44,762 nt of DNA from an uncultured Alphaproteobacteria bacterium. Its GTDB lineage: Bacteria > Pseudomonadota > Alphaproteobacteria > Rs-D84. The stretch's first letter is position 1, and each line of letters opens with the position of its first letter. Under the pieces are notes generated by a model, which searched no databases, was not told where the DNA came from, and was given only the letters and a program-made list of their open reading frames with translations. Below are positions 1-44,762 of this stretch, in pieces. Made by a program: the position numbers and the translations under genes. The DNA lies in contig CAMOFE010000003.1 in NCBI GenBank assembly GCA_946613195.1, positions 1 to 44,762 on the forward strand. Reading direction: 5' to 3'.

Positions 1-53
1 CGTATCGCCGATGGTACTTTGGCTTAAGCCACGGAAGAGTAGGTCGTCGCCAG
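1..53 (+). rRNA. rrf: 5S ribosomal RNA, 3' end (truncated by window start)
   Basis: cgccgatggtact..ggcttaagcc..gaagagtaggtcgtcgccag matches the conserved 3' part of bacterial 5S rRNA. Confidence 0.85.
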
Positions 54-97
54 AGTTAAATCCAGTTTCCTCCTTCATAAAAACCGTAAAAAAACCG

Positions 98-137
98 CCG
101 CCCCGCCAACCCCTTGGTGGGGTGGATTCTTTTTATA
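98..137 (+). terminator. intrinsic terminator after 5S rRNA
   Basis: ccccgccaa-cccc-ttggtgggg stem followed by a T-rich tract. Confidence 0.6.
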
Positions 138-148
138 TCGTGATTTTA

Positions 149-176
149 TTGACAATTATTATGAATGTGATACATT
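149..176 (+). promoter_or_regulatory. sigma70-type promoter, TTGACA-16-TACATT
   Basis: TTGACA at 149-154, TACATT at 171-176, upstream of the 209 ORF. Confidence 0.45.
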
Positions 177-208
177 AATATTAGGCATAAGAAACCAAGG
201 AGGTTATT

Positions 209-433
209 ATGGCTGTTCCATCATGCGATTATTTTGATGATGAATACGGTTCTTTTGACGGTGATTCTGGTGCAGTGTTGGCTGTATTAGTATGCGCGGT
301 GCTTCTTGCCATTGGTGTGCATCAAGTTGTCAAACATTGTAAAGATGGTGAACGTGCATTAAAACAAACACTTTATGATAGTACAACCGTAAACAAGAAA
401 ATTAATGACACAATTTATGTCAAAACAAGATAA
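209..433 (+). CDS. hypothetical small single-TM protein
   Basis: ORF with SD (aaggagg) and hydrophobic stretch VLAVLVCAVLLAIGV. Confidence 0.6.
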   Translation: MAVPSCDYFDDEYGSFDGDSGAVLAVLVCAVLLAIGVHQVVKHCKDGERALKQTLYDSTTVNKKINDTIYVKTR

Positions 434-492
434 ACAAAGCATCACTGTTTGGTGATGTTTTTTTATAAAACCAAAAACAAAAGGGGTAAAAA

Positions 493-828
493 ATGCCGTA
501 TGAATATGATGAATTAGATGAAATGTGGAATAGTATGCCAAAAAAACCGTCCTTTTGGGAGTTTATGCTGGCATTGTTGGAAGTATCTGCCGTGTGTGTG
601 GCATTTGGTGTTGTGATTGTCTTGGTTGACGAGGCAACTTGTGCAATTGAAAACCGACGTGCACAAAATAAAGAAATTCGCAATTACAAAAACAGTTTGC
701 CGAATTATAATGATTCAATTAAAAACGCGACAGATACTGTTCAATATCAAGATTATGTAAAGAAACGCGTACAAATTGAACAAAGGTTGAAACAATTCAA
801 GGACAGTGTTCGCAGTAAAAGCAAATAA
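493..828 (+). CDS. hypothetical membrane-anchored protein with coiled-coil-like C-terminus
   Basis: ORF with upstream purine-rich SD (aaaaggggt), one TM segment, charged C-terminal region. Confidence 0.6.
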   Translation: MPYEYDELDEMWNSMPKKPSFWEFMLALLEVSAVCVAFGVVIVLVDEATCAIENRRAQNKEIRNYKNSLPNYNDSIKNATDTVQYQDYVKKRVQIEQRLKQFKDSVRSKSK

Positions 829-887
829 TAGTTGACAAACGGTTAATGTGTGCTATTGTTGCGATTGTAACAAAGAGGTTTGTAATT

Positions 888-1166
888 ATGTATAAAAATT
901 TAACAGTTGAACAAAACAATAGATTGCAACGCGTTTTAGATAAAAAGTTTATGTGTTCATTCAGATTTGTCGCTGATAATTCTATATCTTGCAATAATGT
1001 TGTGATTAGTCGCAGCATTACATCGGGTAAAGTTTGGGTAGAAATAGATGACACAGAAATTGATTTAATGCCGACAGATTTGCGTATGGCTGATGCAATT
1101 TTTGCATATAAAATCGCAGAAAAAGCATTGCGTGCACATCGCACCAATCGTGGCAAAACAAAATAA
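888..1166 (+). CDS. hypothetical 92-aa protein; candidate antitoxin partner of the downstream zeta-like kinase
   Basis: ATG 888 preceded by SD aaagagg; 11 bp before the next ORF; TTGACA-16-TATTGT promoter upstream (832 onward). Confidence 0.6.
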   Translation: MYKNLTVEQNNRLQRVLDKKFMCSFRFVADNSISCNNVVISRSITSGKVWVEIDDTEIDLMPTDLRMADAIFAYKIAEKALRAHRTNRGKTK

Positions 1167-1177
1167 AAATTTTTACT

Positions 1178-1852
1178 GTGTATAAAGAAAATATTTTTTA
1201 TCTAATTGGTGGCGCCAACGGCAGTGGTAAAACCACGTTGGGTCGTGAATTGATTTCAGAAAATCCAGATTTAGAGTTCTTAAATGCTGACGAAATTGCA
1301 TCTGCCGAAGGTGTAAATAGTTTACGGGCAGGTTCAATATTATTTAAGCGTTTGGAAAATGTTTTTTCTGAATCAAAATCTTTCGTTTTAGAAACAACAT
1401 TATCTGGCAAATTTCACAATAAAGTGATTAAACGCGCCCACGATATGAATTATAAAGTTGTTTTTGCGTATGTAATGCTGTCTTCGGTGGAACAGAATCT
1501 GGCACGCGTACGTCAGCGTGTAGCAATGGGTGGTCATGATGTTCCTGAAAAAATTATTCGTCGTAGATATCAAAAAAGTATATTGAATTTTGAGGATGTT
1601 TATAAACAATCGGATAATTGGACATTGTATTATAATGGCGACAAAACACCAGAATTAATCGCGTGTGGTGTGCGCGATAAAATAAACATTGTAAATGGCA
1701 CACATTACAAGATTTATATGGATGCTCGTGATAAATGTATATCGGATAATTTAATGCGATTGGCTGGGTGTGGCGCATCCAGGGCGCAACAAGCGGCAAA
1801 TGTAGCATCAATACCTGTTGTATATGCAAGAACACAAGAGGTACAAAAATAA
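1178..1852 (+). CDS. zeta-toxin / COG4185-like P-loop kinase
   Basis: GGANGSGKTT Walker A, NADEIA, ETTLSGK, and GGHDVPEKIIRRRYQKS typical of the zeta-toxin-like family. Confidence 0.8.
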   Translation: MYKENIFYLIGGANGSGKTTLGRELISENPDLEFLNADEIASAEGVNSLRAGSILFKRLENVFSESKSFVLETTLSGKFHNKVIKRAHDMNYKVVFAYVMLSSVEQNLARVRQRVAMGGHDVPEKIIRRRYQKSILNFEDVYKQSDNWTLYYNGDKTPELIACGVRDKINIVNGTHYKIYMDARDKCISDNLMRLAGCGASRAQQAANVASIPVVYARTQEVQK

Positions 1853-1880
1853 AAAGTCTGGCAATCGCCAGATTTTTTAT

Positions 1881-1909
1881 TTGCAGACCTAAAATTTGTG
1901 TGATATAAA
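1881..1909 (+). promoter_or_regulatory. promoter TTGCAG-17-TATAAA placed 9 nt before the ATG of the next ORF
   Basis: hexamers at 1881-1886 and 1904-1909; ATG at 1919; no SD. Confidence 0.45.
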
Positions 1910-1918
1910 ATCGGCATA

Positions 1919-2566
1919 ATGAATACGACAGAATTACAAATTGAATCAATTTTATGCCAAATGTCGCGCATATGGCGTACAGCGATTGGTCCACGTCGTC
2001 GTCGTGATTATATGCGTGAAAAAGGTGTGTCTGGTATTGACTGGCGTTTTTCACTGAATCCAGATAATATAATTGAACAACATATTCCATCGCGTGTTGC
2101 GGGCAGTGTCGGCATCGCCAAGGTTTTTTGTAAATTTGCACATGATGCGGGTCTGGATTGTTCTGTTATGTGTGTCCCAGACTATCAAGATTGGATTGCT
2201 GCGCACGATGGCGAAGAAAATATTATTCATGGGCGTGCGCTGATTGTGATAGAGGTTGATGGTTGTGCGCGGGTGTTGAATCCAGGACGCAATCATTTGT
2301 CTTTCTTGGATTGTAATGTTGTATCTGTGGGGCGCATGATAAATTTACCTGGACCATATATGCCGTGCCCAATAACTGCGATAATTCCACGGGATGAATT
2401 TATATCTGTTGATACATACCAAAAATTGCGAAATTTATATGTCAGTGGCGATATAAAAAAATCAGAATTTTTATTGCAACCTGATAAATTTGTTATAGAA
2501 TATCCACGGCGGAATGTAGGATTAAGTAAACGCAAACGCAGACAAAAACAAAGGCAACAAATATGA
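1919..2566 (+). CDS. transglutaminase-like fold paralog with degenerate catalytic positions
   Basis: collinear with the 42674 ORF (GPR.R.DYM.E.GVSG.DW.F.L..D.I); Ser63/Arg106/Asn121 occupy the Cys60/His103/Asp118 positions of that paralog. Confidence 0.65.
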   Translation: MNTTELQIESILCQMSRIWRTAIGPRRRRDYMREKGVSGIDWRFSLNPDNIIEQHIPSRVAGSVGIAKVFCKFAHDAGLDCSVMCVPDYQDWIAAHDGEENIIHGRALIVIEVDGCARVLNPGRNHLSFLDCNVVSVGRMINLPGPYMPCPITAIIPRDEFISVDTYQKLRNLYVSGDIKKSEFLLQPDKFVIEYPRRNVGLSKRKRRQKQRQQI

Positions 2567-2946
2567 AAAAAACAATTTTTGCTGTAATCTTGGGTTTGTG
2601 CGGAACATGCGCATCCGCAGATTACTATGAAACATATCACGATAATTGCGATCCTGAATCTATGCATGCCGCATTAGAACAGGCGGTCGCCACAGGTCGT
2701 GCAGTTATAACTGTTGTAAAATGTGATGAATCCGCAATGGCGCAACGTCCTGCATCAATGGCTGTGCGTCCGGTTCGTATGATGCCGGCACCACGTGCGG
2801 TAAATTCTGATTGTGGGTTTGAACAGGTTGTTAATCGCGAATATTTTGTTCGTGAAACAGTTCAACAATATCGCCCAGTGGTCAGTTATGTTCCATCTGG
2901 CACATATGTCAGAACGCGTCCAGCATGCGATGAATGTGGAATGTAA
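2563..2946 (+). CDS. exported hypothetical protein
   Basis: signal peptide MKKTIFAVILGLCGTCASA; ATGA overlap with the preceding ORF. Confidence 0.65.
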   Translation: MKKTIFAVILGLCGTCASADYYETYHDNCDPESMHAALEQAVATGRAVITVVKCDESAMAQRPASMAVRPVRMMPAPRAVNSDCGFEQVVNREYFVRETVQQYRPVVSYVPSGTYVRTRPACDECGM

Positions 2947-2947
2947 T

Positions 2948-2976
2948 TTAACGCGGGGATTTCCCCGCGTTTTTAT
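2948..2976 (+). terminator. intrinsic terminator
   Basis: aacgcgggga-ttt-ccccgcgtttttatt. Confidence 0.8.
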
Positions 2977-3040
2977 TCTTGTTGCGAGAAATAGTAAAAA
3001 AATGATAATATATGCATCATTATTATTTAGGTGCATATAA

Positions 3041-3529
3041 ATGCGAAATAAAGATTCTTGTATTGGTTCAATGGTTTTGGGGTTGCATGATGCGATGGTG
3101 TCTGCGCTGGGGCTGATAACGGGTTTAACGGTTGCAATGGCAGACAGATATACAATAGTTTTGACCGTTTTAATCGCATCTATTACATCTGCGTTTTCAA
3201 TGACTGCATCACAATATTTGGCAGAAAAAGCGAATGGTAATATTCGTATTGCGTTGCGTTCTGGGGCGTGTACAGGTGTTGCGTACATTGTTACTGCAAT
3301 GTTGCAGACATTGCCATTTATTGTATTAACTGATAATTTAATTGCACTATATTCAACATATGCGATATCTGTTTTGATAATATTAATTTTTAATTATGTA
3401 AAATCGCGTATATTATCCCAAGATTTTATATCTGGTTTCGTAGAAATGTTAATAATTTGCACAGGTGTATCTGTCGCGGCGTTTGTTATTGGTTTGCTAG
3501 CCCAGATTTGGTTTGGTGTAGCGATATAA
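3041..3529 (+). CDS. VIT1/CCC1-family membrane transporter-like protein (short form)
   Basis: GLHDAMVSALGLITGLTVA and SMTASQYLAEKA resemble VIT1/CCC1 motifs; multiple TM segments. Confidence 0.65.
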   Translation: MRNKDSCIGSMVLGLHDAMVSALGLITGLTVAMADRYTIVLTVLIASITSAFSMTASQYLAEKANGNIRIALRSGACTGVAYIVTAMLQTLPFIVLTDNLIALYSTYAISVLIILIFNYVKSRILSQDFISGFVEMLIICTGVSVAAFVIGLLAQIWFGVAI

Positions 3530-3626
3530 TAAAAAGCATGTTTTTATAACTTTTTTCTTGATTTTTTTAGCCTTTTTTTTCATAGTCAACACGCCTTTTC
3601 AATTACATATTCTAAAAGGAGAATAA

Positions 3627-6287
3627 ATGACGAATAAATGGGTATATACTTTTGGTAATGGCGCGGCCGAAGGGCGTGCTGATATGCGTAACTTGCTGGG
3701 GGGCAAAGGTGCCAACCTGGCGGAAATGAACTTGGTCGGATTGCCGGTGCCTGCGGGATTCACGGTTACGACCGAGGTTTGTACATATTACTATGATAAC
3801 AATCAAACATATCCATCAGATTTGATGGACCAGGTAAAGTCTGGTATTGCACATATTGAAAACATAATGGGCAAAAAATTTGCAGATTTAGAAAACCCAT
3901 TGTTAGTATCTGTGCGTTCTGGGGCACGTGTTTCAATGCCTGGGATGATGGATACTGTTCTGAATTTGGGATTGAATGACGAAACGGTTAAGGCATTGGC
4001 GCGGCATTCTGGGAACGAACGGTTTGCATATGATTCATATCGTCGCTTTATCATGATGTTTTCTGATGTTGTGTTGGGCGCAGATATTGATTTGTTTGAG
4101 CATACCTTGGAACGCATGAAAGAAGAAAAAGGTGCCAAAGTTGATACAGATTTAACCGCAGATGACCTGAAAGAACTGGTTGAAAAGTTCAAGGAAATCG
4201 GTGTGAAAATCGGCAAGGTATTCCCCCAAGATCCATGGGAACAGTTGAAACTGGGGATTGGTGCAGTATTCGGTTCGTGGATGAGCAAAAAGGCCATCAC
4301 ATATCGTAAGTTAAACAATATCCCAGGTGATTGGGGTACGGCTGTAAACGTCCAGGCGATGGTGTTTGGTAATTCTGGGGACGACAGCGCAACAGGTGTA
4401 TGTTTTTCGCGCGACCCGGCCACAGGTGAAAATAAATATTATGGTGAATACTTGATTAACGCCCAAGGCGAAGATGTTGTGGCAGGTATTCGTACCCCCC
4501 AACCAATGAGCAAGGATGATTCCGGTCGTTTGTCCCTGGAAGAAGCAATGCCCGCGGTGTACAAAGAACTGTGTGATGTTCGTGAAAAACTGGAACAGCA
4601 TTACAAAGATATGCAGGATATGGAATTCACCATTGAACATGGAAAACTGTGGATGTTGCAGTGCAGAAACGGTAAACGTACTGCGGCGGCGGCTGTTCGT
4701 ATGGCGGTTGAAATGGTTGGCGAAGGATTATTGACCAAAGAAGAAGCGATTCTGCGTGTTGGTGCCGATCAATTAAATCACTTGTTGCATCCAATGTTGG
4801 ACCCAAAGGCAGAAAAGAAAGTAATTGCAACTGGTCTGCCGGCATCCCCGGGTGCCGCTGTGGGTCAGGCGGTCTTTAACGCAGATGATGCAGAAAAATG
4901 GGCGGCGGATGGTAAAAAAGTTATGTTAATCCGTGTTGAAACATCGCCCGAAGATATTGCAGGTATGAACGCTGCCCAAGGTGTTATTACCGCCCGCGGT
5001 GGAATGACATCGCATGCGGCTGTTGTGGCGCGCGGTATGGGAACCCCATGTGTATCCGGCAGCCCAGATATCAAAATAGACTATGAATCAAAAACATTAA
5101 AAACAACATCTGGCGTTGTTATTCACGAAGGTGATTGGGTTTCTATTGATGGCGGACGCGGCGAAATTATTGAAGGCCGGGTTCCAACAGTATCTGTGGA
5201 AATGACAGGTAACTTTGGTACATTGATGAAATGGGTTGATGAAATCAAAACATTAACGGTCAAGGCAAATGCTGAAACACCAAAAGATGCAAAACAAGCA
5301 CGTGATTTTGGTGCCGAAGGTATCGGTTTGGCGCGTACAGAACATATGTTCTTTGACCCATCGCGTATCCAAGATATGAGAGAGATGATTCTGGCCGATG
5401 ACGAAGCAGGGCGCAGGGCAGCCTTGGCAAAACTGTTGCCATATCAACAGGCGGACTTTGTTGAACTGTTCAAGATTATGGATGGGTTGCCAGTTACAAT
5501 TCGTTTGATTGACCCACCGTTACATGAATTCTTGCCACATACCGAAGAAGATATTGCATTGTTGGCAAAACATATCGGTAAAACGGTTGAATTTGTGAAA
5601 TCGCGCAGCGAAGCCTTAAAAGAACAAAACCCGATGTTGGGTCATCGTGGTTGCCGTCTGGCAATTACATATCCAGAAATTTGCGAAATGCAAACACGTG
5701 CAATTTTGTCGGCGGCACTGGAATGCAAGGCAGCAGGTGTTCGCGTGATTCCAGAAATAGAAGTTCCATTGGTTGGTTCTAAACGCGAAGTTGACATTGT
5801 GAAATCAGTTATTGATGCAACTGCGGAAAGCCTGTTCGCAGAAAAAGGCACACGTATTGATTACACTGTTGGTTCAATGATTGAATTGCCACGTGCAGCA
5901 TTGCTGGCAAATGAAATCGCAGAATCTTGTGAATTCTTTGAGTTTGGTACAAACGACCTGACCCAGACAACATTGGGTATGTCGCGTGATGATACTGGCG
6001 CAATCTTGGATGAATATCGTGCGCGTGGCGTTTATGTCGCAGACCCATTTGCATCTGTGGATCAGTTGGGTGTTGGGCTTTTGATACAAGATGCTGTTGA
6101 AAAAGCGCGTCGTGTCAAAGGCGATAAAATCCACTTGGGTGTTTGTGGTGAACACGGTGGCGACCCTGCATCTATTGAATTTTTCCACAAGACTGGATTT
6201 AATTCTGTATCATGCAGTCCGTATCGCGTGCCAATCGCGCGTCTGGCGGCGGCCCAGGCGGCGGTTAAATTCCCACGCAAGAAATAA
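3627..6287 (+). CDS. ppdK: pyruvate, phosphate dikinase
   Basis: 886 aa; LLGGKGANLAEM, TARGGMTSHAAVVARGMG and CGEHGGDPASIEFFH motifs. Confidence 0.97.
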   Translation: MTNKWVYTFGNGAAEGRADMRNLLGGKGANLAEMNLVGLPVPAGFTVTTEVCTYYYDNNQTYPSDLMDQVKSGIAHIENIMGKKFADLENPLLVSVRSGARVSMPGMMDTVLNLGLNDETVKALARHSGNERFAYDSYRRFIMMFSDVVLGADIDLFEHTLERMKEEKGAKVDTDLTADDLKELVEKFKEIGVKIGKVFPQDPWEQLKLGIGAVFGSWMSKKAITYRKLNNIPGDWGTAVNVQAMVFGNSGDDSATGVCFSRDPATGENKYYGEYLINAQGEDVVAGIRTPQPMSKDDSGRLSLEEAMPAVYKELCDVREKLEQHYKDMQDMEFTIEHGKLWMLQCRNGKRTAAAAVRMAVEMVGEGLLTKEEAILRVGADQLNHLLHPMLDPKAEKKVIATGLPASPGAAVGQAVFNADDAEKWAADGKKVMLIRVETSPEDIAGMNAAQGVITARGGMTSHAAVVARGMGTPCVSGSPDIKIDYESKTLKTTSGVVIHEGDWVSIDGGRGEIIEGRVPTVSVEMTGNFGTLMKWVDEIKTLTVKANAETPKDAKQARDFGAEGIGLARTEHMFFDPSRIQDMREMILADDEAGRRAALAKLLPYQQADFVELFKIMDGLPVTIRLIDPPLHEFLPHTEEDIALLAKHIGKTVEFVKSRSEALKEQNPMLGHRGCRLAITYPEICEMQTRAILSAALECKAAGVRVIPEIEVPLVGSKREVDIVKSVIDATAESLFAEKGTRIDYTVGSMIELPRAALLANEIAESCEFFEFGTNDLTQTTLGMSRDDTGAILDEYRARGVYVADPFASVDQLGVGLLIQDAVEKARRVKGDKIHLGVCGEHGGDPASIEFFHKTGFNSVSCSPYRVPIARLAAAQAAVKFPRKK

Positions 6288-6315
6288 AAAAACGCGCCAT
6301 TGGCGCGTTTTTTTA
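6287..6315. terminator. intrinsic terminator, probably bidirectional
   Basis: aaaaaacgcgccattggcgcgttttttt. Confidence 0.8.
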
Positions 6316-6546
6316 GTGAATCAACGCTTTTAATGGACGGCGCGTAAAGTCAATAAAGCAAATTAATTGAAACACCGTTGGTGTAATTTTTCCATTAATT
6401 AATTTATAATAATCAGGTTCATCTATGCCCAACGTGTTGCACATAATATATACCGGAATATTCAATTCTTGGCGAATTAGTTCTATTTCGCGTCCGATTG
6501 CGTGGCGGTGGCGAAATAAATCATATGTTTCATTTTTGTTAGACAT
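6313..6546 (-). CDS. small putative HTH (XRE-like) protein
   Basis: 78-aa ORF (MSNKNETYDLFRHRHAIGREIELIRQELNIPVYIMCNTLGIDEPDYYKLINGK..), weak HTH pattern. Confidence 0.5.
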   Translation of the reverse strand: MSNKNETYDLFRHRHAIGREIELIRQELNIPVYIMCNTLGIDEPDYYKLINGKITPTVFQLICFIDFTRRPLKALIH

Positions 6547-6570
6547 CATTAACCCCCGACTGTTTTAACA

Positions 6571-6754
6571 AACAAAAAACCATCGGAATAAATTCAGATG
6601 GTTGGAGTTAGTCAACAATCACACATTGCTGTGCCTTATTCAATATATTCGGCACCCTCCAACCAAAGCGTTGGATTTTTTTATACGTGTCCCCGTGTCT
6701 GCGGGGACACAGTGTGATGGATTGGCTAAATCCAACAACGACAACCGTCGTTGC
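6571..6754 (-). ncRNA. structured RNA: 6S-like small RNA or attenuator/riboswitch-type leader (candidate)
   Basis: minus-strand TTGAAT-17-TATAAT promoter (6790-6785, 6767-6762), several perfect stems, terminal hairpin aaccatc/gatggtt (6578-6584/6597-6603) followed by T6. Confidence 0.6.
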
Positions 6755-6761
6755 AAATGTT

Positions 6762-6790
6762 ATTATATTACACATAATAAAAAAATTCAA
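6762..6790 (-). promoter_or_regulatory. strong sigma70-like promoter for the structured RNA
   Basis: revcomp reads TTGAAT-17 nt-TATAAT. Confidence 0.6.
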
Positions 6791-6866
6791 TCTGAAATAA
6801 TTATTTGTTGACAAATAAATATATTGGGTTAAACTTTGCTGGTCTAGTAACCACAGGGGGCAGATA

Positions 6867-7172
6867 ATGAGAAAGTTGAATGTTGTTCATAATGCGCTGG
6901 TGTTTCGTGAAACACGCAATCGGGGTCAATATAGATGCAGTTTTGTTACATCTAAACATTGTCCATTAAATATGGATAATTGTTGTTGCCGCGAAGATGT
7001 TGGTGTATGCACACGTTCTGGGAAAAAGGGGGCTGAGGCATGTATTTGCCGTATCGGTGGTAAATTATCAACAAATGATGTGAAAGAATGGTCTGGGGTT
7101 ATATTAAATAAATTTGGCGGACATGTAATGTTAAACGCGCTGGTAAAAATGTTGAATTCGCGTAAACGTTAA
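6867..7172 (+). CDS. hypothetical cysteine-rich small protein
   Basis: 101-aa ORF with CPLNMDNCCCREDVGVC; SD ggggg; TTGACA-16-TAAACT upstream. Confidence 0.55.
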   Translation: MRKLNVVHNALVFRETRNRGQYRCSFVTSKHCPLNMDNCCCREDVGVCTRSGKKGAEACICRIGGKLSTNDVKEWSGVILNKFGGHVMLNALVKMLNSRKR

Positions 7173-7723
7173 AAACTGTAATTCACAGATAAACCCAAAA
7201 AGTTAAAACCGTGGTTTGTTTTTGTTAAATCCCCGTTGGAAAAGTGAATTGTAAATAATTCTGCGCGCCAATGGGGACTTATCTTTTTCCCAACAAACAA
7301 TTTTTCACCAAAGAATAGACGACTGGAAACCCATCGGTCGTGGTTGTCCCGATAATATGGACCAATGCCCGCCCCCAAATAAAACCCAGAATATTTTATC
7401 AGTGCAACATCCCACGATGCCCCCACCCCAAAAAACGACAGCCCACGTGCAGAATCGTGCGCGATATTTTGCATAACACTGACATTTACGCGTGCGGGCA
7501 ATCTTAGAACATCTGTTGGTTGGGAATATGTCGCTATTAAAAAAGTCATTGGACCAAAATCCCAATCGCCGGGGTAAACCAGGTGCAACAGTGAACCCTT
7601 GCCTGTGCCGTTCGCCACAGATAGCGATACAGAATTAATATGCCCATCGCCAAACATTGGGTTTTCTGCGGCGTGTGCAGTAATTGCGCACATAAAAACG
7701 AACAGAAATGTAATTTTTTTCAT
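7169..7723 (-). CDS. PagL-like lipid A 3-O-deacylase, exported beta-barrel
   Basis: signal peptide MKKITFLFVFMCAITAHAA; C-terminal HFSNGDLTKTNHGFNFLGLSVNYSF; start at internal Met. Confidence 0.7.
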   Translation of the reverse strand: MKKITFLFVFMCAITAHAAENPMFGDGHINSVSLSVANGTGKGSLLHLVYPGDWDFGPMTFLIATYSQPTDVLRLPARVNVSVMQNIAHDSARGLSFFGVGASWDVALIKYSGFYLGAGIGPYYRDNHDRWVSSRLFFGEKLFVGKKISPHWRAELFTIHFSNGDLTKTNHGFNFLGLSVNYSF

Positions 7724-7837
7724 AAGGCTTATTTTATCATATTTTTCCGTGATTTTATAATAAAAATCATTGACGGCGTGATGCACAAATTCTATTATGC
7801 AGATGTTTAACAACCAAAAACAAAAAAGGGGAATATC

Positions 7838-8338
7838 ATGAAAAAAACAGTTTTGGTCAGTTTAATTGGAATTATGGCGGTCAGTGCCGCAAACGCTGGA
7901 TTCTGGTCGCGGTTGGGCTTTGGTAAAAGCGCGGAACCACAAACACTGGAACAGGCGTGCAACAAAGACGATATTACTGCGATTTGTCCAGAAATTGCGC
8001 TGGGTGAAAAAACATTGGTACAATGCTTGTCTGAAAATATATCCAGTTTGTCTAAAAAATGTGCAAATTATGTAAAGAAATCTGTATCCGATGGTGTCGC
8101 AGATGCCAAAGAAAAAGCTGCAGAAGCCAAGGCAGAATGGCAGGCGAAAAAAGAAGAATTAGCCGCCGCCAAGGCAGAAAGACAGGCAGAACGTGCCGCA
8201 GAAAAAGAAGCACGCAAAGCGGAAATTGCAGAAAAGAAAGCCCAGGTTAAAGCCGCTGGTAAAGATGTTGCCGACAGTGCAAAGCAAACAGGCAAAGACT
8301 TAAAAGAAACAGCAGATTCAATGAAAAACTTGTTCTAA
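7838..8338 (+). CDS. exported protein with Cys motif and long Ala/Lys/Glu helix
   Basis: signal peptide MKKTVLVSLIGIMAVSAANA; charged coiled-coil EAKAEWQAKKEELAAAKAERQAERAAEKEARKAE. Confidence 0.7.
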   Translation: MKKTVLVSLIGIMAVSAANAGFWSRLGFGKSAEPQTLEQACNKDDITAICPEIALGEKTLVQCLSENISSLSKKCANYVKKSVSDGVADAKEKAAEAKAEWQAKKEELAAAKAERQAERAAEKEARKAEIAEKKAQVKAAGKDVADSAKQTGKDLKETADSMKNLF

Positions 8339-8366
8339 AAAAAATCGGCATCTGCCGTTTTTTTTA
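8339..8366 (+). terminator. intrinsic terminator
   Basis: aaaatcggca-tc-tgccgtttttttt. Confidence 0.7.
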
Positions 8367-8478
8367 AGTGAATAGTGAATAGTGAACAGTGAATAGTGTT
8401 TGTGCGCCGACATTCTGTCGGCGCAACATTAATTAATGCGCCCGCACAATTTGTGCGGGCATTCATCCATTATTCACT
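8367..8478. repeat. composite repeat: heptamer tandem (agtgaat), two perfect GC-rich hairpins, inverted heptamer copy
   Basis: agtgaat x4.5 at 8367-8398; tgcgccgaca-ttc-tgtcggcgca 8403-8425; gcccgcacaa-t-ttgtgcgggc 8440-8460; tattcact 8471-8478. Confidence 0.75.
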
Positions 8479-8555
8479 AACTCTCACTTTTCCTGTTTAC
8501 AAAAATGCGCAATATGTGATATAATTAATCAGAATATATTTATAGGAGAGGTTTT

Positions 8556-10658
8556 ATGAAAAATCGTAATGTCGCAGATTTGTGCAAAAATGCGGTTGGA
8601 ACTGTGTTTTTGTTGGCGGGTGCGTTTTTCGTTTGTTCAACATTGTTGTCAATGCGGGCGGTATTGGCGGACCCGATTGCGCCAACAGATGCCGCAACAG
8701 CGGGCGCAATGCGTGGTGATGGTGTGATGCGTTCCGGCCGTGCCAGCCCACGTAATACATCTGCAAACAGAAATACAAATGTTGCGCGTCCTGCAACAAC
8801 TGCACGCAGTGTATCGGCGCGTCCGTCTGTGGTAAATAACGCAAACCGTACGACCAGTGCATCGCGTGGTGTTGTGGCGCGTACGGCAACAAATGGTGGT
8901 GCACGCGCGACCAAATCGCGCGGCGTTACGGCGCGTACGGCAACCGCCACCGTGGCCAGCCCAGAACGTGTATCAATCCAGGGGTCGGCAATTCGTGGTT
9001 CGCGCGCAATTGTTGGCACTAACAGCAATTTAACCAGTTACACATATCTGTCTAACAAGTTATATACAGGAAATTATTCCAATATTATTGATTCCAGTAC
9101 AGGTTTGATTTCTGCGGATGCGTATTCAACATGTTTGGAATCTTACTATACATGTATGGATGAAATTTGCACTGCACGCAGTTCGGCAAAACGTCGTTGT
9201 TCATGCGCGGCACGTGTTACCAATTTTATGGAGGCCGAAGAAGCCCTGAAATCAGCCAACGAAGAATTGATAAAGGCATCTGGGGAATTGGCATTATTAT
9301 TGGCAAACAAAGGTAAGGATGTATCTGATGCATTTCAATTAACAGATGCAGAAAAAGTTATGAACTGTGTTTCATGGCAGGAAACAACCGGTAAATATGG
9401 CGTGAATTCACAGCAAGCAAAAGATTGGTGCTCATCGCATAATATATTTGCATCTGGTGGTGGCGAAATAAGTTCGTGTGCAAAACCTGCTTATTGTTCT
9501 AAAAACGGGAATAATTTCGGATTTGATATTGCAAATATAGAAGGTTCTTCGTCAGATATATTGGCATCATTGCAGGCGTGGGCGGATGCGAAAAATAAAT
9601 CAATGTCATATGTTGCAGACGATAAAGATAATTTGTTAAGCGCGTTTGCAAATGTGTCAATAATTGTATCTGACCTGGCGGGAATTTCCACAAAATCAGA
9701 TACAACAATTGATAACTTGGCACAGACATGGGGCTATGATTTGTTTGAGTATGCACATAACAATGTTTGCAGCCGTGTTTTAGATTCTTGCTTTAACGGT
9801 ATTTATGAAGGTTGTGGCACACCACCGTCTGGGGGTAAATGTGCAAATGGCGCAACAGGGTCTTGTCCGTTTAATTACAACAGTAAAATAACTGTTTCTT
9901 CATCGGGGGATGTTGTGTTAAATGAACGCGGAACAACATCTGTTACATCGTCAACATATGCGACATGTCTGGGATATACAGCAACCACAGGTGATCCGTA
10001 TGGCACATTGCGTGGCCCGGTTGCCGATGCGCGTCGCAGCATAATGCAGAAATATCTGCTGGATGCAAATGCGGACTGTGATACATATGGCGAAGAATTA
10101 AAGACATTGGCGCAAAATATATCGTATCAAAAAATTGCAGCGCAACAGGCGTTGCAACAGAAACGTCTGGAATTTGCAAATAATGAACGCGATACGATTC
10201 GCAATAATGCGTTGGCGGCAATTACCAACTTTAACGAATGTATCGGCGAATTACTGGATTGCTATGAAACCCAGGCGCAATCGTATTCTAATTGGCCAGA
10301 TGCGCGTATAAAAACATATTGCGCCCAGATTGCGAATGTTCCACATTGCTATGAACAGATGATTTGCTATCCTTCAACTGCAACATTCTATGCGGTTATT
10401 GATAAAGCGGACAGCACAAATTGTTCTAACAGCCAGGATTACACCAAGAACACATGCCGTAATATCGTAAGTTTAAGCGAAATATTAAGCGGTGTTGTGG
10501 GTGCTGTATCGGGTTATCAGATAACTTATAATGAACCAGAAACAAATGTGTCCGGTCATTACACAGGTAATTCCGATTCTGCCAGCATCCGAGAGGCATG
10601 TTTGCAACAGGCGGGTATATCTGAAATCCGTAATTGGACAAGGAGTACTGGCGAATAA
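8556..10658 (+). CDS. large Cys-rich exported protein (paralog of the 35548 ORF)
   Basis: N-terminal hydrophobic segment, R/T/A/S-rich region, CLESYYTCMDEICTARSSAKRRCSC; SD aggagagg. Confidence 0.75.
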   Translation: MKNRNVADLCKNAVGTVFLLAGAFFVCSTLLSMRAVLADPIAPTDAATAGAMRGDGVMRSGRASPRNTSANRNTNVARPATTARSVSARPSVVNNANRTTSASRGVVARTATNGGARATKSRGVTARTATATVASPERVSIQGSAIRGSRAIVGTNSNLTSYTYLSNKLYTGNYSNIIDSSTGLISADAYSTCLESYYTCMDEICTARSSAKRRCSCAARVTNFMEAEEALKSANEELIKASGELALLLANKGKDVSDAFQLTDAEKVMNCVSWQETTGKYGVNSQQAKDWCSSHNIFASGGGEISSCAKPAYCSKNGNNFGFDIANIEGSSSDILASLQAWADAKNKSMSYVADDKDNLLSAFANVSIIVSDLAGISTKSDTTIDNLAQTWGYDLFEYAHNNVCSRVLDSCFNGIYEGCGTPPSGGKCANGATGSCPFNYNSKITVSSSGDVVLNERGTTSVTSSTYATCLGYTATTGDPYGTLRGPVADARRSIMQKYLLDANADCDTYGEELKTLAQNISYQKIAAQQALQQKRLEFANNERDTIRNNALAAITNFNECIGELLDCYETQAQSYSNWPDARIKTYCAQIANVPHCYEQMICYPSTATFYAVIDKADSTNCSNSQDYTKNTCRNIVSLSEILSGVVGAVSGYQITYNEPETNVSGHYTGNSDSASIREACLQQAGISEIRNWTRSTGE

Positions 10659-10659
10659 A

Positions 10660-10692
10660 ATTAAAAATCCCCATTATTTTGGGGATTTTTTT
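10660..10692 (+). terminator. intrinsic terminator
   Basis: aaaatcccc-attatttt-ggggattttttt. Confidence 0.8.
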
Positions 10693-10825
10693 ACCAATTA
10701 CAAACATGTTCCTCTCATGCGTGGGGATATCCACGAAGTGGCGGGAAAGTGTTTTTTCATTGGTTATAAACAACCAACCAGGCACATGCGTAAAAACAAA
10801 ACCACACGTTCGTGTGGTTTTTTCG

Positions 10826-10901
10826 TGGTGGATGCTAACGGACTCGAACCGCTGACCCTCTGCGTGTAAAGCAGATGCTCTACCAACTGAGCTAAGCATC
10901 C
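10826..10901 (-). tRNA. tRNA-Val (anticodon TAC), CCA encoded
   Basis: revcomp ggatgcttagctcagttggtagagcatctgctttacacgcagagggtcagcggttcgagtccgttagcatccacca. Confidence 0.95.
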
Positions 10902-10952
10902 AAAACTGATAGGCTATGCGATAATATATCTTTTTTATCGCGTTGTCCAGTT

Positions 10953-11426
10953 TTATTTCGCATGTGTTTGCATTATTGCAGTAAATGTGGCCTCGGCTAC
11001 TTTCTTGCCGGCAACCATTGCAATTCCGTGGAATTTATACATTGTCATCTTGGACATAATGGTTTCTACGTGTAATTCCAATGTGTCGCCTGGACGCACC
11101 ATATTAGAAAACTTAATCTTTTCCATGGTCGTAAAGAATCCCAGTGTGTTTTCATATGTAACACCTAACTTCTTGAATACAACAAAGCATGCGGTTTGGG
11201 CCAATGCCTCTATCTGTAATACCCCAGGCATAATTGGATTGTCCGGAAAATGTCCCGCACACCAAAATTCATTATCGCGCACATGGTGAATGCCAACGCC
11301 ACTGGATTCTGTATATTCGCGAATTTCGTCAATCATACGCATATTACCACGATGTGGAATAACGTTTTCAATCCCTGTTGCATCAATCATTGTTTTGCCT
11401 TTTATTTTGCGTTTTTTTTCAGCCAT
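10953..11426 (-). CDS. fabZ: 3-hydroxyacyl-ACP dehydratase FabZ
   Basis: PHRGNMRMIDEI, GHFPDNPIMPGVLQIEALAQ; start could also be 11390. Confidence 0.93.
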   Translation of the reverse strand: MAEKKRKIKGKTMIDATGIENVIPHRGNMRMIDEIREYTESSGVGIHHVRDNEFWCAGHFPDNPIMPGVLQIEALAQTACFVVFKKLGVTYENTLGFFTTMEKIKFSNMVRPGDTLELHVETIMSKMTMYKFHGIAMVAGKKVAEATFTAIMQTHAK

Positions 11427-12442
11427 GCATAGTGTCGCCAAAACTCTGTTCCTGGTGCCGCCGGAAATCCCATTTGGCGTTCACCGTCCGGAATATCACG
11501 AAATACACCTGACTTTGCACCGATTTCAACATCGTTGCCAATTTTAACACCGTTTGCAACACCGACCTGGCCCGCCAGTAATGCGCGGTCCCCAATTTTA
11601 ACACCGCCAGTCAGACCAACACCCGACGCCAAGAAGCATTCGCGCCCAACAACCGCACCATGTGCAATTTGACACAGGTTATCAATCTTGGTCCCATCGC
11701 CAATAATTGTGTCTGTTAACGCGCCACGGTCAATACAAGTGTTTGCTCCGACAGATACACGATTCCCCAATACAACGCGCCCAGTATGCGGAATAAACAC
11801 ATTATGACCGTCTTGGCGCGTGTAACCAAATCCGTCTTTGCCAATAACTGCACCGGGGTGAATAATACAATCGGCGCCAATTGTGGCGTTTTCAATGTGT
11901 GCGCCATGTCCGATAACTGTTCCGCGACCAATTGTTACATTGCGCCCGATGAATGCCCCAGGATAGATTTTAACATCCACCTCTAACACAGTGCCAGATT
12001 CAATTGTTGCATATTGTCCAACATAAACTGTCTTGCGTTTACGCATAAATACCCCACGTTCAATGGTGGCATGGCGACTGATGCCACGGCGTGGTGGTTC
12101 GGCATAAATTTCGCCCAAAATTTTGACAATATTGCCGCGCGGACTGTCTGTAACCAGTAATGTTGCACCGTTTGGTGCATCAGATATATGTTCGGGTTGA
12201 ACCAGAATAACACTGGCGCGGGTATTGCGCAGTACATCAATCGGCAAAATCTTGAACGCATTACTGTTGCGTTCGGTGGAATAAAATGCCAATTCCCCGG
12301 GTTTTGCATCAGCAATCGGCGCAACCCCGCGTACAGGCGTGTTTGCATCGCCACGCAATTCCAAACCGAATTTTGTGGCCAATTCACCGGCTGTTTTTAT
12401 CGTGGCCGCCGGCATAAACCAAGATTTAATAAAACTAAACAT
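11402..12442 (-). CDS. lpxD: UDP-3-O-acylglucosamine N-acyltransferase LpxD
   Basis: hexapeptide-repeat region plus LpxD N-terminal domain; GKDGFGY, adjacent to fabZ. Confidence 0.95.
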   Translation of the reverse strand: MFSFIKSWFMPAATIKTAGELATKFGLELRGDANTPVRGVAPIADAKPGELAFYSTERNSNAFKILPIDVLRNTRASVILVQPEHISDAPNGATLLVTDSPRGNIVKILGEIYAEPPRRGISRHATIERGVFMRKRKTVYVGQYATIESGTVLEVDVKIYPGAFIGRNVTIGRGTVIGHGAHIENATIGADCIIHPGAVIGKDGFGYTRQDGHNVFIPHTGRVVLGNRVSVGANTCIDRGALTDTIIGDGTKIDNLCQIAHGAVVGRECFLASGVGLTGGVKIGDRALLAGQVGVANGVKIGNDVEIGAKSGVFRDIPDGERQMGFPAAPGTEFWRHYAWLKKNAK

Positions 12443-12480
12443 ACACGAATTATAAACTATTTTTTACAAAAGTACACAAA

Positions 12481-13038
12481 TTAAAAATTATATGTCATCC
12501 CCATTCCATAAAAAGCATAAGAATGGTTGGCGGCGGTATTCGCATTAGAAAAGTGTTTCATAAATATTTCCAAGCCAACGCGGTCTGTTAAATGAAAGCC
12601 GCCGGTTAATTGAAACTTAAATAATAATTTTGCGCCCAGACGTTCATTTTGTTGTGCCTGTAATCCTGCACCGCCACCGACTGCGAAATACCACTTTTTA
12701 CCGTATAATAACGCGACATCTGCGGACAGTATTCCAATTGGAATTGAATATCTGTCCCATTGCCAACCATATTTACTGCCGAAACCAACAGTTTGTGCCA
12801 CATTTAATGATTGCCGTGCCGGCAGTCCGAAAAATGTTGTTGGTTGCGAATATTGACCGTGAAACAGGAAAAACGGTACAAATCGTGCTGGTACTGGTAC
12901 GATAATACCGCTATCCAGGCCATATCCAACATTAAATGCAACCTGGTTTTCATATTTGCCCATAAACGGATTGTAATCAGCCACCGCAGGCGCAGTTCCA
13001 ATAATCGCAAGAGTCAAGGCAGTGGCAATTTTTCGCAT
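12481..13038 (-). CDS. PagL-like lipid A deacylase paralog
   Basis: signal peptide; YSQPTTFFGLPAR shared with the 7169 ORF; C-terminal HFSNANTAANHSYAFYGMGMTYNF. Confidence 0.65.
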   Translation of the reverse strand: MRKIATALTLAIIGTAPAVADYNPFMGKYENQVAFNVGYGLDSGIIVPVPARFVPFFLFHGQYSQPTTFFGLPARQSLNVAQTVGFGSKYGWQWDRYSIPIGILSADVALLYGKKWYFAVGGGAGLQAQQNERLGAKLLFKFQLTGGFHLTDRVGLEIFMKHFSNANTAANHSYAFYGMGMTYNF

Positions 13039-13239
13039 GGGGCAATTATATCATTTTTTAGGGCTGTTCGCAAATTAAAACATTAAAAGTTATAACAAAT
13101 ATTTTCTTTTTTGCGATTTGCAGTAATTTTTCAACAAAAGACTTGACTTTATGGGGTGAAAATGTATTATTTGCATAAACTTTTCGTCAAAACGCAAAAT
13201 TGACGATGCAAAAATAAAACATAACCAAAGAGAAAGAAT

Positions 13240-13539
13240 ATGAGTGAATATGCAATCTTTCAGACCGGTGGCAAACAATATCGTGTAAAGCAGGGCGATA
13301 TTATCAAGGTTGAAAAACTGGATGCCACAGATCGGGTTGAATTTGACCAGGTCTTGATGGTTGGCGACAAAATTGGCGCACCATTTGTATCTGGGGCACG
13401 CGTTGTCGCAACAGTTGTAGAACAGAAACGTGATGATAAAATCTTGGTTTTCAAGAAAAAACGCCGTCAAAATTATCGTCGTACGGCCGGACATCGTCAA
13501 CATATTACTGTTCTGAAAATCACGGAAATCAAGGGCTAG
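13240..13539 (+). CDS. rplU: 50S ribosomal protein L21
   Basis: [22 protein letters not shown]. Confidence 0.97.
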
Positions 13540-13560
13540 GCTAGCCGAAGGAGTTAAATT

Positions 13561-13821
13561 ATGGCACACAAGAAAGCAGGCAGTGCATCATCAAATGGAC
13601 GCGATTCCGCAGGACGCAGACTGGGTGTAAAAAAATCTGGTGGCGCACGCGTGATTCCGGGTAATATTATTATTCGTCAACGCGGCACATCGGTGCATCC
13701 AGGCAAAAACGTTGGTATGGGCAAAGATCATACATTGTTCGCCAAGGTTGCTGGCACTGTACAGTTCAAGAAAAGTGTAGGCGACAGAAAAACAGTTTCT
13801 GTTGTTCCAGACGCAGAATAA
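13561..13821 (+). CDS. rpmA: 50S ribosomal protein L27
   Basis: [28 protein letters not shown]. Confidence 0.98.
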
Positions 13822-13850
13822 AAAATCCGGCATACGCCGGATTTTTATTC
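13821..13850. terminator. intrinsic terminator, probably bidirectional
   Basis: aaaaaatccggc-atac-gccggattttt. Confidence 0.8.
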
Positions 13851-14723
13851 GTCTCCAAAGTCCAGTTCTTTAATTTTTTCAGCACGTGGGGTAATTTTCG
13901 CCACAGATGTTTGTATTTGTTCAATATCATTTACTGCCTGGGCAAAGTGCGTTTGCACACGTCCCGCACGTTCCGACAGACGCGACAAATCTGCCAACAG
14001 CATATCCAGTTCTTTCTTTATTTTCGCCGCTGCGCGTTTTATTTTTATATCAGACAATACTGCACGAATCGTATTTAATGCCGCCCATAATGTTGATGGT
14101 GATACAATAAACACTTTCCGTCGCGCACCATATTCAACAACAGATGGAAATTCACGATGCAATGTTTGGAATATAGATTCTGATGCAATAAACATCATTG
14201 CGCTTTCTGCGGTTTTGCCCGGGATAATATACTTGGTTGCGATTGCATCAATATGATGACGAACATCTGCATCAAATTGTTTGCGTGCAGAATCGTCGTT
14301 TTCGCCGCCGATGCGGTTAAAACTTTCCAGTGGAAATTTACTGTCTATAATCATATCCCCGGGCGGATACGGCAGACGGATTATGCAATCTGGGCGTACG
14401 CCCGATTCCAGCACAGATTGAAACGCGTATGTTTCAGGTGGCATAATGTCAGCAACCAAATCTTCCAGTTGGCGTTCGCCAAATGTTCCGCGTGCCTGTT
14501 TATTACCCATTAATATATTCTTGAAATTCGCAATATCCGCACTGATTGCCTTTAATTCATTTGCGTTTTGTGCCAACGCGCCCATACGTTCTGCCAATCG
14601 TTCACGCAGGCGTGCATTATCTTCGCGCAACGCCGATATATCAACCACCGGACGCCGCATTAACAACACCAGTAACATAACAATTATAACCACCAATAGT
14701 AATATTAAAATATAAGTTGTCAT
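13845..14723 (-). CDS. rmuC: DNA recombination protein RmuC
   Basis: N-terminal TM then GTFGERQLEDLVADIMPPETYAFQ, IDSKFPLESF. Confidence 0.9.
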   Translation of the reverse strand: MTTYILILLLVVIIVMLLVLLMRRPVVDISALREDNARLRERLAERMGALAQNANELKAISADIANFKNILMGNKQARGTFGERQLEDLVADIMPPETYAFQSVLESGVRPDCIIRLPYPPGDMIIDSKFPLESFNRIGGENDDSARKQFDADVRHHIDAIATKYIIPGKTAESAMMFIASESIFQTLHREFPSVVEYGARRKVFIVSPSTLWAALNTIRAVLSDIKIKRAAAKIKKELDMLLADLSRLSERAGRVQTHFAQAVNDIEQIQTSVAKITPRAEKIKELDFGDE

Positions 14724-14767
14724 TTCAGAATCCTTTGCTAGAATCATTATATACCAAGGATTATAAA

Positions 14768-15271
14768 ATGTTGCAAATGAAACTTTGTGGTGATTTGGTT
14801 TTGCGTGAAAAATGTACGCCCGTCTCTGATATTTCGGCGGATGTTTTGCACGCAATGGACGAAATGATACAAATGATGCGCGAACAAAATGGGGTTGGTA
14901 TGGCCGCCCCCCAGGTCGGCATTACACAAAGATTCCTGGTAATGATGGACCCAGATACCGAAACTATTTATAAAATGATAAACCCAAAAATTATATCACG
15001 CAGTGAAAAGACTGTTGTTATGGAAGAAGGATGTTTATCTGTACTGGGGGCTGATAATTTACCTGTATATTCACGTGTATCACGTCCAGAATCTGTAATC
15101 GTTGAATGGACAGACGAAAATGGTAATCCCCAAGGTGCAGAAATGTCTGGGCTGCCGGCGCGAATTGTGCAGCACGAAACAGACCATTTGGATGGAATTT
15201 TATTCATTGACTATTTGTCGCCTGTGCATAGAGAGATGGTTATGCGCAAAGTGCGGAGGCATAAAAAATGA
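14768..15271 (+). CDS. def: peptide deformylase
   Basis: GVGMAAPQVG, EEGCLSV, QHETDHLDG motifs. Confidence 0.96.
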   Translation: MLQMKLCGDLVLREKCTPVSDISADVLHAMDEMIQMMREQNGVGMAAPQVGITQRFLVMMDPDTETIYKMINPKIISRSEKTVVMEEGCLSVLGADNLPVYSRVSRPESVIVEWTDENGNPQGAEMSGLPARIVQHETDHLDGILFIDYLSPVHREMVMRKVRRHKK

Positions 15272-16080
15272 AACTGGTATTAATGGGAACAAACGCATTT
15301 GTTGTTCCTGTGTTTGATAACCTGGCACACCAGCATGATATCATCGCGGTATTTACGCGCGCACCAAAACCGGCGGGGCGCAAACAAGTTTTAACAAAAT
15401 CGCCTGTGCATATTTGGGCAGAATCGTGCGGATTACCGATATACACATCAATCAAAGATTTTGATAAAATCAATTCTGAAATTGACCATATTGTTGTGAT
15501 TTCATATGGTGTAATTTTGCGTGAAAATGTATTAAATGCTGCACCTTGTATAAACATTCACCCCAGTGATTTGCCAAAATATCGTGGACCATCACCCATA
15601 CGCACTGCGATTTATAATGGCGATAAAAAATCTGCGGTGTGTTTAATGAAAATGAATAATGATATGGATGCAGGGGATATAATTTTACGTCAAGAATTTA
15701 ATATTGGTGAAAATGATACAAATGAAATTATTGAATCGCGTGTATCTGAAATTGCAACAGATATATTAAATGAATACTTACAAAACCCATCTGCGCATAT
15801 TGCCACACCCCAGATTGGCACGCCGACATACACAAAAAAATTCACAGGCACAGATGAAATAATTGATTGGTCGCGTGGCGCAGATGCAATACATAACCAG
15901 ATTCGTGCATTGGGTGCGGGTCGTACAAAAATAAATGGCATAGATGTTAAAATACTGGAAACAAAAATTGAAAACGGGGAATTAAAAATTGTAAAAATTC
16001 AACCCAGTGGTAAAAAAACAATGGATTGGAAAAGTTTTGTAAACGGTCTGCGTGGCGCAGAAATAAAATTCGGTGAATAA
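15268..16080 (+). CDS. fmt: methionyl-tRNA formyltransferase (compact)
   Basis: follows def with ATGA overlap; INIHPSDLPKYRGPSPI; shortened C-terminal domain. Confidence 0.92.
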   Translation: MKLVLMGTNAFVVPVFDNLAHQHDIIAVFTRAPKPAGRKQVLTKSPVHIWAESCGLPIYTSIKDFDKINSEIDHIVVISYGVILRENVLNAAPCINIHPSDLPKYRGPSPIRTAIYNGDKKSAVCLMKMNNDMDAGDIILRQEFNIGENDTNEIIESRVSEIATDILNEYLQNPSAHIATPQIGTPTYTKKFTGTDEIIDWSRGADAIHNQIRALGAGRTKINGIDVKILETKIENGELKIVKIQPSGKKTMDWKSFVNGLRGAEIKFGE

Positions 16081-16859
16081 TGACACGATACTTGGTGCAT
16101 CTTGAATATGACGGAACAAATTTAATTGGATGGCAACAAAATCGCCAGGGACCGTCTGTGCAATCATTGTTGTGTGATGCAATACAGGCATTTTGTGGTA
16201 CGCGCGTATTGCCTGTTGCCGCCGGTCGCACAGATGCCGGCGTGCATGCGATTGCGATGCCTGTACATTTTGATTTAGAAAACAACGCAGATGCGACAAC
16301 TGTTATGCGCGCATTGAATTTTTATCTGAATGATAAACCTGTATCTGTTTTAGATTGCGTTGTTGTGCCCGATGATTTTAATGCGCGTTTTGATTGTGTG
16401 CAACGGAAATACAAGTATGTTGTGTTAAATCGTTCTGCGAAACCTGTATTAAATGCAAATCGTGTTTGGTGGGTCCCACAAAAAATAAATATGCGCAAGA
16501 TGCGAATCGCCGGGACACAAATGGTTGGTACACACGATTTTACCAGTTTTCGTGCCACACAATGCCAGGCAAAAAGTCCAATAAAAACATTGGATGAATG
16601 CAAAATCACAAAACACGGCGATGAAATAATTTTTGAGTTTTATGCACGTTCTTTCTTGCATCACCAGGTAAGAAATATGGTTGGCACATTGGTGCAAATT
16701 GGTACAGGTCATCCGTACGACATAAACGAAATCTTTGATGCGCGCAATCGTCGCGCGGCGGGCGTAACTGCGCCGGCATGTGGTTTATATTTTATTGCGG
16801 GGCATTATGCCAACGGCGATTGTGTGGAACATAACGAATCGTCCCTCTTGGGTAAATAA
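16080..16859 (+). CDS. truA: tRNA pseudouridine synthase A
   Basis: AAGRTDAGVHA, YDGTNLIGWQ, RSFLHHQVRNMVGTL. Confidence 0.96.
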   Translation: MTRYLVHLEYDGTNLIGWQQNRQGPSVQSLLCDAIQAFCGTRVLPVAAGRTDAGVHAIAMPVHFDLENNADATTVMRALNFYLNDKPVSVLDCVVVPDDFNARFDCVQRKYKYVVLNRSAKPVLNANRVWWVPQKINMRKMRIAGTQMVGTHDFTSFRATQCQAKSPIKTLDECKITKHGDEIIFEFYARSFLHHQVRNMVGTLVQIGTGHPYDINEIFDARNRRAAGVTAPACGLYFIAGHYANGDCVEHNESSLLGK

Positions 16860-18735
16860 CAAACCCATTACGCAATATTTTATGATTACACGAATCTGAA
16901 TCTATATCAAAGTACGACACAATATAGTCAATGTTTTCATCACGACAAAAATCAACTATGTTTTTAGACAATGGAACAAATTTCTGAATATATGCGATGG
17001 TAAATTTATCTGTTTTGTAAATATGCACACCTTTATCTGGACGGCGACGAATGTTTTGTGTGCTTGGGATTTCTCTATTTATTCTTTTCCATGTATCAAA
17101 TGTAAAATAGTGATTTGATGCGCGTGCTTTATTAAATTCCAGTTTACCATCATATACAAATCCAACCAGTTCATGGTCATCAGTTGCATAAAACACAGGA
17201 CGTGGCGATAACAATGTTGTTAGCACAGATAAAATCACACATCCTGAAAATATTATATAATTTACTTTGTGTTTATTAAACAGATTAAAAATAATTATCG
17301 CCAGTCCAAAAATAATTAACCCTATTGCCAATGTTGAAATATGTGGCATTGCGATATTTGCACCAGGAATATTCGCAATCCATTGTGCGATTTGTAATGC
17401 GACAGAATAAACATACCCAGCCCCAGATAATAAAAAATTTAATCCAAATACAGAAAACAATGTACCAATCATAACCATTGGCATAATTAAAAATGAAAAT
17501 ATTGGAACCAGAATTAAATTTCCAAGTAATCCATAAATCGGAAAAGAATAAAAATTTGCAATAATAAAAACAGATGTGAACATTGTTGCAACAACAGTTG
17601 TTAAAACCACAGACCATATACCGCGCAAAATTTTATTGTTCGGCATCTTTGGGTTGTAAACAGTCCACAACCACACTAAACCATAAATTGCCGCAAAAGA
17701 TAACTGAAAGCCTGCCTGGACAATATAATGCGGATTAAATAAAAACAGTGCAATAAATACGATGCTAACGTTTCTTAATGATATTGCACTTCGTCCAATA
17801 ATTAGTGCGGCAAATATTAATGATGCCATTAAAAATGCACGCCATGTTGAAACCGCACCGCCAGATAACAATACATAAAACAATAAACCACACCATGCAC
17901 ATATTGTCGCGACCTTGCGGGCGGGTACGCGTCGTGTGATGTATGGAATACAACGACATAATAAATAGAATATTGCGAACAACCAGCCGCCAACCAGTGT
18001 TGTATGAAAACCGCTGATTGCCCATATGTGTCCGATACCAGCGGTTGTCCAAACTGTGCTGTCATCTGTTGGTACTGATTTTTTATAACCTAAAACCAGA
18101 CTGTCTGTTAAAAAAGAATTTGCGCGCATATGTAACCAATTGCGAATATAATTCATATCTTTAACAGGTGCAGATTCAATAACATTAAAAGAATCAATAT
18201 ACCCTGTGGCAGTAATGCCATTAAAATATGCCCACCGCGCATAATCAAATGTTTCTGGGGCGTCCATACCGCAGGGGCGATATATACCAATTGTTGCGCT
18301 GATTTTATCGCCTGGGGTGGGGCTGGCTGTATCATCTGGTACGGTTAATCGCACAATCGCATTTTGTTCAGAATCTATTTGTAATTCGCGCATTGGTACA
18401 TATAAATACAAACGTGTCTTGTCAGTCGTGTAATCAATATTCTGAACAGTACCAGTTACTGTTAAATCGTGCATATTATGTGTAATTTGTGGTGTTGCGA
18501 TGTGTGCTGTAAATGCAGATGCATAAAACATACCAAACGCAAATAACGAAATTACGCGCCCCAGTACATGTACACGCGGCATTACAGATATCGCACCAGA
18601 TAACAAAGCGAACAATAACGGAAAAATAAAACCAGGTTCGTATGGCAACGAAAAATACACAGACGCGCCGAACGCCAAAATAAGCGGCGACCACAAAAAT
18701 AAATTTTTCTTGAAATTATTCCAGATACCACGCAT
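16792..18735 (-). CDS. comEC: ComEC/Rec2-family competence membrane protein
   Basis: WAISGFHTTLVGG, STWRAFLMA, many TM segments; C-terminus overlaps truA by 68 bp. Confidence 0.85.
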   Translation of the reverse strand: MRGIWNNFKKNLFLWSPLILAFGASVYFSLPYEPGFIFPLLFALLSGAISVMPRVHVLGRVISLFAFGMFYASAFTAHIATPQITHNMHDLTVTGTVQNIDYTTDKTRLYLYVPMRELQIDSEQNAIVRLTVPDDTASPTPGDKISATIGIYRPCGMDAPETFDYARWAYFNGITATGYIDSFNVIESAPVKDMNYIRNWLHMRANSFLTDSLVLGYKKSVPTDDSTVWTTAGIGHIWAISGFHTTLVGGWLFAIFYLLCRCIPYITRRVPARKVATICAWCGLLFYVLLSGGAVSTWRAFLMASLIFAALIIGRSAISLRNVSIVFIALFLFNPHYIVQAGFQLSFAAIYGLVWLWTVYNPKMPNNKILRGIWSVVLTTVVATMFTSVFIIANFYSFPIYGLLGNLILVPIFSFLIMPMVMIGTLFSVFGLNFLLSGAGYVYSVALQIAQWIANIPGANIAMPHISTLAIGLIIFGLAIIIFNLFNKHKVNYIIFSGCVILSVLTTLLSPRPVFYATDDHELVGFVYDGKLEFNKARASNHYFTFDTWKRINREIPSTQNIRRRPDKGVHIYKTDKFTIAYIQKFVPLSKNIVDFCRDENIDYIVSYFDIDSDSCNHKILRNGFVIYPRGTIRYVPHNRRWHNAPQ

Positions 18736-18744
18736 ACAATTTTT

Positions 18745-19059
18745 TTATTTCCCGAATATGAAAGATGAATCCGCGGTTAATGCAATTATAACATCAATAT
18801 TATCGTTGTCTGTTGTGTGTTGGCGAATTGTTTTGCCACAGGTTTCGCATTTATGAGTAATTATAAAACCGCCGTGGGATGGTTCTGCGGAAATTGGGCG
18901 CATCATACCGCCACAATTTGATGCACGATCGCCTGGGTTATTGTCAACATGCCGCGACCATAAACATTCTGGGCAATGATTCGTATAACCGTTCCCTAAA
19001 ACAGTTGCGCCACAGTGGGCGCAACGAAAATCTTCAACTGTTTTTGTAAATTTTTTCAT
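18745..19059 (-). CDS. RNHCP domain-containing protein
   Basis: F.C..CG....G.GYTNHCPECLWSRHVDNNPGDRAS.CGG.M zinc-binding motif. Confidence 0.85.
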   Translation of the reverse strand: MKKFTKTVEDFRCAHCGATVLGNGYTNHCPECLWSRHVDNNPGDRASNCGGMMRPISAEPSHGGFIITHKCETCGKTIRQHTTDNDNIDVIIALTADSSFIFGK

Positions 19060-19068
19060 ATCACAAAA

Positions 19069-19317
19069 TTACAACCCCAATGCGTTGCGATACATCTGGG
19101 TTAATTCGTCTGCTTCGTCCAATTCATCAGGGTCCAGTTTGCGTAAACGTATCATTTGGCGAATATATTTTGGGTCAAATCCTGCTGATTTTGCCTCGCT
19201 ATATATTTCCTTGATGTCCGCAGCAATCGCCGCAGTTTCTTCGTTTAGTTTTTCAATTCTTTGGATAATGGTCAGCAATTGTTCATTATCAATTGCACCG
19301 TGGTTTGCATTTTTCAT
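19069..19317 (-). CDS. gapR: GapR family (DUF2312) DNA-binding protein
   Basis: IQRIEKLNEETAAIAADIKEIYSEAKSAGFDPKYIRQMIRLRKLD. Confidence 0.9.
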   Translation of the reverse strand: MKNANHGAIDNEQLLTIIQRIEKLNEETAAIAADIKEIYSEAKSAGFDPKYIRQMIRLRKLDPDELDEADELTQMYRNALGL

Positions 19318-19398
19318 CCCTGTTTTCCCCTTGTTTACTTTACGACTTTATGATATACAATTAAATATTAAAATCAAGAAAAACCACAGGTGGAATTT

Positions 19399-20769
19399 AT
19401 GAATAAGGTTACAAAAATTATTGCGTCAATCGGCCCCAGTTGTTCCGATAAGAAAACATTGTCTAAAATGATTGCGGGTGGTGTAAATATATGCAGACTG
19501 AATTTTAGTCACGATACAGGCAATACCCAGGGTAAAAAAATTGATACTATTCGTAAAATATCGCATGATTTAGGGATGCCTGTGGCAATTATGATTGACC
19601 TGCAAGGGCCGAAACATAGAATCGGAAACTTCCAAACCGAAGATAAATATAAATTAACCCCTGGGCAAAAATTTACATTTGATGATGACAGCACCCCAGG
19701 CGATGGGACACGTGTTCAATTGCCTGATTCTGATGTGTTAAAATCATTACGCCCAGGTGAACGGATTTTGTTAAATGATGGTAAAATTGAAATGCAGGTT
19801 GATGAGGTGAATAAACACAGCGCAACTGCAACTGTTATACGCGGAACTGAAATTTGGTCGCGTCGCGGATTTAATTTGCCGGACACAAACCTGGAAACCC
19901 CGATATTAACTGATAAAGACCGCGCAGATTTAGAATACGCAATTACAAAATCACCAGATTTTGTTGCCGTATCTTTTGTTCAACGTGCCACAGATATCGC
20001 CACCGTACGCGACTTTATCACAGAACGCACATCTGCCCCGATAAAGATTGTCGCAAAAATAGAACGTATGAATGCGGTTGAAAATATATCTGATATTGCA
20101 TCTGCTGCGGATGCAATAATGATTGCACGTGGCGATTTGGCAATAGAGGCGCCTTTTGAGCAAGTGCCAGCCATTTCCCGACACATAATTCGTGAATGCA
20201 GAAAATTAAATCGGCCTGTGATTATGGCAACACAAATGTTGTCATCTATGGTTGATAACGAATTTCCAACCCGTGCTGAAATCAGCGATGTTGCCAATGC
20301 GGCATATCTGCGTACAGATTCGGCTATGACATCCGAAGAAACAACAATCGGTCAAAATCCTGTAAATGTTATTGAAACCATGGCAAAGATACTATCGTTT
20401 TCGGATAATGATGCCATTGCAAACCCGTATGATTGGTCGCGTGCATCTGATATGCCTGAAAATGACTGGTCGCGCAGTGTGTCTTCAATGGCGTACTTGA
20501 ACAAAGCCGCGGCGATTATTGTGTTTGCACGCGACACAGATGCCGCGACACAAATATCGTGTCGTCGTCCAGATATACCAATTATTGCGATATGTAATGA
20601 TGAAATAATTGCAAATCAGTTATGCTTACCGCGTGGGGTGTTTCCAATATTTAACACGCAATTATTCGCAACCCGTGATGCGTTTAACGCGGCACGCATA
20701 TTTGGTATAAATAATGGTAAACTGGTAATCGTTGATGAAGAAAAAGTAAGTTTGCGAACCGTTGAATAA
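19399..20769 (+). CDS. pyk: pyruvate kinase
   Basis: ASIGPSCSDKKTLSKMIAGGVNICRLNFSH; RGDLAIEAPFEQVP; MATQMLSSM. Confidence 0.96.
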   Translation: MNKVTKIIASIGPSCSDKKTLSKMIAGGVNICRLNFSHDTGNTQGKKIDTIRKISHDLGMPVAIMIDLQGPKHRIGNFQTEDKYKLTPGQKFTFDDDSTPGDGTRVQLPDSDVLKSLRPGERILLNDGKIEMQVDEVNKHSATATVIRGTEIWSRRGFNLPDTNLETPILTDKDRADLEYAITKSPDFVAVSFVQRATDIATVRDFITERTSAPIKIVAKIERMNAVENISDIASAADAIMIARGDLAIEAPFEQVPAISRHIIRECRKLNRPVIMATQMLSSMVDNEFPTRAEISDVANAAYLRTDSAMTSEETTIGQNPVNVIETMAKILSFSDNDAIANPYDWSRASDMPENDWSRSVSSMAYLNKAAAIIVFARDTDAATQISCRRPDIPIIAICNDEIIANQLCLPRGVFPIFNTQLFATRDAFNAARIFGINNGKLVIVDEEKVSLRTVE

Positions 20770-20796
20770 AAAATCGCCCAAGTGGGCGATTTTTTA
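20767..20796. terminator. bidirectional intrinsic terminator between convergent pyk and rpmH
   Basis: aaaaaatcgccca-ag-tgggcgatttttta. Confidence 0.8.
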
Positions 20797-20946
20797 ATTA
20801 ACAGCGGTTGCCGCCAGGCGTTTACGGCCCACAGCGCGACGCCGATTCAACACATCGCGTCCGCCCTTGGTTGCCATACGGGCACGAAAACCATGCGTAT
20901 TAACGCGACGTGTTTTAGATGGTTGATAAGTACGTTTTGTTGCCAT
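20794..20946 (-). CDS. rpmH: 50S ribosomal protein L34 (absent from supplied ORF track)
   Basis: minus-strand translation [50 protein letters not shown]. Confidence 0.97.
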
Positions 20947-21002
20947 AATAAAATCCTTTTGTGCGACTATTTAACCATACGTTTTTATAAAACGCAACCT
21001 TT

Positions 21003-21098
21003 TTATTTAGATTTTACTAAACCTGTCTTTTTTAATACCTCTATGAACAGATAGTAAATAAACAACGCATAAAATAAACGCCATAATGGTAAAAACAT
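21003..21098 (-). CDS. candidate 31-aa small membrane protein
   Basis: MFLPLWRLFYALFIYYLFIEVLKKTGLVKSK*; upstream aaaagg; same strand and just upstream of rpmH. Confidence 0.35.
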   Translation of the reverse strand: MFLPLWRLFYALFIYYLFIEVLKKTGLVKSK

Positions 21099-21239
21099 AG
21101 TATTTAGCCTTTTCTTGTGTGTTTTTTATGTTATCACAAAGTGTGGTTTTGTCAATGCATTTTTTTGGCTTTAATACTTGACCCTGGGGTTGATTTTTTG
21201 CTATGTTTGGCTTGTTAAAAAACAGGGGAAAAGCAAGAT

Positions 21240-23954
21240 ATGTCCGAAATAATCAATTCTAGTGAAATAAACGAAATTAAAATACCGACTTCGTCAATAG
21301 AGCATGAGATGCGTACCAGTTTTCTGGACTATGCGATGTCGGTTATTGTTGACCGTGCGCTGCCGGATGTGCGCGATGGGTGTAAACCTGTGCATCGCCG
21401 CATTTTGTATGTTATGAATGATGTTGCGCCGGCGACCAAGCCAACTGTTAAATCTGCGCGTATTGTGGGTGATGTGATGGGTAAATACCATCCCCACGGC
21501 GACAGTTCTATATACGAGGCGATGGTCCGTATGGGTCAAGACTTTTCCATGGGTGAAATGTTAGTCCAGGGTCAGGGTAACTTTGGGTCGCGAGATGGGG
21601 ATAAGGCCGCGGCCATGCGTTATACCGAGGCTCGATTGTCCAAACTGGGCGCATCACTCATGGAAGATATGGATAAAGACACTGTGGATTGGCAACCTAA
21701 CTTTGATGGTACATTGCAAGAACCTGTGGTGTTGCCAACCAAGTTTCCTAATTTCTTGGTAAATGGTGGTTCAGGTATTGCGGTTGGTATGGCAACAAAT
21801 GTTCCAACATATAACCTGGGTGAAATTTGTAATGGTATTTTGGCAATTCTGGATAATCGTAACTTATCAGATGATGAATTGTTTACAATTATCCCGGGGC
21901 CTGATTTCCCAACAGGCGCAACGATTATGGGGCGTGCTGGTGCGTACAAAGCGCACACCACAGGTCGTGGTTCAATAATCGTTCGTGCAAAAACGCATAT
22001 GGAAACATTTCATGATCATCCTGTAATTATTGTTGATGAAATTCCATACCAAGTGAATAAAGCACAAATGATTGTGAAAATTGCGGAACTGGCCAAAGAA
22101 AAACGCATAGAAGGTATTTCTGAAATTCGTGACGAATCGTCCAAAGAAGGTTTACGAATTGTTATTGAGTTAAAACGCGATGCGATTGCGGATGTTGTAC
22201 TGAATCATTTGTTCCAGTACACAGAAATGCAAACTAATTTTCCTGTGAATATGATGGCATTGAATCGTGGACGACCAATGTTGTTCAATGTTCGTGGCGT
22301 TTTAGATGCGTTTATTGAATTCCGCGAAGAAGTTATTCGTCGTCGCACAATTTTTGACCTGAACAAGGCACGTGCGCGCGCGCATACATTGCTGGGGCTG
22401 TCGGTTGCTGTTGGAAATCTGGACGAAGTTATTGAATTGATAAAATCGTCTGCCAGTCCCGAAGATGCCAGAAATGCATTGGTGTCGCGTGGTTGGCGTG
22501 CATCAGATATTGAGTCATATATTCAATTAATTGATGATCCAAATACAGAATACAAAGATGGTATGTTCTTTATGTCCGAAGACCAGGCGCGCGCAATCTT
22601 GGAATTGCAACTGCATCGTTTGACAGGATTGGAACGCGACAAACTGCATAATGATTTAACAGAATTGGGTGCAACTATTCGTGATTTGTTGGACATATTG
22701 GGTTCGCACGAACGCATTATACAAATAATTCGTGATGAAACAACCGCGGTACGCGATAATTGGGCATCACCCAGACGTACAGAAATTTCTGATGCAGAAA
22801 TTGATATTGATATAGAAGATTTAATTGCGCGCGAAGATATGGTTGTAACTGTTACAAACACGGGATATATCAAACGTGTTGCGCTGGATACATATCGCGC
22901 ACAAAAACGCGGTGGCAAAGGGCGCAATGCCATGACAACCAAGGATGATGATTATGTGGTCCAGGTGTTTGTTGCAAATACTCATACGCCATTGTTGTTC
23001 TTTTCATCCAAAGGGTTGTGTTATAAATTAAAAACATATAAATTACCCGAAGCCGCCGCTGCGGCCAAGGGACGCCCGCTGGTGAATTTATTGCCATTAT
23101 CAAATGGTGAAACAATTACCGCTATTTTGCCGGTTGCGGACGAAGATGTTGAACGCGTAAAACAATCTGGCAAAGAACATTTCTTGATGTTTGCAACAGC
23201 ATCGGGCACGGTTCGCAGGAATCGTATGTCAGATTTTGATTCAATTCGCGCAAACGGTAAGATTGCGATGAAATTAGATGATGGCGACAGTTTAATTTCT
23301 GTTCTGCCGTGTAACGAAGACCAAGATGTTTATTTGGCGACATATCGTGGACGGTGCATACGATTCCCTGTGCCAGAAATTCGCGTATTTGCGGGGCGTA
23401 ATTCAACGGGTGTACGTGGAATTACATTGGGCAAAGACGACAGAATTATCGGTATGGCGATGCTGAATCATGGCGAAAGCGACAGCGCAATCCGCAGTGC
23501 ATATATCAAACAATCGCGTGCGGCGCGCCGTGCGGCAACCGGAATTGAAGAAGATGCCGGGGATACAGATGAAGAAACAACAACGGATGTTGTATTGTCT
23601 GATGAACAGATGCAGAAAATGGCAGATTCTGAACAATTCATTTTGACGATATCTGAAAATGGTTTTGGTAAGCGCACCAGTTCATACGAATATCGCACAA
23701 CACACCGTGGTGGTGGTGGATTTACAAACATTAAATTGGGTGGTAAGAACACGGCTGTTGCGGGTGCATTCCCAGTTGATTCTGACCATGATATAATTAT
23801 GGTAACAGATGGTGGAAAAATTATTCGTACCCCCGTGCACGATGTGCGTATTGCCGGACGCAGTACAGCAGGTGTAACATTATTCCGTACCGCTGAAAAT
23901 GAAAAGGTTGTATCTGCAATTTCCATCGCATCAGATGGTGATGAAGAAGAATAA
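21240..23954 (+). CDS. gyrA: DNA gyrase subunit A
   Basis: 904 aa; [48 protein letters not shown]. Confidence 0.97.
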
Positions 23955-23986
23955 AAAAAGTCCGGCAATGCCGGACTTTTTTATTC
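23953..23986. terminator. intrinsic terminator, probably bidirectional
   Basis: aaaaaaagtccggc-aat-gccggacttttttatt. Confidence 0.8.
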
Positions 23987-25198
23987 GTGTCGCATACAAT
24001 CAATCGGATTCAATTTTGATGCGCGTATTGCTGGTAAAATACCAGAAAAAATTCCCACGCATACAGACACAAACAAAGACACAACAATCGGCCAAATGGA
24101 AAAAGGAACATAGAAATGTAAAATACCGCGTCCAACCCCATGGGCAATACTAATCCCCAGTATCAAACCAATCAAACCACCGGTCAGCGATATTAATACC
24201 GATTCTGTTAAAAACTGAATTATTATATATTTTTCACATGCACCAATAGATTTGCGAATACCGATTTCGCGTGTACGTTCTGTAACCGATGCCAGCATCA
24301 TATTCATAATTCCAATTCCGCCAACAATCAGTGAAATTGCTGCAACTGCAATTATCAGAATCTGCATATTACCAACAACACTGTTTAATGATTCCATTAT
24401 TTGTTTCATATCAAAAAACTGAAAGTCGTCTGGGTCTGAATCCCGCAGTTTATGCCGCATTCGCAAAATAGAAGTTATTTGTTCAATAATTAAATTGTTA
24501 TCAGCATTATCGGTCAATCGGATTCCTGCGACAGGGACAGAATTTGGAAATTCATCGCCAACCAGACGCTTCTTGAATGTAGATAGTGGTATGATTATCA
24601 TATCATCTTGACTGCCCAGGGCAGTGTCGCCTTTTGTTTTTGTGGTTCCAATAATGGTAAATGGCATATTGTTTATGCGAATCGTTTTGCCTGTTGAATT
24701 TTCTGGCATCCCCAGTTCATATAATGCGCGTGGCCCGATAATTGCAACACTGCGTGAATTTTGCACATCGTCCATATTAAAAAAATCACCGTATTCTGTA
24801 TCTATGTTCAATACAGATTTGTAATCAGGATATGCACCCACCGCTGCAACATATAAATTTTGATTACCATGCACCAGTCGTACCATACCCATTTGTGCGG
24901 GTGTAATTGCAGCAACACCGGGCAATTTTGCAATTTCTGCGATGTCATCGGTTGTTAATGTCATACGATGCCCAGATTTAATCCCGCCGCGTTCTGTGGC
25001 GCGTGCGCGCAACATTATTGTATTTGTGCCCAGGTCAGAAAAATGACTGATTATTTTATGTTCAACAGTTTGACCTGCGGCAATCATTATTACAACAGCG
25101 CATATCCCAATAACCACCCCCAGCATAGTCAAAATTGTGCGCAGTTTGTTTGTTGTAATTGAAATGCAAGACTCTGATAAAATATCACGCAGATACAT
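23981..25198 (-). CDS. MacB/FtsX-type ABC transporter permease
   Basis: LRTILTMLGVVIGICAVVIMIAAGQ and GGIGIMNMMLASVTERTREIGIRKSIGA. Confidence 0.9.
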   Translation of the reverse strand: MYLRDILSESCISITTNKLRTILTMLGVVIGICAVVIMIAAGQTVEHKIISHFSDLGTNTIMLRARATERGGIKSGHRMTLTTDDIAEIAKLPGVAAITPAQMGMVRLVHGNQNLYVAAVGAYPDYKSVLNIDTEYGDFFNMDDVQNSRSVAIIGPRALYELGMPENSTGKTIRINNMPFTIIGTTKTKGDTALGSQDDMIIIPLSTFKKRLVGDEFPNSVPVAGIRLTDNADNNLIIEQITSILRMRHKLRDSDPDDFQFFDMKQIMESLNSVVGNMQILIIAVAAISLIVGGIGIMNMMLASVTERTREIGIRKSIGACEKYIIIQFLTESVLISLTGGLIGLILGISIAHGVGRGILHFYVPFSIWPIVVSLFVSVCVGIFSGILPAIRASKLNPIDCMRHE

Positions 25199-25275
25199 TT
25201 TGTTTTCCTTGGTTAATAAAATATCAAAATGTATTGCGCCTGTTGCCAGGCAGATATTCATATTTTTATTTATAA

Positions 25276-25304
25276 TTGAAAAAAATTTACTGATTGTATA
25301 TAAT
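25276..25304 (+). promoter_or_regulatory. promoter TTGAAA-17-TATAAT placed 7 nt before the ATG (leaderless candidate)
   Basis: hexamers at 25276-25281 and 25299-25304; ATG at 25312. Confidence 0.6.
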
Positions 25305-25311
25305 TCACGGT

Positions 25312-25683
25312 ATGGAAAACGAATATTTTTCTTCTATTAACGATGTGTCCAAGAAATTGGGTGTGCCGGCATATACTTTGCGTTATTGGGAAAAGCAATT
25401 TCCAGGCGCAATTCGTCCAACAACAGGTGCGGGCGGGCGCAGATATTATCGTGCAGAAACTGTTCAGAAAATAGAAAAAATAAAATCTTTGTTATATATC
25501 CAAGGTATGACAATCGCGGGTGTAAAAAAAATGATGCGCGATGGTAATTTTGGCGAAACAACAGTTGCCAAGGATGTTAAACCAGCAATACAACCGACAA
25601 TTGCAACATCTGCACCAATAAATTCGGACCAGGTTGACACAGTTATAACATTGTTGCGCAGTGCGCGCGATTTATTGCAATAA
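25312..25683 (+). CDS. MerR family transcriptional regulator
   Basis: SSINDVSKKLGVPAYTLRYWEKQFPGAIRPTTGAGGRRYYRAETVQKI. Confidence 0.9.
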   Translation: MENEYFSSINDVSKKLGVPAYTLRYWEKQFPGAIRPTTGAGGRRYYRAETVQKIEKIKSLLYIQGMTIAGVKKMMRDGNFGETTVAKDVKPAIQPTIATSAPINSDQVDTVITLLRSARDLLQ

Positions 25684-25712
25684 AAATGCCCCGTTTGGGG
25701 CTTTTTTATTTT
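25683..25712. terminator. intrinsic terminator
   Basis: aaaaatgcccc-gttt-ggggcttttttatt. Confidence 0.75.
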
Positions 25713-26188
25713 TGTTTTGCATATAATGAATCCAATATAATGTTGATTTGTTTGCATTGCTCCATCAGTGGCTTGCGTTCATCAACCATTTTGGAATAAA
25801 AATATTCAGATATATCCATTTTTATTTCTTCTGCTTTTTGGATTTCATCTTGGCATTCGTTGATTTGTTTTAATGTTTTCTTTATTCTTTTCATATTTGC
25901 GGTTGTTCGTGGTGCTTGTTGCAACATTTCCAATTCTTGCTGTAATTGACGTTGGCGAAACGCGATGTTGTTTATTTCGCGTGTCGTTGGATTAGAATAC
26001 ACAGAATCAACAAACATTTGTTCATACTTATCGCCTGTGGATGCAATTTCAGTACGAATTAAATCATATGTTTGTTCCAGTTTTGCAATTCTTTCCTTGT
26101 CGTCTGTGTGTAACCGCTTGCCAGAGTTTGTACAACCAAACATCATAACAGGTGTTAATGCAATTATAAATTTTTGTTTTATGGTCAT
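25706..26188 (-). CDS. putative lipoprotein, coiled-coil
   Basis: signal peptide with lipobox-like MMFGC; helical charged sequence. Confidence 0.65.
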   Translation of the reverse strand: MTIKQKFIIALTPVMMFGCTNSGKRLHTDDKERIAKLEQTYDLIRTEIASTGDKYEQMFVDSVYSNPTTREINNIAFRQRQLQQELEMLQQAPRTTANMKRIKKTLKQINECQDEIQKAEEIKMDISEYFYSKMVDERKPLMEQCKQINIILDSLYAKQK

Positions 26189-26305
26189 TTTAATCCCTTT
26201 TTTGTATCATTGTTTTAATGATAATGACAAAATATAAAAATGTCAATATGTTTTTGGCAAGATTTTTATTTGCTGTGTACACAGTTTGTATTTATCATTA
26301 TAGGT

Positions 26306-27037
26306 ATGTTCAATAAGGTCAGGTATTTTTTTATTAATATTATTTGTGGTTTTGTCGCAAACAAGGCTGCGCGTCGTCGTGTGCGGGCGATATACTGCGC
26401 GTGGGGGGCATTTCGTGTTTGGCGAATAATCAGGAAAGATTTAGGGCATAAACCGCATAACATTAAATTTATTACTGGTGCGCGTGGGCGAAACCTGGTC
26501 GTATCTGTTGATGATAAATACATTTATAAATTTCCAATCGCAGAACGCGGATTGAATAATCTGATTGTGCGCGAAGAACTTATAACATCTGCGATGCGAA
26601 AGATGACAAAAATCAAAATCCCAAAAATGACAGTTTTACATATTGATGGAATATATATCCGTAAATACGAATTTATTCGTGGGGTACAGATTTTTGATGT
26701 CCCCGCAAACGATATCTTATCACATATTGATATATTGGCACCACAAATTGCACGGTTTATATACGATTGCGCTGTATATGATGCCACAGAATTGACCAAT
26801 ATCAAAGGAACAACAGATGCGCCTGGATTTATGCGCGGTTGGTTTCATCACGATATTTGCGACAATTTTATTTTTAATCCGAAAACATACAAAATTATCG
26901 CGATGATAGACTGGGAAGATGCTAAATTTATGGATTTTTCTGCATATTTTGATGTCCCGCGTGCGCGTGGCGCATATGAATTAATGCAGGCTGTCAAAGA
27001 CGAATACATAAAAATTTATAATTCTGCGGCGAAATAA
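26306..27037 (+). CDS. APH/ChoK-like phosphotransferase-fold protein
   Basis: WFHHDICDNFIFNPKTYKIIAMIDWEDAKFMDF matches the H.D....N...DWE catalytic pattern. Confidence 0.65.
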   Translation: MFNKVRYFFINIICGFVANKAARRRVRAIYCAWGAFRVWRIIRKDLGHKPHNIKFITGARGRNLVVSVDDKYIYKFPIAERGLNNLIVREELITSAMRKMTKIKIPKMTVLHIDGIYIRKYEFIRGVQIFDVPANDILSHIDILAPQIARFIYDCAVYDATELTNIKGTTDAPGFMRGWFHHDICDNFIFNPKTYKIIAMIDWEDAKFMDFSAYFDVPRARGAYELMQAVKDEYIKIYNSAAK

Positions 27038-27098
27038 AATTTTCTGCTTGCGTGCGATTCGCAATATGTTCTATGATTATTACAGGAAGGAAAGAGTT

Positions 27099-28253
27099 AT
27101 GCGCAAAATCACGATTTCTGTGCTGTCATTATGTATTGCATGTTCTGCGTTTGGTAATGCACGTCTGCCTGTTGTTAATGTTTCCGCGGGTAGTGTGTCC
27201 GCCCGCGCGGCGTTTGGCGAAGAACCCACAACAATTGCAAAAACAAAAACATCTGTTGCACCAACACATCGGCGCTTGGTTGCACGTCCCGCGGTTGTTG
27301 CAAATACAAAATCGCCTGAAAAAACGACTGTAATTGCAGATGTGTTGGTTCCAAATCGCCCCAGTACAGATTTATGGGTGAAAACGGACACGCCTTTGCG
27401 TATGCCACGTGCAGATGAATTTTCTGTAATCAGTTCTAATTATGTATTACCCGAAGAATCGTTGGATTCGGCACCACGTGTTGCAAATGCAACGAATTAT
27501 TCAGATGACAGGGCAGAACTAGATGCGCAAATCGCAAAATTGGTTGAATTACAACGTCAAGCAGATGAAAGTGTCCAGGCACCTGCGCCAATTAAAATTA
27601 GTCGTGTTGTTGTTCCAATGGATGCACCAACTGTGATGGATGCAGTTGCGCGCCCTGTTGAACAAAAAACAACAGCACGTGTTGCATCAACGCGCAGCGA
27701 TATGTCTAAAATGAGCCCGACTGAATTACGCAAGGCATTCAAGAAAACTTTCCTGTCGGAAAATAAACACCTGTCAACCTATCCAATAGATGACCGGTTT
27801 GATGTGGCCAGTGATATGTCTGCATCCAGTGAAGGTTTTACCGCCCATCGTGATTTATCAGAGGGCAGCGCGATTCGTACATTGGAAATAAAGATTGCAT
27901 TCCGTGATGATGATTCTGCATTGTCGCGTGAAAATTATAATTTGTTAAGTGAATATGCCACTATCGCGGTCAGTAACCCAAAACGCGCAATCCAGGTCGC
28001 AATTCCAGAACGTGCCACCCGCAGCAGCGATGGACGCAAACTGGCGGCGCGCAGATTGGCAATTGTTGAACAGGTTCTGCGTGATACTGGTGTTGCCGAA
28101 CAGCGCATAATGCCAGTTTTGGCATCGCGTGATGATGATAGTTTTGTTTTGCGCATAATATCTGGCGACCAATATGAAACAATGACACAAAAACGTCGCA
28201 ATATGTTTGGTGATACAGTTGGCAAAAAAACATATAAAAGTATGACTTGGTAA
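27099..28253 (+). CDS. exported protein with divergent OmpA-like C-terminal domain
   Basis: signal peptide MRKITISVLSLCIACSAFG; IAFRDDDSALSRENYNLLSEYATIA..RKLAARRLAIVEQVLRDTGVAEQRI; SD aggaagg. Confidence 0.65.
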   Translation: MRKITISVLSLCIACSAFGNARLPVVNVSAGSVSARAAFGEEPTTIAKTKTSVAPTHRRLVARPAVVANTKSPEKTTVIADVLVPNRPSTDLWVKTDTPLRMPRADEFSVISSNYVLPEESLDSAPRVANATNYSDDRAELDAQIAKLVELQRQADESVQAPAPIKISRVVVPMDAPTVMDAVARPVEQKTTARVASTRSDMSKMSPTELRKAFKKTFLSENKHLSTYPIDDRFDVASDMSASSEGFTAHRDLSEGSAIRTLEIKIAFRDDDSALSRENYNLLSEYATIAVSNPKRAIQVAIPERATRSSDGRKLAARRLAIVEQVLRDTGVAEQRIMPVLASRDDDSFVLRIISGDQYETMTQKRRNMFGDTVGKKTYKSMTW

Positions 28254-28254
28254 A

Positions 28255-28995
28255 ATGCAATTTCGCAAGTTTGTGTCCGCGATATTTACAAAAATAATAA
28301 ACATTGTTTTTCCACCGCGTTGCCCGCTGTGTACGGCGGATGTGTCCGTACACGGCGAATTGTGTGCTGATTGTTGGACGGCATTTAATTGGATTGAAGA
28401 ACCTAAATGTGCAATATGTGGTTATCCATTGGCATACAGTATAAATATTGCATCAGATACATTGTGCGCAACATGTGCGGCGGGTAAAAACGAACTGGAT
28501 TTAATTCGGTCTGCGTGTGTTTATGACGATGCATCGCGGGGTGCCATGTTGCCGTTTAAGCATGGCGGAAAAATTTCATACTCAACTTTTATGTCGCGTG
28601 CAATGATATGGGCATTGCGTGATACAAATATTATGCCTGATATCGTTATGCCTGTGCCATTGGCGCGCCGGCGATTGTTCAAGCGTGGATATAACCAGGC
28701 ATCATTATTGGCACGTCCAATCGCGCGAGCGTATGGTGTAAAAATTGATTACGATAGTGTGCATCGCAAATACCGTCCAGATATGGGACATAAAAATGCA
28801 CGTGCGCGGGCAGAAAATATTCGCGGTGTTTTCAGTGTTGCGCGGCCTGACAAAATTCGTGGCAAAAGAATTTTATTGGTTGATGATGTTATGACAACAG
28901 GTGCAACATTTCACGAATTACGGCGCGTTCTGATGCGGGCAGGGGCATCAGCGGTTTATGGTGTTACATTTTGTCGTGTTGCACGGATATCGTAG
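28255..28995 (+). CDS. comF: ComF family phosphoribosyltransferase
   Basis: CPLC..C..CW..CAICG Zn motifs; RGYNQASLLAR; ILLVDDVMTTGAT PRPP motif. Confidence 0.92.
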   Translation: MQFRKFVSAIFTKIINIVFPPRCPLCTADVSVHGELCADCWTAFNWIEEPKCAICGYPLAYSINIASDTLCATCAAGKNELDLIRSACVYDDASRGAMLPFKHGGKISYSTFMSRAMIWALRDTNIMPDIVMPVPLARRRLFKRGYNQASLLARPIARAYGVKIDYDSVHRKYRPDMGHKNARARAENIRGVFSVARPDKIRGKRILLVDDVMTTGATFHELRRVLMRAGASAVYGVTFCRVARIS

Positions 28996-29063
28996 TACTT
29001 GCCTTTTGATTTTATTTTGCTAATATTCGTGGGCTATGTTTATTGAAATCAGGGGCAAATAAA

Positions 29064-31466
29064 ATGAATATTGAACTGGGCAAGAATATTAACCCGCGCG
29101 AAATTGAAACCAGAATCCAGGAATTCTGGGATAACAGCACATTTTGGAACAATGATGTAAAATCTGATAAACCAAAATTTTGCGTTATGATGCCACCGCC
29201 AAATGTAACGGGAAATTTACATGTTGGGCACGCGTTGGATAATGTTTTAACAGACATTATTTGCCGGTATAAACGTATGTCCGGGTTTGATGTCCTGTGG
29301 CAGCCAGGCACCGATCACGCATCAATCGCAACCCAGTTATTAGTTGAACGCGATTTATCAAAGCGTGGTATAAATCCACGTTCCAAGACCAAAGAAGAAT
29401 TATTAGAAATTGCATGGAAATGGAAAGCGGACAAGGGTGGTCAGATTATAAATCAATTGCATATACTGGGGGTAACGCCTGTTTGGCATCGTGAACGTTT
29501 TACGATGGATGATGGATTATCGCATGCCGTTACCAAACTGTTTGTAAAGATGTATAACGAAGGACTGATTTATCGCGCAAAACGTATGGTAAATTGGTGC
29601 CCAAAACAGCAAACATCGGTGTCTGATTTAGAGGTGGAAACCCGCGAAGAACATGGAAAATTTTATTACTTTAATTATCCATTGGTTGGGGGCGGGTTTG
29701 TTGAAATTGCGACAACGCGTCCCGAAACATTGTTCGGCGACCAAGCAATCGCAATTCATCCAGAAAATGAAAAGTTAAAACATTTAATTGGTCGGCGTGC
29801 AATAATTCCGTTAACAAATATTGAAATTCCGATTATTGCCGACGTTCATGCAGACCCAGAAAAGGGTACGGGTGCGGTGAAAATTACACCCGCGCATGAC
29901 TTTGATGACTATGAAGTGGGGTTGCGCCATAATTTAACACCTGTTTGCATTTTGACACCAACCGCAAAGATGATTTCTGAAAAACCTGTGCCTGAAAAAT
30001 ATTGGGGCATGGACCGGTATGATGCGCGCAAGGCGGTTATGGAAGATATAGAATCTGCTGGTTTATTGGTTAAGGTTGAAGATAAAATTATTCCAACACC
30101 ATATTCCGAACGTGGTGGTGTGGTTGTTGAACCATGGTTGTCGGACCAATGGTTTGTTGATGCGTCAACACTGGCACAGCCTGCGATTGCTGCTGTGGAA
30201 AGTGGAAAAGTCAAGTTTATGCCAGAACATCGTTATAATTTGTTTATGGCATGGATGAAAGATATTCGTCAATGGGCGATATCGCGTCAATTGTGGTGGG
30301 GACATCGGATACCAGCATGGTATGATGCGGATGGTAATGTTTATGTCGCGGAAAACGAAGCGGATGCAATTAAACAATCGGGTGGTAAAACATTAACCCG
30401 TGATAATGATGTGTTAGATACTTGGTTTTCTTCTGCTTTATGGCCATTTTCAACATTAGGTTGGCCAGAAAATACAGATGAATTAAAAAAATACTATCCA
30501 ACAGATTTATTATACACAGGTCCCGATATTATATTTTTCTGGGTTGCGCGTATGATAATGATGGGAATTTACGTTATGGGCGATGTTCCATTTAGAACAG
30601 TGAATTTTCATGGTATTGTTCGTGATTCCAAAGGGCAAAAAATGTCCAAAACCAAGGGCAATGGCGTTGACCCATTAACAACTGTTGAAAAATTCGGTGC
30701 GGATGCATTGCGCTATTGGGTGGCAACGGCACCAATTGGTACAGATTTGCGTTACAGTGATGACGAAGTAAAACGTGGCTCAAAATTACTGACGAAATTG
30801 TGGAATGCGGCAAAATATACTTTGATGAATCTGAACGATTTTAATCCAAAATCTGCAAAACCAATCGCTGTTGCCGACCGGTTCATAGAAGACAGATGGG
30901 TGTTATTTGAACTAAACAAATGTATTACCGAAGTGCATCGCAATTTAGATAAATACGATAATTACAATGCACGCAGTGCGATTGATACATTCTTTTACGA
31001 TGTTTTCTGCGACCAATATTTGGAATTCATCAAAGACAGATTTTGGTCGCCGGAAAAATACAGTGCAGAATCGCAGGTTGCGGCACAATGGACATTGTGG
31101 GAAGTGTTGCGTGCAATTATTGGATTGTATGCACCGTTTATTCCGTTCTTGACCGAAGAATTATGGCAGAAAATTTATAAAGAAATCGAAGGTGGCGAAA
31201 CATTGCATCTGACGGCGTATCCATGTGTAAAATCTGAATACGAAACTGATGTTTCTGATATGGCGATTGCGCTGGATATATTAAAAACAGTTCGTGGTCT
31301 GCGTACAGAACGCAAGGTTGGCAATGGCGCAAAACTGGCGACATTAACAATTCCGAAAAATACACCAGAAAAATTATTTGGTGTGATAAAATCTGGTGCA
31401 CGTGCAAATGAAATCGCGTTGGGTGATTCGGTTGACTTTGTTGTCGCAGAAAGGGCAGGTGAATAG
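29064..31466 (+). CDS. valS: valine--tRNA ligase
   Basis: PPPNVTGNLHVGHALDN, KMSKTKGNGVDP; about 800 aa. Confidence 0.95.
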   Translation: MNIELGKNINPREIETRIQEFWDNSTFWNNDVKSDKPKFCVMMPPPNVTGNLHVGHALDNVLTDIICRYKRMSGFDVLWQPGTDHASIATQLLVERDLSKRGINPRSKTKEELLEIAWKWKADKGGQIINQLHILGVTPVWHRERFTMDDGLSHAVTKLFVKMYNEGLIYRAKRMVNWCPKQQTSVSDLEVETREEHGKFYYFNYPLVGGGFVEIATTRPETLFGDQAIAIHPENEKLKHLIGRRAIIPLTNIEIPIIADVHADPEKGTGAVKITPAHDFDDYEVGLRHNLTPVCILTPTAKMISEKPVPEKYWGMDRYDARKAVMEDIESAGLLVKVEDKIIPTPYSERGGVVVEPWLSDQWFVDASTLAQPAIAAVESGKVKFMPEHRYNLFMAWMKDIRQWAISRQLWWGHRIPAWYDADGNVYVAENEADAIKQSGGKTLTRDNDVLDTWFSSALWPFSTLGWPENTDELKKYYPTDLLYTGPDIIFFWVARMIMMGIYVMGDVPFRTVNFHGIVRDSKGQKMSKTKGNGVDPLTTVEKFGADALRYWVATAPIGTDLRYSDDEVKRGSKLLTKLWNAAKYTLMNLNDFNPKSAKPIAVADRFIEDRWVLFELNKCITEVHRNLDKYDNYNARSAIDTFFYDVFCDQYLEFIKDRFWSPEKYSAESQVAAQWTLWEVLRAIIGLYAPFIPFLTEELWQKIYKEIEGGETLHLTAYPCVKSEYETDVSDMAIALDILKTVRGLRTERKVGNGAKLATLTIPKNTPEKLFGVIKSGARANEIALGDSVDFVVAERAGE

Positions 31467-31467
31467 T

Positions 31468-32199
31468 ATGTCAGAAAAATTAGTACGCAAAACAATCTTG
31501 CAGTCCCAGCATTTTGACCGTTATGGTAATTTGCGCCCAACACTGTTGTTAAATGAATTACAAGGTATTGGTGACAAACATGCGGAAAACCTGGGGTGTG
31601 GGCGGACTTATTTGACGGCGCATAATATTGCGTGGGTTGTAACGCATTATCTGGTTGATATTGTAAAAATGCCGTTAGAGGGGGAAACGGTGGACTTTAT
31701 CACATGGCCATCGGTAACCGATAATCTGCGCGCGATTCGTGATTTTGAGATTCGCGATACCACCAGTGGTGAACTGTTGGTGCGGGCAACATCACAATGG
31801 GTTCTGATTGATTTAGAACGGCGCAGGCCAATGCGATTGAATGAAAATCTGCCGGTGTGGCCAACAAACACCGAACGCGCATGGGACAGAACATTTGATA
31901 AATTTCCTGATTTTCAACCAACTAAAACACATACATTAAAATGTCGCTTTGATGATGTGGATGTGAATCAGCATATAAATAATGCGGTTTATGCCACATG
32001 GGCCAGTGAAAGTGTCGGATATAAATTCCGTAATGAACATATTCTGCGCCGTATTGAATTAAATTATAAGAAAGAAATTTCACCCGATACACCCGAAGTA
32101 TCTGTTGATGTTGCAATTGATGGTAATGTATCGCATCACCGCATTCGCACCGATGATACCCATCATGCATATGTGATTTGTTATTGGGAAAAGAGATAA
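31468..32199 (+). CDS. acyl-ACP thioesterase (FatA/FatB-like)
   Basis: double hot-dog pattern; RFDDVDVNQHINNAVYATWASES. Confidence 0.85.
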   Translation: MSEKLVRKTILQSQHFDRYGNLRPTLLLNELQGIGDKHAENLGCGRTYLTAHNIAWVVTHYLVDIVKMPLEGETVDFITWPSVTDNLRAIRDFEIRDTTSGELLVRATSQWVLIDLERRRPMRLNENLPVWPTNTERAWDRTFDKFPDFQPTKTHTLKCRFDDVDVNQHINNAVYATWASESVGYKFRNEHILRRIELNYKKEISPDTPEVSVDVAIDGNVSHHRIRTDDTHHAYVICYWEKR

Positions 32200-32228
32200 A
32201 AAATCGCGCCATTGGCGCGATTTTTGTT
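32198..32228. terminator. intrinsic terminator, probably bidirectional
   Basis: aaaaaatcgcgccattggcgcgattttt. Confidence 0.8.
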
Positions 32229-35036
32229 TTACCAACCAAATGTTATACCTGCGCGGAATGCCATGTCCCCCGAACCACCGTATGATGCGCCGGCATTTAC
32301 CAATACACGATTATTGATGTAATGGAACGCACCTGCGGCAATGCCAACACGATCGCCATATGTGCCGGTGCCGACTGATATTTGTGTACGACCTGATGCG
32401 CGTGCATTTGGTACCAGGGCGGTTAATGCACTCATTGCGGCCATACCTTTGTTCAGGCGTTTTTCAACATGGTCAATTTTATGGTCAATTGCTGCAATGG
32501 CTGCAACAGATGCACCGCCTGTGCCACCGGTTGCAATATTCGCATCCAATGTACGCAATGCATCGGTTATATTGCTGACCCCGCCCAGATATGTTGTACC
32601 TGAAAAGTCCATATTGCCAATTAAATCACCAGTTGCAGATAATGCGTCTGATATACTGACTGCGGCGGCGGCATTGATTGTTGCGTTGGCTGATGCAATA
32701 TTCCGGTCACCAATTGCATTGTCCAGATTAACCAAGTGGTCTTCAACCGTTGTGCCAATGGCCAGGTTAGACCCCGCACCCGTTGTGGATGCAATGTGTG
32801 TTGAATCAACCGCAGAACCATCAAACAGGTGATGTATTTTACCGATTGTTTCATCAATATTATTAATCGCGCTAACAACTGTTTCAGGCATTGTACCTGT
32901 GCCATTTGTTATTGCGTTCCCGTTGTGCATTTCTGCACTGTCGCCAATTGTATCGCTTAATGCGACAATATTTTCGTTTACACTGTTGGTTGCCAATACA
33001 CCATTTGATTCATGTGTGATTGCACCACCGATTGTGCTGTCCAATGATGTAATCGCATCTGCCATTGTGCAAGAATCAGACACATTGTTCAGACCGGTTG
33101 TCGCCAATGATACAGTTGATACCATAGACCCCAATGTTTCATTTATCTGGTCGCGGGTGTAAACATCGTTAATACTGACTTTGTCCGCCAACATACTGTT
33201 CATAACATCTGTGGTGGCATAGTTGGCTAAATCTGCCCCCGTGATAAATCCGGCATCATTATCTAAATCACTGGCTTTTCCAGATGTTGCAACGGTTGCT
33301 AAATCAGTTGTGCTGACTTTGTCTGACATTGCATTGTTCAGATTTTGCACAGTTGTTTGCATTGATTCAACTGCGGTGTGCGAATTTTGTGCAATGTGCA
33401 ATGCTTCGTTCGCAGTGTCCGCAGCCGCAGATGCAGTTGTTGCTGCGCCAGATGCTATTGTAGATGCCAAACTGGCGGTGGCGTTTGCAGAATGTACCGC
33501 GTCAATGGCGGTTGTATAATCTTGGGTTGCCCCCGATACAGTATTAGACAGTTCTGATAATTGACTGGTTATAGAATCCAGGTCAGATGTGCGTGCAAAT
33601 TCAGACATTGTAGATTCTAACGCATCTGTTTTTGCATCAATTTCTGATTTTGTGTAAACGGTTGATGCATCTGCCTTGGTGCTTAATAGATTATTCATAT
33701 CTGTGGTTGTTGCATAATCAGATAATGCCGCCGATGTTATAAATCCTGCATCATTATCTAAATCACTGGCCTTGCCCGATGTTGCAACTGTCGCCAGGTC
33801 TGAAATATTTGCCTTTGTGTCCAGTGCTGTTTGTGTATTGCCAATTTCTGTATTCATATCAACCAATGTTTCAATTGCTGACATATATAATTCTTGGGCA
33901 AATGTTGCCTTGGTATTGGCAGATTCCGCCAATGATTGTGCTGCGTTCGCTGTATTCTGTGCAGATGCAATTGATGTTTCCATCTGGGTTGAAGTGCCTG
34001 TTACATTGGCATATACATCTTCCAGCCAATCAATTTGTGATTGGATGTCGCTGACAGATTCGGTTGTTGCAAACAATGAATCTGCATCGGTTTTAGAATA
34101 TACATCCGATGCGTTTGCCTTGGCATTTAACAGATTGTTCATATCTGTGGTCGTTGTATAATTTGCCAATGCAGAATTTACACTGTCGGTTGTGGCATAA
34201 TCGTTTAGTGCAGCATTTGTGATAAAACCTGCGTCATTATCTAAATCGCTGGATTTGCCCGATGTTGCAACCGTTGCCAGGTCGGCAGAATTTGCCTTGG
34301 TTGATATTTCAGTATTCAATGCGTTTATAGAATTGCCCATTGCCTGGAATCCAGCGGTGGTGGTGTCCATAAATGTGCCGATATCGTCAAATTCTTCTTG
34401 AACCCATGTTTTTGTTGCAAATTTATCATCCGATTCTGTTTTGGAATAAACATCTGATGCGTTTGCCTTGGATGCGACTGCGGCGGTTGCATTGTTTGCC
34501 GCCAGTGTGGCTGCGCTGGATTGTTGCATAACTGTTACCAATGTTGATGCGACATCTTCCAGTTCTTGTTCTGCCCATTCTTTGGTTGCAAATCTGTCGT
34601 TTGCCCAACTTTGTGTGGCATATTCGCTTAAATTATCATTAACAGCAGATGCAATCAGCGAATTGGCATCTGATTGTGTTATAAATCCTGCGTCATTATT
34701 CAATGCGCTGGCATTCCCGGTAAATGCGACAGAACTAAGGTCAGAAGAATTAACCTTGCTGGCAACAGATGCCGCGGCGGCTTCGGCCGCGTTTTTTGCG
34801 GTGGTTACATCTTCGGCCTTTTCATGCAAGAATATAACAAATTGCCCCAGTGTTTCATCAAGTTTACTGTATGTTACAAAACTGGACAGGTCAACAGTCC
34901 CAATCACCGCGCCTTCCCACGCAGCGGAAACCGCACGCCCAGATGTGGTCAGTACTACATCGCCAACTGCACCAAATGCATTAGATGTTGCGATACTAAA
35001 CGCCAATAATGATACTGGCAAATATTTTGCTTTCAT
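32229..35036 (-). CDS. trimeric autotransporter adhesin with YadA-like anchor
   Basis: 935 aa; C-terminal RTQISVGTGTYGDRVGIAAGAFHYINNRVLVNAGASYGGSGDMAFRAGITFGW; repeated ATVATSGKASDLDNDAGFIT modules. Confidence 0.85.
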   Translation of the reverse strand: MKAKYLPVSLLAFSIATSNAFGAVGDVVLTTSGRAVSAAWEGAVIGTVDLSSFVTYSKLDETLGQFVIFLHEKAEDVTTAKNAAEAAAASVASKVNSSDLSSVAFTGNASALNNDAGFITQSDANSLIASAVNDNLSEYATQSWANDRFATKEWAEQELEDVASTLVTVMQQSSAATLAANNATAAVASKANASDVYSKTESDDKFATKTWVQEEFDDIGTFMDTTTAGFQAMGNSINALNTEISTKANSADLATVATSGKSSDLDNDAGFITNAALNDYATTDSVNSALANYTTTTDMNNLLNAKANASDVYSKTDADSLFATTESVSDIQSQIDWLEDVYANVTGTSTQMETSIASAQNTANAAQSLAESANTKATFAQELYMSAIETLVDMNTEIGNTQTALDTKANISDLATVATSGKASDLDNDAGFITSAALSDYATTTDMNNLLSTKADASTVYTKSEIDAKTDALESTMSEFARTSDLDSITSQLSELSNTVSGATQDYTTAIDAVHSANATASLASTIASGAATTASAAADTANEALHIAQNSHTAVESMQTTVQNLNNAMSDKVSTTDLATVATSGKASDLDNDAGFITGADLANYATTDVMNSMLADKVSINDVYTRDQINETLGSMVSTVSLATTGLNNVSDSCTMADAITSLDSTIGGAITHESNGVLATNSVNENIVALSDTIGDSAEMHNGNAITNGTGTMPETVVSAINNIDETIGKIHHLFDGSAVDSTHIASTTGAGSNLAIGTTVEDHLVNLDNAIGDRNIASANATINAAAAVSISDALSATGDLIGNMDFSGTTYLGGVSNITDALRTLDANIATGGTGGASVAAIAAIDHKIDHVEKRLNKGMAAMSALTALVPNARASGRTQISVGTGTYGDRVGIAAGAFHYINNRVLVNAGASYGGSGDMAFRAGITFGW
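33230..34750 (-). repeat. internal coding repeats of the adhesin stalk
   Basis: multiple copies of the antisense of DLATVATSGKASDLDNDAGFIT, e.g. around 33240-33305, 33735-33800, 34216-34282, and a divergent copy around 34678-34745. Confidence 0.8.
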
Positions 35037-35390
35037 TTATTTTCCTTTTGTTTTTGTGTTTGGAGATTCTGATTCTGTTTTTTGACGACAAATTGACACA
35101 ACATTAAATATTCGTGTCGCGGTTTGTTCGTCTGTAAATTCCAATATGTTTACAGGGGTACGCGTATGCATAGCATTCATAAATCGTCCAAATGCACGTA
35201 ATTCGTCATTTGTCATTCTGTAACGGATTATATTTGCCATACATTTGCAATCCATCCCAGTTCCACATTGGCGCATAACATCGCGTCTTAGTCCACTTGT
35301 TCCGCACATTGTGCAAATCATATATATTGCAATTCCAATGATGATAATTGCAGTCGTGCAGATTGCGTATTTTTTGATTTTTTGTTGCAT
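35037..35390 (-). CDS. hypothetical membrane-anchored Cys-containing protein directly upstream of the adhesin
   Basis: 117 aa with N-terminal TM; stop codon abuts the adhesin start codon. Confidence 0.65.
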   Translation of the reverse strand: MQQKIKKYAICTTAIIIIGIAIYMICTMCGTSGLRRDVMRQCGTGMDCKCMANIIRYRMTNDELRAFGRFMNAMHTRTPVNILEFTDEQTATRIFNVVSICRQKTESESPNTKTKGK

Positions 35391-35507
35391 TTTGCTATCT
35401 CTCCTTTGGTTCTGTGATTACATCAGATTAGAAAACAAAAGGCAGACGATAAAGACGAACGAATCCCTAGGAATACCAGGATGCATAAAATTATTGTTTT
35501 TAAGGCT

Positions 35508-35535
35508 TTGTCAGATTGTTTAATTGTGATATAAT
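35508..35535 (+). promoter_or_regulatory. promoter TTGTCA-16-TATAAT
   Basis: hexamers at 35508-35513 and 35530-35535, 12 nt upstream of ATG 35548. Confidence 0.5.
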
Positions 35536-35547
35536 ATAGTGATAATT

Positions 35548-37974
35548 ATGAAACGATTGGCCACTTGTTTCTTTGCAATATCGTTATTCACACCGCATAT
35601 TTTTGCGGCGGATGCGTTGTCGCGTGTTGTCGCATCTGGGGGTGGAAATGCGCCCGTGTCAACATCGCGTGATGGGGCAGGACGCAATATTTCCCGCATA
35701 AATACAGAACAAACAACAGAAACCAATTCTACATCTGTTTCGCGTACCGCTGTACGTACACCAGATACGGGTGTTTCACGTGATATTGGGGCATCTGTAA
35801 ATGCGGCACGAAATGTTGTGTCGCGGTCGTCTGCAACGGGGAATACCCGTGATAAGTTAGAGGCAACATTTAACAACAGTGGACGTAATGCCCGGGTCAG
35901 TGCGGCATCTATAAACAACAATCCAATGGTGCGTCGTTCTGGGATGTCTTTGCGCCCCAGCACAGCAGAGGTTGGCGGTCGCGCCACAATCGGCGATAGT
36001 GATGTTCAGACGGGTTCTAATATAGCATCAGAAATTCGCAGTTTATCTGCGCGTGCATTGACAACAAAAACGCAAAATCGTGAAACTATTGCCCAGGCCA
36101 AAGAACGTTTGGAACAAACCGCAGAATTAAATAAATCTTGCCAGGAACAGTATAACGAATGTATGGACCAATTCTGTGCGGTGGTTGATGCAAATCAAAA
36201 ACGTTGTTCTTGTTCGTCAAACCTGTCCCGATATACCAAGGTTGAAAAGGCAGTTAAAGAAGCAAATGCCGAATTGAACGAGGTTGCACAACGTATTCGC
36301 TATGTCGGTCTGACTGCGGATGAAATTCGCGCGATTATGAGTGCGACCGAAGCAGAAGATGCTTTGTCAACAAACAAGGACAATACCGAAAGCCGCAATA
36401 TGCTGGAAGATATTGAAAAAATGATAAAAGATCCAAAATCTGCAACGGCATATTATGCAGATAATGGTTTTGGGTTGGATTTAGATTTGGATTTCACATC
36501 TGACGATTTTTCCGATATGTTCAGTTTAGATTTCTTAACTAATAATACCAGCAGTGTATCAAACCTGCGCGGAACAGAATTGTATAACGCAGCACGCAGA
36601 CGTTGTAATACGGTCATAAAACGTTGCAAGGAAGTTGGCGCAACCGCAGACCAGGTAACGGGTAATTATGACTTGGCAATTGATAAAGATTGCATTGCAT
36701 ACGAACAAGGCTTGAACAAAATGAATGATACATTGGTTGCAAATGTTCGCAGTGCTAATCGTATGTTGCAAAAGGCGCGTTTGGCGGTGATGCAAAATAA
36801 AAATCAATATGATGCCAAGGGATGTGTGGCGGCACTGGATGCGTGCATGACAGATGATATGGTTTGTGGTGATGATTATTATAAATGTCTGGATCCGACC
36901 AAACGGTATATTGATGAAAATGGCGAAGTTGTATTGGGACAAAATATCGCCGATATAACATTGTTTATGGAAAACTTTAATAACGCGTCAATCAATGCCA
37001 CCATGTTGCGCAGCGCAGATGGAATTGCCATAACGCCGGCATATTGTCGCACCGGACCAGATGAAGAAACACATACAACAGGTGGCAATAACGGAACATG
37101 CAATATTAAATACTTGTTAACCAAAATTGGAACAGGTCAAAATGTTACAGACAACGGTTTGTGTCGTGCTGTTTTAGACAAGTGTCAGCAATATACATAT
37201 GATTCCAACGGAAATTATAAACCGTATAACGATATTGTTGTGAACTATATCCAACGTGCCATGGTCAATATCAAGGCCGCCCAGCAACAAATTATATCTG
37301 ATTATGCATCAACATGCATTGTTGATATTGCCACGTGCTATAACAAACAAGTATCCCAGGTTAATACATGGGCATCAAACGCATCAGTCAGTGGTATTTA
37401 CAATGTTATGACAGGTGCATGTCGCAATGTTGCCATGACATGTTCGTATGCGGTATTTGCCGCCGATCCAGAACATTGCCCAACAGGCAGCGAATATGAT
37501 ACAGGTGAACAGGTTAATCCTAATTGCACAGGGGACGATTGTGAACATATTACATGGGATTGTAATGGCGCAAATGCAAATGATTGTCAAAAGGTCTGTC
37601 TGCAAAGTATTTCAGAGATGTTCTATCAATCATTACTGTGCCCAGATAATTCAATATACCAGTTGACAACCAAGGCACAAATGACTTGTGAACAGGGTGA
37701 TGATGGTAAATACAATGGTTATGATACCCAGGCGGAATGTGAAAATGCCAAATCCAGATATGTTAATGATTTGTGTATGTGCAATGAAAATTATGTTGTT
37801 TGGAATAATTCATGTATGCCAGCGTGTTCAGATCCAAATGCAGAATATAATGTATATGGTACTTGTATTTGCAAAACACCTGCTACGACTGGTGGTGTCC
37901 CAAATGTGAATGGTATGTGCGAGTGTGCATCGGGATACACGCGTAATCCAACTACGGGTCTTTGTGGAGAATAA
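35548..37974 (+). CDS. large Cys-rich exported protein (paralog of the 8556 ORF) with EGF-like C-terminus
   Basis: signal peptide MKRLATCFFAISLFTPHIFAA; CQEQYNECMDQFCAVVDANQKRCSC; C-terminal CMCNENYVVWNNSCMPAC..CICK..CECASGYTRNPTTGLC. Confidence 0.75.
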   Translation: MKRLATCFFAISLFTPHIFAADALSRVVASGGGNAPVSTSRDGAGRNISRINTEQTTETNSTSVSRTAVRTPDTGVSRDIGASVNAARNVVSRSSATGNTRDKLEATFNNSGRNARVSAASINNNPMVRRSGMSLRPSTAEVGGRATIGDSDVQTGSNIASEIRSLSARALTTKTQNRETIAQAKERLEQTAELNKSCQEQYNECMDQFCAVVDANQKRCSCSSNLSRYTKVEKAVKEANAELNEVAQRIRYVGLTADEIRAIMSATEAEDALSTNKDNTESRNMLEDIEKMIKDPKSATAYYADNGFGLDLDLDFTSDDFSDMFSLDFLTNNTSSVSNLRGTELYNAARRRCNTVIKRCKEVGATADQVTGNYDLAIDKDCIAYEQGLNKMNDTLVANVRSANRMLQKARLAVMQNKNQYDAKGCVAALDACMTDDMVCGDDYYKCLDPTKRYIDENGEVVLGQNIADITLFMENFNNASINATMLRSADGIAITPAYCRTGPDEETHTTGGNNGTCNIKYLLTKIGTGQNVTDNGLCRAVLDKCQQYTYDSNGNYKPYNDIVVNYIQRAMVNIKAAQQQIISDYASTCIVDIATCYNKQVSQVNTWASNASVSGIYNVMTGACRNVAMTCSYAVFAADPEHCPTGSEYDTGEQVNPNCTGDDCEHITWDCNGANANDCQKVCLQSISEMFYQSLLCPDNSIYQLTTKAQMTCEQGDDGKYNGYDTQAECENAKSRYVNDLCMCNENYVVWNNSCMPACSDPNAEYNVYGTCICKTPATTGGVPNVNGMCECASGYTRNPTTGLCGE

Positions 37975-38004
37975 AAAAATCCGCATTATGCGGATTTTTT
38001 TAGC
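37973..38004. terminator. intrinsic terminator, probably bidirectional
   Basis: aaaaaaatccgcat-tatgcggattttttta. Confidence 0.8.
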
Positions 38005-38677
38005 CTGTAATTTTTTGCATAAATTCGGTATGGTTATCTAATTCTTCGGCAGATGGTGGAAAATGGCGACGTGGGAAATTACCCCCAACCTTTGGATGTG
38101 CCAAGAATTCAGCGTGTTGTTTTGCAATTATGTCTGCAACATCTGGCGCCGGCGCAGTGTTTTCCAGTTCCAGATATACCTTGGCCAAGATTTCTGCGTC
38201 AATTAACGCACCGTGCGCATCTGCGCGCGCCGTCAGTGATATTCCATACCATTTCGCCAACGCATCCAATGAATAACTTTTGGGACCGAATACGCGATTG
38301 CGGGCGATTACAATAGAATCCAGTTGTTGGTTGCGCGGAATTTGTGGTAACCCCAGTTTTGCAAATTCAAAGTTTATAAATGGAAAGTCAAAGTCCAAAC
38401 CATTATGCGCAACAATTTTGCTGTCGCCAATAAATTCTAAAAATTTTGGTCCAACAACAGCCATTGTTGGTTTGTCTTCCAAAAACGCATTAGATATTTT
38501 GTGCACCATATAACTTTCGGCCGGGATAATTTTCCCCTCTGGATTAATATATTCATGAAAAGTGTCATCTGTAATTTTGCCATCAACCACCGCAACAGCA
38601 CCGATTTCAATGCATCGGTCGCCCCGTGCGTACTCAAACCCAGTTGTTTCAATATCAAAGCAAATTATACGTGCCAT
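38000..38677 (-). CDS. dnaQ: DNA polymerase III epsilon subunit / DnaQ-like exonuclease
   Basis: FDIETTGFEY (ExoI), AHNGLDFDFPFINFE (ExoII), ARADAHGALIDAEILAKVYLEL (ExoIII). Confidence 0.92.
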   Translation of the reverse strand: MARIICFDIETTGFEYARGDRCIEIGAVAVVDGKITDDTFHEYINPEGKIIPAESYMVHKISNAFLEDKPTMAVVGPKFLEFIGDSKIVAHNGLDFDFPFINFEFAKLGLPQIPRNQQLDSIVIARNRVFGPKSYSLDALAKWYGISLTARADAHGALIDAEILAKVYLELENTAPAPDVADIIAKQHAEFLAHPKVGGNFPRRHFPPSAEELDNHTEFMQKITG

Positions 38678-38729
38678 ATCTGTTTTTAACCTTTCCAATT
38701 TGTAAATTTTTATGTATTATAATAAACCG

Positions 38730-40826
38730 ATGAATTTAATGCTAGAAAATCTTAATGACGAACAAAAAGAAGCAGTAGGGGCGATTCGTAATGGTCCTGT
38801 GTTGGTTACAGCCGGGGCAGGCACTGGAAAAACAAGTGTTTTGATAGCCGCTGCGGCATCTTTATTAATGTCTGATTCTAATGAAACTATTGCTCCATGG
38901 CAGATATTAATAGTTACGTTTACAAACAAAGCAGCAAATGAAATAAAATCACGTATTCGTGTAAAAACATCAAAAGCAAATGAAATGCAATGGATTGGCA
39001 CTTTTCATTCTATGTGCTTAAAAATATTGCGTCGGCATTCTGAACGAATAGGGTTGCGTAAAGATTTTTTGATATACGATGAAAACGACCAAGAAAGAAT
39101 ATTAAAAAATATATCTATTGATTGTGAAAACGTATCAGAAAGTTTGGAAAAAATATCCTTGATAAAAGATAAAGGGTTGTCGGCATTGCAAAATACAGAT
39201 CAAGAGTATGTTGCATATAATGCAGAATTAAAACGATTGGGTGCTGTTGATTTTGGTGATATCATTTTGCTTACATTAAAATTGTTTCAAGAACACCCAG
39301 ATGTTTTAGCAAAATATCAAAATCAATTTAGGTACATATTGGTTGATGAATTCCAAGACACAAACGGTGCGCAAATGGAATTCCTAAAATTCTTGACCGA
39401 TAATAAAGACAACCCAAACATATATTGCGTTGGCGATGAAGATCAATCAATTTATTCATGGCGTGGCGCAGAGATAAAAAATATTATAAATTTTAATAAA
39501 ATATTTCCAACAGCAATGGTTAAACGTCTGGAAACTAACTATCGTAGTACTGCGAATATATTGGGTGCGGCAAACTCACTAATTAAACATAATGTTGGTA
39601 GATTTGGAAAAATTTTGCACCCATCTGATGTATCTAATATTGGTGAGCCTGTATATGTTTTAACATTGCCGACAGATAAAGATGAAGCTAAAATAATAGC
39701 GAACACGATTCTGAAAGAATCAAGCGTATCAAAAAAATATAACAGTTATGCTATTTTGATAAGAAACAGTAGTCAATCACGATTATTAGAAGATGCTTTA
39801 AATGACTGTGGTATCCCATATCGTTTGATTGGTGCAACCAAGTTTTATGAACGGATGGAAATACGTGATGCAATTGCTTATTTGCGATTATTGGTGTTTC
39901 CATTTGATGATGTATCTTTTGTTCGTGCAATATCAAAACCAAAGCGTGGTTTTGGTGATGTGGCAATTGCAAAAATTCGTGAAATTGGGACTTGTTTAAT
40001 GGATGGATTGCGTAATGCAAAACTGTCATCCAAGCAACGTGTCGCAGCAGATGAATTTTTATCTGCATTTGATTTTGATTGGCAAAATATGTCGCCATGT
40101 GATGCGGCGCAAACATTACTAGACAGGGCGGGTTATATCAAGATGTGGCACGATTCCAAAGATGAACAAAAATATGAGAGGTTAAATAATATTCAAGATT
40201 TAATAACAAACGTTATCGCAAAATCTGATACGTTGCCAGATTTCTTAGAAAAAGCAGTTCTTATGACAACAGACGACGATGAAGGTGATATAATTGATGG
40301 TGGTAAAAATATGGTAAATCTTATGACAATTCATGCCGCCAAGGGGTTAGAATTTGATACAGTGTTTCTGCCTGCCTGGGAAGAGGGAAACTTCCCCAGC
40401 GACAAGGCGATAATAAAACATGTTGATGACAGAAAAATTACTGACGAGTTGGCATTAGAAGAAGAAAGACGGCTTGCGTATGTTGCTATCACCAGGGCAA
40501 AAAAACGTTGTGTGATAACTAATGCTATGTCCAGATGGGTATATAAAGAAGTGAAGTATAATTCACCATCGCGATTTATATCAGAGATTGATAATCGTTT
40601 CTTGGATTTCCAAGGTGGCGCACCGCGCGCAAATTCTTATGCGTATGCGCCACGTTCATATACACCACGCCCCGCACCAAAACAGACATTGGTTGGACAA
40701 CTGGTTACACATTCAGAATTGGGCAGTGGGGTTGTAATTGCTGATAATGGCGCGATATTGACGGTTGCGTTTGGTAATCGCGGAATAAAAAATGTCGCGC
40801 GCGATTATGTAAAAATATCTGATTAA
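38730..40826 (+). CDS. uvrD: UvrD/PcrA-family DNA helicase
   Basis: LNDEQKEAV, VTAGAGTGKTSVL, VDEFQDTN, VGDEDQSIYSWRGA, LMTIHAAKGLEFDTVFLP. Confidence 0.95.
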   Translation: MNLMLENLNDEQKEAVGAIRNGPVLVTAGAGTGKTSVLIAAAASLLMSDSNETIAPWQILIVTFTNKAANEIKSRIRVKTSKANEMQWIGTFHSMCLKILRRHSERIGLRKDFLIYDENDQERILKNISIDCENVSESLEKISLIKDKGLSALQNTDQEYVAYNAELKRLGAVDFGDIILLTLKLFQEHPDVLAKYQNQFRYILVDEFQDTNGAQMEFLKFLTDNKDNPNIYCVGDEDQSIYSWRGAEIKNIINFNKIFPTAMVKRLETNYRSTANILGAANSLIKHNVGRFGKILHPSDVSNIGEPVYVLTLPTDKDEAKIIANTILKESSVSKKYNSYAILIRNSSQSRLLEDALNDCGIPYRLIGATKFYERMEIRDAIAYLRLLVFPFDDVSFVRAISKPKRGFGDVAIAKIREIGTCLMDGLRNAKLSSKQRVAADEFLSAFDFDWQNMSPCDAAQTLLDRAGYIKMWHDSKDEQKYERLNNIQDLITNVIAKSDTLPDFLEKAVLMTTDDDEGDIIDGGKNMVNLMTIHAAKGLEFDTVFLPAWEEGNFPSDKAIIKHVDDRKITDELALEEERRLAYVAITRAKKRCVITNAMSRWVYKEVKYNSPSRFISEIDNRFLDFQGGAPRANSYAYAPRSYTPRPAPKQTLVGQLVTHSELGSGVVIADNGAILTVAFGNRGIKNVARDYVKISD

Positions 40827-40888
40827 AAATTGCGAATTGTAAAAAAGTTGTTATAATGCCCCATAATTAACCAAAGGGATTTATTTCT

Positions 40889-41491
40889 ATGTTACACAAA
40901 GTTGATGTTGTTGTTTTTGATTTTGATGGCACATTATCGGCACACGACAGTAATGTTGAATTTGCAAAATACTGTTTTCGGCATGCGTGGCGGCCGTGGC
41001 TGTATCTGCCGTGGATGGGTATTGCATTGATTGCCCGTCAGTTTAATCCGGGGGGGCTGTGGTGGCGCGAAAATATTCGTAAATTTTTAACAGCGCACAT
41101 GGTAAAAAAATTTGCGCCAGACTTTATAAAACAACATCGTCGCGAACGGTTTGGATGGGCATCTGACCAGGTTGACGCCGAACGTGCGGCGGGTCGGCGT
41201 GTGGTGTGTATATCTGCATCCCCAGATTATTTGTTGCCACCCCTGGTGCGTGATATGAAGTTTGACGCTGTGTTTTGTTCAGAAATGTATGCGGATAAAC
41301 CATGGAAATATAAATCATTATGCTGGGGCAAAAACAAGGTTGTTGCATTGGACGAATGGGCAAAACAGAATAAATTTATACCGCGTGTTGTGCGTTCTTA
41401 TTCCGACAGTTTGTCCGATATGCCAATGATGGAAATTGCCGCCGAACGCGTATGGATTGACCGCAAAACAGGCCTGCGGACATGTAAATAA
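40889..41491 (+). CDS. HAD-superfamily (PSPase-like) phosphatase
   Basis: VFDFDGTLSAHDS; CISASPDYLL; YSDSLSDMPMM. Confidence 0.88.
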   Translation: MLHKVDVVVFDFDGTLSAHDSNVEFAKYCFRHAWRPWLYLPWMGIALIARQFNPGGLWWRENIRKFLTAHMVKKFAPDFIKQHRRERFGWASDQVDAERAAGRRVVCISASPDYLLPPLVRDMKFDAVFCSEMYADKPWKYKSLCWGKNKVVALDEWAKQNKFIPRVVRSYSDSLSDMPMMEIAAERVWIDRKTGLRTCK

Positions 41492-41495
41492 ATTT

Positions 41496-42032
41496 ATGAA
41501 ACTGAAACGTGAATTCTTTTGTGATGACCCGTTGACGGTTGCACATAACTTGGTTGGTGCGTATTTATGTCGCCGTATGCCAGATGGTCGTGTCGTTCGT
41601 GCGCGCATTTGTGAATTGGAACTGTACACCCCAGATGACCGTGCATCGCACGCGTATAATTATCGGCGAACTGCACGTAATGACGCAATGTTTTTATTAG
41701 GTGGCTTTGCGTATGTTTATTTGTGCTATGGATTACATAATATGTTTAATATTGTAATCGGGCCGGCTGAATTTCCGTCGGCGGTTTTAATTCGTGCGGT
41801 TGAATATGAAAATTGTAATGGGCCTGCAAAACTGACGCGGGTTTTAGACATAACGCGTAACGACAACAAAATTGATTTATGTGGCGATAATAATATTTGG
41901 CTGGAATCACGTGATTGCGATATAGAAATTGCGTGTGGCGCGCGCATTGGAATTGACTTTGCCGGTGCCGATGCAATGCGCCCTTGGCGATTTATAATCG
42001 CAAACAGTAAATTCATCAGCCACCCAGTGTAA
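41496..42032 (+). CDS. mpg: DNA-3-methyladenine glycosylase (AAG/MPG family)
   Basis: LVGAYLCR, CELELYTPDDRASHAYNYRRTARNDAMF, GFAYVYLCYGLHNMFNIV. Confidence 0.9.
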   Translation: MKLKREFFCDDPLTVAHNLVGAYLCRRMPDGRVVRARICELELYTPDDRASHAYNYRRTARNDAMFLLGGFAYVYLCYGLHNMFNIVIGPAEFPSAVLIRAVEYENCNGPAKLTRVLDITRNDNKIDLCGDNNIWLESRDCDIEIACGARIGIDFAGADAMRPWRFIIANSKFISHPV

Positions 42033-42115
42033 AAATATCTTTGCGGGGCGACGAAATCAAAGAAATTGCAGCTTTTTGTAAATGTGATATAATTACATCG
42101 TAAAGGATGTACAAA

Positions 42116-42427
42116 ATGAAGAAGAACAATACTTATGATGTCTTGCGTTGGGTTTTATTGGCACCAATTGTGCTATTAACATGGTATATAATAATGTTAT
42201 TATTAGCACATATTCCACATTTGATGATTGCGTGGGGATTTGAGAATTTATGGGGTTATATAGAAATACCTGCATTAATTATCGGGTTTTTATTACCGTG
42301 TATTGCTGTATATTTTGTTGCAAAATATATTGCGCCAAAATATAAAAACATAGCAGGCTGGAGTGCAGTTGTATTTTGCCCTTTGTGCTTTTTTGCTTTG
42401 TGGTGGTTATATGCTTTGGGATATTAA
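42116..42427 (+). CDS. hypothetical membrane protein
   Basis: three hydrophobic segments; SD aaagga; promoter-like TTGCAG-16-TATAAT upstream. Confidence 0.6.
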   Translation: MKKNNTYDVLRWVLLAPIVLLTWYIIMLLLAHIPHLMIAWGFENLWGYIEIPALIIGFLLPCIAVYFVAKYIAPKYKNIAGWSAVVFCPLCFFALWWLYALGY

Positions 42428-42638
42428 TAATATAAATTTTAATAATAAAAACAGTTCGTAAATGTGTAAAACAGTGGCGGTTTTTGATACTCAACTTACG
42501 AACCGTTGAAAATATTGAAATACAAAGAAAAATAGAGTATAAAACCCGATTTGTTTATTCTGGCAGGGCCATCTGTGTAATTCACGAACTAATGAGATAC
42601 ACGATTTATTGCAGTGCGGGAAAGAAATTAAATTATTT

Positions 42639-42666
42639 TTGAAAAAGATTAATATCGTGGTATAAT
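42639..42666 (+). promoter_or_regulatory. promoter TTGAAA-16-TATAAT placed 7 nt before the ATG (leaderless candidate)
   Basis: hexamers at 42639-42644 and 42661-42666; ATG at 42674. Confidence 0.6.
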
Positions 42667-42673
42667 ACCAATT

Positions 42674-43324
42674 ATGGAAGAAACGATAAAATCTATAATG
42701 GTTCAAATGCACACCATGTTTCATGATGCCGTTGGACCGCGTTCGCGTTCTGATTATATGAAAGAACATGGTGTTTCTGGCAGGGACTGGCATTTTGGGC
42801 TTTCTGCAGACGATATTATAAAAGATAAAATACCCGCAAATGTTGTTGGGTGTGCTGGGCGTGCAAAGTTGTTTTGCAAATTGGCTGCTGAAAAAGGAAT
42901 AAAAAGTTTTGTGGTTTGTACCGCAAAATATAACGATTGGAAAGCGACACGCGATGGCAAGGCAAATCATATGAACGGACATCAAATAATTGCTGTTGAA
43001 ATTGACGGTAAAATGCGTGTTTTTGATCCAGGCCAAAAAAATTTGGTGTTTGTTGATACCAAGTTAGAAAGCGGAGAATTTATTGATGCCATCGGTGGCG
43101 GAAAGAAAGATTATATCGTTACAGCAGTTGTGCCTGGTGATAAATTTGCAAAAATGAACACATACAAACAACTAAGTAATCTATATTCCAGTGGCGATAT
43201 GAACAATTCTGCATTTACAATCAAACCACAAAAGACAAACATTTTTACCGATGGCAAACAGCGACTAATCAATAGATTTACAAATATAATTAATCGCTTG
43301 GCACCTGTTAGAGATGCAGCGTAA
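42674..43324 (+). CDS. transglutaminase-like (papain-fold) protein with intact Cys-His-Asp pattern
   Basis: VGCAGRAKLFCKLAAEKGI and GHQIIAVEIDGKMRVFDPG align by spacing with GdC..KA.L......G and HaWvev..dG.w...Dp; Cys60, His103, Asp118. Confidence 0.65.
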   Translation: MEETIKSIMVQMHTMFHDAVGPRSRSDYMKEHGVSGRDWHFGLSADDIIKDKIPANVVGCAGRAKLFCKLAAEKGIKSFVVCTAKYNDWKATRDGKANHMNGHQIIAVEIDGKMRVFDPGQKNLVFVDTKLESGEFIDAIGGGKKDYIVTAVVPGDKFAKMNTYKQLSNLYSSGDMNNSAFTIKPQKTNIFTDGKQRLINRFTNIINRLAPVRDAA

Positions 43325-43435
43325 GCGGATGTCATCCGCCTTCGCTGGTGCTTAATTGCATTGAAAACACAATCGGTTGATGTGAATACCTTTTGGAAAA
43401 CGCGTTGGCTACGGCGCGATGCTCAATTTCCTGAA

Positions 43436-43464
43436 TAAAAAACGCCGTCAGGCGTTTTTTATTA
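43436..43464. terminator. intrinsic terminator
   Basis: aaaaaacgcc-gtca-ggcgttttttatt. Confidence 0.75.
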
Positions 43465-43472
43465 ACTAAATT

Positions 43473-43547
43473 TGGCAGTCCCAACGGGAATCGAACCCGT
43501 GTTGCCGGAATGAGAATCCGATGTCCTGACCGCTAGACGATGGGACC
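43473..43547 (-). tRNA. tRNA-Glu (anticodon read as CTC), CCA encoded
   Basis: revcomp ggtcccatcgtctagcggtcaggacatcggattctcattccggcaacacgggttcgattcccgttgggactgcca. Confidence 0.92.
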
Positions 43548-43662
43548 GAGTTTTTTGTGTTTGTTATTCTAAACATAAATATTAGGTTTTTCAATTGTTT
43601 TTCTTGTATAAATAATCTATGCTTGCTATAAGTCAAAATATATAAAAACAAGGAGAAAAAAC

Positions 43663-44235
43663 ATGAAAAATTTTTTATACATCATTGTTGCGATTGTCGC
43701 TGTTGTCGCGTTGGTCTGGGCATTCTGCGGAAAATCAAACGCATCACAAAATCGCACTTTGATTGCGTATTTTAGTGCGACTGGCAATACTGCGGGGGTG
43801 GCGCAAAAATTGGCATCGGCAACCGGTGCAGATTTGTTTGCAATTCAACCAGTGGCGGCATATACCGCCGAAGATTTGGATTGGCAAAATGATAAAAGCC
43901 GCACATCTGTTGAAATGTCAGACCGCCGCACGCGTCCAGAAATTGCATCCCGCGTTGAAAATATGGAACAATACGATGTTATATTCTTGGGCTTTCCGAT
44001 TTGGTGGGGACGCGAACCATCTATAATTGATACTTTCTTGGAAAGTTATGATTTTACCGGTAAAATAATTGTGCCATTCGCAACATCCGGCGGCACCCCA
44101 ACAACCGCAGATGCCGCCGACAGCATTCGCCAAATTGTTGCAGCAAGTGGAACCAGCGTCCCCACAGGCAAACGTTTCCCAACCAATGTATCGGCGGATG
44201 AATTAAAGTCATGGGCATCAGAATGGCTGAAATAA
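43663..44235 (+). CDS. flavodoxin-like protein with N-terminal membrane anchor/signal
   Basis: TLIAYFSATGNTAGVAQKLA; IFLGFPIWWGREPSIIDTFLE; PFATSGGT. Confidence 0.88.
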   Translation: MKNFLYIIVAIVAVVALVWAFCGKSNASQNRTLIAYFSATGNTAGVAQKLASATGADLFAIQPVAAYTAEDLDWQNDKSRTSVEMSDRRTRPEIASRVENMEQYDVIFLGFPIWWGREPSIIDTFLESYDFTGKIIVPFATSGGTPTTADAADSIRQIVAASGTSVPTGKRFPTNVSADELKSWASEWLK

Positions 44236-44576
44236 AAGACAAAATTATAAAATTCATAAATCAACGGTACAATGCGGCCCCAGAATATCTGTGGCGGCGT
44301 TATCCGACATATTGTATTTTTCGCCATGCCAGTAACAACAAATGGTTCGCGTTGATTGGTAATGTGCCACGTAAAACATTCGGTTTGGGGGGCGATGGTG
44401 ATGTGGACATAATCAATCTTAAAACAGATAATGCGGATTTTTTATGTGGGGTTCGTGGAATCTTTCCGGCGTATCATATGAATAAAACTAAATGGGTGTC
44501 GGTGTTGCTGGACGGAACTGTAACGGTGCAAAATGTGCAAAAACTGATAGAAATGTCGTATGAATTAACCGTTTAA
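44223..44576 (+). CDS. MmcQ/YjbR-family protein
   Basis: PEYLWRRYPTYCIFRHASNNKWFALIGNVPRK..; ..GIFPAYHMNKTKWVSVLLDG. Confidence 0.8.
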   Translation: MAEIKDKIIKFINQRYNAAPEYLWRRYPTYCIFRHASNNKWFALIGNVPRKTFGLGGDGDVDIINLKTDNADFLCGVRGIFPAYHMNKTKWVSVLLDGTVTVQNVQKLIEMSYELTV

Positions 44577-44628
44577 GTAAAAAAATCTTGCAAAGCGTGC
44601 AAAGATTATTATAATTCGCTATGCTTTT

Positions 44629-44674
44629 GGGGTGTCGTTCCTTTCCCATCGCTGTCGCGGTGCCAGGAATGACA
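44629..44674. repeat. imperfect inverted repeat element
   Basis: tgtcgttcct (44633-44642) / aggaatgaca (44665-44674), one G/A difference, inner cgctgtcgcg. Confidence 0.5.
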
Positions 44675-44713
44675 AAAGGTTATGTCGCGTTGACATGCTG
44701 TGCCCGTCTTTAC

Positions 44714-44762
44714 TGGGGTGTCGTCTAATGGTAGGACAAGAGATTTTGGTTCTCTTTATCAT
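44714..44762 (+). tRNA. tRNA-Gln (anticodon TTG), truncated by window end
   Basis: tggggtgtcgtctaatggtaggacaagagattttggttctcttta.. Confidence 0.9.

Follow-up and report, generated by a model that had tools for sequence, protein, structure and literature searches.

The window analysed here, a 44,762-nt stretch of DNA from an uncultured alphaproteobacterium (Rs-D84), carries on its minus strand a promoter, a long self-complementary stretch and a terminator, and the question is what kind of RNA this unit encodes. The initial annotation had described a promoter-to-terminator structured RNA that was either 6S-like or an attenuator. Positions 6790-6553 (minus strand) run from the promoter through a folded leader of about 180 nt and an intrinsic terminator to a ribosome-binding site and the gene of a 78-aa protein (Table 1), for which a Pfam search gave no match. 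The predicted 185-nt window transcript folds at -71.9 kcal/mol compared with -45.1 kcal/mol (sd 4.4) for 200 shuffled sequences (z -6.2), none of which equalled it. Divergently from the leader, a plus-strand ORF at 6867-7172 encodes a cysteine-rich 101-aa protein, again with no match in a Pfam search.

Table 1. Features of the leader and its downstream gene in the window.
Feature	Position	Strand	Remarks
Sigma-70 type promoter	6762-6790	minus	TTGAAT 6790-6785, TATAAT 6767-6762, spacing 17, 10 of 12
5' cap hairpin, at predicted transcript start	6736-6754 (stem 6736-6742/6747-6753)	minus	
Hairpin PB, loop (about 6722-6730) contains strand X1	6719-6733	minus	two-sided pair changes
Strand X2 (AUCACAC), pairs with X2'	6712-6718	minus	X2 helix covariation
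Hairpin PC (GUGUCCCCG / CGGGGACAC)	6687-6710	minus	core pairs covary
Strand A (UCCAAC), rivals B for strand M	6670-6675	minus	A:M cells 93% paired
Strand M (UGGUUGGAG), partner A or B	6657-6665	minus	alignment, distant copies
P2 stem	6631-6655	minus	conserved loop GAAUAUAUUGAAUAA at 6650-6636
P3 hairpin (CAAU / AUUG)	6616-6628	minus	loop contains X2' (GUGUGAU, 6624-6618)
Strand X1', pairs with X1	6608-6615	minus	X1 helix 97% paired
Strand B (CUCCAACCA), P1 3' arm and terminator start	6599-6607	minus	P1 97.9% paired
Intrinsic terminator AACCAUC / GAUGGUU and U-run	6574-6603	minus	from sequence; overlaps P1
Shine-Dalgarno-like GGGGG, precedes start codon	6553-6557	minus	from sequence
78-aa gene downstream of leader, putatively leader-controlled	6313-6549	minus	small HTH-like family that recurs behind many copies

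The promoter proposed in the initial annotation is present, and every stem that it listed was found again. All of these belong to the conserved fold described below except gttggattt/aaatccaac (6670-6678/6728-6736), which pairs strand A with the X1 region. Stem 6599-6607/6657-6665 is the closing stem P1, 6631-6635/6651-6655 is P2 and 6687-6695/6702-6710 is hairpin PC. The aaccatc/gatggtt hairpin with its T-run is indeed the terminator, and it overlaps P1. Of the two pairings offered as an alternative global fold, 6618-6624/6712-6718 corresponds to the long-range helix X2 and the other includes X1. Two things had been overlooked, the repetition of the element as a family and the relation of its 3' half to the Rfam family RF02221.

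A blastn search located the element 9 times in the window's genome and several times in most genomes of the same genus, and 94 of 98 loci that were read share one architecture. With 52 copies as input, a covariance model (R1) found the leader in 102 of the 114 genomes of the order. Counted in full, one 1.0-Mb genome holds 53 copies, a genome in a single contig 24 and the window's genome 9. Such recurrence as a covarying family puts the element far beyond chance. Named records with copies are mostly gut MAGs of Alphaproteobacteria, including Candidatus Enterousia avicola and intestinigallinarum; Enterousia belongs to order Rs-D84 and has reduced genomes (PMC12306168). Judged by these relatives, the window probably lies near that genus. 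At E 1e-4, R1 gave no match outside the window's own genus in a 299-genome sample of the phylum, a search that serves as specificity control for R1 only, the new members from models R2 and R3 having been read by eye. Class-wide searches with R2 and then R3, in which up to 8 loci were scored per genome, found the leader in at least 32 and then at least 49 of 387 alphaproteobacterial genomes (39 genera); many of the genomes analysed are MAGs, and E-values from home-made models are rough. Matches of a DNA pattern in Prochlorococcus (L203, L268) had no model match and were discarded as chance. Neither phages searched with the window copy nor phages and plasmids searched with L345 gave a match, and phage copies were found by the RF02221 consensus only. 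At L018, L073, L085, L091, L233 and L246 two to five leaders stand in tandem arrays about 180-500 nt apart, mostly with no intervening gene and at times ahead of one gene. Adjoining the copy at L122, positions 1228-1339 gave a sub-threshold tryptophan leader match (34.2 bits, cut-off 41), which is probably a chance match to a terminator.

Conservation of the fold was measured in an alignment of 121 copies (A2), which was fitted to the structure of R1 and therefore leans partly towards it, and in which the copies counted include paralogues with shared history; P1, PB and P3 were absent from the R1 structure used for aligning. In this alignment the junction fold, with X1 and X2 treated as pseudoknots, was 93.1% paired versus 69.7% when shuffled, and its covariation score was 0.567 versus 0.167 for shuffled and 0.054-0.075 for slid structures. 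An alternative fold with A paired to M scored equally. The idea of the initial annotation that two alternative folds exist is thereby supported. Compensatory changes at homologous loci, which had been proposed as a check, were looked for and found, with two-sided changes at 38 of 40 base pairs. PB, X1, PC, A:M, P1 (M:B), P2 and P3 were also recovered when the columns of a plain MAFFT alignment were scanned without bias. For the two long-range helices X1 and X2, which link the 5' half to the three-way junction, complementarity was greater within than between copies (p 4e-31). Three pairs of X1 are changed on both sides in about half of the sequences, and the five core pairs of X2 are 93% paired with two-sided changes in all five. 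Two-sided changes were also seen in the four core pairs of PC (95.6% paired), in P2 (96% paired, 121 copies) and in the pairs of PB, and P3 occurs as CAAU/AUUG, CUAU/AUAG and other variants. At the 5' cap position 78 of 83 copies have a hairpin of -5 kcal/mol or better, and GU pairs and compensatory changes occur throughout the fold.

Two of these helices compete for one strand. Strand M can pair with B to form P1, which closes a three-way junction holding P2 and P3, or alternatively with strand A. In distant lineages the P1 arms differ yet are complementary (for example GGCGAGAGGT/ACCTCTCGCC, TGGCAGGAAG/CTTCCTGCCA and TGTCGGGGAG/CTCCCCGGCA), and outside the order A/M/B sets of other sequences still match (CCTCTCGC / GGCGAGAGG / CCTCTCGCC; CCTTTTTGCC / GGCAGGAAGG / CTTCCTGCC). 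Strand A covaries with M in distant copies and, because it often extends there into the P2 5' arm, A:M pairing and the sensor-like P2 element are mutually exclusive; in some distant copies (L115, L336-L338) strand A was weak or not recovered by simple search. A terminator lies downstream of 192 of 213 copies, and in 146 of 199 its 5' arm shares its first 4-5 nt with B. With pseudoknots excluded, the lowest-energy fold was A:M plus the terminator in 180 of 192 leaders, which gives a putative default state only, since the energy model cannot score pseudoknots. Judged by sequence, the platform is thus mutually exclusive, with A:M versus M:B and B versus the terminator, and in proteobacterial RF02221 loci with the P3 loop versus the ribosome-binding site.

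We consider it likely that the leader is a cis-acting RNA which controls the next gene by transcription attenuation. Together, the three-strand exchange, the overlap of terminator and B and the lowest-energy folds lead to a default-off model. When A:M forms, B would be left free, the terminator would form and the gene would be off. A putative small molecule or protein bound at the GAAUA element would stabilise the junction and hold B in P1, so that the base of the terminator is blocked and RNA polymerase may read into the gene. The direction of the switch, default off and opened by stabilisation of the junction, is itself inferred.

The sole fixed sequence of the leader, GAAUA-N4-GAAUA-A, closes P2, and GAAUA-N4-GAAUA was present in nearly all of 213 copies. 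In other lineages a helix stands in place of the N4 bases, and the element is therefore an internal loop of two AAUA-type strands. Invariant nucleotides of this kind amid covarying helices make an aptamer-like fold, and we read the element as a putative binding site for a small molecule or protein. Cyclic di-GMP is unlikely as the signal because no GGDEF protein was found in three genomes. The idea of a palindromic kissing loop (AAUAUAUU) was given up because its four central bases vary. With transcription-attenuating riboswitches the leader shares a sensor-like junction with pseudoknots, a competitor strand, a terminator that shares a P1 strand, a position before genes and the existence of terminator and ribosome-binding-site versions. 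It differs from them in that no Rfam riboswitch matched, the ligand is putative only, and up to 53 copies per Mb precede diverse accessory genes instead of one pathway.

The copies are placed like leaders. Upstream of 78 of 83 copies there is a TATAAT-like hexamer, in 60 of them 35-44 nt before X1, compared with 35 of 83 in a control stretch. In 142 of 204 copies a Shine-Dalgarno sequence and start codon follow B at a distance of 40-59 nt, versus 4 within that range on the divergent control side. It tells against the attenuator reading that roughly 30% of copies lack a start codon at the expected distance and that some copies are arranged in tandem with no gene (L018, L073, L085). The proteins behind the leaders include small HTH proteins, secreted cysteine-rich and surface proteins, glycosyltransferases, an outer-membrane barrel, a YadA anchor and a GmrSD enzyme, and by a crude hydrophobicity rule half of the downstream proteins have a signal-peptide-like start. 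In genome G019 about 17 paralogous secreted proteins with a HIATTAYVKGAYN motif (L039-L055) each stand behind their own leader. The proteins downstream at L010, L030, L038 and L118 have a similar N-terminal motif (ANxxxxFIxxKxxRxxVRxKI-like) and are perhaps surface-glycan enzymes; that of L010 had no Pfam match.

Leaders and genes differ in their degree of identity, although few pairs could be compared. Paralogous genes of one genome are 95-100% identical and their leaders only 66-78%, whereas for orthologues in different genomes leader identity is 94-99% and gene identity 98%. In the window, positions 6285-6607 (gene and terminator) are nearly identical to a paralogous stretch in another part of the genome (L032 1289-1607), while the two leaders show about 69% identity with compensating changes. 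Gene conversion of the gene part and selection for distinct leaders are both possible explanations.

In the searched region (6540-6870) the window copy gave no RF02221 (sRNA-Xcc1) match at E up to 5, the 53-bit gathering cut-off not being reached, and other Rfam families gave only chance matches. Distant, GC-rich members of the family did pass this cut-off over their 3' half (L337, 66.2 bits; L345, 56.2; L338, 55.9), and two same-genus copies matched below it (39.7 and 35.2 bits; E 6e-6 and 7e-5 in that genome) at places which R1 also finds. The 87-nt RF02221 model corresponds to the 3' half of the leader, its 9-bp outer stem to P1, its hairpin with the AAUACAAUA/GAAUA internal loop to P2 and its second hairpin to P3, and the consensus aligns onto P1, P2 and P3 of members, including the two same-genus copies. 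Homology is connected through intermediates, in that R1 and R2 find the window copy, RF02221 finds distant R2 members above its cut-off, and R3 recovers 16 of 30 RF02221 loci (best E 2e-12). The window family differs in having a 4-nt P2 cap instead of an apical helix and a terminator as platform. As described, RF02221 is a trans-acting sRNA without the 5' half (PB, X1, X2, PC and A). That designation is attributed to Chen et al. 2011 (RNA Biol) where it is cited in PMC12189769, which also gives seven sRNA-Xcc1 homologues in Xylella, five of them clustered. No description of sRNA-Xcc1 as a cis-acting leader was found in the literature searched.

We examined 28 RF02221 loci, which we take to be gammaproteobacterial from their listing as same phylum, other class, and from the named phage hosts. 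Strands that could pair as X1 and X2 were found 57-108 nt upstream of the core in nearly all of the 27 loci with enough upstream sequence (at 229 nt in one), with own pairing of 39.4 versus 30.6 for cross pairing (sd 4.0, p 8e-15). A gene starts 14-45 nt after the core in most loci, several of these genes being SymE-like, KilA-N, BRO or Rha-like as judged from sequence, and in temperate phages the RNA directly precedes an antirepressor or KilA-N gene. The P3 loop complements the ribosome-binding site (own 17.9 versus cross 13.3, p 4e-8), and 19 of the 28 loci exceed a score reached by 18.5% of controls; in the window's own genus this pairing was absent (p 0.73). Since the P3 loop of the proteobacterial RF02221 loci (L353-L382) complements both, X2 is in effect a copy of the ribosome-binding-site region, and the loop has two possible partners at these loci. 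There, P3-loop pairing with this site appears to stand in for the terminator, and the class seems to have two output modes, translational in one branch and transcriptional in that of the window. With its unannotated 5' half, its position before start codons and this P3 pairing, RF02221 looks like half of a cis-acting switch. Of this class only the 3' half, catalogued as an sRNA, was known before. Both symE and antirepressor genes are elsewhere under RNA control, by SymR and C4. RF02221 copies are found ahead of both, of symE in integron cassettes (PMC12444791) and of antirepressor genes in phages. SymE-SymR and C4 RNAs are antisense, whereas the leader RNA has the same orientation as the gene and lies just upstream of it.

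These results also bear on other readings of the locus. We give practically no credence to a 6S-like RNA that binds RNA polymerase. The length of about 180 nt, the free-standing promoter and terminator and the long-range closing pairing had suggested it, but an RF00013 covariance search gave no match in the window or its genome while detecting 6S in five control genomes, including Caulobacter. In place of a single long hairpin with a central bulge, the leader is a branched three-way junction with pseudoknots, present in 9-53 copies per genome and in most copies placed alike relative to a downstream start codon. The attenuator and promoter-to-terminator parts of the initial annotation are supported and its 6S part is not. 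It is also very unlikely that the unit acts as DNA, as a recombination or cassette site with a symmetry that serves mobility and an RNA fold that is a by-product. Such a site would suit the multiple copies with accessory genes behind them, the occurrence of RF02221 in integron cassettes and temperate phages and the near-identical paralogous genes with different leaders, but the copies are dispersed, keep orientation, promoter, terminator and Shine-Dalgarno spacing, and show GU pairs and compensatory changes throughout.

A terminated small RNA acting in trans on other mRNAs, with the neighbouring gene incidental or started on its own, seems improbable to us. The terminator would release a free RNA, several tandem copies have no gene, and sRNA-Xcc1 of Xanthomonas gave a single band of about 100 nt with ends mapped to 88 nt (PMC2996969). 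Against this, copies keep a fixed distance to a Shine-Dalgarno sequence and start codon, the loops expected to pair with targets vary between copies and are used internally, and in the RF02221 loci the P3 loop complements the adjacent gene's own ribosome-binding site, pointing to action in cis. An attenuator whose signal is an RNA-binding antitermination protein, perhaps encoded by a phage or by the regulon itself, is a serious contender at somewhat less than even chances, and it overlaps with the preferred reading as a sub-case. The only invariant sequence is the short two-fold GAAUA in a loop or internal loop, as expected of a protein site, and many copies (53 in one genome) must answer one signal. 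No candidate protein was found, however, and known protein-dependent antiterminator hairpins are simpler than the conserved double pseudoknot and three-strand exchange.

Returning to a cis-acting attenuator, we lean, by a modest margin of belief, towards a large unrecognised class of switches across Alpha- and Gammaproteobacteria and temperate phages, of which sRNA-Xcc1 is the 3' half only. One common signal, received through the GAAUA internal loop, would control accessory, surface and antirepressor genes, with a regulon of up to 53 leaders per Mb in reduced gut Enterousia-like genomes. Such a density in 1-Mb genomes is unusual among RNA regulators. For an orphan family of 'trans-acting sRNAs' in Xanthomonas, Xylella, E. 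coli strains and phages, this would supply a testable cis switch with its missing half, a clear two-state design and two modes of output. A common signal is suggested by which reduced gut alphaproteobacteria would regulate dozens of proteins, among them secreted, surface and small regulatory ones, and phages may use the same signal for control of their antirepressors.
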